From the IMG/VR virus record IMGVR_UViG_3300021404_000018, positions 1-50,211 of that record: DNA of 50,211 nt; one strand, 5' to 3'. Positions 1 to 50,211 of the stretch are shown in pieces. The stretch is from a virus. A model generated the notes under the pieces. That model did no database searches, was not told the DNA's origin, and saw only the letters and a list, made by a program, of their open reading frames with translations. Both the position numbers and the translations under genes were made by a program. The first letter of the stretch is position 1. The number at the start of each line of letters is the position of its first letter.

Positions 1-94
1 GGACGCCAATGGTTTGTGTGGTTTCGTGGTAGCACACCCGAGCCACATTCGAGCTGTCAGGTGTGTCAGTCCACTTCAAATCAGGTTGTGACAT
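1..94 (-). CDS. KTSC-domain protein, 5' part only (left copy)
   Basis: This is the N-terminal third of the gene that is complete at 49885-50157, cut off here by the window edge. The start is ATG at 94 (MSQPDLKW), preceded by a GGGGAC ribosome binding site in the reverse strand. It is an artefact of linearisation and not a second gene, unless the terminal repeat is real. Confidence 0.85.
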   Translation of the reverse strand, partial: MSQPDLKWTDTPDSSNVARVCYHETTQTIGV

Positions 95-119
95 AGCCGT
101 CCCCTTGCTGTTGATAGAG

Positions 120-135
120 CCCACGCTGACGTGGG
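120..135. other. Perfect hairpin in the leader of the KTSC gene
   Basis: CCCACG-CTGA-CGTGGG forms a perfect 6-bp stem with a tetraloop, 26 nt upstream of the KTSC start on the leftward transcript. No T-run follows on either strand, so it is not a typical intrinsic terminator. It may be an RNA stability or processing structure. It is duplicated near the right end through the terminal repeat. Confidence 0.5.
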
Positions 136-152
136 TTCGACAAACAGTAAGA

Positions 153-198
153 TGAGCCGTTTATAGACATGCTCAGGTCTAAAGACGTCAGGCGTCTT
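153..198 (-). repeat. Early-region repeat element A (hairpin)
   Basis: On the leftward strand this reads AAGACGC, then ACGT, then ACCTGAGCATGTC, TAAAC and GCTCA. TGAGC and GCTCA can pair over a 13-nt loop. The same arrangement recurs at 49206-49249 (element B), and a looser copy at 570-645 (element C). It starts at the stop codon of the 86-residue gene and ends before the KTSC leader, so it is intergenic in the leftward unit. Function is unknown: operator, phage-specific promoter, or RNA processing site. Confidence 0.65.
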
Positions 199-448
199 CT
201 TGGACGTTCAGCAGTTCCGCGTGATCGACCGCCGCGTCGCTGGTGATGCCCAACGACTCCAAGGTGCAGGTGTCGGGAACGGTCAGGGTGTCATAGTGGA
301 ACCCGTCGCCGTCCGTCCCGAGTTCGCCGCTCTCGGAGTTGTCCTTGGCCGCCAGGGCGTTCACGAAGTCCTCGTTGAACGTGTAGTTGGCCGAGTAGGA
401 CCCATCGCCGCCATCGGAGATGAGAACGAAAAGCTTCTTCGTGATCAT
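188..448 (-). CDS. Small acidic early protein, unknown (86 aa)
   Basis: ATG start with a GGGAGA ribosome binding site just upstream. The 86-residue product is acidic (many Asp and Glu, N-terminus MITKKLFVLISDGG) with no membrane segment and no family that I recognise. GC-rich third codon positions (gcc, ggc, gtc) set it apart from the replication genes and match the other small early genes at 913-1617, 47167-47613 and 49327-49710. It lies between repeat elements C and A in the leftward early unit. It may be a host-takeover protein, by position only. Confidence 0.75.
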   Translation of the reverse strand: MITKKLFVLISDGGDGSYSANYTFNEDFVNALAAKDNSESGELGTDGDGFHYDTLTVPDTCTLESLGITSDAAVDHAELLNVQEDA

Positions 449-569
449 AGTGGTATCTCCCGATTGAGGACCATTCCTCAGGAGAACACACGCAAAGCAG
501 TCCCGTAGGATATGCTCTCACCTCATCCGCAATGCCGGTGTTGCAAACGTGTGTTCACCTCAAGAAAGG

Positions 570-645
570 TGAGCAGTTTTGCCAACCAACCTGGAGCTAA
601 CCAACGGGGCGGTGTTGGAAGGTCAGAAGGGTATTGCCATGCTCA
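570..645 (-). repeat. Early-region repeat element C (wide hairpin arms)
   Basis: The arms TGAGCA (570-575 on +) and TGCTCA (640-645) and their flanks (AAACTGCTCAC and CCTGAGCATG on the leftward strand) match elements A and B. Here they are 64 nt apart instead of 11-13 nt. It sits in the gap between the 234-aa and 86-aa early genes. Confidence 0.45.
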
Positions 646-728
646 GGGCACGAGTGACGCCCAACAACGGGTGTTGAGCATCCATGCACGAGTTCCGCTA
701 TGGGGGGACGTAGCTGCCACTCGCACAT
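597..728 (-). CDS. Possible 43-aa Cys/His-containing peptide
   Basis: An ATG-initiated frame of 43 codons starts MCEWQLRPP and has Cys and His residues spaced like a small metal site (HGC then HSCPEHG). The ribosome binding site is weak and the frame overlaps repeat elements C and D, so the region may be structural RNA instead. Apart from this and the repeats, I see no other gene between 449 and 912. Confidence 0.25.
   Translation of the reverse strand: MCEWQLRPPIAELVHGCSTPVVGRHSCPEHGNTLLTFQHRPVG
654..682 (-). repeat. Early-region repeat element D, copy 1 (hairpin)
   Basis: On the leftward strand GCTCAAC and GTTGGGC form a 7-bp stem (one G-U pair) around a 7-nt loop, flanked by GAT on the left and GTCAC on the right. 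The same stem and flanks recur at 49830-49855 with a different 4-nt loop. A conserved stem with a variable loop suggests a folded RNA in the early transcript. Confidence 0.6.
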
Positions 729-912
729 CACAACTCACACGTCAAAATAGACCCAACCTGCAACAGAGGGGCCAACAGGAGCGACGTGCTTGCTGTTGAT
801 GAAGACCAACCAAAGCTGAGTTGATCTTGATAAACGGCAAGAGTGTCCAGATATTTGGACGAAAACACCACGCCACCAGCCCCGAAGGGCCAGTGACGCA
901 GCGCTTGCGGTC

Positions 913-1617
913 TTACTTGGACGCTTCGGCGACTTCCAGTTGCGCCTTGGCGAGCTGGTCGCGCGCCTGATAGACGTCCTTGGTGCTGTCGTTCCAGGCC
1001 ATCACCTCGCCCAGCGACTTGTCGAGCCCGTCGAAGAACTCTTCCATCTTGTCCAGATGGATGCCGTCGTAGAAGGGCTTCTTGATGTCCTTCGGACGGG
1101 GCGGCTGACCGGGTTCGAGCAGAGTGTTCTCGATGGCCGCCCGATATTCGCGGATGGCCCGCTCGACCTTGGAGGTCAGGTTGTCGCGGAACACGGGCCG
1201 AACGGCCAGCATTTCCCTCGCAGAGGCGAGGCTGGTGAACGGCGTCGTGTTGGCCTCCTCGATCTTGAAGGGCCGGCGTTCGCCGTCGATGGTGCCGCTG
1301 AGCGTGATGTTGTCGCCCTTCAGTTCCATCGGGCTGAACGCCCGCATCCAAGCGATGAGGCCCTGACGACGGTAGCCCGACTTCGCGTCCACGATATCGA
1401 CGAGAAGACGGCGCATCAGGGACGTGTCGCCGTGCTTGTCGGCGTGCAGAAGGCACTGCACCGCATTGGCGTGAATGCGAGCATCCAGCTTGATCAGGCT
1501 GACACGGATGCCGTCCTGATCCTTCTTGATGACCGACTTCTCCAACAGGGAGGGCAGACCTTCGACAGCCGTGGATTGCACGACGGCCAGTTCGCCTTCA
1601 ACTTGAGCAGTAGTCAT
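913..1617 (-). CDS. Early protein of unknown function (234 aa)
   Basis: ATG start (MTTAQVEGELAVVQ) with AAGGGA upstream. The product is a soluble, charged, mostly helical 234-residue protein. The C-terminal third is rich in Lys, Glu, Asp and Ala and may be coiled. I do not recognise a family. Strongly GC-rich third positions suggest high expression or codon adaptation to a GC-rich host. It is the largest gene of the small-gene early unit, preceded by a hairpin-bearing leader at 1620-1675 and followed by the element C/D intergenic block. A host-takeover role is only a positional guess. Confidence 0.85.
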   Translation of the reverse strand: MTTAQVEGELAVVQSTAVEGLPSLLEKSVIKKDQDGIRVSLIKLDARIHANAVQCLLHADKHGDTSLMRRLLVDIVDAKSGYRRQGLIAWMRAFSPMELKGDNITLSGTIDGERRPFKIEEANTTPFTSLASAREMLAVRPVFRDNLTSKVERAIREYRAAIENTLLEPGQPPRPKDIKKPFYDGIHLDKMEEFFDGLDKSLGEVMAWNDSTKDVYQARDQLAKAQLEVAEASK

Positions 1618-1642
1618 GATTAGGTTCCCTTATAGGTTCCAT

Positions 1643-1658
1643 CCAGCGTTAGTGCTGG
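1643..1658. other. Leader hairpin CCAGC/GCTGG, inverted partner of 1964-1981
   Basis: CCAGC-GTTAGT-GCTGG is a perfect hairpin in the 5' leader of the 234-aa gene. The 14-nt core CAGCGTTAGTGCTG is the exact reverse complement of the core at 1966-1979, so the two copies flank the 83-aa gene in inverted orientation. TAGGTTC and GAACCTA arms surround it. Confidence 0.55.
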
Positions 1659-1675
1659 GATAACCCGCCGTGAAC

Positions 1676-1927
1676 CTAACTTGCGAGCTTAAGACGCCGC
1701 TTGGGCGCTCTTGCACGACGATCCCGAAGGATCATTTCAGAGATTGTGCGCCCCTCTTGAACATTGAAGGGCTGAAGATGACGTATCGCCACCCAACCCC
1801 CTTTGAGAGGCGAGGGCAGCGATGCGACGAAGAAGTCACAGACACTCTCGGACACGAAAGGCCCGAAGTAGAGTATCTTGGACACTTTGCTGTCTTTGAA
1901 GCCTACGAAGTATTGCGTTGGTTTCAT
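1676..1927 (-). CDS. Small basic early protein, unknown (83 aa)
   Basis: The preferred start is the ATG at 1927 (MKPTQYFVGFKD), which has a GGAAAGGTG ribosome binding site; an ATG 12 bases upstream is also possible. The first half is hydrophobic/aromatic (FVGF, ILYFGPFVSESVCDFFVA). The C-terminus is very basic (RDRRARAPKRRLK), as in nucleic-acid-binding peptides. No family recognised. It is bracketed by the inverted hairpin pair. Confidence 0.7.
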   Translation of the reverse strand: MKPTQYFVGFKDSKVSKILYFGPFVSESVCDFFVASLPSPLKGGWVAIRHLQPFNVQEGRTISEMILRDRRARAPKRRLKLAS

Positions 1928-1963
1928 CGCTGTTAACACCTTTCCGGCCTCACAGCGAGTTAC

Positions 1964-1981
1964 CGCAGCACTAACGCTGCG
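1964..1981. other. Hairpin CGCAGC/GCTGCG, inverted partner of 1643-1658
   Basis: CGCAGC-ACTAAC-GCTGCG is a perfect 6-bp stem upstream of the 83-aa gene. Its core is the reverse complement of the hairpin at 1643-1658. No T-run follows, so it is not a standard terminator. Confidence 0.55.
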
Positions 1982-2049
1982 TTCTGACCCATAGGTCCAC
2001 CTGTTCCCAAAAGACTTGGGTAACGGACAGAATTTCCCGGCTGGCCAGC

Positions 2050-2292
2050 GCTATTCATTCACGGATGCCATTACTGACAGCCGCTATTCTACGGCGAATA
2101 GCTTTTCTTGGAGGGTTGCTGCGTCTTCGCTACAGCTTGCTAGTGCTGCGTTGCGAATAGCCCCGATTGCTCTGGCCTGTTCCGGCTCACCCGGACTTAG
2201 ACGGTAATCGAGTACCTCCGACCGACACATGGTTACCTATCCCATGCATCTCACCAAGGCCCTAACAATGACACTCATTTGCACGGCTATTC
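2050..2292. repeat. Cluster of five GCTATTC/GAATAGC heptamers
   Basis: GCTATTC occurs at 2050-2056, 2083-2089 and 2286-2292, and its reverse complement at 2096-2102 and 2155-2161. The middle pair forms a 7-bp hairpin followed by TTTTCTT on the + strand. Three of the five extend to GCTATTCG on one strand. This density by chance in 240 bp is very unlikely. The block lies in the least clearly coding part of the early arm, and candidates are operator sites or replication-origin boxes. It overlaps the possible 48-aa gene at 2084-2230. Confidence 0.45.
2084..2230 (-). CDS. Possible 48-aa early protein
   Basis: An ATG frame of 48 codons (MCRSEVLDYRLSPGEPEQARAI at its start region) has a natural-looking helical composition with Ala, Arg and Glu. 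It ends at the hairpin of the GCTATTC cluster. The ribosome binding site is weak (GATAGG). It may be real, but the repeated motifs inside it could equally mean a regulatory region. Confidence 0.4.
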   Translation of the reverse strand: MCRSEVLDYRLSPGEPEQARAIGAIRNAALASCSEDAATLQEKLFAVE

Positions 2293-2428
2293 GTCTAACC
2301 CGCAGCGATTGCTGAAGGCTTCGACTACTCGCCACACGAGCGTCACCAAAGGTGCGTATGCCCTTGGCCGGGTCCAGAACGGACCTCGTTTCAATATGAG
2401 ACAGCCCGACGCAACCCCGAAGGGTCAC
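2237..2428 (-). CDS. Doubtful 63-aa GTG-start frame
   Basis: This frame follows the stop of the 88-aa gene in the same phase and has a basic, Arg-rich, plausible composition with a GTG start, but no ribosome binding site that I can see. A second frame in the same stretch (ending GLDE) also looks coding. The 2237-2446 interval is therefore unresolved. Confidence 0.25.
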   Translation of the reverse strand: MTLRGCVGLSHIETRSVLDPAKGIRTFGDARVASSRSLQQSLRVRRIAVQMSVIVRALVRCMG

Positions 2429-2446
2429 GCCAGTCTGTTTTGCCCC

Positions 2447-2713
2447 TTACTTGGAGCCAAAGCGGTTCTTTGTGCCGGGACGTTGCACCTTGAGTTGGCC
2501 GCGAACGACCTTCCCCGGTTTACCACGTCCCTCCCAATAGGCCGGGCGAGGGGTCGCGTAGCCTGACAAGTGAATGACAGGCGACAGCGCGGACCTAACA
2601 CGGCCCTGTTGGAGTTTGCCAACATCGGACGCGTTGCCGTACTCTGCAAGGTCACGCCTAAGCGCGGCTTGCTTCGCTAGCAGACGCCGATGCGGGTTGA
2701 GGCGCTTGGACAT
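2447..2713 (-). CDS. Small very basic early protein (88 aa)
   Basis: The ATG start is preceded by a strong GGAAGGAG site. The product is 88 residues with many Arg and Lys (MSKRLNPHRRLLAK at the start, KNRFGSK at the end). It has no Cys pairs and no membrane segment, and a nucleic-acid-binding role is possible but not shown. It is the first gene of the leftward early unit, about 80 bases downstream of the candidate promoter at 2792-2820. Confidence 0.75.
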   Translation of the reverse strand: MSKRLNPHRRLLAKQAALRRDLAEYGNASDVGKLQQGRVRSALSPVIHLSGYATPRPAYWEGRGKPGKVVRGQLKVQRPGTKNRFGSK

Positions 2714-2791
2714 GCCAAGGCTCCTTCCGCGAGGGGCTACAGGCGGTCCAAGGGACCTGCCCGACTGGACCTATATGACCCAGTAACATCA

Positions 2792-2820
2792 TCCTACCAG
2801 GGCAGAGGGGCATGGTCAAC
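2792..2820 (-). promoter_or_regulatory. Candidate leftward early promoter
   Basis: On the - strand TTGACC is followed after 17 nt by TAGGAT, a good -35 and a moderate -10. It points at the first leftward gene (2713). It lacks the AAGAGG leader motif seen after the other promoters. Confidence 0.5.
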
Positions 2821-3030
2821 GTGAACGTAGGGTGAACATGAGGCATGATCTTGTTATGTTGTTATCGTTTATCGATATGTGGGGGCATATTCATGCTTTG
2901 CGACTCACTCGCAAGTGCATCTGCAACCGGGGGGTGTACGGGGGGGCCATGAAACCGAGGGTTGCAATCACGTTATTTAGGCTGGGTGGGTTGTTACATA
3001 AAAAAGTAAGCGTTCTCGTGTTTTTTGTGC

Positions 3031-3059
3031 TTGACTTGGGGGCGGGGAAATACTATAAT
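3031..3059 (+). promoter_or_regulatory. Strong sigma70-type promoter P1 (late arm)
   Basis: TTGACT, 17-nt spacer, TATAAT: near-consensus. Downstream come AAGAGGT (3067-3073) and TTAAAGATAC (3080-3089), a leader that resembles those of the promoters at 47118-47145 and 34160-34187. The 2821-3241 gap otherwise holds only promoter and leader sequence; no gene is seen there. Confidence 0.85.
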
Positions 3060-3066
3060 ATCTATA

Positions 3067-3150
3067 AAGAGGTTACATCTTAAAGATACAGATAAATATG
3101 ATAACAATATACTAATCTCTAAGAGGTACATTATAAGGTACATAGAGGTT
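3067..3150 (+). promoter_or_regulatory. Leader with repeated AAGAGGT and GGTACAT boxes
   Basis: After P1 the transcript carries AAGAGGT, TTAAAGATAC, then TAAGAGGTAC (3120-3129) and a second GGTACAT 13 bases on. Boxes of the same type follow the leftward promoters. A role as an RNA element (antitermination, stability) or a binding site for a phage regulator is possible. Confidence 0.45.
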
Positions 3151-3185
3151 TGGTTGTCTCATTCGCACCCGCAGGGTGTGGGAGC

Positions 3186-3214
3186 TTGACTTTGCATCTC
3201 CAATCGGGTATAAT
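3186..3214 (+). promoter_or_regulatory. Strong sigma70-type promoter P2 (late arm)
   Basis: TTGACT, 17-nt spacer, TATAAT, ending 27 bases before the terminase small subunit start. It is in tandem with P1 and lacks P1's leader boxes. It probably fires directly into the virion genes. Confidence 0.85.
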
Positions 3215-3241
3215 GTAGTTAGTAGGGTAATGGAGTCCTGA

Positions 3242-3781
3242 TTGGCTTACCTAAGTATTAAAGACGACCGCATCGAATCCAACGCGTACACTGGCCGGAA
3301 GCTCACCCCCAAGATGCTTTCGTTCATTGACGCGTATTTTGGTGCGGCCAATTTCAATGCGCTCCGTGCCATAGAGCTTTCAGACTACAATTGCAAGACC
3401 AAGCACTCCATTCATCAGACAAGCGCCGAGTTGATGAACCACCCACTGGTGAAGGCCGAGATTGACAAGCGGCTCGCCAAGCGGGAACAGAAATCCGAAG
3501 TCAAAGCCGAATACCTGATCAACAAGCTTATCGAGATCATCGATAACCTGGGAGAGTCAGAGAAGACCGCTGACAGGCTTCGGGCAATCGAGCTGGCAGG
3601 TAAGGCCATCGCGCTCTGGAAAGAGCGTCAGGAGGTCACTGGGGCCGACGGCGGGGCCATCCAGCACGAACAACATGTAAAGGAATCCGTTGCAGACTTC
3701 ACCAGCCGAATTTCTAGCCTCGTTAAGCGAGGAGGAACGTCTAACGTTGTTAGCTTCCCTGAGCGAGGAGGAACAGGCTGA
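3242..3781 (+). CDS. terS: Terminase small subunit
   Basis: A TTG start is chosen because GGAG lies 8 nt upstream and no other start fits. The 179-residue product has the usual layout: an N-terminal helical DNA-binding part (LTPKMLSFIDAYFGA then NHPLVKAEID), a Lys/Glu-rich central coiled coil (about 75-120) and a variable Gly-rich tail. It recognises phage DNA and hands it to the large subunit for packaging. The start of the large subunit lies inside its 3' end, as expected for a coupled pair. The family call rests on layout and position; the primary sequence is weakly conserved. Confidence 0.8.
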   Translation: MAYLSIKDDRIESNAYTGRKLTPKMLSFIDAYFGAANFNALRAIELSDYNCKTKHSIHQTSAELMNHPLVKAEIDKRLAKREQKSEVKAEYLINKLIEIIDNLGESEKTADRLRAIELAGKAIALWKERQEVTGADGGAIQHEQHVKESVADFTSRISSLVKRGGTSNVVSFPERGGTG

Positions 3782-5117
3782 GCTTAGGTGGCACTGGCGT
3801 TTCTGGGCTAGACCCAATCAAATCGCCCCCGAGGGCCAAGACTGGAACACCTGGATGGTTCTGGCTGGGCGGGGCTTCGGTAAGACCCGGATGGGGTCGG
3901 AGTGGATTAGAGAGAACGTCTGTGGAGCATCACCCCTTGCGCCTCCCCCCAGCGGATGGAAGCGAATTGCCCTTGTGGCTGAGACTGCCGCTGATGCGCG
4001 GGACGTTATGGTTCTCGGAGACTCAGGTATCCTGGCTTGTCACCCGAAGGACATGCGGCCCGAATGGTCGCCAACCAATCGCCGCCTAACGTGGCCCAAC
4101 GGGGTTGAAGCATGGGTTTATAATGCGACTGAACCAGACCAGCTCCGAGGCCCCCAGCATCATGCCGCTTGGGTGGACGAACTGGCGAAGTTCCGCTACA
4201 TGCAGGAAACTTGGGATCAACTCCAGTTTGGTCTACGCCTGGGGGACCATCCGCAAGCTCTCGTTACTACCACCCCGCGTCCTCTTCCCCTTATCAAACG
4301 GCTCATTAACGATCCAGACACTAGGGTCACGAGGGGAGCCACACTTGATAACCAGGCTAATCTTGCAGCAAATACCGTTAAACAACTTTACGAGCGCTAT
4401 GGTGGAACACGACTTGGTCGGCAGGAACTTGAAGGTGAAATCCTTCACGACATCCCGGGCGCTCTTTGGAACCGAGACATTATCGATGCCAGCAGGCTTC
4501 GGGAGGTCCCGGACGATCTAGAAAGGGTCTACGTGGCAGTTGACCCTGCAGTCAGTAACACCGAAAACTCTGACGAACATGGCATTATCGTGGTCGGTCT
4601 TGCCAGGGACCCGGAGGGTTACGCCAGAGGCTACGTTCTGGACGACGGTAGTTGTCGGGGTCAACCCGAAGAGTGGGCTCGAAAGGCTGTCAGTCTTTAT
4701 CGCACTTGGTCGGCGGACAAGATCATCGCCGAAAAGAACCAAGGTGGCGATATGGTTATGAGTACGTTGAAGGCAGTTGACCGGTCTATTCCTGTTGAAC
4801 TGGTGACAGCGACGAGAGGTAAGGTCGTTCGGGCCGAGCCGATCAGTGCCCTGTACGAGCAGGGCCGGGTTCACCATTGTGGTAGGTTTGACGTTCTTGA
4901 AGATCAAATGTGTCTTTTCTCCATCGACAATGTCCGCAACGCCTCCAATGGTAGCCCGGACAGGGTGGACGCTCTGGTTTGGGGTCTTACAAAGATTTTT
5001 GACAAGATCGTTGGCCGCCGTCTTATCGACACTAACACTGTGGACAAAACCAAACAACTGGAGGAGCAATATGCGCTGGACTGGGCCAAAGAATCGCCTA
5101 CCGGTTGGATGGCCTAA
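3690..5117 (+). CDS. terL: Terminase large subunit
   Basis: ATP-driven DNA packaging motor and headful nuclease of 475 residues. Walker A is GRGFGKT (about residue 60), the Walker B-like strand is AAWVDELAKF (about 150), and the C-terminal RNase-H-like nuclease begins YVAVDPAVS (about 285) with further acidic residues (IIAEKNQGGD, DRVDALVWG). This is the Terminase_6 type. The frame overlaps the small subunit gene by about 90 bases. The TTG at 3690 is the likely start. The N-terminus contains a near-duplicate LASLSEEE motif encoded by a short direct DNA repeat. Confidence 0.95.
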   Translation: MQTSPAEFLASLSEEERLTLLASLSEEEQAELRWHWRFWARPNQIAPEGQDWNTWMVLAGRGFGKTRMGSEWIRENVCGASPLAPPPSGWKRIALVAETAADARDVMVLGDSGILACHPKDMRPEWSPTNRRLTWPNGVEAWVYNATEPDQLRGPQHHAAWVDELAKFRYMQETWDQLQFGLRLGDHPQALVTTTPRPLPLIKRLINDPDTRVTRGATLDNQANLAANTVKQLYERYGGTRLGRQELEGEILHDIPGALWNRDIIDASRLREVPDDLERVYVAVDPAVSNTENSDEHGIIVVGLARDPEGYARGYVLDDGSCRGQPEEWARKAVSLYRTWSADKIIAEKNQGGDMVMSTLKAVDRSIPVELVTATRGKVVRAEPISALYEQGRVHHCGRFDVLEDQMCLFSIDNVRNASNGSPDRVDALVWGLTKIFDKIVGRRLIDTNTVDKTKQLEEQYALDWAKESPTGWMA

Positions 5118-5424
5118 GAAACCCACACCTGAGGGGTTCAATTCTCGGGACATTAAACGACTGATCAGACAACTACAACGAATGGAGAAGCTCATGAGTC
5201 AACTTGATACCGATGTCGCAGCCCTGACGGCTGCAGTCGTAACTCTTACTGGTGTCGCCCAATCGGCTATTGATGCCCTGGGTCACATCGTAGACACCTC
5301 GGCTGACGAAGCTGCGGTTGAGGCTGCGAACGCGGCCATTGCGGACCTGACCGCGCGTCTGGCTGCCGCTATCCCTGCTCCTCCGGCTCCTCCCGTTGAG
5401 CCCCCGGTTGAGCCGACTGCGTAA
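5071..5424 (+). CDS. Small head-module protein with Pro-rich tail (117 aa)
   Basis: The start ATG at 5071 has GGAGGAG just upstream and lies inside the 3' end of terL. The product has a basic N-terminus, a short coiled coil (RDIKRLIRQLQRMEKLMSQL), an Ala-rich helical stretch and a Pro/Glu-rich C-terminus (PPAPPVEPPVEP). Proteins of this shape are common between terminase and portal genes, but their role is not known. An internal ATG (MSQLDTD) could give a shorter form. Confidence 0.75.
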   Translation: MRWTGPKNRLPVGWPKKPTPEGFNSRDIKRLIRQLQRMEKLMSQLDTDVAALTAAVVTLTGVAQSAIDALGHIVDTSADEAAVEAANAAIADLTARLAAAIPAPPAPPVEPPVEPTA

Positions 5425-5437
5425 CTAAAGGACTTCC

Positions 5438-7708
5438 ATGGCTAGTCAAGGCACACTAGAAGATAACGGTTCAGGTAAGAAGGTCTCGAAAGAGACTCAA
5501 AACCTGCGTCGTCCAGACCTCATCGAAGCGGAGCCCGTTGCTAAGGACTACGTTCCCGAGGGGTTTGATAGTGCTGAACAGTTTATCAACGACATGCGTT
5601 CTGAGTATCAGCATGACGTGGACTTTGACCGTATCAATCGATACGAAGCCATGGACGACCTGCGCTTTGCTGCTGGGGAGCAGTGGGACCCCGTTGTTCT
5701 CCAGCAGCGTAAGTCGCTCCCGTGCCTTACGATTAACACCATCCCCCAGTTTACAGCCCAACTTGTGGGTGACTGGCGTGAGAGTCGTAAGGCGATCAAG
5801 GTTGTTCCGTCTAACAACGAGGACACCGACGTCGCATCAATTCGAGAAGACCTCGTTCGGAACATTGAAATGCAAAGTAGGGCAGACCGTTCCTACGACC
5901 AAGCATTTGAAAGCATGATCCAGTGCGGCGACGGTGCCTTCAAGGTTACTGTCGAGTACAGTCGTGATGACGTGTTCGACCAAGACCTATACATCCGCCC
6001 GATTGAGGACGTAATGGCCACCGTTTGGGATCGCTTCTCTGTCGATCCTACTGGCCGGGACGCTCGTCGGGTGTTTGTGGATGATCGTATCCCCAAGGAC
6101 GAGTTCAGCCGTAAGTGGCCGAATGATGCTGGTGGGTCTAACCTGCTAGATGTGGACAAGATTGACCGCGTCACGATGGCTGGTTGGATGGATGAGGCGT
6201 CCTATCGAGTCACCGAGTACTGGCGCATGATCGAACGTCAGAAGACGCTTGCCCTCTTTGAGAACGGCAAGATGTACGAGATGGACGAGACCAATACCGA
6301 GCAGATGATCGAAGAGAATGGCGAGCCCGTTAAGACCCGTTTGGTCTGGTGCCGCTACGCTCAGATGCATTATTGCACTGGCTGGTCTATCTTGGCTGGT
6401 CCGTATGAGTATCGGATGAACCGCCTCCCCATCATTCGGATGTCTGGGCGTGTCGTCAACGTCAGTGGGCGTCGAGTGCGGTACGGCCTCGTGCGCTTTA
6501 TGAAGGACCCCTCCCGCCTGAAGAACTTCTGGCGGTCCATTGCTGCGGAGCAGCTCGGTTACGCCCCCAAGGCGCAGTGGCTGGCTACGCAATCGGCTGT
6601 CGAAGGACGACAGGAGGCATTTAGACGGGCTCACTTGACCCGTGATCCGCTACTGATCGTCAACGACGAGGCGGTTATCGGGCAGAACATCCAACGTATC
6701 GAGCCTCCAGCGGCCCAGAACGCCATCTTCCAAGAAGTGTCCATGAATACTCAGGACATGAAGGACGTGAGCGGCATTCAGGACGCTAGTCTCGGTATGA
6801 GGTCCAATGAAACCAGCGGCAAAGCGATCATGAATCGTCAGCACGAGGGTGACATTGCGTCCCAAACGTACTATGACAACGCAGACGCGGCCATTCTAGA
6901 GGCTGGTGACGTTATTAACCAGCTCATCCCGCAGATTTACGACGGTACCCGTGTGGTTCGTCTGATCGGCAAGGATGAGAGCATCAAATTCCAGCGTATC
7001 AACGACCCGATGGACCCTCATTCGGTCGATCTGGGCATTGGTATCTTCGATGTGGCCCTTTCCACTGGCACGTCTTACACGACTCGTCGGGTTGAGGCTG
7101 CCGAGGCTATGATGGACGCCATCCAGGTGTATCCGCAGCTCATGGAGATCGCGGGTGACCTGGTTGTGAAGGCTCAAGACTGGCCCGGGGCTGATGAACT
7201 GGCTGAACGTCTGCAAAAGACCGTTCCTCCGCAGTTCCTGTCTCCTGAGGATCAGCAAAAGCTTACTCCGCCCCCTGTTCCGCCGCAAGTTGTTCAGCAA
7301 ATGCAGCAGGCGCTACAACAATTGCAGCAAGAGAACCAACAACTCAAGCTGGACAAGACTCTCGACTTCAAGAAACTGGAAATCCAGTCGTACGAAGCCG
7401 AAACCAAGCGTATCACGGCCCTCAATCAGGATCGTGGAACCGAAACTCCGCCCGACATGACGGCTCTGACGCACCTTCTTGATGGTGCTCAGGCCCTTGA
7501 CGAGCATGATATTCAACGGGCTCAGCTCGAACATGGTGTGGTTATGGATCATGCCAAGCTCGCGCTTGAGAATAAGAAGTTGAATATCCAACAAGAACAA
7601 GCAGCCCAGTCACATGAGCTGTCTATGAAACAAGCTTCGATGCGACCCACGTCACCTGCGCCGTCTGGTGGGTCGAAGACATCGCGATCAGGCCGCGCAA
7701 ACGGTTAA
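5438..7708 (+). CDS. Portal protein, P22 type
   Basis: The 756-residue portal forms the dodecameric ring at the packaging vertex. It matches the P22-like portal family: N-terminal DLRFAAGEQWDP, then LPCLTINTIPQFTAQ and the IQCGDGAFKV region, close in length to P22 gp1 (725). The C-terminal 150 residues are Gln- and Glu-rich coiled coil (VVQQMQQALQQLQQENQQ), likely the helical barrel. The start ATG has AAAGGA upstream. It is followed at once by the scaffold and coat genes, the classic P22 order. Confidence 0.95.
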   Translation: MASQGTLEDNGSGKKVSKETQNLRRPDLIEAEPVAKDYVPEGFDSAEQFINDMRSEYQHDVDFDRINRYEAMDDLRFAAGEQWDPVVLQQRKSLPCLTINTIPQFTAQLVGDWRESRKAIKVVPSNNEDTDVASIREDLVRNIEMQSRADRSYDQAFESMIQCGDGAFKVTVEYSRDDVFDQDLYIRPIEDVMATVWDRFSVDPTGRDARRVFVDDRIPKDEFSRKWPNDAGGSNLLDVDKIDRVTMAGWMDEASYRVTEYWRMIERQKTLALFENGKMYEMDETNTEQMIEENGEPVKTRLVWCRYAQMHYCTGWSILAGPYEYRMNRLPIIRMSGRVVNVSGRRVRYGLVRFMKDPSRLKNFWRSIAAEQLGYAPKAQWLATQSAVEGRQEAFRRAHLTRDPLLIVNDEAVIGQNIQRIEPPAAQNAIFQEVSMNTQDMKDVSGIQDASLGMRSNETSGKAIMNRQHEGDIASQTYYDNADAAILEAGDVINQLIPQIYDGTRVVRLIGKDESIKFQRINDPMDPHSVDLGIGIFDVALSTGTSYTTRRVEAAEAMMDAIQVYPQLMEIAGDLVVKAQDWPGADELAERLQKTVPPQFLSPEDQQKLTPPPVPPQVVQQMQQALQQLQQENQQLKLDKTLDFKKLEIQSYEAETKRITALNQDRGTETPPDMTALTHLLDGAQALDEHDIQRAQLEHGVVMDHAKLALENKKLNIQQEQAAQSHELSMKQASMRPTSPAPSGGSKTSRSGRANG

Positions 7709-7725
7709 AGGACCGCTAATACTAG

Positions 7726-8703
7726 ATGACTACCGAGACCGAGACTACTACTGAAGTCCAGTTCGACAATACGGATGATCTTGACGCCTTTACCGCTGAC
7801 TTCTTTGGCGAGAAGAAAGCGGATAGTGAGCAAGCCAAGCCCACAGCGGAACAAGATGAGCCTGAGGAGAAGACTCCAGAGGATGTTGAAGCTCAAAAGG
7901 ATGCTGACAATGAGGCGGACGAAGCTGAGCTGACGGAAGAAATTCCGGACAAGCCCAAGCGGAAGACGGTTCAAGACCGCATCGATGAGGTTGTACGTCA
8001 ACGTGAGGAACTCCGTCGTGAGAACGCGGCGGAACTGCAGAAGCTTCGTGATGAGGTTGCTGCACTAAAGAAGCCTGCTGGTGAGCAAGTGACTTCGCAA
8101 GAGGCCACGGAACCCAGTCCGGAAGCCCTGGACAAGGATGGCAACCCCATCTACGCCCTTGGTGAGTTCGATCCGCAATATATTCGGGACCTGACCCGGT
8201 TCACTCTTGACCAAGAGCGAGCGAAGGTGCAAGCCGAGACTGCAGAGTCTCAGCGTGTAGCGGATCAACAGAAGGTTCAGCAAGAGCTTCAATCGTCGTG
8301 GAACGAGAGAGTTACTTCTGCCACTGAAGAGTATCCGGACTTCGTTGAGAAGGGCCAGGAACTCCTGAACGGCTTTAATAATCTTGACCCGAACTACGCC
8401 GGTTACCTTAGTAATGTTCTTATGAACATGGATAAGGGTCCTGATGTCTTGTACTACCTCTCCAATCACCCTGAAGAAGCTGCTGCAATCGTAAACAGTG
8501 GCGCGCAGAAAGCGACCCTCGCCCTGGGTCGGATTGAAAGCCGCTTCCTACAGAGTGAACAGGACGCACCCAAGCCTAAGATTACCAAGGCTCCCAATCC
8601 TCCCGCTGTGCGGGCGCGTGGAACCAATGGTGCTTATACCGGTGTGGCCCCTGACACAGATGACCTCGACGCCTTTAGCGCGGAGTACTTCCGTAAGAAG
8701 TAA
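7726..8703 (+). CDS. Scaffolding protein with repeated end motifs
   Basis: Located between portal and coat, 325 residues, very acidic N-terminal half (long runs of Asp, Glu, Lys), a coiled coil around 85-115, and a helical C-terminal half. It should guide assembly of the coat into a procapsid. The two ends carry almost the same motif: DDLDAFTADFFGEKK near residue 15 and DDLDAFSAEYFRKK at the C-terminus. The C-terminal copy sits where scaffolds bind the coat, so the N-terminal copy may be a second coat- or portal-binding site. Confidence 0.85.
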   Translation: MTTETETTTEVQFDNTDDLDAFTADFFGEKKADSEQAKPTAEQDEPEEKTPEDVEAQKDADNEADEAELTEEIPDKPKRKTVQDRIDEVVRQREELRRENAAELQKLRDEVAALKKPAGEQVTSQEATEPSPEALDKDGNPIYALGEFDPQYIRDLTRFTLDQERAKVQAETAESQRVADQQKVQQELQSSWNERVTSATEEYPDFVEKGQELLNGFNNLDPNYAGYLSNVLMNMDKGPDVLYYLSNHPEEAAAIVNSGAQKATLALGRIESRFLQSEQDAPKPKITKAPNPPAVRARGTNGAYTGVAPDTDDLDAFSAEYFRKK

Positions 8704-8733
8704 GGCGTTTCACTAATATAGGAGCCCCATTCA

Positions 8734-10050
8734 ATGGCTGGTACTGTTACCGTTGATCAGGCAAAACTTGTCCTTAACTCGTTTGCTGCGATCTTCCAAA
8801 ATAACCTGACTTCCGCTGAGCTTGTAACTTGGCGTAAGTTCGACAACGAAATGAACGACCGAAACGCTTTGACCGTGGTCGAGCAGGTGGTCCCCCGTTA
8901 CGTTGTGACTAAGACCACCTCGGGCGTTCAAGACCTGACGACCCCGGGCACGCAGAATACCGTCTTCGGTTCTGAGCAGTACAAGATCGACACCGTCTTC
9001 GGGTCGAGCATGGGCTGGCAGGACTTCGTGAAGATTCGGGACATCGGCGCTGCGCGTGAGTCGGAAGCTCTGAAGGGTGCCGCTCTGAACCTCGCGGAAC
9101 AGATCGACGCTTACATTCTGGGCTTTGCGGTTAACGCGTCCAACAACTGGCTGGGTACTGCCGGTAACACCGTCCAAGCTTATGACGACGTGGCCTCTGG
9201 CTATACCCGTCTGAAGGAAGAAGGTGTTATGGACCAAGACCTGCGAGCCGTGCTCACGTACGGTGACAAGCAGGCCCTGGGTTCGGCGGTCGTGCAGGAC
9301 AACGCGTCTCTGACTGACATCGGTTCGGGTATCTTCCGGAACGGGTGGGAAGGCAAGATCGCGGGCATCCCGACGCTGTTCACCCAGCAACTCCCGACCC
9401 TGACTGCTGGTTCGCACAACAACCCGTCGAGCTTCACTGCCTCTGGCGGCACTAGCGTGCATTACTCGGACGTGGCTATCAGCCCCGCTCCGGGTCAGTA
9501 CATGACCCAGACTGTCACCCTGGACATCGGTGCGGGTACGGAAACCATTACTGACGGTGAAGTGTTCACCATCGCTGGTGTGTTTGCGTACGACAACCGT
9601 CTCCAAGCGGCCCTGGACCATCTCCAAGAGTTCCGCGTCATTGGTAACTACACGGCTACTGCCGGTAATGCTACCCTGGTGCGTATCTTCCCGGCGATGA
9701 TCATCCCGAGTGCCTTCAGCAACACCGCTCAGGTCAACAACGACACGGCTCACGCCACTGTCGCTCAGGCCCCGACCGATGGCGCTGCTGTTACTTGGAT
9801 TACGGGTACCTCGGCGGTTGTGAAGCCTCGTGCGATCCTGAACAAGGACGCTATCGTGGTTAACACGGCTGACCTGATCATGCCTGCGACCGGTATCGGT
9901 TCGCGCAAGGCGCTGACCAAGGTTCCGCTGTCCGTCCGTATGTGGCAGAACTCTGTCTTCAACACCGGTGAGCACCAAGTCCGCTTCGACGTGGCTCTGG
10001 CTGCTAACGTGGTTGACCGCAGGCGGATTGTCCGCATTAACGGTTCCTAA
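8734..10050 (+). CDS. Major capsid protein, P22 coat type
   Basis: Capsid building block of 438 residues with the P22-coat-type order: N-terminal helix, a long segment with AEQIDAYILGFAV, the GIPTLFTQQLP strand, an inserted domain with FTIAGVFAYDN and the FRVIGNYTATAG strand, and a C-terminal part ending RRRIVRINGS. P22 gp5 is 430 residues. Codons are strongly biased to C-ending and ggt/cgt forms, as expected for the most highly made protein. ATG with AGGAG upstream. A terminator lies 226 bases after its stop codon. Confidence 0.9.
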   Translation: MAGTVTVDQAKLVLNSFAAIFQNNLTSAELVTWRKFDNEMNDRNALTVVEQVVPRYVVTKTTSGVQDLTTPGTQNTVFGSEQYKIDTVFGSSMGWQDFVKIRDIGAARESEALKGAALNLAEQIDAYILGFAVNASNNWLGTAGNTVQAYDDVASGYTRLKEEGVMDQDLRAVLTYGDKQALGSAVVQDNASLTDIGSGIFRNGWEGKIAGIPTLFTQQLPTLTAGSHNNPSSFTASGGTSVHYSDVAISPAPGQYMTQTVTLDIGAGTETITDGEVFTIAGVFAYDNRLQAALDHLQEFRVIGNYTATAGNATLVRIFPAMIIPSAFSNTAQVNNDTAHATVAQAPTDGAAVTWITGTSAVVKPRAILNKDAIVVNTADLIMPATGIGSRKALTKVPLSVRMWQNSVFNTGEHQVRFDVALAANVVDRRRIVRINGS

Positions 10051-10063
10051 GGGAGACTAACTG

Positions 10064-10264
10064 ATGGCTTTTACCCCGAAAGTTAACGCTAAACGTCCTT
10101 GGTTTGAAGCCAAGTTGAAGGCGGGTGCCATTTCTTCGGTAGCTGCGGCTACTGGTACCCCCCAACGGACTACGTTTGCTACTGGGTCTGTCACTCTTCC
10201 GCAGCTCGCGGGCGTTGTGATGGCCCTGCTTCAAGACCTCAACACTCGTGGGGTAGTGAAGTAA
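10064..10264 (+). CDS. Small head protein, unknown (66 aa)
   Basis: ATG start with GGGAG upstream, 13 bases after the coat gene. The 66-residue product is small, slightly basic and Ala/Thr-rich. It shares the coat transcript before the terminator, so it may be needed in high amounts, for example as a decoration or cement protein. No family recognised. Confidence 0.65.
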   Translation: MAFTPKVNAKRPWFEAKLKAGAISSVAAATGTPQRTTFATGSVTLPQLAGVVMALLQDLNTRGVVK

Positions 10265-10275
10265 TACAAAACTAC

Positions 10276-10307
10276 GGGGAGGGTCGATTGTGGCTCTCCC
10301 CACTTTT
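10276..10307 (+). terminator. Intrinsic terminator after the coat genes
   Basis: GGGGAG (10276-10281) pairs with CTCCCC (10296-10301), followed by ACTTTTG. Partial termination here would raise coat message over the downstream tail genes, as the terminator after T7 gene 10 does. Confidence 0.7.
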
Positions 10308-10327
10308 GCCAAGGGATATAGAAATCA

Positions 10328-10645
10328 ATGGCGACTAAGTCCTATCAAGTTGGCCCGCAAGATGGTTGGTTCAAGATCGTTACAGCCGGTCTGCTAGCCT
10401 CTCTGCGGGTTTCTGTGTTTCCGCACACCCACCCGTTCTTCATCTATGGTGATCCCACTGCCACGCCCAGCCTGACGGCTGATAATGGTGTGCTTGTGTG
10501 TCATCATCCCTTCAAGATTACCGCCGGTGATCGGAAGAACGCCGACGCCTTCTTTGTACGTATCAAGAACCCTCTCCCTGGCTCTACTGCCAAGGACGGT
10601 CGAGTTCGTATCGACGTTTATACGGATGGTGGAACGCTAGTCTAA
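10328..10645 (+). CDS. Structural protein, unknown (105 aa)
   Basis: ATG with AAGGGATAT upstream. The 105-residue product is beta-rich (FKIVTAGLLASLRVSVFPH, then DGRVRIDVYTDGG) and looks like a small compact virion protein. It is the first gene after the coat terminator and abuts the adaptor gene with a TAATG overlap. A head-completion or decoration role is possible; not recognised. Confidence 0.65.
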   Translation: MATKSYQVGPQDGWFKIVTAGLLASLRVSVFPHTHPFFIYGDPTATPSLTADNGVLVCHHPFKITAGDRKNADAFFVRIKNPLPGSTAKDGRVRIDVYTDGGTLV

Positions 10646-11424
10646 TGACCACTGTAGCCTCGATCATCAATGACGCTCTGCGGGAGACCAATCTGATCCC
10701 GCTCGGCGTTGATCCCACTACCGACCAACAAGCCGAAGCGTTTGGAAAGCTCCAGACGTTGGTTGCCAGTGTGCTTGGTAATGAGATGGGTGAGAACCTG
10801 AGCCCATTCCCGCTCGGTACACTCGATATCAATTCGCCTGCCGGTTACCCTTGGTGGTCTAATGAGCTGCCTGGGAACGTGTTCATTCAGACGAACTACC
10901 GTATCATGTGTAATCTCACTGGTCCTGGCTTGATCAATCTGTCCCCCATCCCTCATGATGGTGCCCGAATGGGCATTGTGGACGTTGCTGGTAACTTCAG
11001 CACCAATCCATTCACCGTCAACGGTAATGGTCGTACCCTGGAGGGTCTTCCCAGCCAGACGTACAACACGGACGGTGAGAAGCGTGAATGGATGTACCGA
11101 GGTGATCTAGGTGACTGGGTTGTTGTAAGCCCGATCACACTGGATGGAGACATGCCCTGGGGTCCCGAGTTTGATGACATGTTCATCATCCTCTTGGCCA
11201 TGCGCCTTAATCCCCGCTATGGGCAGGTGATGCATCCGGCTTCGGTTGAAATCCTCAAGGAGGTCAAGTCGAAGTTCACTGCTCGCTACAGCCAGAGTAC
11301 GACCCAAGTGGGCTCGGAGAATGCTCTGCTCTACACGACCAACTACTACAGGTACTTCGGTACGAATAGGCCGCCTTACGCTGATCCGAATGCGACCTTC
11401 AACTCTGGGTTCCCGTACATCTAA
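10645..11424 (+). CDS. Head-tail adaptor (P22 gp4-like)
   Basis: The 259-residue protein begins TTVASIINDALRETNLI, the helical start typical of gp4-type head-completion proteins that bind below the portal and seal packaged DNA. Later parts (WGPEFDDMFIILLAMRLNPRYG) match the alpha-helical adaptor core. The central part (about 60-150) is beta-rich and makes it longer than P22 gp4 (166). Position between coat and hub genes supports the call. The start overlaps the previous stop (TAATG). Confidence 0.75.
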   Translation: MTTVASIINDALRETNLIPLGVDPTTDQQAEAFGKLQTLVASVLGNEMGENLSPFPLGTLDINSPAGYPWWSNELPGNVFIQTNYRIMCNLTGPGLINLSPIPHDGARMGIVDVAGNFSTNPFTVNGNGRTLEGLPSQTYNTDGEKREWMYRGDLGDWVVVSPITLDGDMPWGPEFDDMFIILLAMRLNPRYGQVMHPASVEILKEVKSKFTARYSQSTTQVGSENALLYTTNYYRYFGTNRPPYADPNATFNSGFPYI

Positions 11425-12740
11425 TGACTGCTGTTCCTCTAGGTAAAGGTGCGTACGAGCGTCTCTACGCTGGTGCCCCGATCATTGAACTTCTTAACCG
11501 TTGGTTGGAACAGAACCCTGCCAACCTGCGCGAAGGCACGTCTGTGCTGGCTCGCCCAGGTACGACCCAGATTGAAGGTCCTCTTGATCAGGGCACCTTC
11601 ACGGGTCTCGGGGCAATGCGTGGTAACTACACTCTGTCCGGTCTGTTTAACGACAGCCTGTTCGTTGTGTGTGGCTCTAATCTCTATAAGATTGGGCTGG
11701 ACATGAGTGTCACGCATATCCTCGGTACCATCTCTGGTACTGGCTACCCCGAGGTGGCTTGGCAAGCTGGTGCGGGTTATCAGCGTCTTTGGATTTCTGA
11801 CGGCCTGCTCCTGCAGTACTATCAGGGTCAGTCGTCCGCTTCTGGTACTCTGACCCAAGTTGGTACCATCGTTAACGGTACTGACAAGTTCGAAGTTGGT
11901 GGTGTGTTCTATATCTGGGGCACCACGTTTAGCCCCTCGGACGCGGGCACCAATGCGAACCCCTTCGTGGTAAACCCCACGAGTGTGAGCCTTGGGCTTG
12001 CTCCGCTGGACCAGCTTGTTCTGGCGATCATGAATACCGGTACTCCTGGTACTGACTACAGCAGCACGATTGCCGGGGCTAACACCCTCGTTAGTGCGGC
12101 CAATAACAGCGGTGACAGTCCGGCTACAGCCCTGAAGCTTAGCGCTCTACTGGCTGGTGTTGGCGGTGACTCGATCACCTTCACAGTTACTGGTGGTGCT
12201 GCTTTGACTGCCACGGGTACTGGCACGCTGGCTAATGGTGGACTTGAGGCTCTCCAGGGCTGCACAATGCCTGATGGCGTTGCCGCTGGTTCGGTGACCC
12301 AGGTTAGCAGCTATGTGCTGGTCAGTACTCCGCTTACTCAAAAGTTCTTCTGGGTCAATCCGGGCGAGACTTCTATCGACCCGCTCAACTTTGCCTCGAA
12401 GGAAAGCTCCCCCGACCCCATTAGTGTTATGCGCGCGGTGGGCGATCAGGTGATGATCATGGGAGAGAAGTCCACTGAGAACTGGTACGCCACAGGTAAC
12501 CTAGCCGCCCCATTCGCCCCCATTCAGGGTCGAGTGTATGCTCGTGGGGTTATCGCTGGAACACCGGTTGTGGTGGATGATGGGGTCATTCTCGTCGGTG
12601 ACGATGGCCGAGTGTACTCTATTGGCTTCCAACAGGGAGACGCTACCGATGCAAGTTGGGGTGTCAATCGAATTTCAAATAATGGGATCGAGGAGCGGGT
12701 TCGCTATCAGGTCCGTAGACAACAAGGACTAACACCATGA
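11424..12740 (+). CDS. Tail hub, N-terminal part (P22 gp10-like)
   Basis: The 438-residue protein has the beta-propeller-like repeats of gp10-type packaged-DNA stabilisation hubs: LFNDSLFVVCGSNLYKIG, GYQRLWISDGLLLQYY, and VMIMGEKSTENWYATG followed by VVDDGVILVGDDGRVYSIG. A domain of about 120 residues (Thr/Gly/Ala-rich, about 190-300) is inserted in the middle. The protein stops just after NNGIEERVRYQVRR, where the hub family usually continues. The missing continuation appears to be the gene at 14911-15765. The start overlaps the adaptor stop. Confidence 0.75.
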   Translation: MTAVPLGKGAYERLYAGAPIIELLNRWLEQNPANLREGTSVLARPGTTQIEGPLDQGTFTGLGAMRGNYTLSGLFNDSLFVVCGSNLYKIGLDMSVTHILGTISGTGYPEVAWQAGAGYQRLWISDGLLLQYYQGQSSASGTLTQVGTIVNGTDKFEVGGVFYIWGTTFSPSDAGTNANPFVVNPTSVSLGLAPLDQLVLAIMNTGTPGTDYSSTIAGANTLVSAANNSGDSPATALKLSALLAGVGGDSITFTVTGGAALTATGTGTLANGGLEALQGCTMPDGVAAGSVTQVSSYVLVSTPLTQKFFWVNPGETSIDPLNFASKESSPDPISVMRAVGDQVMIMGEKSTENWYATGNLAAPFAPIQGRVYARGVIAGTPVVVDDGVILVGDDGRVYSIGFQQGDATDASWGVNRISNNGIEERVRYQVRRQQGLTP

Positions 12741-14911
12741 CTGCACTTCTAATGGACGGCTTCGACCATTATGGTCAGGACGCTGTGGGGGCTGCCAATA
12801 TGTCCCTCGGGGCGTACGCTGCCGTCGTTCAGGTGGCTCCCGAAATCCCCTCTTGGGGTCCTCGGACGGGCCTTTACGCCCTAGCGGCCAGTGGTGCTGG
12901 TACCGTTGGTCTGTCGTACGCTGTCCCCACTCCGGGTACGCACTTCTTCCAGTCGTTCGGCTACGCAGAGAGCACCTTCAACGCGACCTTTGGTCCGGTG
13001 ACGGCGACCATCTGCGAGTTCCGAGATGGTGGTGGTGCTCTGATCTGCTACCTTCAGCATACTCCTACGGGTGCGCTCGATCTGCTTGGCCCTACGGGTA
13101 CTGTCCTTGGTACCACTTCCGGTCCTGTAATCGTTCCGCAGAACTGGCACTTCTTCGAGATGGAAATCGACAGCTCGGCTCACACCTTCAAGTTGAGGGT
13201 GGATGATGCTGCTGCGGCTCTGAGTCCCGTCCTGAGTGTCACTAACGCGGCCATCACTGGCACCATTGCTCTGCTCACCTACCTGACCTCGGGTCGGGCT
13301 GGTACGCCTCCGCATTACATTGACGATCTGTTCGTCAGGGACGCGGCTGGTAGTGTGAACAATGGCTTCCTGGGGGATCGTCGGATCGCCACGCTGAACG
13401 CTAATGGTGACACCACGACTGCTGGCTGGACCCCGAACTACTACAAGAAACTAGGTGCTGGCATTCTGGACGTTCTGCCCACTGACATCCACGGCAACCT
13501 CAGTGGTGCCTGGGCTCTGGACAACTCGTCTCAGAACATTGGTTCTGGTGACTTCACTATTGAGAGCTTCGTGAGGTTCCAAAGCCTCCCGACAGGCTCG
13601 AACAAGGCTGTCATCTTCGGTAAGTACGATGAGACCCACAACCAGCGAAGCTACCAACTGTTCCTCGGCTCTCAAAGCCTGAACAACGGTAGTCTGTGCT
13701 TCCAGACCTCGACTGATGGTTCCGTGTCTACCGTGGCACAACCTATTGTTTATCCGTTCACTCCGAACCTCGATCAATGGTACCACTTCGCTGTGGTCCG
13801 TTCCTCGGGTTTCCTGTTCCTCTATGTAGACGGTCAGCAACTCGGCCTGCCTATTGCGGACAGCAACACGTACTTCACAGGTACGGCTCGATTTGGTCTC
13901 GGCTGCCAGCCCGATAATGCTGGTGGTCTGCCCATTCTTGCTGGTTCGACCTTCAATGGTTGGCTGGACGAGTTCCGTCTGACTGTCGGCTTTGCTCGCT
14001 ACATGGCGAACTTCACCCCCGCTACGGTTGAATTCCCTCGTGGTAGCCCGGCTGACCCTCAATGGACTGATGTTAGCCTCCTGGCTGGCTTCGATAGTCT
14101 GATCCAGGATGAGAGCCTGCACAACACGACCATGGCGTCCCAAGTGGCTGTCCAACAGACGGTTAATGATGGGCCGCTGATTGGTGCGTTCTCGACCATT
14201 GGTAAGGTCATTCCGGACGACAGCACCTTCATCGCTGCTCCGTTCCTGCCTGCTACTGGTACCCTGACTGCAACGGCTAACTTTGCCAACAATGAAACGG
14301 TTACTGTTGGTACCAAGGCTGCGGCTACGCCTGCGGTGTACACTTACAAGACCGTGTTGACTGGTGCCGCATTCGAAGTTCTGATCGACACTAACGTTCA
14401 GAACAGCCTGCAGAACCTGTTCAATGCGATCAATGCTGGTCCGGGTGTTGGTACTAAGTACGGTACTGGTACGACCGCCAATCTCGACGTTATCGCCAGC
14501 CAACTCCCGGCTGGGCAGATGCTTGTGACCGCTCTTACGGCTGGTACGGCTGGTAACAGCATTGCTAGCACTGAGACCGGGGCTAATAGTAGTTGGACTG
14601 GTACGACACTCTCGGGCGGTACTTCCATTCCCGGTCCGTCTAACTTCAAAATCCAGCGTCCTCCGCCCCGTACCACTCTCGTGAGTGCAATCCAGATCAC
14701 GACTAGGGCTCTGAAGTCTGACTCTGGTCTGGGTACCTTCAACACCGCTCTGGTTGGTGCTCTGGGTGGGGTGGGCACTGGCACTACTCACGCTCTGACG
14801 GTTGGTCCCAGCTACTACAGGGACATTTTCGAGATCGATCCGGACACTTCTGGCCCGATCTCTCCGGCCACCCTCGTTAACGGTGCGATCCAAATTAATC
14901 GGGACACCTAA
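12737..14911 (+). CDS. Large tail protein with two LamG-like domains (724 aa)
   Basis: Two concanavalin-like (LamG) domains are visible. The first, about residues 5-200, has HFFEMEIDSSAHTFKLRVDD and ends HYIDDLFVRD. The second, about 260-425, has FTIESFVRF, WYHFAVVRSSGFLFLYVDG and FNGWLDEFRLTVGFARY. A Thr/Ala-rich domain at about 505-620 (NNETVTVGTKAA, TAGNSIASTETGA) is of a kind repeated in phage tail proteins. The role is probably glycan or surface binding. It overlaps the hub gene by ATGA and the next gene by TAATG. Its position between the two hub parts suggests insertion or a partner role in one complex. Confidence 0.8.
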   Translation: MTALLMDGFDHYGQDAVGAANMSLGAYAAVVQVAPEIPSWGPRTGLYALAASGAGTVGLSYAVPTPGTHFFQSFGYAESTFNATFGPVTATICEFRDGGGALICYLQHTPTGALDLLGPTGTVLGTTSGPVIVPQNWHFFEMEIDSSAHTFKLRVDDAAAALSPVLSVTNAAITGTIALLTYLTSGRAGTPPHYIDDLFVRDAAGSVNNGFLGDRRIATLNANGDTTTAGWTPNYYKKLGAGILDVLPTDIHGNLSGAWALDNSSQNIGSGDFTIESFVRFQSLPTGSNKAVIFGKYDETHNQRSYQLFLGSQSLNNGSLCFQTSTDGSVSTVAQPIVYPFTPNLDQWYHFAVVRSSGFLFLYVDGQQLGLPIADSNTYFTGTARFGLGCQPDNAGGLPILAGSTFNGWLDEFRLTVGFARYMANFTPATVEFPRGSPADPQWTDVSLLAGFDSLIQDESLHNTTMASQVAVQQTVNDGPLIGAFSTIGKVIPDDSTFIAAPFLPATGTLTATANFANNETVTVGTKAAATPAVYTYKTVLTGAAFEVLIDTNVQNSLQNLFNAINAGPGVGTKYGTGTTANLDVIASQLPAGQMLVTALTAGTAGNSIASTETGANSSWTGTTLSGGTSIPGPSNFKIQRPPPRTTLVSAIQITTRALKSDSGLGTFNTALVGALGGVGTGTTHALTVGPSYYRDIFEIDPDTSGPISPATLVNGAIQINRDT

Positions 14912-15765
14912 TGACTGCTCCTGCTGTCTCAGCCCGCCTCACTCAAGACGCTGTTCTTGCTGCTGAGGGCGGTGGAAAAGTAAATGCCCTAGCTTCGCAG
15001 GTGGTGACACTGTCTGCGTATGGGCCTGCACAGACTCCATTCGGCTACGCCACGCAGGACATGGCTCTTGCCGCCGTCTCGGCTGGTACTCGGAATTCAA
15101 CACCGAGTATCAGTCAGGCGTCCGTTCTAATGGCGTACGGTGAAGGTGTTCCTAGCACGGCTAGCCAGGCTGCCTGGACCTTCGTAATGGATGGTCACCG
15201 CTTCTACGTTCTGCCTCTCGGCCCTGAGGGTGACTGGGCCTACGACATGACGACTCAAGAATGGTGTCAACTCCAGTCGCAAGGCTTCCCGGGCATCAAC
15301 TTCACTCATGGGGTGATGTGGGGGCTTCGAGTTATTGGTGGTGACGCTCTGTACACCTATCTGTATGAGATGGACCCGAACCAACCTCTGGACGAGGCGT
15401 GGCGCGAAGTCCAGCATATGGTCACGGGTGGTGTCCCCACACGTACCCGTTCAGTTATCGGTGTTGCGAACTTTACTTTGACCGCTTCAGTTGATGATGA
15501 GAGTAGCATTGCACAACCAGTTAGTCTTGCGTTTAGTGATGATAATGGGAAGACTTGGTCAAAGGAGTTCGATATCCCGCTTACTGACATGGATGGGCAA
15601 AAGATTATATGGAATGCCCTTGGTTCCTTTAGCGCTCCTGGCCGTGTGTTTAGAATTACCGACTATTCTGGGCCTATTCGCCTGGATGGTGCGGACGTTG
15701 TTCTCACAGTAGGTACGGGGGCTGACAGTGGTCAGGAGTTTGACGGTCAACGGGACTACAAGTAA
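14911..15765 (+). CDS. Tail hub, C-terminal part (P22 gp10-like)
   Basis: The first 85 residues hold several short repeats (TQDAVLAAEG, ASQVVTLSAYG, ISQASVLMAYG). From about residue 88 the sequence is the C-terminal half of gp10-type hubs: FVMDGHRFYVLPLG, DMTTQEWCQL, then LAFSDDNGKTWS and APGRVFRITDYSGPI. It lacks the N-terminal half, which is at 11424-12740. The two would have to assemble in trans. Start ATG in TAATGA, coupled to the LamG gene. Confidence 0.75.
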   Translation: MTAPAVSARLTQDAVLAAEGGGKVNALASQVVTLSAYGPAQTPFGYATQDMALAAVSAGTRNSTPSISQASVLMAYGEGVPSTASQAAWTFVMDGHRFYVLPLGPEGDWAYDMTTQEWCQLQSQGFPGINFTHGVMWGLRVIGGDALYTYLYEMDPNQPLDEAWREVQHMVTGGVPTRTRSVIGVANFTLTASVDDESSIAQPVSLAFSDDNGKTWSKEFDIPLTDMDGQKIIWNALGSFSAPGRVFRITDYSGPIRLDGADVVLTVGTGADSGQEFDGQRDYK

Positions 15766-16382
15766 TGAATGACACCGTTAAGGACACTGGGCCGCTTGAC
15801 TGGCGGATTGCCATTGTCAGCAAAGATGGCCGACCTACTCCTGAGTTCCAGCGTCGTTGGGCCACTCAGCGTGTCAATAACGGCCTCATCAGTGTTCCCA
15901 CGTTTGGTACTGGTACTCCTCCTGTTGATCCCGTCCCTGATGATGGGGCCGAGTTCATTGATCAATCTACCAACCCGTACACTATCTACGTAGCGATTGA
16001 TGGTAAGTGGCATCAGGCTAGCAACCCTCGCTTCTTCGGATTTGCCTATGATCGTCCCATTGCAAGTATTACCCTTAGTCAGCCGATTAGGTATGTGGAC
16101 GCTGGCATTCCGTGGACTATTCTATCTGCACCTTCCTTTGGTGCTCACCAAGCTCGCATTGATGGTGTAGCCCCCAGCAGCTCTACGACCTTTAACATTC
16201 AGGTCAACGCTGTGACCATTGGACACTTCACCTTTGGTGCTGCCTCTCTGACAGGTGTTTTCACAATTGCTGCGGACGCACCTGTAACGATCAATCAAAC
16301 GGTAACTATCGTAGCGCCCTCTAATCTGAACGGTATGACGGGCACCATCTATGGAACAATCTTGGGACGACGTGACACATGA
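15765..16382 (+). CDS. Tail protein, fibre-anchor type (205 aa)
   Basis: The N-terminus (TGPLDWRIAIVSKDGRPTPEFQRRWATQR) is of a kind seen at the start of tail proteins in phages of alphaproteobacteria. It is followed by a short beta region (TNPYTIYVAIDGKWHQ) and a Thr/Ala-rich beta C-terminal domain. It probably attaches to the hub and carries other fibre parts. It overlaps its neighbours on both sides. Family knowledge is limited, so the role is inferred from position. Confidence 0.6.
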   Translation: MNDTVKDTGPLDWRIAIVSKDGRPTPEFQRRWATQRVNNGLISVPTFGTGTPPVDPVPDDGAEFIDQSTNPYTIYVAIDGKWHQASNPRFFGFAYDRPIASITLSQPIRYVDAGIPWTILSAPSFGAHQARIDGVAPSSSTTFNIQVNAVTIGHFTFGAASLTGVFTIAADAPVTINQTVTIVAPSNLNGMTGTIYGTILGRRDT

Positions 16383-17407
16383 GTGCAACTGTTTACTGGG
16401 CCGGAACACAAGACATAGATTTCACGTTCTTCGGGTCTGCCATTGTTGATACAAATGCTGGTCGTCACCGTCCTGGTTTCGTCACAACGGGGATTAACCC
16501 CGGTAGTGCCATTACGACTGATTGGGTTGAGACGATCCCAGCCTTCAATCAGTCCACATTCTGGGTTGGTTTCCGGACTTGTAACAGCTTCGCTGCTGGT
16601 AATGTTACTAATGCCATTCCTCTTGCGCTGCTTGATAGTAGTAGAATTACCCGTATCCGACTAAGATTTACCTCAGGTGGCAATCCTAACAACATGGTTG
16701 TCGAGAAGGTTACGGCTGCCGGTGTGGCAACTACCTTGATTACGATCACCGGCCTCGTATGGGACATTCCTTCTACGGGTTTTGAAGCCACCAAGATGGA
16801 CTTGTTTGTCAACTATGCCGTTGCTGGTTCGATCAGCATCTATTACAAAGGTATTCTACTCGGCTCGTTCACCGGAGACGTGACGACTGACAGTGTGACT
16901 TCACTTGCTGCTGTTCGATTTGGTAACACTGGTTCAGGTAACTCGTACTTTGTCTCCGAGTGTATGGTATTGAATGTGGACACCCGTGCCTGCTCTCTCA
17001 ATGCTTTTCTCCCGGTGGCGAACGGTAACACCCATAACTTCGATACTGGTTCACCCGCAGCCGCTAACGTCAATGAAACTCCATTCAATGACAGCACTGT
17101 TGATGGTTCAACTACAGCTAACCAGATCGATCAGTACACTAATGCTGCTGTTGCCACTGGGTCTTTCTCCGTGCTCGCATTCGGTGTGGTGGCTCGCGCG
17201 TTGAAGGGCGTTAGTGGTCCAACGAAGATCGATTTGAATGTCCGTACAGGTGGCTCTGACTTCTTTAGCGCTGACATGCCACTAACTACCTTCTGGCAGA
17301 CCTACTCTAACTGGTGGTCTCAGAACCCCAACACGTCAGCCGACTGGACCACTGCTCAAATTGGTAATGCGTCTGGCTTCAACATCGGTGTTAAGAGTAT
17401 CACCTAA
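16379..17407 (+). CDS. Tail protein with lectin-like domain (342 aa)
   Basis: The 342-residue beta-rich protein has a concanavalin/LamG-like core around residues 40-200 (TFWVGFRTCNSFAAGN, ITRIRLRFTSGG, GSISIYYKGILLGSFTGDV) and a second beta domain after 215. Secreted-type features are absent, as for tail parts. It is part of a run of four overlapping tail genes. Likely a receptor-contact or fibre protein; the target is unknown. Confidence 0.65.
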   Translation: MSATVYWAGTQDIDFTFFGSAIVDTNAGRHRPGFVTTGINPGSAITTDWVETIPAFNQSTFWVGFRTCNSFAAGNVTNAIPLALLDSSRITRIRLRFTSGGNPNNMVVEKVTAAGVATTLITITGLVWDIPSTGFEATKMDLFVNYAVAGSISIYYKGILLGSFTGDVTTDSVTSLAAVRFGNTGSGNSYFVSECMVLNVDTRACSLNAFLPVANGNTHNFDTGSPAAANVNETPFNDSTVDGSTTANQIDQYTNAAVATGSFSVLAFGVVARALKGVSGPTKIDLNVRTGGSDFFSADMPLTTFWQTYSNWWSQNPNTSADWTTAQIGNASGFNIGVKSIT

Positions 17408-18192
17408 TGGTTGCTTGGTCAACTACTGACAAATCGAACATCACTCTGAGTGGCAGTAATCTGACGGCTACAAAGAGTGCTGCGACTATCGGTGGCGTTC
17501 GATGTGATACGAGTTTTGCTGGTGGTAAGTTGTATTATGAGGCGTGGGTTGTTGTTGGAACGAACCACTGGGCTGTCGGTTGGGCGAATGCCAGCGAGGT
17601 GTTCACCAATCTAATCGGTAATGTGGCTAACAACAACTCTGTCGGTGGCTGGCCACAGCGTGGTGAAGTTCACTTTAACGCTGTTCAGACGAACATGCAG
17701 ACCGATCAAGGCTTGAACAATGTGTACACGGTTCGAGTGGCTGTGGATTTTACTGCCAAACTGATCTGGTTTGCGTTGAATGACAGTTTCTGGAACCTAA
17801 GTCCCACTGATAATCCTGCCACAGGAGCCGGTGGACGATCCATCTCTACGATCAATGCTGGACCTTACTTCCCAATCTTTGGCTCAGATGATGCTGGTTC
17901 AAGTTGTACTGCTCGCTTCGGCGCAGCAGACATGTGGTATCCTACTCCTGCTGGCTTCAGCACTCTTGATACCAATACCCAAGCGTTCATGGCCACCTCT
18001 AAGTTCGAAGGTGCGGCCATTCTGGCTCCCCCGCAACTTGCGGCTAACGTCAGTAAACTAGAAGCTTCGGCCATTCTGGCCCCACCTCAGACTGCTCTCA
18101 ATATCAGTAAGCTAATTGCGTACGCTATTCTACAAGACACCAAACCCCCACCGCGCTCACGATCCCGTGAGAACGTTTACTTGAGGTTCTAA
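17407..18192 (+). CDS. SPRY-domain tail protein with C-terminal repeats
   Basis: Residues 1-190 form a SPRY (B30.2)-like domain: GGKLYYEAWVVVG, NHWAVGWANAS, VAVDFTAKLIWFALND and a final CTARFGAADMWYPTPAGF. The tail has two and a half near-identical units of about 18 residues (AAILAPPQLAANVSKLE, ASAILAPPQTALNISKLI, AYAIL) and a basic end. SPRY domains bind proteins or glycans; in a tail protein this suggests receptor binding or a docking surface. ATG overlaps the previous stop. Confidence 0.75.
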   Translation: MVAWSTTDKSNITLSGSNLTATKSAATIGGVRCDTSFAGGKLYYEAWVVVGTNHWAVGWANASEVFTNLIGNVANNNSVGGWPQRGEVHFNAVQTNMQTDQGLNNVYTVRVAVDFTAKLIWFALNDSFWNLSPTDNPATGAGGRSISTINAGPYFPIFGSDDAGSSCTARFGAADMWYPTPAGFSTLDTNTQAFMATSKFEGAAILAPPQLAANVSKLEASAILAPPQTALNISKLIAYAILQDTKPPPRSRSRENVYLRF

Positions 18193-18196
18193 GACT

Positions 18197-18664
18197 ATGG
18201 GTAGACTCTACACCGTCTCATTCACCGATGTGGCTATCACTGCTGCTCAGGACTTGTTCGGCATTCTAGCGACCGCTAACATGGCCTTTAAGGTGCATGG
18301 AGTGGAGCTGGGCCAAAAGTCTCTGACGACCTGGGAAGCCAAGAGCCTGAAGTGGGTCCGCAACCCTGCGACTGCTACTGTTGGTTCTGGTGGTTCTGCT
18401 GCGACCCCGCGCCCCATCGTCCCGGGTGATGTTGCTGCGACCGTAACGGCTCGTGTGAATGACACAACTAACCAAACCACCTCAGGTACGCAGGCCCTAA
18501 TCTGGTCCCGCGACTGGGAGTTCTTGAACGGTGTGTTCTGGCTTCCAGCTCCTGAACAGCGACCTGTAATCGCACCTGGGCAGGGCTTCGCACTACAGCT
18601 CGTAACGGCCCCTTCAGCGTCTATGACTGCGTCTGGCTCGGTGATGATCGAGGAGCTGTTCTAA
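18197..18664 (+). CDS. Small beta-rich virion protein (155 aa)
   Basis: The 155-residue all-beta protein (LYTVSFTDVAITAAQDLF, GQGFALQLVTAPSASMTASG) is similar in style to jelly-roll decoration or fibre-tip proteins found in many environmental phages. It has no signal peptide or membrane part. It lies at the end of the tail-fibre cluster. Function is not established. Confidence 0.65.
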   Translation: MGRLYTVSFTDVAITAAQDLFGILATANMAFKVHGVELGQKSLTTWEAKSLKWVRNPATATVGSGGSAATPRPIVPGDVAATVTARVNDTTNQTTSGTQALIWSRDWEFLNGVFWLPAPEQRPVIAPGQGFALQLVTAPSASMTASGSVMIEELF

Positions 18665-18799
18665 GTGGAGTGGATTGCCGATCCTGGTGGTATCTTTCGA
18701 CTGGGTTTCGAGCCTTGGCTCTATCGTCCTCGTCACTACTTTAGCCCCTCTGCTCCGCCCTCTTATACGGGTTCTGTGATGTTGCTCTGGTGGGTCTAA
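18665..18799 (+). CDS. Tiny tail-cluster protein (44 aa)
   Basis: A GTG start overlaps the previous stop (TAAGTG) and the stop overlaps the next ATG (TAATG), so it is held in a coupled chain. The 44-residue product is rich in Trp, Tyr, Phe, Pro (GFEPWLYRPRHYFSPS) and ends MLLWWV. Such Pro/aromatic peptides occur in tail-fibre gene clusters of other phages, but no function is known to me. Confidence 0.6.
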   Translation: MEWIADPGGIFRLGFEPWLYRPRHYFSPSAPPSYTGSVMLLWWV

Positions 18800-19212
18800 T
18801 GCGTACGTGGGACGCGATGAAAATCGAACCCGCAATTGCTTGTCTTCTAGGTAACAATCACTCTATCGATCCTATCGAATGGCTAGCTCGGGAACAGAAC
18901 ATCGTTCTTGAGAATAATGAGGGTGATCTAGCCCTATTCGAGTACGGATTTCCAATTAAGAAGGTGCATTCGGGGCACTACTATTTCAAGTCACGGGGCC
19001 GATCTGCGATCACCGCAGCCCGTGGTTTCCTTGACGAGCTATTCAATTCGTGTTATAATATACATGTATTGATGGGGTTCACACCGCTCCACCGTAAAGA
19101 CGCGCAATGGCTGAGCCGCAAGAGTGGCTTCACGTCTTACGGGGTGGAAGAGATTAACGATAAGCAGTATGAACTGTTCATCATAACTAAAAAGGAATTC
19201 AATTGTGAGTGA
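18799..19212 (+). CDS. GNAT-like protein (T7 gp13-like position)
   Basis: 137 residues with a GNAT-like fold pattern (LALFEYGFPIKK, YYFKSRGRSAITAARGFLDELF, HRKDAQWLSRKSGF). The proteins resemble T7 gp13, which is needed for virion maturation, and it lies directly before the ejection genes, as gp13 does. Whether it acetylates anything is unknown; the acetyl-CoA-binding loop is not clear. The ATG at 18799 is preferred over the in-frame GTG at 18790 because it overlaps the previous stop. Confidence 0.65.
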   Translation: MRTWDAMKIEPAIACLLGNNHSIDPIEWLAREQNIVLENNEGDLALFEYGFPIKKVHSGHYYFKSRGRSAITAARGFLDELFNSCYNIHVLMGFTPLHRKDAQWLSRKSGFTSYGVEEINDKQYELFIITKKEFNCE

Positions 19213-19699
19213 CATTTTCGGTGGCTCCAAGCAGCAGAGTTCTCAGCAGTCCGTCTCCAATAACCAAGCGTTCCCGTACCTGCAACAGGCTCTCGGTGGA
19301 ACCATTGGCCAGGGTGGTGCTGCGGGTTCAATGCTCGGTAATCTACTCGGCCTGAACGGCGGAGACGCACAAACCCAGGGTTTCCAGAACTTCCGGAACT
19401 CTACCGGTTACCAGTTCGGTAAGCAACAGGGTATGGACTCTATTACCGGGGGCGCAGCCACTCAAGGTCTGCTCAACTCGGGGAGTACTCTGAAGGCTCT
19501 CGACACTTACGGTCAGAACTACGCTAACACGCAGTACGGCAACTATACTGGCCAACTGCAAAACCTGCTTAACTCTGGTCTTCAGGGTTCTGGTGTGCTG
19601 GCTGGTGCTGGTCAACAGAGCATGTCGAGTGGCTCTAGCAGCGGAAGTTCCAACAATGGTGGTGCTGGTGGCTTCATCGGCTCCCTTCTGGCGAAATAA
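19205..19699 (+). CDS. Ejection/internal virion protein 1 (T7 gp14-like position)
   Basis: The 164-residue protein is rich in Gly, Ser, Gln and Asn (FGGSKQQSSQQSVSNNQAF at the start) with a helical, weakly hydrophobic middle and a Gly-rich end. T7 gp14 (196 aa) has the same size, place and composition and forms the outer-membrane part of the ejection channel. The call rests on gene order and composition. GTG start at 19205 overlaps the GNAT-like gene. Confidence 0.65.
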   Translation: MSDIFGGSKQQSSQQSVSNNQAFPYLQQALGGTIGQGGAAGSMLGNLLGLNGGDAQTQGFQNFRNSTGYQFGKQQGMDSITGGAATQGLLNSGSTLKALDTYGQNYANTQYGNYTGQLQNLLNSGLQGSGVLAGAGQQSMSSGSSSGSSNNGGAGGFIGSLLAK

Positions 19700-19701
19700 T
19701 C

Positions 19702-20910
19702 ATGGCAGCTTTTGACGACTACCTCCAAGGCGCTCCTGATCCCGGTCCTTCGGTTGATGAACTGACTGTGACCGCTGCTCCGAAGGCCCCGCCTCAAGAC
19801 CTTGGTCTTCAATCTCAACCCGTACTTGATCCGGGTCCTCTGACTACTGGTCTACCTGGTCCGGTTGATCCGGGTGCCCCGCAGACTGCTAGCCCTCCAG
19901 GTTTGAACTACAACAACAGTGGCGATGCTAGTGCTGTTAGTAATGCTCTGACGGGTGAACCTGCTCTCCGTGGTGGTATGGCTAATCCTGGTCTGTATGG
20001 TCTGCTTCCGTCGGGTCTCCAGCACGGCACCCTGCGAAACATGCTGGGCGCTCTTGGTGACGCATTTCTGGTTGGTTCTGGTCGTCAAGCCCAGTACGAA
20101 CCCCGAATGCAACGCCAAGAGATCGGTCAAGCGATGGCTGGATACGACCCCAACAATCCTCAGGCCGCTCAAGCCGCCATTCAACGGATCGCTGCCACTG
20201 GTGCTGCTGGGTCTCCCGAGATGGCTGACCAATTGCAGAAGAATTACAATGATACTCAACTGCGTAGGGCCACTATGCAGAACACTCAGATGTATCATCA
20301 GCAGACGATTCAGGCTCGCAATGACAACTTGTTCAATCGGATGAACTCGGTTGCTCAGGCTGATCTGGCTCAGGCTCAAACCCCCGAAGATTATCAGGCT
20401 CGTCTGTCTCGCTGGGACCAACGAGTGAAGGCTATCGACCCTAACACGGACGCTTCAACTCAGTTTGGTGTTCCGGACAAGTACACTCCTGGCGCTCTTG
20501 GTGCCACATCTGGTATGACTGCTCAGCAGATCAGCCAACACGGTGATCGTCAGTCGCAACAGCAGACCTCTATGCGTAACACTGATGTCAATGCCGCTAG
20601 CCGCGTTAAGGCTGCTGGTATTGGTGCTGGCTCTCGCAACTACAACACTGATGAGACTAACAACAGGCCGACTAGTGCGAATATACTGCAAGGTCTGATT
20701 GCCAAGCAAAACAGTGGTCAACAACTTACACCGGCTGAACAAGCCACCTTTGATCACATGACTGCGGTCGCTAAGAAGGGTCGTACTCTACCACCCGGCC
20801 TAACTACTCCCGGTGGTAAGCCAGCCCCCACGGCTGCTGACAGAGCCTATGTCCAAGCCCATCCCGAAACCAAAGGAGCCTTCGTGGCGCACTTCGGAGT
20901 TAACCCGTAA
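19702..20910 (+). CDS. Ejection/internal virion protein 2 (T7 gp15-like position)
   Basis: 402 residues: a Pro-rich, disordered N-terminus (about 1-90), a short hydrophobic Gly/Leu part near 95-125, and a long Gln/Asn/Ala-rich helical region. It lies between the gp14-like and gp16-like genes and is probably part of the tube through which DNA enters the cell. It is shorter than T7 gp15 (747) and I see no clear primary-sequence match. Confidence 0.55.
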   Translation: MAAFDDYLQGAPDPGPSVDELTVTAAPKAPPQDLGLQSQPVLDPGPLTTGLPGPVDPGAPQTASPPGLNYNNSGDASAVSNALTGEPALRGGMANPGLYGLLPSGLQHGTLRNMLGALGDAFLVGSGRQAQYEPRMQRQEIGQAMAGYDPNNPQAAQAAIQRIAATGAAGSPEMADQLQKNYNDTQLRRATMQNTQMYHQQTIQARNDNLFNRMNSVAQADLAQAQTPEDYQARLSRWDQRVKAIDPNTDASTQFGVPDKYTPGALGATSGMTAQQISQHGDRQSQQQTSMRNTDVNAASRVKAAGIGAGSRNYNTDETNNRPTSANILQGLIAKQNSGQQLTPAEQATFDHMTAVAKKGRTLPPGLTTPGGKPAPTAADRAYVQAHPETKGAFVAHFGVNP

Positions 20911-20912
20911 CA

Positions 20913-23900
20913 ATGGCTGATGCTGTCCCTGATTGGGCTGCTTCTTCGGCTGCTCCTCAGCCTCAAGCCCCCGCTTGGGCCACTCAACCTGCGGCTCCGC
21001 AACGAGCCCCGGGAGCGACTGGTCTTGGCGTAATCGGTCAGACTTTCCACGATCTCACTAGTTCTGGGCCTGCTAACCATGCTCCGAATGCCCTTGAACA
21101 GGGGATCATGGACCTTAACAACAGCAAAGCGGTGGGCAGCCTTAGGGCCAACTACCAAAGTGCTGTTGTTAACGGTCTGTTCATGCAGCCTGTTAGGCAG
21201 GCCATGGAAAGCCTGGGTGTGGGCCGCCAACAAGGTGAGACTAATGCCGCGCTGCATCAACGGTACAATCAGGCCGTCCTCGCGGCGCGCCAAGATGCCC
21301 AGCAGCAGATGGATGCTAACCGCATCAATAGCGGTCCTGGTCGAGTGCTTCAGCAGGTTGGTAACGTTGGTGCGAATATCGTTGCCAATCCTGAGTACTT
21401 CGTTCTCCCTGCAATGGGTGTTGGCGGTAATGTTGCAACCCGACTGGCTACGGCTGGTGTGGGTAATGCCGCTGTTGGTGGTACCAGTGACGCTGCTGCT
21501 CAGCTCATGGATATGGCCGAAGGTGCTAAGAAGGACTTCGATGTCAAACAGAACATCGAGAACACTGTAACTGCTGGTCTCTTTGGCACCGCCCTGCATG
21601 GCGCTGTCGAGGTGGCTCCCTTCGTGTCTGATCTCTTCAAGAACCGGGGTATGGACACCAAGCCCCCTGAAGACCCTCGTACACAGTCGTCCCAAATCCA
21701 ACCGATGACGAGTGATCATGTCGCTATGAATGCGGCTGATCACACCACGTATCAGAACCTGCTTCAGCACGGTGACGTGGATGACATCAAGAACTTCTTC
21801 AAGGGTCGCCAAGGGCCTCAGCCGTCTTGGACTGATGTGAACACCTGGGTTGAACACCGCGACAATCCGCCTGTGACCACCAATGGTGTGCCCGGTCCGG
21901 ACCCGTCTCAGCAGCCTGATTTTAACTATCAGCAAGAGTACAACAACCATGCTGAGCAACAGTACCGCGCGCAGAACCAACAGGCCGTTCAAGACCATAT
22001 CGCCAATCAAACGGCTGGATGGAAGAACGCTCCTAATGTTGAAGTTGTACATAGTCCTGAAGACATCGCTGACCCCGCAATCCGAGATCAAATTCTAAAG
22101 GAAGACCCGAAAGGCGACGCTCTAGGGTTCCTCGGGGCTGATGGCAAGGTGCGTATGTTCAGTGGTCGGATTACTGATCCTGATACTGCTAACGCTGTGC
22201 TGTTCCACGAGGGCTTGGGTCATTTCGGCCTGGCCCAGAAGTTCGGTGACAGGCTCGATCAGACGATTGGCACTATGCTTGATCGAAATGTCAATCAACT
22301 GTCTAAGGACACTGATACGTGGCAGAAAGCGAACCCCGGGGCGTACGGCGGTGACCGCATTCGCGCGGCTGAAGAAGTCTTAGCGGAGGCGTCCCAGAAG
22401 GGTCGAGTGAAGGCCGGTTGGCAAGACGCTCTCACGTCCACTGCTCGGCAGTTCGGTCGTAAGATGGGTATGAAGTTGTCCTATTCGGACGGTGAAGTCA
22501 ACAATATCCTGTCTATGGCTCATGACGCTGTTATCAATGGTAAGCCGAACGCTGAGATGAATGGCTTCCGTGGTGCCCAACAAGACGGTACCAACAAGTT
22601 CATGAAGACCCAGACGTCTGGTGATCAACTGGGTGAGCAAGCTGACCATACCTACCGCGATCTTGTGTGGGGTGACACTCCGCAGGCCCGTCTTCTGCGT
22701 GCTCAACGTACCCTGGCGATGAATGGTGGTGTTCATCCTGAGGCTCGTATGGTGGCTGATCAGGCGTCTGAGCAACTGGGCTACCCGAAGATCGAGGACG
22801 TCACTCGTCAAGTCGATCAACCCGAGACGATGGCCGATCACTTCTTCAGCCCCAACTCGCCTGAGATCAATCCCGATGCTACGATCATGTCAGACCAAGC
22901 CAAGGCAATTGCTGAGGCTCGGGCTAACGGTCCCAAGTTCATGCGTGAAGACGCTATGGGTCGTGAGCAAATAGACCCTGAATTGTTGGATCACATCGAC
23001 CGCCTGAAGGCTGATCCCCGCTTCTGGGCTGATCCTGAGTACAGGTCCAATGTGATTGAGCTTGCTCGGTCTCAACAAGGTGTATCCGCCGGACCGCAAG
23101 AGAGTGCCATTCCCGCACCCAGTGGTTTCAAGTCCGAGGCTGAAGCCCGCGAGGCTCTCGGTGCTAACAAGTTCATCATGCGTCAACAGGCATCTGAACC
23201 CGGCTACCGTGCAGAAGACCTGGAAGGTATCTATAAGGACCTCGACAAGGGGTACACCCCGACTGAACGGACCTGGGAAGAGGATCGTCAGGCTGCCCTA
23301 GACGCAGGGTTCAGCCCCAGTCAGATCAAGGCCCTGAAGGAAACCAATCCGGGTGACCTCTCGACCAAGCTGTACCGTCTTCAGTCTGCCGCTAACATGG
23401 CTGATGGTAAGATCGCTGAGCTGAATGATAAGTTGGGTACCCCTGACTGGTCTGCTAAAGATCAGGCTGCCTATATTCAAACTCTGGCTGATCGTGCTTA
23501 CCTCGTCGCTCGGATTAAGGGTGAACGGGCTGAGATCGGTCGTGCCTTGAATGTGAGTAAGGCTGCGTCCAGCTATAACAATTCCACCATGGCTGCCGTT
23601 GCGGACTTGCTTCGTCAGGAAGGTTCTGGTCTCGCCGAGTTGGCTGATGACCCCACCAAATTCATGAAGGTCGCTACCCTCATCAAGAACCTGATGAACA
23701 ATCAAAACCCCGCTGGCGCTCATGCTGCCATGCAGGCGATTGATCAGCCGTACTGGGAACAGTATCTCACCGCGTTCCACTACAATGCCATGCTCAGCGG
23801 TCTCGCGACTCACGTCAAAGCCCCGCTAGACATGATGACTGGTATCGCCCACTCCATCATCGATCACGCTCTCGCCATGCCTATTGGTAAGGCTCGTCAG

Positions 23901-25577
23901 GCTATTGAGGGGCTCACGGGTCGAACCACGGCCCCTGGTATCACGGCCAATGAGATCACTGCTCGTCTGTTCGGCACTGCTCGTTCAGTCTTCGATCACG
24001 AAGTGTACGTCAAGACGCTGGAAGCCGCTAAGACCGGTGAAGGGTCTGCGGTACTGCCCTCTGGTGCGAGCGTTCCCACGAACCCGGCTAACAGCTATAG
24101 TGGCCTCAAGAACCCGCGACTGGGTCTTCTGTCCAAGCCCACCGATCTCATTGTGGCTCAGGACACGTTCTTCCGGTCTCACGCTGTCAGCCAAGCGCTG
24201 TATGGGTTGGGTGCTCGTGAGGCTGAGGCTCAGCTCAAGGCGTCTGGTCAACCGTACACGCGGGACGATGTGATGACCCTTGGGGCCACCATCGCAAAGG
24301 CTCCCCCGATCACCATGCTCACTCAGGCTCGTGCGGACGCGGAGAAGATGCTCTTGCTCAATCCCAACCGTCTGACGTCCTGGATTGACAAGGTTAAGGC
24401 TATTGGTCCTGGTGCGTCGGTCCCCGAGCGCTTTGGCAGTTTCGTGGCTAACAATCTCGCCCCCTTCATTCGTGTGGCGGCTAACAGCCTCACCACGCGT
24501 ATCATTGAGCGCTCGCCCCTGGCCGTCCTGAGTGCTGCCACTCGTAAGCAGTTCCTCGCTGGTGGGCCTGGAAGTGATCTCGTACTGGCTCGTGTGGCGT
24601 ACGGAACCGCTAAGCTCGGCCTTCTGTGGGCTGCTGCGGACGCTACGTACAACAAATTGACTGGTGAAGGTCCCACGGACCCGAACAAGAAGAAAGAGTT
24701 TGAGGCGTCTGGCTTCCGGCCCAATGCGGTGCATGAAGATGGTCGTTACAATACTGGTGGGACGCTGGCTATGTCCCTTAATCCATTCGATGTCCACAAC
24801 TCCACTGCTCAAATGGTTGCGTCCATGCGACAAGCCTATGAGAAGGGTACTAACGAAGGCCAGGTTGGTATCGGCCTAAAGCTTGCTCTCGGGTCCATCA
24901 TGCACAGCTTTGAGTCTGAGACGTGGGTGGATAGTGTTGCTCCGGCAGTTGAGGCTGCGTCTGATAATGGTGCCACTGCTGGGACCAAGGTCAATCAGTT
25001 CATTGGAGACGAAGCAAAAACGTGGGTGCCCAACGCCCTTAACCAGGTTGGCCGTATGACTAACCCCAATCAGGTGGACACCCGTGCTCCCACAGATGAA
25101 GTTGACCCCACTAATATCATCGGCTCGATTGCCAATAATGTTCAATCCGCAATTCCTGGCCTTAACCGTGGACTGCCAACTCGTTATTCAGTGTATGGCA
25201 ATCCTATTCCAAATGGGCAGAGTCTAACCGGCGTTCACACCATCATTCCTGGACTTCAGGGCAATGGTGTTGCGGAGACTACTGATCCCGCTGAAAAGGA
25301 ACTTGCTCGTTTGGCTGGTCTCACCAAGGCCGCCATTGTTACTCCCGTCCAGATGACTGTTAAATTGGACGACGGAACCAGTAAGAAGCTGACCACCACT
25401 GAGTTCCAGAACTATCAACGAGTGGCTGGCCGTGCCATTGTGGAAACGGTCCGACAGGAGATGAGTACCCCTGAGTGGCGTAATATGTCAGATCAAGATA
25501 AGGTACTTCAAGTAAGGAGCATTCAGACTGACATGAAAAAGGCTGCTAGGGAGGAACTGTTCAATGCCGGATCATAA
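20913..25577 (+). CDS. Giant ejection protein with zincin-like motif (1554 aa)
   Basis: The largest gene of the genome, in the T7 gp16 position. It has a Pro/Ala-rich start, a helical N-terminal third, and a segment near residue 430 with VLFHEGLGHFG, a HExxxH-type motif like that in zincin-type domains of phage polyvalent proteins. Long helical repeats follow, with Gly/Ala-rich hydrophobic stretches around 970-1040 and 1200-1260 that could enter membranes. It is probably packed in the head and injected with the DNA. No lysozyme domain like that of T7 gp16 was recognised. It is not a virion RNA polymerase as far as I can see. Confidence 0.75.
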   Translation: MADAVPDWAASSAAPQPQAPAWATQPAAPQRAPGATGLGVIGQTFHDLTSSGPANHAPNALEQGIMDLNNSKAVGSLRANYQSAVVNGLFMQPVRQAMESLGVGRQQGETNAALHQRYNQAVLAARQDAQQQMDANRINSGPGRVLQQVGNVGANIVANPEYFVLPAMGVGGNVATRLATAGVGNAAVGGTSDAAAQLMDMAEGAKKDFDVKQNIENTVTAGLFGTALHGAVEVAPFVSDLFKNRGMDTKPPEDPRTQSSQIQPMTSDHVAMNAADHTTYQNLLQHGDVDDIKNFFKGRQGPQPSWTDVNTWVEHRDNPPVTTNGVPGPDPSQQPDFNYQQEYNNHAEQQYRAQNQQAVQDHIANQTAGWKNAPNVEVVHSPEDIADPAIRDQILKEDPKGDALGFLGADGKVRMFSGRITDPDTANAVLFHEGLGHFGLAQKFGDRLDQTIGTMLDRNVNQLSKDTDTWQKANPGAYGGDRIRAAEEVLAEASQKGRVKAGWQDALTSTARQFGRKMGMKLSYSDGEVNNILSMAHDAVINGKPNAEMNGFRGAQQDGTNKFMKTQTSGDQLGEQADHTYRDLVWGDTPQARLLRAQRTLAMNGGVHPEARMVADQASEQLGYPKIEDVTRQVDQPETMADHFFSPNSPEINPDATIMSDQAKAIAEARANGPKFMREDAMGREQIDPELLDHIDRLKADPRFWADPEYRSNVIELARSQQGVSAGPQESAIPAPSGFKSEAEAREALGANKFIMRQQASEPGYRAEDLEGIYKDLDKGYTPTERTWEEDRQAALDAGFSPSQIKALKETNPGDLSTKLYRLQSAANMADGKIAELNDKLGTPDWSAKDQAAYIQTLADRAYLVARIKGERAEIGRALNVSKAASSYNNSTMAAVADLLRQEGSGLAELADDPTKFMKVATLIKNLMNNQNPAGAHAAMQAIDQPYWEQYLTAFHYNAMLSGLATHVKAPLDMMTGIAHSIIDHALAMPIGKARQAIEGLTGRTTAPGITANEITARLFGTARSVFDHEVYVKTLEAAKTGEGSAVLPSGASVPTNPANSYSGLKNPRLGLLSKPTDLIVAQDTFFRSHAVSQALYGLGAREAEAQLKASGQPYTRDDVMTLGATIAKAPPITMLTQARADAEKMLLLNPNRLTSWIDKVKAIGPGASVPERFGSFVANNLAPFIRVAANSLTTRIIERSPLAVLSAATRKQFLAGGPGSDLVLARVAYGTAKLGLLWAAADATYNKLTGEGPTDPNKKKEFEASGFRPNAVHEDGRYNTGGTLAMSLNPFDVHNSTAQMVASMRQAYEKGTNEGQVGIGLKLALGSIMHSFESETWVDSVAPAVEAASDNGATAGTKVNQFIGDEAKTWVPNALNQVGRMTNPNQVDTRAPTDEVDPTNIIGSIANNVQSAIPGLNRGLPTRYSVYGNPIPNGQSLTGVHTIIPGLQGNGVAETTDPAEKELARLAGLTKAAIVTPVQMTVKLDDGTSKKLTTTEFQNYQRVAGRAIVETVRQEMSTPEWRNMSDQDKVLQVRSIQTDMKKAAREELFNAGS

Positions 25578-25809
25578 CATCGAGCGCCACTACGGGGTCA
25601 TGCCCGTTGGTGAACGCGTCAGTGCCCTAGAGATTAGGGTCGAACAATTAGAGGTCAAGATGGACTTGATCGTTACAAAGCTGGATGAACTCCTTGAGAT
25701 GAAACACAAGGGGATGGGTGCTATCGGATTAGCCTCGTTGCTAGTCGTGGGTGCGTCCGGCATAGCGGGGGTGATTACTTTTGTTCTTAACTTGCTTAGT
25801 CACCGATAA
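25564..25809 (+). CDS. Holin-like protein (81 aa)
   Basis: The N-terminal half is an amphipathic coiled coil (VSALEIRVEQLEVKMDLI, VTKLDELLEM) and the C-terminal half is a single membrane span (IGLASLLVVGASGIAGVITF) followed by a short basic end. This layout is that of XhlA-type or small pinholin-type proteins, which set the time of lysis. ATG with GGGAGG upstream, overlapping the ejection gene. The endolysin follows directly. Confidence 0.75.
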   Translation: MPDHNIERHYGVMPVGERVSALEIRVEQLEVKMDLIVTKLDELLEMKHKGMGAIGLASLLVVGASGIAGVITFVLNLLSHR

Positions 25810-26288
25810 TGGCGACCGTCAATAAAGTGACCGTTGGTAGTGCTGGGGGGCTTGCTGCTGCAATTGCTCTGATCTCCCCATTCATTCAGCAGCGGGAGGG
25901 GTACGTGCCACATCCCTATCGGGACATCGCCGGAGTCTTGTCTGTCTGCAATGGCCACACAGGCCCAGACATCGTCATGAAGACGTACACGAAGGATCAG
26001 TGTAACGTCCTCACGGAGAAGGACATCACTACGGCTGGTGCGGGTATCCTGAAGATCACTCCAGGTCTCGACAAGAAGCCGTACGTAATGGCCGCTACTA
26101 TTAGCTTTGCTTACAACGTGGGGCTGGGTACCTACGAGAAGAGTTCTGTTGCCCGTGACTTCAAGGCAAAGCAGTTTAAGTTGGGCTGCACTGACATGCT
26201 CAAGTATTCGTTTGTTGGTAAGATTTACTCAAAGGGCCTTGCGGATCGTCGTCAAGGCGAGTACAATATCTGTATGAAAGGTGCGTGA
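25809..26288 (+). CDS. SAR endolysin, GH24 lysozyme
   Basis: 159 residues. Residues 12-26 are a weakly hydrophobic signal-anchor-release segment (AGGLAAAIALISPFI), so export is by the host Sec system with activation on membrane release. The catalytic part follows the GH24 pattern: Glu30, Asp39 (REGYVPHPYRDIAG) and then VCNGHTG. The third residue of the usual Glu-Asp-Thr set appears to be Ser45. It cuts peptidoglycan glycan strands. Size and layout match R21-type endolysins. Starts in TAATG after the holin. Confidence 0.9.
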   Translation: MATVNKVTVGSAGGLAAAIALISPFIQQREGYVPHPYRDIAGVLSVCNGHTGPDIVMKTYTKDQCNVLTEKDITTAGAGILKITPGLDKKPYVMAATISFAYNVGLGTYEKSSVARDFKAKQFKLGCTDMLKYSFVGKIYSKGLADRRQGEYNICMKGA

Positions 26289-26875
26289 TGTGGTTCACAG
26301 CAGCCCTCGGGTTTCTAGGTAAAATTGGTCCAGCCGTTACTGGAATTGACTTCAGTGCGGTTGGCAACGTTCTCAAGAACATTGGTGCTAGTATGCTTAA
26401 ATACTGGTACCTGTGGATTATTGGTGTTCTGTTGGCGCTCAACCTGTTCACGGGTTACGAGCTGAAGCATACGCGTGACAACCTCACGAAGGAAGTTGCT
26501 GCTCATGCCAAGGACATTCAAGACTTCAAGACCGCTCAAGACACTGCGAACGCCAACGCGCTTGCAGTTCAAGCCACTCTAGAAAAGGAGTCCAAAGCAA
26601 GTGCGGACCAAGCTGATAGCGACTACTCTGGTTTGCTTGCTAAGTACAGGGCTAATCTCCTGCGCTTCCAAGCCGGTCAAGGTGGTCCCGAGCAATCCAG
26701 TAATAATCAATTTCCAGCCGCCCAAGGCAGCGACGGACCCAGTGTCAGTTCCCAGTTTCCTAAAGGGATCGTGATCAGTGGGGCTGACGCGGACATCTGC
26801 ACGGTGAACACTGCTCGCCTGCAAGCTGTCCATGACTGGGCTGTTGGTCTGCCCAAGCAGGAGGCTGGCAAATGA
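26288..26875 (+). CDS. Inner-membrane spanin-like protein (195 aa)
   Basis: The start ATG overlaps the endolysin stop (TGATG). There is a membrane span at about 40-57 (YWYLWIIGVLLALNLF) followed by a long coiled coil (residues 60-120, NLTKEVAAHAKDIQDF) and a polar C-terminus with Pro and Gln. This is the layout of Rz-type i-spanins, although the N-terminus before the span is longer than usual. It would span the periplasm to fuse inner and outer membranes. No lipoprotein (o-spanin) partner with a lipobox was found in or beside it. Confidence 0.65.
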   Translation: MWFTAALGFLGKIGPAVTGIDFSAVGNVLKNIGASMLKYWYLWIIGVLLALNLFTGYELKHTRDNLTKEVAAHAKDIQDFKTAQDTANANALAVQATLEKESKASADQADSDYSGLLAKYRANLLRFQAGQGGPEQSSNNQFPAAQGSDGPSVSSQFPKGIVISGADADICTVNTARLQAVHDWAVGLPKQEAGK

Positions 26876-27084
26876 AGCTAGTGACACCGAACTATAGTCA
26901 GCGAACTCCAATCGTTAATGAGAGCTCGTTCAATGATCAGCGGATCGGCTCTGCCGACGACACATTCAATCCTGGTGCTAGTTCGAGCCCACTGCCAAAC
27001 GGCCCTCCCCGGTACATTCAGCCACCGGGTAAGAGACCGAATGCAAAGGGCCTGACAAACAAGCGCATCACAGGCAACCTCTAA
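26872..27084 (+). CDS. Last gene of the rightward arm, unknown (70 aa)
   Basis: ATG overlaps the spanin stop (AATGA). The 70-residue product is polar, rich in Pro, Asn, Ser and Gly, with a basic C-terminus (KRPNAKGLTNKRITGN). It has no signal peptide, lipobox or membrane span. It is followed within a few bases by the terminator. Its function is unknown. Confidence 0.7.
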   Translation: MKLVTPNYSQRTPIVNESSFNDQRIGSADDTFNPGASSSPLPNGPPRYIQPPGKRPNAKGLTNKRITGNL

Positions 27085-27087
27085 AAA

Positions 27088-27119
27088 AAGCCCCGCCGGG
27101 ATTTCTCCTAGCGGGGCTT
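27088..27119. terminator. Bidirectional terminator between the two arms
   Basis: AAGCCCCGC (27088-27096) and GCGGGGCTT (27111-27119) form a 9-bp GC-rich stem with a 14-nt loop. On the - strand a run of seven T follows, a strong signal for the leftward operon. On the + strand CTCTTTG follows, weaker. It is placed exactly between the convergent last genes; 27120-27195 holds nothing else. Confidence 0.9.
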
Positions 27120-27195
27120 CTCTTTGATCTATCGGCTGTTACGCGTCAACTACTTGTGTAGCTGAGGTCTGCCCTACTCCGGTAGATCACGGCAG

Positions 27196-29088
27196 TTATA
27201 CGATCTCGCAAAAGCCTGCTGCACACGCGTACTCCTGTGAACCGGTTGTGTTGTCTGTGGCCTCGTACGCCTCCAGTAGCTTCCAATCGATCTTCTTTGG
27301 CATCAACCTCACCCAGGCGTCGTACTCTTCCTTGGTGATCTCCTGGTACGGAGCTTGCTGGTACGTGTGCTCACTATAGGGTAGGAATGCCACACCCGAC
27401 AGAATGTCGAAGTTGTCCCAGACCCAACTGCTAACCTTGACCCACTCGTCCTCCTTCACATTGACTGTGATGGACGGTTTGTGTTCACACCAGTGCTCTT
27501 GAACGTTTCGCCAAATCTCCAGGTGCTCTAGAGCTGTGATGTCCTCGCGACATAGAGCTGTTTCGGGAGCTCGTTGAGGGAAACTGAAGACAACTGTTGA
27601 TTGTGCTGCCATCCGATCCGCCTCGTACGGGACTCCTTGATCAATAAGGAAGGTGGTGAGAGGGTCCTTGATGTCTCCTCGAACGGTACGAATATAGTAA
27701 GGGCTCCAACGAGGGTGAATGCCACTGGCAGAGTCCACAAGTTGGGACACAGTACCGCTAGGCTTAACACAAGTAATAGCGACACTAGCCGTAATGCCAA
27801 GCTGTTTTGCAATCTCCGCATTAGTCTCAACGGCTACTTCTCGAAGGCGTTCAAGCCAGTCGCAACCCTCACCATTACGTCCGAGGATGGGGTGGTCGAG
27901 GATGCCGGTAAGACTGACGCCAAGTAGACGTTCCTCTTCTGTATTCTTCCGCCAGATATCCCTGAGATACTTAAACTTAGTGAGAGTGGATTGAAAGGTC
28001 CCAAGAATGGTGGCCAGTCGCACTTTGCGTTCCAGGGCTCCAAAGTCATCACCAGATCGTACGACAACTTCGGTGAGATTGCAGAATTGATTTGGCCTAA
28101 GAATGATTTCAGAGCAGGGATTGGTTCCAAAGTCTTGACCGGCAGTGAGTCGTCGCCCGTTTCGAGCAGCTTGTCGCACACTTGCTGCGCGATTGAATAT
28201 GCCTCGCTCCCCACTCTTACTGTCGTATAGAGATTGCCACTCCCGTAGAAACTCTCCGACGCTGGGTCTTCCCAGGTACACCGCAGAGTTATTAGAAAGT
28301 CCTCGTTGGGGGTTAACGTCCCACCAGCTTCCGTGTTTGGCATGTCGCATTTCCTCGCTTGGCAAGTCGCTCAGCGAGATCATTGCAGACCGACGAACAC
28401 CGCCGACAACCACGACCTCAGCAATCTTGCACATGATGTCATGGCATTCTAGGCTTGTTAGTTTACGTCCTCGGGCCTTTCCAATGACCTCAGAGACGTA
28501 GGTGAATAGCTCAACAAGTGGCGCAGGTCCGCTAGCACGACCTCCGAAAGTCTTAAGTCTTGCTCCCGCAGGTCGTACCTTACTAACGTCCCATCCCGGA
28601 GCATAGCCGTGATAGAGGTGACCAATGAGTTGTCTGAGAGCACTTGCCCATCCTTCCTTGCTGTCGCGAACCACTACAATCGGTTTGGGGTTGGTGTCCC
28701 ACGTGTCCTTGATAACAGGTAGTTGGTCGATGTACTTGGTCTCAACACTGAACCCAACGCCAGTACCGCACATGAGAATGTACATCGTCTCATCAAAGGC
28801 TCGAAGGCTATCGACAGTCAGGTACGCACAGTTGTAGCCAGCCACATGGGTTCGGTCGAGCGCTGGCCCAGCAGTCATCATACACCTCATGGAGGGCATG
28901 ATGTCCATGTTCTTGATGGCCTTCTCCAGCTCCAGCCAGTCCGAAGAACCTAGCTTAGCGCCACCAGTGTGAACATTCATCCAGTCGATATAGCGCTGAA
29001 CAATCTCATCCCAGCTTTCCCGTCGTCCCTCGTCTTCCAGCCATCGGCTGTACCTAGACGTGGCAATAAACTTCTGATAATCATCCAT
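27196..29088 (-). CDS. nrdJ: Ribonucleotide reductase, class II monomeric (B12-dependent)
   Basis: 630 residues. It makes deoxyribonucleotides from ribonucleotides with adenosylcobalamin, with or without oxygen. The expected cysteines are present: Cys87 (GYNCAYL), the thiyl Cys in GTNPCSEIIL (about 325), the partner in NQFCNLTEV, and the C-terminal pair Cys622 and Cys627 (CAAGFC) that reloads the active site. The LSGV-type end loop and overall layout are those of the monomeric RTPR type. No separate small subunit or activase gene is present, in line with class II. It is the last gene of the leftward operon; ATG overlaps the previous gene. Confidence 0.93.
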   Translation of the reverse strand: MDDYQKFIATSRYSRWLEDEGRRESWDEIVQRYIDWMNVHTGGAKLGSSDWLELEKAIKNMDIMPSMRCMMTAGPALDRTHVAGYNCAYLTVDSLRAFDETMYILMCGTGVGFSVETKYIDQLPVIKDTWDTNPKPIVVVRDSKEGWASALRQLIGHLYHGYAPGWDVSKVRPAGARLKTFGGRASGPAPLVELFTYVSEVIGKARGRKLTSLECHDIMCKIAEVVVVGGVRRSAMISLSDLPSEEMRHAKHGSWWDVNPQRGLSNNSAVYLGRPSVGEFLREWQSLYDSKSGERGIFNRAASVRQAARNGRRLTAGQDFGTNPCSEIILRPNQFCNLTEVVVRSGDDFGALERKVRLATILGTFQSTLTKFKYLRDIWRKNTEEERLLGVSLTGILDHPILGRNGEGCDWLERLREVAVETNAEIAKQLGITASVAITCVKPSGTVSQLVDSASGIHPRWSPYYIRTVRGDIKDPLTTFLIDQGVPYEADRMAAQSTVVFSFPQRAPETALCREDITALEHLEIWRNVQEHWCEHKPSITVNVKEDEWVKVSSWVWDNFDILSGVAFLPYSEHTYQQAPYQEITKEEYDAWVRLMPKKIDWKLLEAYEATDNTTGSQEYACAAGFCEIV

Positions 29089-29710
29089 TAATTAAAACTT
29101 CTCCTGGTCCTGGTACATCGATCCACTTGAATAGCGGGTTCTTTTGTTTCGCCTTCACCTCAAATCCCTTGAACTGCCAATCACCACCAATACGAGCAGC
29201 CTTCTTCTGTGCCCGTACAAACGACTTGGCTACCGCGTCTGGAGACTTGTTATTCGACACATAGGTGATGGTGTTAGTGTCCGATGACTGGAACACCTTC
29301 TTACTGACGAACATACCCTTAGTCGTGTATGACGCCAACGTCAGGCTGTGGTCGAAGTTTGCCAAATGCTTCAGAGGTTTGGCGTAGTTTACACCGACCA
29401 TCTGCACCTTGTGAGCGCCATCGACCAGGTACTCAATGACGCTGGAGATCGGATTATTACCAGCCTCGTCCACCCCTTGTAGGTACCATTCATCATGTTC
29501 CTTGACCCACACAGGATCATTAAAGTCAGCGTTTGTCATTTTCCAGTTATCAGGGAAGAGATGCCCCATGCCCGGATGATATGTGTAGAAGATGTCGTAA
29601 TCGTTAACGGGGATGCCAAGAAGATAATCAATAATGGCCCCGCCCATGAGAGCGGAGCCTTTCGGAGCAACAGCTAGTAGCTGGTCCCACAGTTGGGGGC
29701 TATTCATCAT
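29081..29710 (-). CDS. Nucleotidyltransferase-like protein (209 aa)
   Basis: The N-terminus has GSALMGGAIIDYLLG then VNDYDIFY, the GG...DxD pattern of the pol-beta/poly(A)-polymerase nucleotidyltransferase head. A helical part with basic residues follows (FVRAQKKAARIGG). It may transfer a nucleotide to RNA, a protein or a small molecule; the substrate cannot be read. The start is the ATG at 29710, inside ATGATGAATAG, coupled to the 59-aa gene. Confidence 0.6.
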   Translation of the reverse strand: MMNSPQLWDQLLAVAPKGSALMGGAIIDYLLGIPVNDYDIFYTYHPGMGHLFPDNWKMTNADFNDPVWVKEHDEWYLQGVDEAGNNPISSVIEYLVDGAHKVQMVGVNYAKPLKHLANFDHSLTLASYTTKGMFVSKKVFQSSDTNTITYVSNNKSPDAVAKSFVRAQKKAARIGGDWQFKGFEVKAKQKNPLFKWIDVPGPGEVLING

Positions 29711-29879
29711 CGTCGTAGTACCTCTCATCGAGATAAAAAGTACCGTCATCATTATCGATCCGCTTCCTATCGGGGACGACACGTTGACGGTACTTTGGAG
29801 TTAGCAGGTCGCGGGCGATGTGATTACGCCTGCGCTGTTCACGTTTCTCCTTGTCGGAGAACTTATGCAAGCCTACCAT
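29700..29879 (-). CDS. Small charged protein, unknown (59 aa)
   Basis: ATG frame of 59 codons held between two overlaps: its start lies in the end of the DUF4406 gene and its stop in the start of the nucleotidyltransferase gene. The N-terminal half is very basic (HKFSDKEKREQRRRNH) and the C-terminus acidic and Tyr-rich (DERYYDDDE). No family recognised; possibly nucleic-acid-binding. Confidence 0.7.
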   Translation of the reverse strand: MVGLHKFSDKEKREQRRRNHIARDLLTPKYRQRVVPDRKRIDNDDGTFYLDERYYDDDE

Positions 29880-30273
29880 TGACGGCTTCTAGGTCCTTAT
29901 TCTTGGCCTCGTACTCAGCCGGGTTCAGGTGCCATTCTTCCAGATCAAGAAAACGCGCTAGCCACAGTTCGGCATTAGCTCCCTTAGACTGGTCCCAGCC
30001 GGGGAGCAGCGCGATAGCGTCTGCGTGATCGATAATATAATCGAGGTCTTGCCGAATTGCGACGCGGCGATCAAAGACTCCCGTAGCTTCAGCCGCTTTG
30101 ATATCACCAGTCTTGGACTTCCACGAGATGCCCTTCGGGTCATGATCTCGATCCTTCTCAGCAGGGTTGAATACTTCATGTCCGCGAGACCGAAGGAAAG
30201 AAGCAGCCGCATCGAAGGCGGGGAAGTTGAAGTCTTTGATGCCCCTCATGGGGCCAGAGAGATACACCTTCAT
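29863..30273 (-). CDS. DUF4406 protein (deoxyribosyltransferase-like fold)
   Basis: 136 residues starting MKVYLSGPMRG, with FNFPAFDAAASFLRSRGHEVFNPAE, RQDLDYIIDHADAIALLPGWDQSKGANAE. This is the DUF4406 pattern, related in fold to nucleoside 2-deoxyribosyltransferases and often found in phages beside nucleotide-pool genes. The likely catalytic Glu lies in GANAE. Enzymatic activity is not proven for the family in general. Overlaps MazG by ATGA. Confidence 0.8.
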   Translation of the reverse strand: MKVYLSGPMRGIKDFNFPAFDAAASFLRSRGHEVFNPAEKDRDHDPKGISWKSKTGDIKAAEATGVFDRRVAIRQDLDYIIDHADAIALLPGWDQSKGANAELWLARFLDLEEWHLNPAEYEAKNKDLEAVNGRLA

Positions 30274-30572
30274 ACGTGTCGTCCTACTCCATCACCTGTC
30301 TTAACCCAGGTGCGATTGCTGTTGATCTCCATCTTCTTGTCGAGTTCGTCTTGCATGTTGCCAGCAAGGTTGTCAACCAGTTGGTAGAGACAGAGCACAA
30401 CATCAGCCGCCTCTTCGAGAATTTTATCGACCTCTACATGCCCTTCGCCAAGGCATTCCGCTTCCAGTTCGTCGAACTCTTCACGGGCCTTGACGATGAT
30501 ACCAAGAGCATTCTCCGGAACTCCGAAGGTTGCTCGACCCCAATCAGCTATTCGCTTTTGATCCCAGGTCAC
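30270..30572 (-). CDS. MazG-like nucleotide pyrophosphohydrolase
   Basis: 100 residues with the all-alpha NTP pyrophosphohydrolase signature: KAREEFDELEAE and ILEEAADVVLCLYQLVD supply the acidic metal ligands (EExxE and ExxD). It would split dNTP or NTP to the monophosphate, cleaning or shaping the nucleotide pool, or lowering alarmone. GTG start, overlapping the previous gene by 29 bases. The small phage-type length fits. Confidence 0.85.
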   Translation of the reverse strand: MTWDQKRIADWGRATFGVPENALGIIVKAREEFDELEAECLGEGHVEVDKILEEAADVVLCLYQLVDNLAGNMQDELDKKMEINSNRTWVKTGDGVGRHV

Positions 30573-30873
30573 TTCTGATCCTTAGTTCAGCTCTCGCAAG
30601 AGCATTCCATGCTGTGTGTAGATCGTGGTGAAGGCCTGACTCAGGGTCGATGGGTTCACCTTCCGCCTCGTACATCATGTGCCGTACCATCGCGTCTGAG
30701 TAGCGGGCATGTCCATCAGGCACATGCAACCAGCCGTTCCAGGCGTACTTGGTGGCACCGAAGTCACTTACTTGGCTGACCCCTCGGATCGCTCCGGGGA
30801 AATAGGAGATGGCCCCACGAAAAACGGGGGCCTTTCCTGTGTCGTCCTTACGGGCACCGCTGATTTCAGTCAT
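30544..30873 (-). CDS. dATP/dGTP diphosphohydrolase-like protein
   Basis: 109 residues, starting at the ATG in GATGACTGAAA. RKDDTGKAPVF, FGATKYAWNGW, RYSDAMVRHMMYEAEGEPIDPESGLHHDLHTAWNALA match the phage family known as dATP/dGTP diphosphohydrolase N-terminal (PF18909 type), to which MazZ of Z-DNA phages belongs. No PurZ or DatZ homologue is seen here, so 2-aminoadenine DNA is not indicated. It is probably a dNTP-pool enzyme working beside MazG. Confidence 0.7.
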   Translation of the reverse strand: MTEISGARKDDTGKAPVFRGAISYFPGAIRGVSQVSDFGATKYAWNGWLHVPDGHARYSDAMVRHMMYEAEGEPIDPESGLHHDLHTAWNALARAELRIRSDLGSKANS

Positions 30874-31015
30874 CAGACTGGACACCCAGGAAGTTAGTCG
30901 GATCGTCGATAGGGACAATCATCAGATCAAGTTCTGTCAGACTGTCCTCAAAATCGTATCGGGGAATGCCGCGATCCGCCAGCCAATCATACAGGGCTTC
31001 AATTGGATCGTACAT
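30866..31015 (-). CDS. Small acidic protein, unknown (49 aa)
   Basis: ATG in TAATG, directly coupled to the exonuclease stop; its own stop overlaps the next start. The 49-residue product (MYDPIEALYDWLADRGI, then IVPIDDPTNFLG) is acidic and helical at the start. No family recognised. Confidence 0.65.
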   Translation of the reverse strand: MYDPIEALYDWLADRGIPRYDFEDSLTELDLMIVPIDDPTNFLGVQSDD

Positions 31016-31725
31016 TAGCCCACCTTTTGCCTCGTTCCGGTTGACCAGCCGCCACACTCCTGACATTGCATCCGGCGAACCTTGAAGAACTTGGTACGAC
31101 GGAAACCACGGAACTGCATGTGATTAGACCCACAAGCTCCGCACTCATTCTTGTTGTCACCCAGATGCGGGTGGTTATCAATGAAGGGTAGGATGCGCTC
31201 GTAGAGACGAGTAGTGACCATCACATCTTGAATGCAATAGCGCTTCATACGCCTCTGGGCTTTGGGGTCTCCATCAAGGACGGATCGCCACAGACTGAAC
31301 CCTTCATGCTTCAACTTGTTACCGACACCGAGCAGAGGACCGACATACGCCAGCTTGTTCATGTCCAGACCAAACTGTTTGACAGTCTTGATCAGGTCAA
31401 TTGAAGTGGGCGGCGGAGGCGGCACGAGACCCTCAAGGATGAACTGTCCACGGAGCTTCGGAAGGTCGAACCGGTTGCCGTTGTAAGACACGACAGCGTC
31501 CGCTTGACTCAGAAGTTCGTGGGCCTTGGCGATCATAACATCATGTCCATCATCCCAGTCAGAATAGAACATGAACTCTTTGGAACCAACCCAGTGAGCA
31601 CAGAAGCAGATTGTACCGCCGCTGTCCACCACTTGTTCTGGGCTGATGTTGGTGTCGTACATCTGGAAGCTGTAAACTAGAGCGGGCTTCGTTTCAATGT
31701 CGAGAACAAGGATTTTACTATTCAA
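31015..31725 (-). CDS. 3'-5' exonuclease, RNase H-like, with zinc ribbon
   Basis: 236 residues. The DEDD-type exonuclease core starts ILVLDIETKPALVY (first Asp/Glu pair), then AVVSYNGNRFDLPKLRGQF, and a later Asp in YCIQDVMVT. A C-terminal zinc ribbon has CGACGS and CQECGGWS. The start is taken as TTG at 31725 because GGAGG lies 6 nt upstream and TTGAATAG overlaps the previous stop; an in-frame ATG at 31749 is the alternative. It may trim DNA ends in replication or degrade host DNA. Confidence 0.8.
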   Translation of the reverse strand: MNSKILVLDIETKPALVYSFQMYDTNISPEQVVDSGGTICFCAHWVGSKEFMFYSDWDDGHDVMIAKAHELLSQADAVVSYNGNRFDLPKLRGQFILEGLVPPPPPTSIDLIKTVKQFGLDMNKLAYVGPLLGVGNKLKHEGFSLWRSVLDGDPKAQRRMKRYCIQDVMVTTRLYERILPFIDNHPHLGDNKNECGACGSNHMQFRGFRRTKFFKVRRMQCQECGGWSTGTRQKVG

Positions 31726-32230
31726 ACCATTCCTCCGGTATTTTACCATCTGACCATGGGAAGCCATTACGCTCGGCCCATTGGGCATGCGTGGTTTTAC
31801 TTCCGGGAATTTTCTTGTTGGCCATCATGAAGCAAAACCTGATGTCTAGTTCTGGATGTTGCTTCTTCACAGCGACCATCTTTCGTTTGCTATCTCGATC
31901 TAACAAACCTTTAGCCTCGATAATTACCCCATTAGGTAGGATAAAATCAGGCCAGTACGTACCATCGAGGGTATATTGGATAGGAAGTGTTTCGTACTGA
32001 AACTCAACCTTAGCCATCTTCATTTGATTTGCTAGTGTTCTTTCGAACCCACTTCTCATGCCATCCGCTCTTACTGCACCACGCTTTTTATGAAGTTCAG
32101 GTGGTATCGGTTTGTACGTTGCTTTGTGATGGGCCTTGGCACGAAGTCGTATTCGTTCTCTGTTGACCCAATAGTACTCGCGAGACCTAGCTTTGATAAC
32201 CTCTTTATTAGAGAGGTAGTATCGCCGCAT
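31718..32230 (-). CDS. Endonuclease I-like Holliday junction resolvase (T7 gp3 type)
   Basis: The C-terminal 110 residues follow T7 endonuclease I closely: RSGFERTLANQ, YWPDFILPNGVIIEAKG (catalytic Glu, Asp, Glu and Lys set), KKQHPELDIRFCFM and IPEEWFE at the end. It cuts branched DNA, as needed to resolve concatemers. A basic extension of about 55 residues precedes the domain and may help bind DNA. The ATG at 32230 is used, but the frame stays open upstream to an ATT overlapping the previous stop (TAATT). Confidence 0.88.
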   Translation of the reverse strand: MRRYYLSNKEVIKARSREYYWVNRERIRLRAKAHHKATYKPIPPELHKKRGAVRADGMRSGFERTLANQMKMAKVEFQYETLPIQYTLDGTYWPDFILPNGVIIEAKGLLDRDSKRKMVAVKKQHPELDIRFCFMMANKKIPGSKTTHAQWAERNGFPWSDGKIPEEWFE

Positions 32231-32268
32231 GTCCTCACGAGCACTATCAGAGGTTACTCGTTTAGAAA

Positions 32269-32541
32269 TTAGGCTACTTCGACCTCTTCGTCATCATCCA
32301 CCATCTCCGCAGATTTAACTCGGATCAATGGGACAACTAGAGTAGGGACAGCACCCTTGCCGAAGTCCTTCATAATTGCGCAGTGATGCGGTGTAAAGAT
32401 AAGGAAGCCAGTACCGAAGTACTCTTCATTATCAATATCGACCACAATATAATTGTTCTCAGGGAAACCGTCACCGGTCTCGGTACTCGTCGTACTTGAC
32501 GCTTGAGTTCGCCCAAACGGCAAGACGTTATCGTTACTCAT
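32269..32541 (-). CDS. Small protein, unknown (90 aa)
   Basis: ATG (MSNDNVLPFGRTQ). A Ser/Thr-rich N-terminus of about 25 residues precedes a compact beta-rich part (NYIVVDIDNEEYFGTGFLI, TLVVPLIRV) and an acidic end (DDDEEVEVA). It stands between the RecB-like nuclease and the resolvase and may take part in replication. No family recognised. Confidence 0.7.
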   Translation of the reverse strand: MSNDNVLPFGRTQASSTTSTETGDGFPENNYIVVDIDNEEYFGTGFLIFTPHHCAIMKDFGKGAVPTLVVPLIRVKSAEMVDDDEEVEVA

Positions 32542-32551
32542 TTAGTTCCTT

Positions 32552-33313
32552 TCAGAAGGTGATTTCGCTGACTTGCGGTTCTTTCGCTACTTTTGTAAAA
32601 AATTTCGGGCCAGAAGAATAACGAAAGGTCCGCAGACCAATGCCGCCATTAGCATCGCTCCAACAACGGAACTTATGAGAGCAGTAAGAACAGTTCGTCC
32701 CCAACGTGCGGTTACCGGACTTTCCTTCTTCCTCGTCGTCGTAGCAACGGTCTGGAGCCACTTCCGAGTCAACGACCTGTTTGATGTGTTCGATACGCTC
32801 GACAACATCTACATTGGCCTTGAGTTCGTCTTTGGTGAAGGGAAGATAAGCAATGTGGCCATTCTGTTTATCAGCAGCGAGGAAAGCCCCATCTGTATCG
32901 CGAGCTTGGCAGTACCCTGCAAGCTGCTCGACATATCCGAAAGGGTCATCTTCTGCAAGAGTTCCGTTAGCAAACTTTCGGAAGCTGTGAGTCGATGCGC
33001 TTTTGGCATCTACCGTTACTCCGTCGATGTCCGCATCGATATGGCCTTTAATTCCGTCGATAGCCACTTCAGCTTGGCGAGCCGACACGCTGTGGCCAGA
33101 CATTCGGGCGAGGAATAATAGAAGAGACTCGATAAGGTCCCCATAGATGAACTTGAAGATAGTTGCTGGCGGAAGGACTTCATCTCTGCCGTACCTCTTG
33201 TCGTACCAAAGTTGGCGTCCACCCTTACCGATGTTACTCATGCGGAGGGTGAACTCACGGGGCGGCCCTAGTCGTTCTTCCAGCCGGTTCTTAATGAGGG
33301 AAGCAATCTCCAA
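32552..33313 (-). CDS. PD-(D/E)XK exonuclease, RecB/Cas4-like
   Basis: The nuclease signature is GHIDADIDGVTVDAKSAS followed by YVEQLAGYCQA (Asp, Asp-x-Lys and Gln/Tyr motif), and Cys residues near the C-terminus (GTNCSYCSHKFRCW) resemble the Cas4/RecB iron-sulphur cysteines. Likely the T7 gp6-like recombination exonuclease of this phage. The TTG at 33313 is the only standard start, but coding-like sequence (PLVRDIYRVLSEGKEV) runs on upstream in the same frame to the TAA of the small membrane gene at 33404. CTG directly after that TAA (33403) would give a 283-residue protein. Confidence 0.82.
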   Translation of the reverse strand: MEIASLIKNRLEERLGPPREFTLRMSNIGKGGRQLWYDKRYGRDEVLPPATIFKFIYGDLIESLLLFLARMSGHSVSARQAEVAIDGIKGHIDADIDGVTVDAKSASTHSFRKFANGTLAEDDPFGYVEQLAGYCQARDTDGAFLAADKQNGHIAYLPFTKDELKANVDVVERIEHIKQVVDSEVAPDRCYDDEEEGKSGNRTLGTNCSYCSHKFRCWSDANGGIGLRTFRYSSGPKFFTKVAKEPQVSEITF

Positions 33314-33403
33314 CCCGAATTCATTTGCTTCGGCGTCAGTGACTTCCTTACCCTCACTAAGGACTCGGTAGATATCCCGAACTAGGGGATGGTCTTCAGC
33401 CAG

Positions 33404-33625
33404 TTAGGCCGCAGCCGCCGGAGCGGTAGTGACGGACACGACAACCGGAGCAGCCGTACCAGCCTTGTGTTGGCCAATCGTGGTCAGCGTGTTGATGGCA
33501 TTCGCCTCAGCAGCCTTCAGACTGGCAATGGCCTTAGCCACAGTCGGGACGTTGTGAGCGCCAACAGCGGCCCCCACGACGAACGCGAAGACGCCGATAG
33601 CGACGTCAATAACGATAGTTTCCAT
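33404..33625 (-). CDS. Small single-span membrane protein (73 aa)
   Basis: ATG in TAATG after the ssDNA-binding gene. The N-terminus is a membrane span (VIDVAIGVFAFVVGAAVGA), followed by an Ala-rich helix and an Ala/Pro/Val-rich tail. Its stop codon is in the same frame as the following nuclease. Unknown role; membrane anchoring of replication or an exclusion function are possible. Confidence 0.65.
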   Translation of the reverse strand: METIVIDVAIGVFAFVVGAAVGAHNVPTVAKAIASLKAAEANAINTLTTIGQHKAGTAAPVVVSVTTAPAAAA

Positions 33626-34086
33626 TACGCGACTTCCTTTTCCCAATCGCCGTCCTGTTCAGGAGCAGCGTCGTTATCTTCCCTAGTCGGGAACTCAGCA
33701 CCTTCGTACGGCACAAGGTTCCAAACCTGGAGGCTCAGAATGTTGGCCGACTTTTGGTTCTTGCCGTATTCGTTGATGGCAAAGTTAACGTTCACCGTGC
33801 TGCCGTTACCGATCTTGGTACGCGGGTTCCACGGTTCGCCGTGATGATCGACCACACGAATAGGAGTATTCGGGCTGCCGTCAACCTTCAGCTCGCGACG
33901 CTTGAACGTCATGAACTTACCATCGCCCTTGTCCTTGATCTTTTCCTTCAGACCTTCGACTTCGAGCTTGTGAGCAGTTTCGTCGTCAATGAAAACGTCA
34001 ATCGACCATTCGCGATGCTTCTTCTCGAAGCCCCAAATGGGTTCACCGATAATCTTCGGCCACTTAGCCTTACCTTGGATCAGCAA
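33625..34086 (-). CDS. ssDNA-binding protein, T7 gp2.5-like
   Basis: 153 residues, an OB-fold-like beta-rich protein (KIIGEPIWGFEKKHREWSID, KFMTFKRRELKVDG, VNVNFAINEYGKNQKSANI) with an acidic C-terminal tail (EDNDAAPEQDGDWEKEVA) like those that bind partner enzymes in SSB proteins. It would coat ssDNA at the fork. It is first after the promoter at 34160-34187, so it may be made in excess. The call rests on layout, place and resemblance to other podovirus SSBs. Confidence 0.65.
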   Translation of the reverse strand: MLIQGKAKWPKIIGEPIWGFEKKHREWSIDVFIDDETAHKLEVEGLKEKIKDKGDGKFMTFKRRELKVDGSPNTPIRVVDHHGEPWNPRTKIGNGSTVNVNFAINEYGKNQKSANILSLQVWNLVPYEGAEFPTREDNDAAPEQDGDWEKEVA

Positions 34087-34159
34087 TTCGCTGTTTCCTT
34101 TCAGTTGGTTGTTGTGATTGTAGTGGTGAGAAAGTATCTTCTCTTAACCCTATACTGTT

Positions 34160-34187
34160 ATTATACTCGATACGCGCTCTAAGTCAA
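34160..34187 (-). promoter_or_regulatory. Leftward sigma70-type promoter before the SSB gene
   Basis: On the - strand TTGACT, 16-nt spacer, TATAAT. The leader then has GTTAAGAGAAGATAC (34134-34148 on +), which resembles the leader boxes after P1 and the 47-kb promoter. It lies in the 127-bp gap between polymerase and SSB genes, so SSB and all genes downstream to 27.2 kb get an extra start. Confidence 0.8.
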
Positions 34188-34213
34188 CAACTAAATGTCA
34201 ACTTTCCGGCGCG

Positions 34214-36046
34214 CTAGTGGCACTCGGCCCAGTTGTCACCTTCGGCGTAGTTGCCCGTGAGCGGGACCTTGAAGCCGAGAGCAAGACCGGCATCGGTGAT
34301 TGCTTGAACACATACCTTGCCCACTTCGTCTGCGTCACGGGGATCACAGTCAAGTTGTCCTTCATCATGGATATTACCGACGAAGAACCCATCCAGTCCA
34401 CGCCGCTGAATTTCATTTCGTGCAATGATAGCAGCCTTCTTCATGACGATTGCTCCAGCGCTTTGGAGCTTATAGTTAAGTGCAGCGCTCTTGGAGTGGC
34501 AACGAACGAAGCCTCCATCAATAGTGCGGAGCAGTCCGCCAGTTCCTCGAAACTCATCTTGGATAGCTCCGACCAGTTTGGCCAGTCCGGGTGTGCCTTT
34601 TTCAAGGACTCCGCGAGCTTCTGCGCCGTACTCTTTAGCGGCAGGTCCTCGAAGCTCAGGTTTAAGCGTGACTCCGAGCTTTCCATCGCCACCTCCATAG
34701 AGATAGCAGTAAAATCCGTTTTTGACAGTGAGGTCACGCATTTCATCCGGGAGGCCGAGGTTTCGAGTATTAAGGAGATGGGGGTCCCCTGTAATGAAGA
34801 GAAGGGTGGCCTCGTCATTATTGAGATATTCAGCAAACATACGCATTTCAAGGCCACTGGCATCATATCCAACTTCTCGTCGGTTGGGTCGGGCCCGCCA
34901 AAGTCGCCTGCACTCAATTCCATACTTTACCTTCTTCTTAGCCTTGGGGATGTTTGCTGTGTTGGGCTGACTGTGGATCATCCGCCGAGTGGTGGCGGCA
35001 CAAGTCAAGACACGCCCATGCATACAGTGATCGTCATAGTCAACGTTATTCAACCACGTCTCAATCATAGACGACCGACCCTGGAGGACCAACCATTCTG
35101 CAATGGCAGTTGCTTCAGGTCGCCCCGACGTCTCAGCGAACGCTAGAAGGCTCTCTTCATCAACCTTGGGGAAACCCTTGGGTGTGAAGTTCTCTGGCTC
35201 CCAGCCAAGCTCTAGAAGTCTTTCCACTCTCTGCTTGGGGGACCCGATGTTGAACTCGATCCAGTCGAGCGTATCGTAGGTGCTTCCGTCTGGACTGAAC
35301 CGGAGTTCGGGATACTGTTCATTATGCCGTAGAAAACTGGCAAATTCTCCGCCATCTTTTCGCACTCTTCGTTGATACGTTCCAACAGTTGCCAGTCTTC
35401 GGGGGAAAAGCTCTCTGATTGGAGTCTCAAGTTCAGACTGCTCAGCGCGGAGTTGGCTGACCAAAGACTGTGCACCAGGAATATCAAAATACCAGCCGTT
35501 GCGTTGTTGTTCATCCAAGACCTCTCTGATCTCGTGCTCGATATTACATGACGTTTCGCTGAAGCCCATTCGCTTCATACGCTGCCATAGAGCACGAGCA
35601 ACCTTCTTACCTAGTCGTACGTCTTGTTGGCAGTAAAGGTCCATTTCTGGGCTGTAACCAGACCAGTCGTCGAACTTACCCTTAGGGTCTTTAAGACGCT
35701 CGCCCCAAGCTTCCAGGCTATGACCACCAGCCAGAGCGGGATCATAAAGATAAGACAGGACAAGAGTGTCAACAGTATTAGCAGTTGTAGCGAAACCCCC
35801 CGCAAGTCTCTGTGTATGGGGTCCATCATAACTGATCGAATTATGACCGACGAAATATACTTCTGTTCCCTTGATCTCATCGAAAAACCTTCTGATTTGA
35901 TCGTGACCGATAAAGGAAAGAACCTCGTCTCGATCCATTCGACTGGCACACATCATCCAGAGCTTGGACGGGTACAGGCTGTCAGCCTCTACGTCGATGT
36001 ACCAATACTTGTGATAGTCCTCCGGACCGGGTAGGTACACTACCAT
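34214..36046 (-). CDS. DNA polymerase, family A (T7 gp5-like)
   Basis: 610 residues. The N-terminal 3'-5' exonuclease has DVEADSLYPSKLWM, YFVGHNSISYDGP and YCQQDVRLGKK. The polymerase domain has motif A VGYDASGLEMRMFAEY, motif B VKNGFYCYLYGGGDGKLG with the conserved Tyr, and motif C GNIHDEGQLDCD. The end GDNWAECH matches T7 polymerase (GPNWAICH). Shorter than T7 gp5 (704), mostly in the thumb, so a T7-type thioredoxin-binding loop may be missing. ATG overlaps the helicase stop. Confidence 0.95.
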   Translation of the reverse strand: MVVYLPGPEDYHKYWYIDVEADSLYPSKLWMMCASRMDRDEVLSFIGHDQIRRFFDEIKGTEVYFVGHNSISYDGPHTQRLAGGFATTANTVDTLVLSYLYDPALAGGHSLEAWGERLKDPKGKFDDWSGYSPEMDLYCQQDVRLGKKVARALWQRMKRMGFSETSCNIEHEIREVLDEQQRNGWYFDIPGAQSLVSQLRAEQSELETPIRELFPRRLATVGTYQRRVRKDGGEFASFLRHNEQYPELRFSPDGSTYDTLDWIEFNIGSPKQRVERLLELGWEPENFTPKGFPKVDEESLLAFAETSGRPEATAIAEWLVLQGRSSMIETWLNNVDYDDHCMHGRVLTCAATTRRMIHSQPNTANIPKAKKKVKYGIECRRLWRARPNRREVGYDASGLEMRMFAEYLNNDEATLLFITGDPHLLNTRNLGLPDEMRDLTVKNGFYCYLYGGGDGKLGVTLKPELRGPAAKEYGAEARGVLEKGTPGLAKLVGAIQDEFRGTGGLLRTIDGGFVRCHSKSAALNYKLQSAGAIVMKKAAIIARNEIQRRGLDGFFVGNIHDEGQLDCDPRDADEVGKVCVQAITDAGLALGFKVPLTGNYAEGDNWAECH

Positions 36047-37650
36047 TGGTGATCCGGTGCAGAGCCTCCAGAGTTGTACTGATTGATCTGCTCGTCTGTA
36101 AGTTCGGTGAGTCGCCCTGTGTCCGGATTGTACGACAAATACGCACCTGGGCCAGTGCGGCCACAGAACCGGTTCTTCTCAACAATGAGTTTGACTACAT
36201 TCCGCCGCCAAGGGTCTTCTGACAGCTTCTCTCTATGGAGTTTGATCACAATATTCGCAAGCTGTTCAACACCAGCAGTGCCCCTAATTTGACCCTGCCT
36301 GTTCGTATGGATCACCGCGATCACCGCGATGTTGAGTTCCATACAAAGTGTCTTGAGCTTAGTAGCGATCTCATCAAGCTGCTTTCGCTCGTCGCCTGAC
36401 TGATCACTGACCACAATAGAAAGGTGGTCCAGAACAATGTACTTACAACCAAGGTTATGCATATGTCGGACTTTGTTGAGGATTTCCTGAATTGAATTAG
36501 AACCAAAGTGATCATAAACAATAAGCTTGTCAGTATTGATGACATGATCAAAGTAAGTTCTCAGGTCGTCCTTGTTGACCATCTCCCGGATGTCAGGAAG
36601 ATGCAACGGTAGACTTGCCTCGATTGACATGAGGCCCAGTGCCGTGTCCGCATTAGTTTCCTCCAGGTGCAGGAGTCCGATACCCGCATCTGGGTTCTGC
36701 TTACGGATGTTGTATTCGATCTCTTTCAGAACACTGGTCTTACCTACACCAGTCTCGGCGGTGAAGACCACAAACTCTGAAAGTCTGATCCCATACGTCT
36801 GGTAGTTCAGTTGCTCCCAGGGATACGGGACCGTCTCGTAGTTTTTGGGGACGCTGATTTCATCCCACATTTCCCGTCCGAGCTTAAGACCACTGGGGGT
36901 GAACCCAGGGGCGGCCCACCATTCACGGTTGAACTGTTCTCGCTTACCGGCCTTAAGATACTCATTCGGGTCCTTGTGGTCGGCAAGGGTGAGGATTTTG
37001 ACCTTACCAATAGGGAACATGCCAGCGACAGTAAGGGCCGCTTCTTGACCAGGGTAACGGATTTCACCAGTCTTTGGATTGACCTTCGCCTCGTCCTTGT
37101 CAAAGCAGATAACAATCGACCCGAAGGAGTTGAGGTATTCAAAGTTGTCGGCCACATCGCGTGCAGCACCATCAGCTCCGTTCCGGACAGAGACGACGGG
37201 CCATCTCGATCCCATAAGCTCAAAAGCAGCAGGTGCATCGTACTCGCCTTCGACGAGTGTAACAAACTTTGCACTTGCTGGAGGGAACAGATTGCTTCCG
37301 AAGAGTCCGGAATGTTTAAGATCGCCTTCCACAAAGAATTCTTTGTCCGGCAACCGAACTTTGTTCGCAAGGTGTTTTCCATCATTGAAGTAGGGGAAGT
37401 ACGTTGTGTCACCATCACGCCAGATACCGTACTTCTCAGCACTGGCCCTAGAGATTTTGCGATCTGTAAGCTCTACGAATTTAGTGGAGAGTTCTTTCAA
37501 GTCGTGTTCATTGTCTTGATCCTTCGGGTGAGTTGTTGCGCCACATGAAAAACAATGTGTGTGGCCATCGGTATAAAGGCTGTTCGCGTCTTTACTTCCG
37601 CAGTCCTCGCAGGATAGATGTTTAACGAACTTGCTTTTGGAACCATTCAT
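36040..37650 (-). CDS. Primase-helicase, T7 gp4-like
   Basis: 536 residues: an N-terminal zinc finger (CEDCGS...HCFSCGA), a Toprim primase part (TLVEGEYDAPAAFELMG, IVICFDKDEA) and a C-terminal DnaB-type helicase with Walker A TAETGVGKTS, Walker B YIVLDHLSIVV and HTNRQGQIRGT. It unwinds DNA 5'-3' and makes primers for the polymerase next door. The start ATG at 37650 lies in the end of the HNH-like gene; the length matches T7 gp4 (566). Confidence 0.95.
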   Translation of the reverse strand: MNGSKSKFVKHLSCEDCGSKDANSLYTDGHTHCFSCGATTHPKDQDNEHDLKELSTKFVELTDRKISRASAEKYGIWRDGDTTYFPYFNDGKHLANKVRLPDKEFFVEGDLKHSGLFGSNLFPPASAKFVTLVEGEYDAPAAFELMGSRWPVVSVRNGADGAARDVADNFEYLNSFGSIVICFDKDEAKVNPKTGEIRYPGQEAALTVAGMFPIGKVKILTLADHKDPNEYLKAGKREQFNREWWAAPGFTPSGLKLGREMWDEISVPKNYETVPYPWEQLNYQTYGIRLSEFVVFTAETGVGKTSVLKEIEYNIRKQNPDAGIGLLHLEETNADTALGLMSIEASLPLHLPDIREMVNKDDLRTYFDHVINTDKLIVYDHFGSNSIQEILNKVRHMHNLGCKYIVLDHLSIVVSDQSGDERKQLDEIATKLKTLCMELNIAVIAVIHTNRQGQIRGTAGVEQLANIVIKLHREKLSEDPWRRNVVKLIVEKNRFCGRTGPGAYLSYNPDTGRLTELTDEQINQYNSGGSAPDHQW

Positions 37651-37828
37651 GAAGTTTCTGAGTCTCCTCCTTAGAAGCATCACGTTTCAGGAGGTTTGCT
37701 CTCAGTGACATCCAGACAACATTGCCCGGCACGTATCCTTTGTCACCGATTACTCGGTCAAGCGATCCCGTGGTTGGATTGAATGCACCACCAGACCACA
37801 CCAGAGGTGTACCAAGGATTGGGCACAC
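37622..37828 (-). CDS. HNH-like phage protein, start unclear
   Basis: CPILGTPLVWSGG, SLDRVIGDKGYVPGNVVWMSLRANLLKRDAS is the signature of a common phage HNH-related family (zinc-finger/endonuclease-like). The GTG at 37828 gives 68 residues, but the same frame codes upstream for about 45 more family-typical residues (WAAKQIFRERRRQSGKRGLP, FEITLDYILSLPHDV) reaching the metallophosphoesterase stop at 37944, without ATG, GTG or TTG. A non-standard start, a frameshift from the upstream gene, or decay are possible. It may be a nicking enzyme or homing-type element. Confidence 0.65.
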   Translation of the reverse strand: MCPILGTPLVWSGGAFNPTTGSLDRVIGDKGYVPGNVVWMSLRANLLKRDASKEETQKLHEWFQKQVR

Positions 37829-37943
37829 ATCATGGGGTAGTGAGAGAATATAATCTAGAGTGATCTCAAAGGGAAGTCCACGCTTCCCAGATTGCCGTCG
37901 GCGTTCACGGAAGATTTGCTTAGCGGCCCAAACGAATGGGTCT

Positions 37944-38489
37944 TTAAGTTTTTGTCTTTTCGTGTACTCCGTGACGGATTTTGAGTGCTTGATGAATTTC
38001 GATAGGGCTATAGTCGGTGTGCTCCAAACTCACGCAAACGTAGCGCGGATCGTCGATCTTCTGGTAATGCAGGTGGCCGTGGATGTTGGTGCCATACCTA
38101 CCGATGGAGTCCGGATGGATCGGGATGTGACTCAGGATGACCTTGTTGCCGTCTTGATCCTTCTGAACTACGTACGCCCTGATGTCATCGAAAAAGGGAA
38201 GGTACTCATTCAACTTGAAGATGTCATGGTTGCCCTTGACTAGGACGAGCCGCCCGTGAAGGCGAGACAGAATGAACCGATTACGACGGTTGATACAAAC
38301 GTCACCAAGAAGGTAGACTCGATCCGCCGGATCAACGACGGCATTGTGCTTTGCGATGATTGTTTCGTCATGTTCCTCAATGGTCTTGAAGTCACGGAGT
38401 GGGGTTCCATCGTCTCGTTTGAACGTGAGAATATTGGAATGGCCAAAGTGATGATCAGCAGAGACCCAAGTCTTAGAAGACTTTGCCAA
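37944..38489 (-). CDS. Metallophosphoesterase, calcineurin-like
   Basis: The full motif set is present: WVSADHHFGHSNI, YLLGDVCIN, LVKGNHD, VILSHIPIH and NIHGHLHYQK. These bind two metal ions to cleave phosphoesters. Phage proteins of this type act on nucleotides or RNA 2',3'-cyclic phosphates, but the substrate cannot be told. The TTG at 38489 (181 aa) fits the overlap habit of the operon; an ATG at 38513 is the alternative. Confidence 0.88.
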   Translation of the reverse strand: MAKSSKTWVSADHHFGHSNILTFKRDDGTPLRDFKTIEEHDETIIAKHNAVVDPADRVYLLGDVCINRRNRFILSRLHGRLVLVKGNHDIFKLNEYLPFFDDIRAYVVQKDQDGNKVILSHIPIHPDSIGRYGTNIHGHLHYQKIDDPRYVCVSLEHTDYSPIEIHQALKIRHGVHEKTKT

Positions 38490-38670
38490 GCTTGCCGTCA
38501 CGTTCCATAGCATTGATTTGCTGCTTCGTAAAACCAAGCCCGATCAGGGCCATGTGAAGGTTCATCAGTTCGTTCCAGGTCTTCTGGAGATGCACGATAG
38601 CATCTTCCTTAGTACCTTCTTCGGCGATGACGTTGATGAACGCTGCCGGGTGTTGCTTCTTATTTGCCAC
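38473..38670 (-). CDS. Small helical protein, unknown (65 aa)
   Basis: The GTG at 38670 overlaps the HAD gene's stop (GTGGCAAATAA); a TTG at 38697 would add nine residues. The product (ANKKQHPAAFINVIAEEG, LQKTWNELMNLHMALIGLGF) is helical and soluble. No family recognised. Confidence 0.6.
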   Translation of the reverse strand: MANKKQHPAAFINVIAEEGTKEDAIVHLQKTWNELMNLHMALIGLGFTKQQINAMERDGKLGKVF

Positions 38671-39163
38671 GACTTCCGCGACCTCCGATTTGATCAATGA
38701 CGCTACCTACGATACCATCAAAGAAGTCAACAAGAATGAGATGCTTTTCCATGTCCTCAGGGTGAGGATAGTCTTGAACGGCCTTGTACAGGTCAATATC
38801 AACGCTATAGGGCTCGTCGTCCAGCATGTGGTAACGAGTCACTTCGGGGTGCTGGGCCAGCCACTTAGCGACACGAGTGTACCGCCAATGGATTTCTCCA
38901 TCGCACCATGCGTCCTTGTGGAAATACTGAGGCTTCAGACCCTGCTCGATGCAATGGTCGTAAGTCTCCTGTTCGCCAAACACGCGAAGCCAGCTTGAAT
39001 GGATGACCATCCGCCAGCCCTTCTCTTGACACCATCGGTTCAGCAACCCGACAGCGCAAGGGTCAAAGGTCTTCACGAGGGGTCGGGTCTGATTGGCCAT
39101 GTTGTACGCACGGCCAGGGATCAGAGGCCCATCGATGTCGATGAAGAGTATCTTAGCTACCAT
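38660..39163 (-). CDS. HAD-superfamily phosphatase
   Basis: 167 residues with HAD motif I ILFIDIDGPLIPG (nucleophile Asp and acid Asp), motif II MVIHSSWLRVFG and an acidic motif LDDEPYSVD. A phosphatase acting on a nucleotide or a polynucleotide end (as in the phosphatase part of T4 Pnk) is likely. It overlaps its neighbours at both ends. Beside the metallophosphoesterase, this gives the phage two phosphate-removing enzymes. Confidence 0.8.
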   Translation of the reverse strand: MVAKILFIDIDGPLIPGRAYNMANQTRPLVKTFDPCAVGLLNRWCQEKGWRMVIHSSWLRVFGEQETYDHCIEQGLKPQYFHKDAWCDGEIHWRYTRVAKWLAQHPEVTRYHMLDDEPYSVDIDLYKAVQDYPHPEDMEKHLILVDFFDGIVGSVIDQIGGRGSRGK

Positions 39164-39317
39164 TCAGCTTCCTTACCATGACTGCTAGATCACGAACCTG
39201 CCTTTGCAAGCGGATCATACAGTCGATCCTGGGGATCATTTTACCGCATTCGATAGCGGTCTTGTTACGGACCATATCATCTTCAAGTTCACGGATTAAA
39301 CGTTCAAGAGGAGCCAC
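39153..39317 (-). CDS. Small coiled-coil protein, unknown (54 aa)
   Basis: GTG start in TAGTG after the 51-aa gene; the stop overlaps the HAD start. The 54-residue product (LERLIRELEDDMVRNKTAI, LQRQVRDLAVMVRKL) is strongly amphipathic helical. Unknown function, perhaps an adaptor or regulator peptide. Confidence 0.6.
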   Translation of the reverse strand: MAPLERLIRELEDDMVRNKTAIECGKMIPRIDCMIRLQRQVRDLAVMVRKLNGS

Positions 39318-39472
39318 TAATCACCAACATCATCTAAAAGCAAAATGATTTCGATGATAGCTTTCCGCACATGAAGACCGACACTACCTGATGAAGGCTT
39401 CTTTGCCAATTCTTCATCAAGGATTTTGTCCCATCTCGTCAAAGCGTTACGCTGCTTTATTGTGAGCTTCAT
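39317..39472 (-). CDS. Small helical protein, unknown (51 aa)
   Basis: ATG inside the thyX 3' end (26-base overlap). The 51-residue product (LTIKQRNALTRWDKILDEEL, IIEIILLLDDVGD) is helical and ends acidic. No family recognised. Coupled to the next gene by TAGTG. Confidence 0.6.
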   Translation of the reverse strand: MKLTIKQRNALTRWDKILDEELAKKPSSGSVGLHVRKAIIEIILLLDDVGD

Positions 39473-40091
39473 AACCGATTGCCTTCGCGATCTCGGGGAA
39501 CTCACGCAGGATGATCTCACGAGTTTGCTCAGCGATCAGCCTGTGTTCCTTCTGTGTTTCCGGGGCACAACGAGCGTCCCAATAGTGTATCCAGTTGCGG
39601 AGGTAACCGTTAACATAAATCTTGGTGGGAACGATGCCCTCAGGAAGTATCTTGCGGGCCAGTTCCTTTGCGATACCGCGCTTAAGTGCAGCTTGGTACC
39701 AAAAGTAGCAGAAGTCCCAGACCATCAACTGAACAGCGAACCACCAGGAGTGCAGGTCTCGGTCTTCGATTTCAATAGAGTTCTGTCGGTTCTTGTCGTC
39801 TTGGAGACGAGCTTCGCTGAACACGGGATTGTTTTCGTACTCAGCGTAGCGACCCGAGAACTCTTGGAACTTGAACGAATGTCGGAGGAGTTGCCTAATG
39901 ATGTCACGGGTGGAGTTAATTTCCACACAGGCGTTGACCATCTCGAAGGGCGACCAATGTTTCTTCCGCAATAGGAAATTGATCAGCCGAGATGTGGGGT
40001 CCTCAGGCTTTGCTTCAGGGTTCGAGACCCGAGCGAGGAACCCAACCAACTTGTCGCCTTCTGGCGTAGCCCAAATCAGTTTAGTCGTCAT
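39447..40091 (-). CDS. thyX: Thymidylate synthase ThyX (flavin-dependent)
   Basis: 214 residues. It converts dUMP to dTMP with folate and FAD. HWSPFEMVNACVEI, STRDIIRQLLRH, then FQEFSGRYAEY and, near the end, NGYLRNWIHYWDARC with the dUMP-binding Arg/His pattern of ThyX. The signature motif differs from the usual form: RHRxxSxNExSxRY would be expected, but here RHSFKFQEFSGRY (70-82) is one residue short, lacking the second Arg. It starts in ATGACGACTAA over the previous stop. Together with the class II reductase it gives the phage its own thymidine supply. Confidence 0.92.
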   Translation of the reverse strand: MTTKLIWATPEGDKLVGFLARVSNPEAKPEDPTSRLINFLLRKKHWSPFEMVNACVEINSTRDIIRQLLRHSFKFQEFSGRYAEYENNPVFSEARLQDDKNRQNSIEIEDRDLHSWWFAVQLMVWDFCYFWYQAALKRGIAKELARKILPEGIVPTKIYVNGYLRNWIHYWDARCAPETQKEHRLIAEQTREIILREFPEIAKAIGYEAHNKAA

Positions 40092-40233
40092 CAAATTCCT
40101 TGTCTTCCGGTTCTTCGAAATCGGCCACGCACTCGGCGATGATCGCCAAGCAGACGGGGCATGGCCCAAAAGATTGTGTTGCCCTGTCGAATTGAATTTG
40201 ATCGTCCTGCTTGTCGCAGATGTAACAGTGCAT
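40081..40233 (-). CDS. Small zinc-ribbon protein (50 aa)
   Basis: MHCYICDKQDDQIQFD and FGPCPVCLAIIAEC give two CxxC pairs, a treble-clef or ribbon-type zinc site, followed by an acidic tail (EEPEDKEFDDD). It may be a small nucleic-acid or protein adaptor. It overlaps thyX at its stop. Confidence 0.7.
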   Translation of the reverse strand: MHCYICDKQDDQIQFDRATQSFGPCPVCLAIIAECVADFEEPEDKEFDDD

Positions 40234-40234
40234 C

Positions 40235-40411
40235 CTAATGCTTTCCCTTGTACAGGCAGACCGTGTAATGCTTAACCGGGAGTGGGGCCGCAGCGATGGC
40301 CTCTTCCGGACTGTCGAACTTGTCCGCCTCCATGGGATCAACACAGCTTCCGAACATCGCGGAAGACTTAACGAGAAGACCAGAGTTGTTGTGGCGTAGG
40401 TAGTATTTCAT
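40235..40411 (-). CDS. Small protein, unknown (58 aa)
   Basis: ATG in TAATG after the 136-aa gene. The product (MKYYLRHNNSGLLVKSSAM, then FDSPEEAIAAAPLPVKHYTV) looks like a compact alpha/beta domain with two Cys. No family recognised. It is the last gene before the zinc-ribbon gene and thyX. Confidence 0.65.
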   Translation of the reverse strand: MKYYLRHNNSGLLVKSSAMFGSCVDPMEADKFDSPEEAIAAAPLPVKHYTVCLYKGKH

Positions 40412-40821
40412 TACAGCTTCCTGTCATGCGCGGGGAAGTTGTCGTCCATGAAGTCCTGAACGAACTGACGTTCCGCTGCGGGAAGGGTTTGGCTCATGTT
40501 GTGGAGACGGGTGCGAATGGCCTTCTCCTGGTTGTACGGATCAGGAAAGAAGTCAACGATGTTGTCACAGCGCTTCATCAGCTCGCTCTGACGAGTGGCC
40601 GAAATGCCCCCAGGGACGGGGAACAGAGGAACAACAGTGCCCTCAGTGGGCTTCGCGGGCAGCACCGGGCCGATGGGCTTCGGGCTGTACCGGAACGACA
40701 CGAACTGACCGTAGATGCGTTGCTCCACAGCGTAACCGTACTTGTTGCAAAGCTTGGACTCAAGATTGAAGGGCAACCCCGGCTTGAACTTGAGCACCCT
40801 GAGGCTGGGCTTACTGGGCAT
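40411..40821 (-). CDS. Amidoligase-cluster protein, unknown (136 aa)
   Basis: ATG inside the ATP-grasp gene's end (ATGCCCAGTAA). The 136-residue product has a beta-rich first half (LRVLKFKPGLPFNLESKL, YGQFVSFRYSPKPIGP) and a helical second half (ERQFVQDFMDDNFPAHDRKL). It is tied to the amidoligase operon by overlap, so it could be a substrate carrier or structural partner. No family recognised. Confidence 0.65.
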   Translation of the reverse strand: MPSKPSLRVLKFKPGLPFNLESKLCNKYGYAVEQRIYGQFVSFRYSPKPIGPVLPAKPTEGTVVPLFPVPGGISATRQSELMKRCDNIVDFFPDPYNQEKAIRTRLHNMSQTLPAAERQFVQDFMDDNFPAHDRKL

Positions 40822-41563
40822 TGGCGAGTTTCTCCAAGGCGTTTGCGTACGCTTCGACTGTTTGTCCTTCAAGCCCGGGCGCAGTATTGACTTCCAGGAC
40901 ATACAGATTTCCCTTCTTGTCTTCAACGATGTCAACAGCGCCGAAGTCCAGCCCGAGGGCCGCGACTGCGCTGATGGCGAGCTTGTCCCGAGCTTCGCTG
41001 GGTTGAATGTTGTTACGCTGAAAGATGAAACCGTTCGCATGGGAGCGAACCTTCCAAGACAAAGGCTCTTGGTCGGGGTCGCGAACCTTCCGCTGAGTGT
41101 CAATGACCTCAGTCTGAGTTGCGTGAACCCGGAACTCTTTGGTCTTGAAGATGTACTTGGTATAAAGAGGAGCCGTGGGTAGCTCGTCATTCTCTTCAAC
41201 TATAACGATACCATCACCGGAGTGTCCTGTCAAGACATTCCGGACAACAATCGTGTTGCCCTTAGCTTGCCATTCCAGAGCAACCGCCTTGTTCTGGGTC
41301 CACGGAACGGTGTCGATGTCCTCACCAGCGAGAGCTGTGAAAGTGTAAATCTTGTTAGAGGCGATGCCAACGGCGGCACAGTTGTTCAGGACCTTCTTGA
41401 AGGCCATAGTGTTGTTGTCTTTGCCTTTGGTCGTGCCCCAGTTCACCAGAACATCGTCCGGCTTGAAGCTCTTGCCCGTCACAAAACGTCTGAACCCCTC
41501 TCCTTGAGAGAGTTCCTTCGCGCTGTTGGACGGGCGTCCTCCGGTGTAAATCCAAATCTTCAA
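40811..41563 (-). CDS. ATP-grasp ligase
   Basis: 250 residues. ATP-grasp signatures are visible: GNTIVVRNVLTGHSGDGIVIVE (glycine loop and nucleotide-binding strand), YTKYIFKTKEFRVHA, and the metal-binding end FGAVDIVEDKKGNLYVLEVNTAPG. Such enzymes join a carboxylate to an amine through an acyl phosphate, often to make peptides (RimK-like). The start is TTG at 41563, overlapping the amidoligase stop (TTGA). It is one of three different carboxylate-amine ligases in this operon. Confidence 0.85.
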   Translation of the reverse strand: MKIWIYTGGRPSNSAKELSQGEGFRRFVTGKSFKPDDVLVNWGTTKGKDNNTMAFKKVLNNCAAVGIASNKIYTFTALAGEDIDTVPWTQNKAVALEWQAKGNTIVVRNVLTGHSGDGIVIVEENDELPTAPLYTKYIFKTKEFRVHATQTEVIDTQRKVRDPDQEPLSWKVRSHANGFIFQRNNIQPSEARDKLAISAVAALGLDFGAVDIVEDKKGNLYVLEVNTAPGLEGQTVEAYANALEKLANAQ

Positions 41564-42438
41564 CGGCGAGACCTTTCCGTCCAGGTGGAGCAGTAAGCGA
41601 GGTCTTGGGCGACCCGCATACCGTCCATCAGCATGTTCTCCATGCCAGGGATCGAGAGATATTTGTGGGAGAACGGGCCAAGGGCCAACTTGAGGAATTC
41701 CCGGGGACCACGCGAGCTGAACTGCCGGATGATCTCGGTGGGGTTGGTGTACGTCTTGGCGTGCTGCTTGAGATAGTCCAGCGTGCCAATCCAGTGCATC
41801 AGACGGCCCTCGTGCGTGGTGCACTCAAGCGACCTGAACTCGATGGACCCGAACTTGGTTAGGGAAGTGAAGTTGATCGAGCTGTAACGTTCGGCATTGC
41901 CGCCGAGTTGGAAGAATTGGTGACCACCCTTGATCGAGTTGGTCAGCATCAAGACCTGACCTAGAGCGTCCTTAGCCCGGAGACAGAAGTTGTTGCCAAC
42001 CCGGTGCTCACCGTTCTGGCTCACGAACAGCTCGTCAAGGATCAGAGCCAGTGTGATGAAGTTGTAGATGGTGCGGAGCTTCTCCGTCCCAAAGTTAACG
42101 TGGACGTGAACGGACGTCCGGTACGAGTTGTACACCTTCACCGTGGGTTGGTTCAGGTAGTCGAACAGCGTGGTGACCGCTTCTCTGACCTTTTCCAACG
42201 GCATCGGAGAACGGCACACGAACTCGTACGCATCGTCGCCGGGCTTCAGTTTGCGCAGCGAGTGGTCGTCGATGATGTTCCAGAAAGCGTCCACGGCGTG
42301 AGTGATGTTGCCGAGGTTCTTGCCCTCCACCTCAACCTCGACGCCGAAGCTGTCAGGGTTGTTGAGAGCTTCCCGCTGGATCGGGATGTGATCGGAAAGT
42401 CGCTGGTTCAAATCCATCAGAGCAGTGTATTGGTGCAT
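41560..42438 (-). CDS. Amidoligase, PF12224-type (glutamine-synthetase fold)
   Basis: 292 residues. FGVEVEVEGKN near residue 33, YEFVCRSPMPLE, SVHVHVNFG and SINFTSLTKFGSIEFRSLE match the putative amidoligase family (PF12224), which shares the catalytic core of glutamine synthetase (metal-binding Glu and His). It should form amide or peptide bonds with ATP. It begins right after the previous stop and is overlapped by the ATP-grasp gene. Confidence 0.85.
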   Translation of the reverse strand: MHQYTALMDLNQRLSDHIPIQREALNNPDSFGVEVEVEGKNLGNITHAVDAFWNIIDDHSLRKLKPGDDAYEFVCRSPMPLEKVREAVTTLFDYLNQPTVKVYNSYRTSVHVHVNFGTEKLRTIYNFITLALILDELFVSQNGEHRVGNNFCLRAKDALGQVLMLTNSIKGGHQFFQLGGNAERYSSINFTSLTKFGSIEFRSLECTTHEGRLMHWIGTLDYLKQHAKTYTNPTEIIRQFSSRGPREFLKLALGPFSHKYLSIPGMENMLMDGMRVAQDLAYCSTWTERSRR

Positions 42439-43041
42439 CTAACCCAATGCCTCGTAGAGGGTTTCCTTGAGATATTCGGCTTGTGGGACCAGAACGACAG
42501 GCGTCTTACCACCCACAATACCGATCCCGTTTGCACGATAATAGAGAGGATACGTCTTGTCCTCAGCCTGATAGCCAAGGGCAAAGTCGCGATGCCAAGC
42601 CGCCGTGTGCGCTTTGCCGTCACGCACTTGCTTCTTAGCTTCCTCGAAAGAGGTGTAGTCGTTACGCAACATACTAACATAGCTCTTGTTAAATTGAAAG
42701 CCCGCCTTCGGGTTCACTCCCCAATCTCCGTTAAAGAACCGGAGTTGCTCGGCCTTAAGACCTTGCTGGTACTGCTTGGCGGGACGTCGGTACCACCACG
42801 TAGCAATTCCGGCATGATTGGCATAGCCGATGTTGTAATCCCGATAGCGGAACTGAGGATCGTGAAGATCAACGATCTCAGATGGCTGGTTCAGAGCCGC
42901 GACGGACAGACGAAACGCCTTAGCATCGTCGTCGTCGTGGAAGGCCGTCTTGACGTAGACTGGTTCGTCCTTGTAGTAGCAGATCGTGCCGACGAACTTG
43001 GCTGTGACGTCGTTCAGATTGTCGAACTTAGGCAGCGGCAT
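42439..43041 (-). CDS. Amidoligase-cluster protein, unknown (200 aa)
   Basis: ATG overlaps the end of the COOH-NH2 ligase gene by 14 bases. The 200-residue product is mixed alpha/beta (VGTICYYKDEPVYVKTAF, AGIATWWYRRPAKQYQQG, TPVVLVPQAEYLKETLYEAL). Tyr and Trp are frequent. No catalytic motif is clear. Its fixed place between two amidoligases suggests it provides substrate binding or is the target of modification. Confidence 0.7.
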   Translation of the reverse strand: MPLPKFDNLNDVTAKFVGTICYYKDEPVYVKTAFHDDDDAKAFRLSVAALNQPSEIVDLHDPQFRYRDYNIGYANHAGIATWWYRRPAKQYQQGLKAEQLRFFNGDWGVNPKAGFQFNKSYVSMLRNDYTSFEEAKKQVRDGKAHTAAWHRDFALGYQAEDKTYPLYYRANGIGIVGGKTPVVLVPQAEYLKETLYEALG

Positions 43042-43864
43042 GGAAAGGCAGCGGCTCCAGGTTCAGATCGCACCAGCCGAATTCTTCCGGCCAGTCCGTC
43101 TTGTTGTTGTCGATGACGTCCCTGGCGATGTCGCCATAGGTGTCCTCGGCCCACAGACCGGCGAAACCATCGGCGATGGCCGTTTGGAGGGTGTTATAGA
43201 CCCAACGCATCAGAGGTTCGCTGTCAAGCCAGCGGTTGGAAAGAACGCGGTACTCCAGGCCGTACGACTTGGGACGGAACGCCCCGGCCTTGCCGTACAG
43301 GGACCGGCGAGTGCCGTCCTTGTCCCAGAACAGGGAGTACATCCCGAGGTAGTAATCGAGCTGCCGAGCGACCTTGCAGCACAGCTTGAAGTGCTCGTGG
43401 TCTTCCGGGTCGAAGCCCTCACCCCAGCCGATGTGAAGATGGCCGCTGGCGGTCCGCATCGGTTCCCCTTGTGGGTCCGGGCGGGGGTTCACGTCCTCGG
43501 TCCAGCCGTTGAAGTCGGGCATACAGCCCAGCTCTTGCGCCGAAGACGGGACCTCGAACTTGAAGTAGTCCGCGTTGAAGCGGGCCACGGGCTCGGCGAC
43601 CACGTTGTAGCCGGGAACCATGTCCACCAGCGATTGGCGAACGGCGTGAATGTGATGAACGAACTCGTCAACGGACGTGGCGGGGTCGATGTTGAACTCC
43701 AGCGCCGTGCCATCGACTTGCACAGCGCCGTAGGGCACCTTGAACGGCTCCCACTTGGTTCCGGGGATGCGATCATGGGCGGAAACGAAGTCACCGTTAT
43801 CCGGGTGACGCATGAAGAGTTCGGGATCAGCGCCCACGAGGACGCGATTGGCAGTCACTTGCAT
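43028..43864 (-). CDS. COOH-NH2 ligase, phiEco32 type (glutamine-synthetase fold)
   Basis: 278 residues with the phage COOH-NH2 ligase signature: GADPELFMRH, DGTALEFNIDPA, SGHLHIGWG, then SYGLEYRVLSNRW. The Glu and His residues fit the metal and ATP site of the glutamine-synthetase fold. These proteins (PF14395 type) were predicted from comparative genomics to make peptide-like bonds. ATG with GGAAC upstream, 9 bases after the class II amidotransferase gene. It belongs to a different family from the amidoligase at 41560-42438. Confidence 0.87.
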   Translation of the reverse strand: MQVTANRVLVGADPELFMRHPDNGDFVSAHDRIPGTKWEPFKVPYGAVQVDGTALEFNIDPATSVDEFVHHIHAVRQSLVDMVPGYNVVAEPVARFNADYFKFEVPSSAQELGCMPDFNGWTEDVNPRPDPQGEPMRTASGHLHIGWGEGFDPEDHEHFKLCCKVARQLDYYLGMYSLFWDKDGTRRSLYGKAGAFRPKSYGLEYRVLSNRWLDSEPLMRWVYNTLQTAIADGFAGLWAEDTYGDIARDVIDNNKTDWPEEFGWCDLNLEPLPFHAAA

Positions 43865-43873
43865 CGGAGTTCC

Positions 43874-44965
43874 TTATGCAACCCACTTGGTGTATTCGTA
43901 TGTGTCAACATCATTGTAACAATCTTCACAAGCGTAAGGAGTATGTTTGTCGATGTGGTGGCCCATCACCTTGATGAACTCACCCCAATTTTGACCGTTC
44001 GCACCGCAAAAGCAGCAGCCTTCTTGCACCATCTGGCTGAAAGCGTCTTTCTTCAGGACCTTGCCACTGATGTCCTTGTACGGAGGACGAAACTTCTTAG
44101 TCGAAGGGCGGGCCATAAAAGGGATTTCGTTGTCCATGTAGTCGCCATAGGCGTAGTCGGTGGAACGAGTGTCCTTCACACCACGCCAGACGGTCGTTGA
44201 ACCCCAGTTCGCGGAGTGCCAGGTCTGGCCTTTCATCTCCACCCGCTCGGGGCTGTCGAACTGTGTCGCGATGGACTTGGGGATTTTCCACGAGTAGTGA
44301 GTGTCCGCCGTGACACTGAAGATGCCGGTGGCACCCTCCTCGGCGGGGATGAACATCTCCTTGTTCCGGCGCGACATAACGTATTCGAGCATCTTCGCTT
44401 CAGACGCCCAGATCAAAGTGCAGCGATCCTTACTGTAGCAGTAGTGCAAGGGGCGAGCGGAGTTGCGCAGGAAGTTCAGGGTGCCGTCCCGTTTGTCGTA
44501 CCAGATCAGGGCCCAAGCGCCGGCGATGATCTCCAGCGTGGCCTTGGCACCGATATCGTTAATCGATGCGAAGATGGCCTCGCTGTCCGTGCCGTACTTC
44601 TCATAGTCCTTGAGCCGCTTCAAGGCCCAGGAGTCGAGGGTGCCGTTGTGCATCCCCACGACATGGCTGAACTTGAACGGGTGGGCGTTAGCCTCGTTCT
44701 TCTCGCCCACGGTGGCGTAGCGGTTGTGGCCGAACAGAGCCTTGACCGAATTGTTCGTCGCGGTCATCTTGTCATACGCCGCTGTGGCGAACAGCTCGAA
44801 CGGATTGCCCGGCCTCTTGGCCAGCTCAAAGATGTCCTTCTCGCGGCTGATCGAGGCTGCGCCGGTGGAGTGCGTACCACGAACGCTGTCCACCATCAAC
44901 AGTTCAGTGAAAAGGTCTTTCCAGGTGAGGTTGCAGTCGCCTGCAATGCCGACTAGTCCGCACAT
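43874..44965 (-). CDS. Class II glutamine amidotransferase with zinc ribbon
   Basis: 363 residues starting MCGLVGIAG, so Cys2 becomes the N-terminal nucleophile after Met removal. GHNRYATVGEKNEANAHPF and GMHNGTLDS are the other glutaminase motifs, and GAWALIWYD continues the Ntn fold. It lacks a synthetase domain; instead the C-terminus has a zinc ribbon (GCCFCGANG then CEDCYND). It would release ammonia from glutamine for the ligases in this operon, or act as an amidohydrolase on the product. Confidence 0.9.
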   Translation of the reverse strand: MCGLVGIAGDCNLTWKDLFTELLMVDSVRGTHSTGAASISREKDIFELAKRPGNPFELFATAAYDKMTATNNSVKALFGHNRYATVGEKNEANAHPFKFSHVVGMHNGTLDSWALKRLKDYEKYGTDSEAIFASINDIGAKATLEIIAGAWALIWYDKRDGTLNFLRNSARPLHYCYSKDRCTLIWASEAKMLEYVMSRRNKEMFIPAEEGATGIFSVTADTHYSWKIPKSIATQFDSPERVEMKGQTWHSANWGSTTVWRGVKDTRSTDYAYGDYMDNEIPFMARPSTKKFRPPYKDISGKVLKKDAFSQMVQEGCCFCGANGQNWGEFIKVMGHHIDKHTPYACEDCYNDVDTYEYTKWVA

Positions 44966-45330
44966 TAAAGTTCAGTCCTCAGGTCTTCGAAATAGACGGA
45001 GTAAGGGATATCACCCTTATAGGAAACGACGCCCCACTTACGCACATCACCTTCTTCTTGGTGAATGGCGATTAGTGTACGGGGCAAAGTATTGTCGGCG
45101 TACAGTTTGTTACGCCCCTTCGTGTAAACGATATCGCCGACCTTCGGGATAGGTGGCGGAGCCGGAATGATCTCGTTAATTCGGTTGATGCTAATTGAGT
45201 GCATGAACCGACCAGGAGAGTCACAGTCAATGAAATTGAGCTTCAACGTGTCAAATGAACCCGACTTATCAATATCAGCCACAATGGCATGAAGAATAAC
45301 TTTGTCGCCTACCTTAGGCAGTGGCAACAC
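44965..45330 (-). CDS. Amidoligase-cluster protein, beta-rich (121 aa)
   Basis: GTG start overlapping the class I amidotransferase end; stop in TAATG with the next gene. Two similar beta units start PKVGDKVILHAIV and PKVGDIVYTKGRNKLYAD, resembling small SH3-like/KOW-type barrels. A similar GDIFYTTGRDDYY segment occurs in the 80-aa protein at 48155-48397. Function is unknown. Confidence 0.7.
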   Translation of the reverse strand: MLPLPKVGDKVILHAIVADIDKSGSFDTLKLNFIDCDSPGRFMHSISINRINEIIPAPPPIPKVGDIVYTKGRNKLYADNTLPRTLIAIHQEEGDVRKWGVVSYKGDIPYSVYFEDLRTEL

Positions 45331-45973
45331 GTTGCGTCTCCTTCTGGTAGTGGCGGATCAGCTCGATGCTGAAGTCCGCAAAACGGGAGCCGGGGATGTA
45401 TTCGGGATGTCCCTGAATGCAAAGAGTGGACGTCTTGGGGTACCAGACGATCTCCGTGTCCTTGTGGTGATCGTCGTAGCGGAACTCGGGGAAGTGAGCA
45501 CGTTCGGCGTCCTTCCGCGTGGCAACATCAGCATAGCCCAGCACGACGCCCTCAACACTGGGGCGCATCATCTGGTGGTGCGTTGACGTCACCTCCATCT
45601 GCTCGCCTGTGGGCAGGAACGTCATGAGGTGCGACTGGCCGTGATTGTTCACGTCCTGCCACAGCGTGCCGCCGTTGAGACAGTTGAGAAGCTGAGCCCC
45701 ACGGCAAATCCCCACCTTGAGAACGGCTGGGTCGTGGAACTTGGTGAACACACCGATCTCAGTGGTGTCCCGCTGAGACTGTTCTTCGGGAATGAAACGG
45801 CTGATGGGCTTCTCGCCGTAAATCTTAGTGCCGATGTCAGCACCACCGTTGAACACGATCACCTCGGCGAGTTCCGGGTTGTCCACCGAAGTGAAGCCCG
45901 CCTCTTCGAGTAGTTCCTTCATGCCAGGGTCGGCACCGAAGCGAGTGATCGAATGAAAGGTGATGCTAGTCAT
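45314..45973 (-). CDS. Class I glutamine amidotransferase / peptidase C26-like
   Basis: 219 residues. The triad is Cys90 (GICRGAQLLN), His189 and Glu191 (IQGHPEYIPG), with the oxyanion region FNGGADIGTKIYG near 43-53. The layout is of the gamma-glutamyl hydrolase (C26) branch of class I amidotransferases. It could supply ammonia or cut gamma-glutamyl bonds. The start is the ATG overlapping the previous stop (ATGACTAG). Having class I and class II amidotransferases together is unusual. Confidence 0.88.
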   Translation of the reverse strand: MTSITFHSITRFGADPGMKELLEEAGFTSVDNPELAEVIVFNGGADIGTKIYGEKPISRFIPEEQSQRDTTEIGVFTKFHDPAVLKVGICRGAQLLNCLNGGTLWQDVNNHGQSHLMTFLPTGEQMEVTSTHHQMMRPSVEGVVLGYADVATRKDAERAHFPEFRYDDHHKDTEIVWYPKTSTLCIQGHPEYIPGSRFADFSIELIRHYQKETQRVATA

Positions 45974-47000
45974 CATCGTCGAAGTCAGGGAAGTCGTATT
46001 CATCAATGTCCCAATCCGGGGGTTGAGGAGGTTGAACGGGAGCAGCATCGATCTGCTGTGGGAAAACGGGAGGAATGGCATTAAGGTGAACACCACCAGC
46101 CTGCTGATTGGCGATGATCTGAGCCCACGCACCAGCCAAAGGCTGAGGCATAGGATCAACCGCAGGAGCCGCTCCGACCATCTCGTCGTGAATGGCTTGA
46201 TGAAGAGCCTGCCCAGCTTCAATGTCATAAACGTACTTCTTCATCAAACCAGCCTCAGGCGTGAGCCGCTTGCGAGGCTCGGGCTTGGGCTTCAGCTTGA
46301 TGTCAAAAATCTCACCCACCTGACTGTCAGTCAGACGAGCCAACTTGTAGTGAAGATCAGACTTGCCCCAAATCACATTGGCTGGTGTTGTGTTCCAAGG
46401 TGCGTCCCTGAAACTCTTCACCGTCAGATCGGGTGAACCGGCTAGCAGTTTGTGCCAGTCGGCAGCCGGATCGAACCAGAAATGATTGTGGCACGGGAAC
46501 TCGCGCTCCTTCTTGAAGGGCTTGCCAGCCGTGCTGTACGACAGCAGAAAAGAAAAGAACTCCGGATAGCCCTCTTTGACCAGCTCTCTCCAACGCTCGA
46601 AGAGATACGGATACTCGATGGGCACACGGCTAGCAATGCAGAAGTTGAACAAGACATTCGCCGGCCACTTGTCCAGGTGATCCACCTGAATGTAGTAGTC
46701 GTGTTTGTGCTTCTTCAAAGTGATGAGATCGCCGAACGCCCTGAACGGGCCGTGGATGAGCATCCGAATGTAACGTATACTGATCTCGTCGCGCATCGGC
46801 ATGGCTGTGACCAGATGATCATAACCAGCACTGTGGAACCGCATGTCGGCGTGGCACACGGACGCGAGCCGAAGTTTCGGGGGAATGCCCGTATCTTCAG
46901 ACCAAACAAACCAAGACGAGGGAGCAAGGTCCGTCAAGCTTGGGTAAGAAGCGATTAGTTGAAGTAACTCTTTCTCGGGGGGATTGATTTCGTCTGCCAA
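45966..47000 (-). CDS. First gene of the amidoligase operon, unknown (344 aa)
   Basis: TTG start at 47000 with GAAGG upstream. The first 230 residues form a mixed, aromatic-rich domain (HADMRFHSAGYDHLVTAMP, YYIQVDHLDKWPANVLFNF, FPCHNHFWFDP). The C-terminus is Pro/Gln-rich and ends in an acidic run (DEYDFPDFDDDD). No family recognised. Placement at the head of the operon and overlap with the class I amidotransferase suggest a role in the same pathway, perhaps as a scaffold or substrate. Confidence 0.75.
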   Translation of the reverse strand: MADEINPPEKELLQLIASYPSLTDLAPSSWFVWSEDTGIPPKLRLASVCHADMRFHSAGYDHLVTAMPMRDEISIRYIRMLIHGPFRAFGDLITLKKHKHDYYIQVDHLDKWPANVLFNFCIASRVPIEYPYLFERWRELVKEGYPEFFSFLLSYSTAGKPFKKEREFPCHNHFWFDPAADWHKLLAGSPDLTVKSFRDAPWNTTPANVIWGKSDLHYKLARLTDSQVGEIFDIKLKPKPEPRKRLTPEAGLMKKYVYDIEAGQALHQAIHDEMVGAAPAVDPMPQPLAGAWAQIIANQQAGGVHLNAIPPVFPQQIDAAPVQPPQPPDWDIDEYDFPDFDDDD

Positions 47001-47050
47001 TTAATGGCCTTCTTTGACGGAGTTGACTCAATCTCTAACATCAAAGGAAG

Positions 47051-47115
47051 ATATGTAATGATATGTAATGATAAGTAGTGTTACTTATAGGTATCTCTTA
47101 GGGGACCTCTTAAAG
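47051..47115 (-). promoter_or_regulatory. Leader with AAGAGGT/TAAGAGATAC boxes and tandem repeat
   Basis: Following the 47-kb promoter, the leftward leader has AAGAGGT (47105-47111 on +) and TAAGAGATAC (47091-47100), which match the leader after P1. Further down, a 10-bp unit (ATATGTAATG on +, 47051-47070) is repeated in tandem. The remainder of 47001-47117 shows no gene. Confidence 0.5.
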
Positions 47116-47117
47116 GT

Positions 47118-47145
47118 ATTATAACATGAAATCGGTTGAGGTCAA
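47118..47145 (-). promoter_or_regulatory. Strong leftward promoter of the metabolic arm
   Basis: On the - strand TTGACC, 16-nt spacer, TATAAT, about 118 bases before the first gene of the amidoligase operon. It probably drives the whole 47-27 kb arm, helped by the 34-kb promoter. Confidence 0.85.
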
Positions 47146-47166
47146 CCCCTAAGTCAGCCGCGCCGT

Positions 47167-47613
47167 TTAGGCTGTGGCTTTTTCGGCCGTTTCGGCGCGT
47201 TCCTTGGCCGGCGCCTTTTTGTTGCCGGTGGGGTTCCAGGTCCCGCTGGTGTCGCGCAGGAAGAAGCCCTGATCGCCGCCGCGCGGACGCCCACGACCGA
47301 TCTCGAAGAAGCCGGCCCGTTCGATGGCCGCCATGATCCGCGCCGACGACATCTGGCCGCTGTTCAGCGTCAGGAACGTGAACTTGGGCTTCATCTGCTC
47401 GCCGTTGAAGACCTGGAAGTCCGGTCGAGCGACCTCGCAGGCGTTCTTGATGGACTCGTCGAGTTCCGCGTCGGACATGCCGTTCACGGCCTTGAAACCG
47501 CTCAGGATGGACGCACCGCAGCACAGCGGCCACAGTTGACGCCGCATTTCCGACGGAAAGTCGCCATTGAAGGTGGGACCGAACGTCGAGGGGAGAGCCT
47601 TCTTGGTGGTCAT
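47167..47613 (-). CDS. GC-rich early protein, unknown (148 aa)
   Basis: The start is the ATG at 47613 in ATGA after the 36-aa membrane gene (MTTKKALPSTFG). The product has a globular middle (SEMRRQLWPLCCGASILSG, SSARIMAAIERAGFFEIGRG) and a Lys/Ala/Glu-rich tail. Strong GC-ending codon use matches the other early genes. It is the last gene of the early unit. No family recognised. Confidence 0.8.
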   Translation of the reverse strand: MTTKKALPSTFGPTFNGDFPSEMRRQLWPLCCGASILSGFKAVNGMSDAELDESIKNACEVARPDFQVFNGEQMKPKFTFLTLNSGQMSSARIMAAIERAGFFEIGRGRPRGGDQGFFLRDTSGTWNPTGNKKAPAKERAETAEKATA

Positions 47614-47720
47614 TGCATGACCCTTTCGATGATAGAGTGGATCAGATGCCATATCAATAGCCATCCAGCGGCAGATAGGGCACCAGCGAGTGTGAGTGAA
47701 AATCCCAAACTACGGAACAT
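47610..47720 (-). CDS. Tiny membrane protein (36 aa)
   Basis: ATG with CGGAG upstream. The 36-residue product is one membrane span (LGFSLTLAGALSAAGWLLIW) with a short helical end, and its stop overlaps the next start (ATGA). Small membrane peptides like this can alter host transport or exclude other phages; the function is not known here. Confidence 0.65.
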   Translation of the reverse strand: MFRSLGFSLTLAGALSAAGWLLIWHLIHSIIERVMQ

Positions 47721-47733
47721 AACGTGAACTCCG

Positions 47734-47913
47734 TTATTCAGTTATGGGGAACCAAACATCCTCGTAGTCGTAGAAAACAGCCACGTTGTACATCAGCATA
47801 AGATCAACGTGAGTTCCAAGCCACATGATGTAACTCTTGTGGTCCTTGTGGGACGTGAGGAACTCTTTGAACGACCCGTCAGGCTGCTTGCAGCGGACGA
47901 GTGCGGCGATCAC
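47734..47913 (-). CDS. Small early protein, unknown (59 aa)
   Basis: GTG start in TAGTG after the Gly/Ser-rich gene. The product (ALVRCKQPDGSFKEFLTSHK, YIMWLGTHVDLMLMYNVAVF) ends YDYEDVWFPITE and is aromatic-rich. It follows the tight overlap habit of the early unit. No family recognised. Confidence 0.7.
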   Translation of the reverse strand: MIAALVRCKQPDGSFKEFLTSHKDHKSYIMWLGTHVDLMLMYNVAVFYDYEDVWFPITE

Positions 47914-48155
47914 TAATAGTCGCCGGAAGAGCCGCCGCCCCCGAAATCACCACCACCGCCTGAGAAGTCGGACGACGACGTGTCAGAGGAAGAGGACGAA
48001 CCGGAGTCGAAGATGGACGCGACAGCCTCACCGACAGCGAAGCCAACAGCGGCGCTCGTTGCCGAGTCACCATCATCGTCATCGTCATCATCTTCGGCGA
48101 GCATGCGCCTCCGATTGAACTCTTCGTCCGTCTCACCAGCACGACGAATAATCAT
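47913..48155 (-). CDS. Low-complexity Gly/Ser-rich early protein (80 aa)
   Basis: ATG in TGATG. The N-terminus is basic then strongly acidic (RRMLAEDDDDDDDG); a short Ala/Val/Gly-rich hydrophobic stretch (AAVGFAVGEAVASIF) is followed by a Ser- and Gly-rich tail ending GGGGSSGDY. Resembles secreted or membrane-linked repetitive proteins with a DUF-type Gly-rich end. The function is unknown. Confidence 0.65.
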   Translation of the reverse strand: MIIRRAGETDEEFNRRRMLAEDDDDDDDGDSATSAAVGFAVGEAVASIFDSGSSSSSDTSSSDFSGGGGDFGGGGSSGDY

Positions 48156-48397
48156 CACTTGATCTCCGTTATGGTCACGTCGTTATTGACGCGGACCTTC
48201 CGCTCTACGCGAACTTCGTAGAGAATGTCACCGTCGTCGAAACGTTTGACGTCTTCGGGACGGATCATGTGTAAGCCGCTGCACTCGTAGTAATCGTCGC
48301 GGCCAGTGGTGTAGAAGATGTCACCACGCTTCATAGGGTCTGGCTTCACGGCGTTCGCCACCTGTTTAGCCGCTTTGTTGAGCTTCTTACCGAGCAT
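48155..48397 (-). CDS. Small basic protein with GDxFYTxGR motif (80 aa)
   Basis: ATG in TGATG after the 51-aa gene. The N-terminus is basic helical (LGKKLNKAAKQVANAVK) and the rest is beta-rich (RGDIFYTTGRDDYYECSG, DILYEVRVERKVRVNNDV), similar to a unit in the 121-aa amidoligase-cluster protein (GDIVYTKGRNKLY). Probably a small SH3-like barrel. The function is unknown. Confidence 0.65.
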   Translation of the reverse strand: MLGKKLNKAAKQVANAVKPDPMKRGDIFYTTGRDDYYECSGLHMIRPEDVKRFDDGDILYEVRVERKVRVNNDVTITEIK

Positions 48398-48552
48398 CAC
48401 AGTACCTTTCTTGCGATGAGACACAAAAGCCAGATCACATCGTTCTGGAACGACGAACGAGCCCAGTCAGTCCTCGGATCGGGACCACGCTCAATCTGAT
48501 CAAGCTTCAGCCGGACGTACTCTTCCTTGAGTTGTATCGGGTGCTTGGGCAT
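48397..48552 (-). CDS. Small membrane-anchored protein, unknown (51 aa)
   Basis: ATG in TGATG after the 209-aa gene. An N-terminal charged helix (HPIQLKEEYVRLKLDQIERG) is followed by a short hydrophobic end (DVIWLLCLIARKVL), perhaps membrane-attached. No family recognised. Confidence 0.65.
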   Translation of the reverse strand: MPKHPIQLKEEYVRLKLDQIERGPDPRTDWARSSFQNDVIWLLCLIARKVL

Positions 48553-49181
48553 CACTGCCATCCTGGAGCGTTTATGCGAACCAACGTCCGTTTACAGGCC
48601 TCAGGGAACGGTAAAGACTCGTGAAGAAAGCTCACGTTCCCGATGTACGTTTGATGGGCCTCAAGCTGAACCTCAGCGAGACTAGAAAGATCGACCTCAG
48701 AAGCGTCACCGCCGTCATGAATGGGACCATTGAACTCGCCCACAAATCCACGACAGCCCTGAATGTTAGAAGCAAGGATGATGGCCTCGGGCTCCTCGAA
48801 TGTCGCGTCCTCCCAGCGCTCAGTAGCGGCGCTATGGAAGGGTGAACGCCCAGGAGTATGAACGGGCTCAACGGGAATATGACGTGGTGTGTGACGCCCA
48901 CCGCCACCATTATGCATTGACAGCCCCGCGCTCCAATAGCCATCAATATGCACACCCGGACGGCGCTGAGGCTGTCCCGCCTGAACCACACTCTGATCGA
49001 CCATCAGGTACATGCGTTTACCGGTGTCCACGCCCAGGAGCATCTGATCAACAGTGCTCTGCCAACGCCTCAACTCAATCGGGAGGCGGAGTTCCTTCCA
49101 GAACTCAAGCATGTACACCCGTTCATGGGTGAAATGAGGGAAATGAGTGACGATGTTGCCCTCTTTGACACTTGACAGCAT
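48552..49181 (-). CDS. Possible 2-oxoglutarate/Fe(II) oxygenase-like protein (209 aa)
   Basis: ATG (MLSSVKEGNI) with AGGGG upstream. The sequence carries the metal and co-substrate pattern of double-stranded beta-helix dioxygenases: His78-x-Asp80 in RPGVHIDGYW, then His187 (SFLHESLPF) and, after ten residues, Arg198 (KRTLVRINAP). Such enzymes hydroxylate proteins, nucleic acids or small molecules. No close family was recognised, so the call rests on motif and spacing. It is the first gene after element B. Confidence 0.45.
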   Translation of the reverse strand: MLSSVKEGNIVTHFPHFTHERVYMLEFWKELRLPIELRRWQSTVDQMLLGVDTGKRMYLMVDQSVVQAGQPQRRPGVHIDGYWSAGLSMHNGGGGRHTPRHIPVEPVHTPGRSPFHSAATERWEDATFEEPEAIILASNIQGCRGFVGEFNGPIHDGGDASEVDLSSLAEVQLEAHQTYIGNVSFLHESLPFPEACKRTLVRINAPGWQ

Positions 49182-49205
49182 GATAAACCCCTATTTTGAA
49201 TGAAG

Positions 49206-49249
49206 TGAGCAGTTTACTGACATGCTCAGGTCGCACGTTTTAGCGTCTT
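49206..49249 (-). repeat. Early-region repeat element B (hairpin)
   Basis: On the leftward strand AAGACGC, ACGT, ACCTGAGCATGTC, TAAAC and TGCTCA, matching element A at 153-198. TGAGCA and TGCTCA can form a 6-bp stem over 11 nt. It lies about 25 bases before the 209-aa gene start. The remaining gap to 49326 shows only short stems and no gene. Confidence 0.65.
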
Positions 49250-49326
49250 GCTCGTGACGGCACCGATTTTAAGGCATCTGGTGCGACTACCTATCTACGT
49301 CGGCATTACCCGTTACGTGGCGGGAG

Positions 49327-49710
49327 TTACGCCGCCTTGGCGTTGAACTTGGCGGCCAGGGCCACCTTGGACTGCGCCAGATAGTTCTCGATCTCGGTGG
49401 GCGTGGCCACGTTGGTTTCGACGCAGTGGCCGTTGTGCATGGCCCACCAGTGATGGTTCTGGAGCCAGTTGCGCGTGCCGAAGTGGTACATGTCCACGAC
49501 ACGCTCGCCGACCGTCTTGCCCTCGACGTCGAAGGTCTTGACGCTGATGAACAGGTTGGACGGGCCGTTCGATGTGGGCGGTTCCGGGGCCTTGGCGGTC
49601 GCCGGCGTGGTCGTTTCGGTCTTCTGGGTGGGGATGGTGCTGATCTCAGCGCTCGGGGCGGTGCCCTCGATGGTCGTGGTCGCGCTGGCCTTGACTTGCT
49701 TGGTGGTCAT
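49327..49710 (-). CDS. GC-rich early protein, unknown (127 aa)
   Basis: The start is ATG at 49710 (MTTKQVKASA) with GGAAAC upstream; an ATG at 49722 is also in frame. The first half is disordered, rich in Thr, Pro, Ala and Glu (TKTETTTPATAKAPEPPTS type). The second half is a compact domain (FISVKTFDVEGKTVGERVVD, NWLQNHHWWAMHNGHCVETN). Codons are very GC-rich. No family recognised. Confidence 0.8.
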   Translation of the reverse strand: MTTKQVKASATTTIEGTAPSAEISTIPTQKTETTTPATAKAPEPPTSNGPSNLFISVKTFDVEGKTVGERVVDMYHFGTRNWLQNHHWWAMHNGHCVETNVATPTEIENYLAQSKVALAAKFNAKAA

Positions 49711-49884
49711 TTTCGTTTCCATAAACTGGATTGGGATTTTCTTGGCGATAACGGGTCAGCAATGCCCGCTCTTCAAAGCAAGTCAGGTTGGAAGGACCCC
49801 CCTCTTTCCCGACGAAAATATGATGCGTTGTGACGCCCAACTGGCGTTGAGCATCTCTGAGCCGTTCTAAGGGCTCTTATTTTG
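49711..49884 (-). promoter_or_regulatory. Structured leader of the 127-aa gene, element D copy 2
   Basis: Contains the second element D (49830-49855: GCTCAAC-GCCA-GTTGGGC on the leftward strand) and a CGGG/CCCG stem at about 49750-49770. A frame running through it (FEERALLTRYRQENPNPVYG) looks partly coding, but it would overlap the 127-aa gene in another phase, so I do not call it. The leader is probably regulatory. Confidence 0.45.
49830..49855 (-). repeat. Early-region repeat element D, copy 2 (hairpin)
   Basis: The same 7-bp stem and flanks as 654-682 (GATGCTCAAC and GTTGGGCGTCAC on the leftward strand) with a GCCA tetraloop in place of the 7-nt loop. Confidence 0.6.
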
Positions 49885-50157
49885 TTACTTCTCGGCCTTG
49901 ATGGCGAGATAGTTGGAGAATTCCATTTCACTCTCCCAACGAGTGTAAGGGAACGCCTTGACCACTGCATTCAGGTATTTCCCAATGCTAGGGGCGTGGA
50001 CAAGGTTCTCATAGACCTCCTCGGGAGCCCCGAGATAGGAATACAGTCCACCACTGACGAATTGGACGCCAATGGTTTGTGTGGGTTCGTGGTAGCACAC
50101 CCGAGCCACATTCGAGCTGTCAGGTGTGTCAGTCCACTTCAAATCAGGTTGTGACAT
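49885..50157 (-). CDS. KTSC-domain protein (90 aa)
   Basis: ATG at 50157 (MSQPDLKWTD) with GGGGAC upstream; an ATG at 50187 without a site is ignored. The KTSC domain pattern is clear: VARVCYHEPTQTIGVQFVS, GGLYSYLGAPEEVYENLV, SIGKYLNAVVKAFPY. The domain is common in phages and bacteria, often near RNA or DNA-linked genes, but its role is not settled. It crosses the linearisation point and belongs to the leftward early unit. Confidence 0.85.
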   Translation of the reverse strand: MSQPDLKWTDTPDSSNVARVCYHEPTQTIGVQFVSGGLYSYLGAPEEVYENLVHAPSIGKYLNAVVKAFPYTRWESEMEFSNYLAIKAEK

Positions 50158-50211
50158 AGCCGTCCCCTTGCTGTTGATAGAGCCCACGCTGACGTGGGTT
50201 CGACAAACAGT
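50064..50211. repeat. Terminal repeat, right copy
   Basis: Matches bases 1-148 with one mismatch (50085 g against 22 t). This copy keeps the Pro codon in an intact KTSC gene, so it is the more trustworthy reading. Confidence 0.95.

What the first reader, a model, noticed from the sequence alone, without database searches (positions are those of the whole stretch)
40411..47000. Phage operon with three kinds of amide-bond ligase and two kinds of glutamine amidotransferase
One overlapping gene chain encodes a class I amidotransferase (Cys90/His189/Glu191), a class II amidotransferase (Cys2) with a zinc ribbon, a phiEco32-type COOH-NH2 ligase, a PF12224-type amidoligase and an ATP-grasp ligase, plus unknown proteins of 344, 121, 200 and 136 aa. 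Seen in sequence: motifs, order and start-stop overlaps. Established: each ligase family forms amide or peptide bonds with ATP, and comparative genomics has linked phage amidoligases with ATP-grasp and amidotransferase genes. Inference: the operon makes a peptide-like or amidated metabolite, or modifies a virion protein, the cell wall or DNA-linked groups, with ammonia from glutamine. The unknown 200- and 344-aa proteins may be substrate or target.
Basis: partly seen in the sequence, partly recalled or inferred. Interest (0 to 1): 0.88.

Follow-up and report, generated by a model that had tools for sequence, protein, structure and literature searches.

The report
Known phage amide-ligase module, gamma-glutamyl type
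This phage carries a compact set of enzymes, shared in much the same order by many other phages, that probably builds or alters some molecule with amide bonds early in infection; the set itself is known, but what it makes is not, and comparison across phages suggests that one step removes a temporary gamma-glutamyl group rather than supplying ammonia.

Summary
At 40411-47000 (- strand) a tightly packed, mostly overlapping chain encodes a class II glutamine amidotransferase, a PF14395 COOH-NH2 ligase, a PF12224 amidoligase and a RimK-like ATP-grasp ligase, all with catalytic-type residues intact. Two corrections. First, the 'class I amidotransferase' scores as Peptidase_C26 (PuuD/SpuA-type gamma-glutamyl hydrolases), not PF00117. 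Second, the 344- and 200-aa proteins belong to the module; the 121- and 136-aa ones do not. Among 156 distinct loci with 7 kb on both sides, the class II amidotransferase and amidoligase accompany the COOH-NH2 ligase in 156, the ATP-grasp in 149, the 200-aa protein in 124, C26 in 122, the 344-aa protein in 87.

New here: where C26 is missing, a gamma-glutamyl cyclotransferase is nearly always present, sometimes in exactly its operon slot. The likeliest reading is a pathway with gamma-glutamyl intermediates that are later trimmed; product and target are unknown. The module is already annotated in Zobellviridae, LUZ24-like and phiEco32-like phages, and a later paper cites Iyer et al. 2009 for it. 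The window phage is a new member of a known, functionally uncharacterised kind. Phylogeny-corrected support for the exchange is only suggestive.

The parts
45966..47000 (-). P344: 344-aa conserved unknown; module component; Cys49 and Arg125 99% conserved, Glu129 96%, His173 90%
   Evidence: No Pfam hit; found in 70 of 87 first-scan loci and 87 of 156 full loci; conservation; AlphaFold2 mean pLDDT 80; no PDB fold match; viral fold matches only to unnamed or uncharacterised proteins, the named ones from CW02, CVT22, GAP52, LAh_6, LAh_8, Aeromonas 4_4572, Proteus 3H10_20 and a crAss-like virus at E<=0.1
45314..45976 (-). Peptidase_C26-type class I amidotransferase-fold protein, likely gamma-glutamyl hydrolase (Cys91/His190/Glu192, S131-T-H-H-Q135)
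   Evidence: PF07722 50.6 bits vs PF00117 15.4; nearest solved relatives 3fij and 7d4r/7d50/7d53; 100% conserved triad and SxHHQ
44965..45330 (-). 121-aa protein, not a core module gene
   Evidence: relative found in only one distinct contig
43874..44965 (-). class II (Ntn) glutamine amidotransferase domain plus C-terminal Cys4 zinc-ribbon-like domain
   Evidence: PF13522 64.7 bits; Cys2 94%, C317/C320/C346/C349 98-99% conserved; nearest PDB GlmS glutaminase domain 1xff; no sugar-isomerase domain
43028..43864 (-). phiEco32-like COOH-NH2 ligase type 2 (glutamine synthetase/GCS-like amidoligase)
   Evidence: PF14395 34.7 bits; phrog_3815 E=1e-74; 316 phage records
42439..43041 (-). P200: 200-aa conserved unknown, mostly beta, with a possible small Tudor/SH3-like barrel
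   Evidence: phrog_11055 E=4e-25; in 124 of 156 full loci, nearly always between the COOH-NH2 ligase and the amidoligase; AlphaFold2 mean pLDDT 93.6; weak Tudor match 6hq9 (probability 0.97, 56 columns, rmsd 2.1, E 0.41), no global PDB match
41560..42438 (-). Amidoligase_2 family ligase
   Evidence: PF12224 44.6 bits; in 156 of 156 full loci; G32-x-E34-x-E36-x-E38 motif 100% conserved
40811..41563 (-). RimK-like ATP-grasp ligase (TTG start, 4-nt overlap with the amidoligase gene)
   Evidence: PF08443 34.2 bits; phrog_2599 E=9e-76; profile match to RimK structures 5zct and 4iwx; in 149 of 156 full loci
40411..40821 (-). 136-aa protein, only in close relatives
   Evidence: found in 20 loci including the window, 7 of the 156 distinct full loci

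Best explanation
This is a phage-borne, probably early-expressed amide-bond pathway that works through gamma-glutamyl (or related glutamyl-amide) intermediates. Two glutamine-synthetase-like ligases (PF14395, PF12224) and a RimK-like ATP-grasp ligase form successive amide bonds on one acceptor, using ATP. The class II amidotransferase releases ammonia from glutamine for one of them. The C26-type protein, or in other phages a gamma-glutamyl cyclotransferase (GGCT), later cleaves a gamma-glutamyl bond as a deprotection or trimming step. The 344-aa and 200-aa proteins are module partners of unknown role. Shown here: the families, intact active sites, near-constant co-occurrence, and the C26/GGCT exchange pattern. 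Inferred: the order of reactions, gamma-glutamyl chemistry, and that the acceptor is a small molecule or peptide made in the infected cell.
For: Family and active-site evidence. Core set constant in 156 distinct full loci: GAT-II 156, amidoligase 156, ATP-grasp 149. Of 34 loci without the C26 gene, 29 have GGCT within 9 kb, against 49 of 122 with it (Fisher p 4e-6, uncorrected). Two of the five exceptions, Privateer and 7-11, carry GGCT farther away. GGCT takes exactly the C26 slot just before GAT-II in Vibrio phage 1.293.O and in HSd1 and in further contigs. 12 of 14 C26-less clades carry GGCT (binomial p 0.006-0.024 depending on base rate). Early expression: the SU10 paper lists ATP-grasp enzyme, glutamine amidotransferase and YtfP/UPF0131 (GGCT-type) proteins detected by mass spectrometry under early gene products (PMC4281155). 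The locus lies next to primase/helicase (82 loci) and DNA polymerase (76 loci).
Against: A paired, phylogeny-aware test of the exchange had too few informative pairs to reach significance. 49 of 122 C26-positive loci also carry GGCT, so the two are not simply redundant. The C26 assignment is by sequence; no substrate is known. No enzyme of the module has been assayed as far as the papers read here say. Class I fold proteins of the PuuD type and true amidotransferases share the triad, so ammonia release is not excluded.
Confidence: 0.5

Rival explanations
1. Carboxylate amidation of the cell wall: both amidotransferases feed ammonia to the ligases, which amidate or extend peptidoglycan stem peptides and so block superinfection. 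This is how PMC10580990 reports the suggestion of Iyer et al. 2009 for phiEco32.
For: Class II GAT active site intact; published suggestion as cited in PMC10580990; the named hosts listed are Gram-negative-type bacteria of several phyla, so a common envelope target is possible.
Against: The 'class I' enzyme fits C26, not PF00117, and is exchanged for GGCT, which does not release ammonia by known chemistry. No wall-acting gene was recognised among the neighbour clusters, most of which are unannotated.
Confidence: 0.2
2. Protein modification: the RimK-like ATP-grasp and the amidoligases add glutamate or other groups to a host protein (for instance ribosomal S6) or to a phage protein such as P200 or P344.
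For: Nearest solved ATP-grasp relatives are S6-glutamate ligases; P200 and P344 travel with the enzymes.
Against: NCBIfam cut-offs for RimK are far from met; the acidic tail of P344 is limited to close relatives; P344 conserves Cys/Arg/Glu/His like a functional site; crAss-type loci lack a detectable P200.
Confidence: 0.2
3. DNA hypermodification: the ligases decorate a base or a dNTP, since the operon sits beside replication and nucleotide genes.
For: Adjacent primase/helicase and DNA polymerase in most loci; thymidylate synthase and ribonucleotide reductase in this genome.
Against: No base-hypermodification enzyme was identified among the window proteins scanned or the neighbour clusters; early genes of a phage commonly lie beside replication genes. 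The papers read here do not report on restriction of the phage DNA.
Confidence: 0.08
4. Unlinked convenience: the genes are separate auxiliary metabolic genes for glutamine/nitrogen metabolism that merely cluster.
For: All are glutamine- or glutamate-related families.
Against: Near-constant set and recurrent order over very distant phages argue for one joint function.
Confidence: 0.04

Closest known systems
Amidoligase/ATP-grasp module of Zobellviridae (PA11/TC6, CW02, Klyazma)
   Same: Same families in the same order: (P344)-C26/'glutamine amidotransferase'-class II GAT-COOH-NH2 ligase-P200-amidoligase-ATP-grasp
   Different: Window COOH-NH2 ligase is at most 54% identical to that of named phages; adds a 121-aa and a 136-aa gene of narrow distribution
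LUZ24-like / phiEco32-like module (UFV-P2, tf, phiEco32)
   Same: COOH-NH2 ligase, P200, amidoligase, class II GAT, ATP-grasp
   Different: No C26 gene; a gamma-glutamyl cyclotransferase instead; class II GAT placed after the amidoligase
PuuD / SpuA gamma-glutamyl hydrolases (Peptidase_C26)
   Same: Family score, catalytic triad and SxHHQ motif as in 3fij; nearest solved relatives. That 7d4r is SpuA is from memory
   Different: Phage protein is shorter and works in a ligase operon, not a polyamine catabolism operon
Butirosin BtrJ/BtrG gamma-glutamyl protection and removal (from memory; no paper found)
   Same: An ATP-grasp ligase adds gamma-glutamate and a GGCT-type enzyme removes it; the phage tf annotation itself cites BtrG-like
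   Different: No acyl carrier protein or aminoglycoside genes seen here; the window phage has C26, not GGCT

Membership tests
PF14395 phiEco32-like COOH-NH2 ligase | Pfam gathering score and conserved acidic/His/Arg residues | tested here: met
   34.7 bits vs 25; residues conserved in 88 relatives
PF12224 Amidoligase_2 | Pfam gathering score | tested here: met
   44.6 vs 22 bits
RimK-like ATP-grasp (PF08443) | Pfam gathering score and Mg/ATP residues D..E.N | tested here: met
   34.2 vs 21 bits; D211/E224/N226 98%
RimK (S6-glutamate ligase equivalog) | NCBIfam cut-off | tested here: not met
   29.7 vs 331 bits (NF007764), 54 vs 143.4 (TIGR00768)
Class II glutamine amidotransferase (PF13522) | Pfam score, N-terminal Cys, Asn-Gly, Arg, Asp | tested here: met
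   64.7 vs 27 bits; Cys2, Arg82, N107-G108, D127 conserved
GlmS | Full-length equivalog with sugar isomerase domains | tested here: not met
   35.2 vs 418 bits; no isomerase domain in Pfam scan
Class I glutamine amidotransferase (PF00117) | Pfam gathering score | tested here: not met
   15.4 vs 22.8 bits
Peptidase_C26 (PF07722) | Pfam gathering score, Cys-His-Glu triad, SxHHQ | tested here: met
   50.6 vs 20.5 bits; SLHHQ present in 3fij
Peptidase_C26 (PF07722) | Hydrolysis of a gamma-glutamyl amide | not testable with these tools
   needs enzyme assay
Phage amidoligase module | COOH-NH2 ligase, amidoligase, class II GAT and ATP-grasp together | tested here: met
Known anti-phage defence system | PADLOC profile match | tested here: not met
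   no match for any module gene

The most novel reading that the evidence does not exclude
The module is a phage-only biosynthetic pathway for a peptide-like small molecule made through a gamma-glutamyl protect-and-deprotect cycle, with P344 as a new enzyme family and two alternative deprotecting enzymes (C26 hydrolase or GGCT), shared by podoviruses, crAss-like and large phages.
Probability: 0.25. Interest if true: 0.85.

Novelty: new member of a known kind. Interest (0 to 1): 0.45.

Why it matters
The module is widespread, from podoviruses to crAss-like and large phages, is found almost only in phages (9 hits in a scan of 84,980 species genomes, all on metagenome-assembled contigs), and in the papers read here has no assigned function. 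The C26/GGCT exchange turns an open-ended guess about ammonia into a specific test: look for a gamma-glutamyl intermediate that accumulates when the C26 or GGCT gene is removed. It also names two unknown proteins, P344 and P200, that should be studied with the enzymes.

Tried and rejected
P344 as a RimK-type substrate through its acidic C-terminal tail: rejected, the tail is present only in a few close relatives. The 121- and 136-aa proteins as module parts: rejected on distribution. GlmS or RimK equivalog identity: cut-offs not met. Defence system: no PADLOC match. Solved-structure relatives by sequence for the two amidoligases: none convincing. Fold of P344 in the PDB: none. Strict mutual exclusion of C26 and GGCT: rejected, 49 loci have both. 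Independent-pairs test of the exchange: uninformative. Iyer et al. 2009 itself is not held, so its text, including whether it already notes the cyclotransferase, was not read. Papers on TC6, UFV-P2, Privateer and SU10 gave no DNA-modification or functional data for the module.
Full report
What is there. The window is a 50,211-base virus record whose ends overlap by about 148 bases (147 identical), so it is probably a complete genome. Head, portal, connector and terminase genes lie on the + strand; replication and nucleotide genes (primase/helicase, DNA polymerase, ribonucleotide reductase, thymidylate synthase) and the module lie on the - strand.

Assignments. Pfam places the five enzymes in PF07722, PF13522, PF14395, PF12224 and PF08443, all over the curated cut-off; PHROGs agrees. 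Its nearest NCBIfam model is gamma-glutamyl-CDP-amidate hydrolase, below that model's cut-off (22 against 250), and its nearest solved relatives are 3fij and 7d4r/7d50/7d53, the latter being, from memory, SpuA gamma-glutamyl-polyamine hydrolase. The S-x-H-H-Q motif seen in 3fij is 100% conserved in the phage family (at its Ser, His, His and Gln) together with the Cys-His-Glu triad. Catalytic-type residues of the other four enzymes are also conserved.

Conservation. A scan of IMG/VR with the COOH-NH2 ligase gave 322 relatives, of which the best 80 were kept. Together with the window and six annotated phage regions, 69 of 87 loci held all seven families (P344, C26, class II GAT, COOH-NH2 ligase, P200, amidoligase, ATP-grasp), usually in the same order; several of the rest are cut by contig ends. 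Four further scans with distant queries brought the set to 411 loci, 261 distinct, 156 with at least 7 kb on both sides. There the class II GAT and amidoligase were present in all 156, ATP-grasp in 149, P200 in 124, C26 in 122, P344 in 87 and GGCT in 78. The sample was drawn by the COOH-NH2 ligase, so these are frequencies given that gene. The order varies between lineages; for example LUZ24- and phiEco32-type loci place the class II GAT after the amidoligase, and crAss-type loci lack a detectable P200. The bacterial genome scan found only nine hits, all on metagenome-assembled contigs, so the module looks phage-specific.

C26 and GGCT. A GGCT gene (PF06094 confirmed for eight examples) is a frequent neighbour. 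It lies just upstream of the class II GAT, exactly where C26 usually lies, in Vibrio phage 1.293.O and phage HSd1 and in further contigs. Of 34 loci without C26, 29 have GGCT within 9 kb, against 49 of 122 with C26 (Fisher p 4e-6, not corrected for descent). Among the five with neither, Privateer and Salmonella phage 7-11 carry GGCT farther out. On a tree, 12 of 14 C26-less clades carry GGCT; with a base rate of 0.5 or 0.57 the binomial p is 0.006 or 0.024. An independent-pairs test had too few informative pairs. I take this as suggestive, not proven, evidence that the module needs at least one enzyme that cleaves gamma-glutamyl bonds. GGCT and C26 hydrolases share that chemistry by established knowledge, whereas GGCT is not known to supply ammonia.

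The unknown proteins. P200 folds confidently (mean pLDDT 93.6). It is mostly beta, with at best a weak local match to a Tudor domain and no global PDB match. P344 folds moderately (pLDDT 80), has no PDB match, and its viral fold matches at E<=0.1 are to unnamed or uncharacterised proteins; those with names come from CW02, CVT22, GAP52, LAh_6, LAh_8, Aeromonas 4_4572, Proteus 3H10_20 and a crAss-like virus. Of these, CW02, CVT22 and LAh_6 were seen here to carry the COOH-NH2 ligase, and Cronobacter, Proteus and Aeromonas phages are among the groups with hits to it. P344 thus probably extends beyond the 87 loci found by sequence. Its Cys49 and Arg125 are 99% conserved, Glu129 96% and His173 90%.

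Expression and literature. In the SU10 paper (a phiEco32-like phage) the ATP-grasp enzyme, glutamine amidotransferase and a YtfP/UPF0131 protein were detected by mass spectrometry and listed under early gene products; the sample was PEG-concentrated and not further purified, so this shows expression, not virion incorporation (PMC4281155). The genes are annotated without a worked-out function in the UFV-P2 and TC6 papers (PMC3890496, PMC6209634). PMC10580990 attributes to Iyer et al. 2009 the idea of cell-wall modification against superinfection in phiEco32. That primary paper is not held here, so whether it already notes the cyclotransferase could not be checked.

Verdict. Observation confirmed. 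Interpretation partly supported: right about the ligases, the class II enzyme and the linkage; probably wrong that the class I-fold enzyme is an ammonia donor. The module is known and unsolved; this phage is a new member. The contribution here is the size and constancy of the gene set, the placing of P344 and P200 inside it, and the C26/GGCT exchange as a testable clue to gamma-glutamyl chemistry.

Noticed in passing
window 1-148 and 50064-50211: Ends overlap by about 148 bases with one mismatch, indicating a complete genome with a terminal repeat or a circular assembly.
   Followed up: partly
window 3690-5117: Terminase large subunit is closest to Brevundimonas phages (about 51%), whereas the module's nearest named relatives are Zobellviridae; suggests mosaic structure.
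   Followed up: no
window 37944-38537: A 197-aa protein, apparently metallophosphoesterase-like by eye, is found in 35 of the 156 distinct module loci but has no Pfam hit at E 0.01.
   Followed up: partly
window 38660-39163: HAD_SAK_2 domain protein, a family Pfam names for RNA repair proteins.
   Followed up: no
window 47913-48158: 81-aa acidic protein with a Ser/Gly-rich tail ending DFSGGGGDFGGGGSSGDY; relative in one other contig.
   Followed up: no
window 47167-47664: 165-aa protein upstream of P344, found in 16 loci including the window, mainly close relatives; unknown.
   Followed up: partly
L048 2475 and 9986: One contig carries a second COOH-NH2 ligase homologue upstream of the module.
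   Followed up: no
L029, L036, L037, L040 and others: In several phages the ATP-grasp gene lies upstream of the class II GAT instead of at the end, or is present twice.
   Followed up: no
L060 7538-8041 and 44 other loci: A sigma-70 region 2 sigma factor lies downstream of the module in 45 loci; none was noticed in the window.
   Followed up: no
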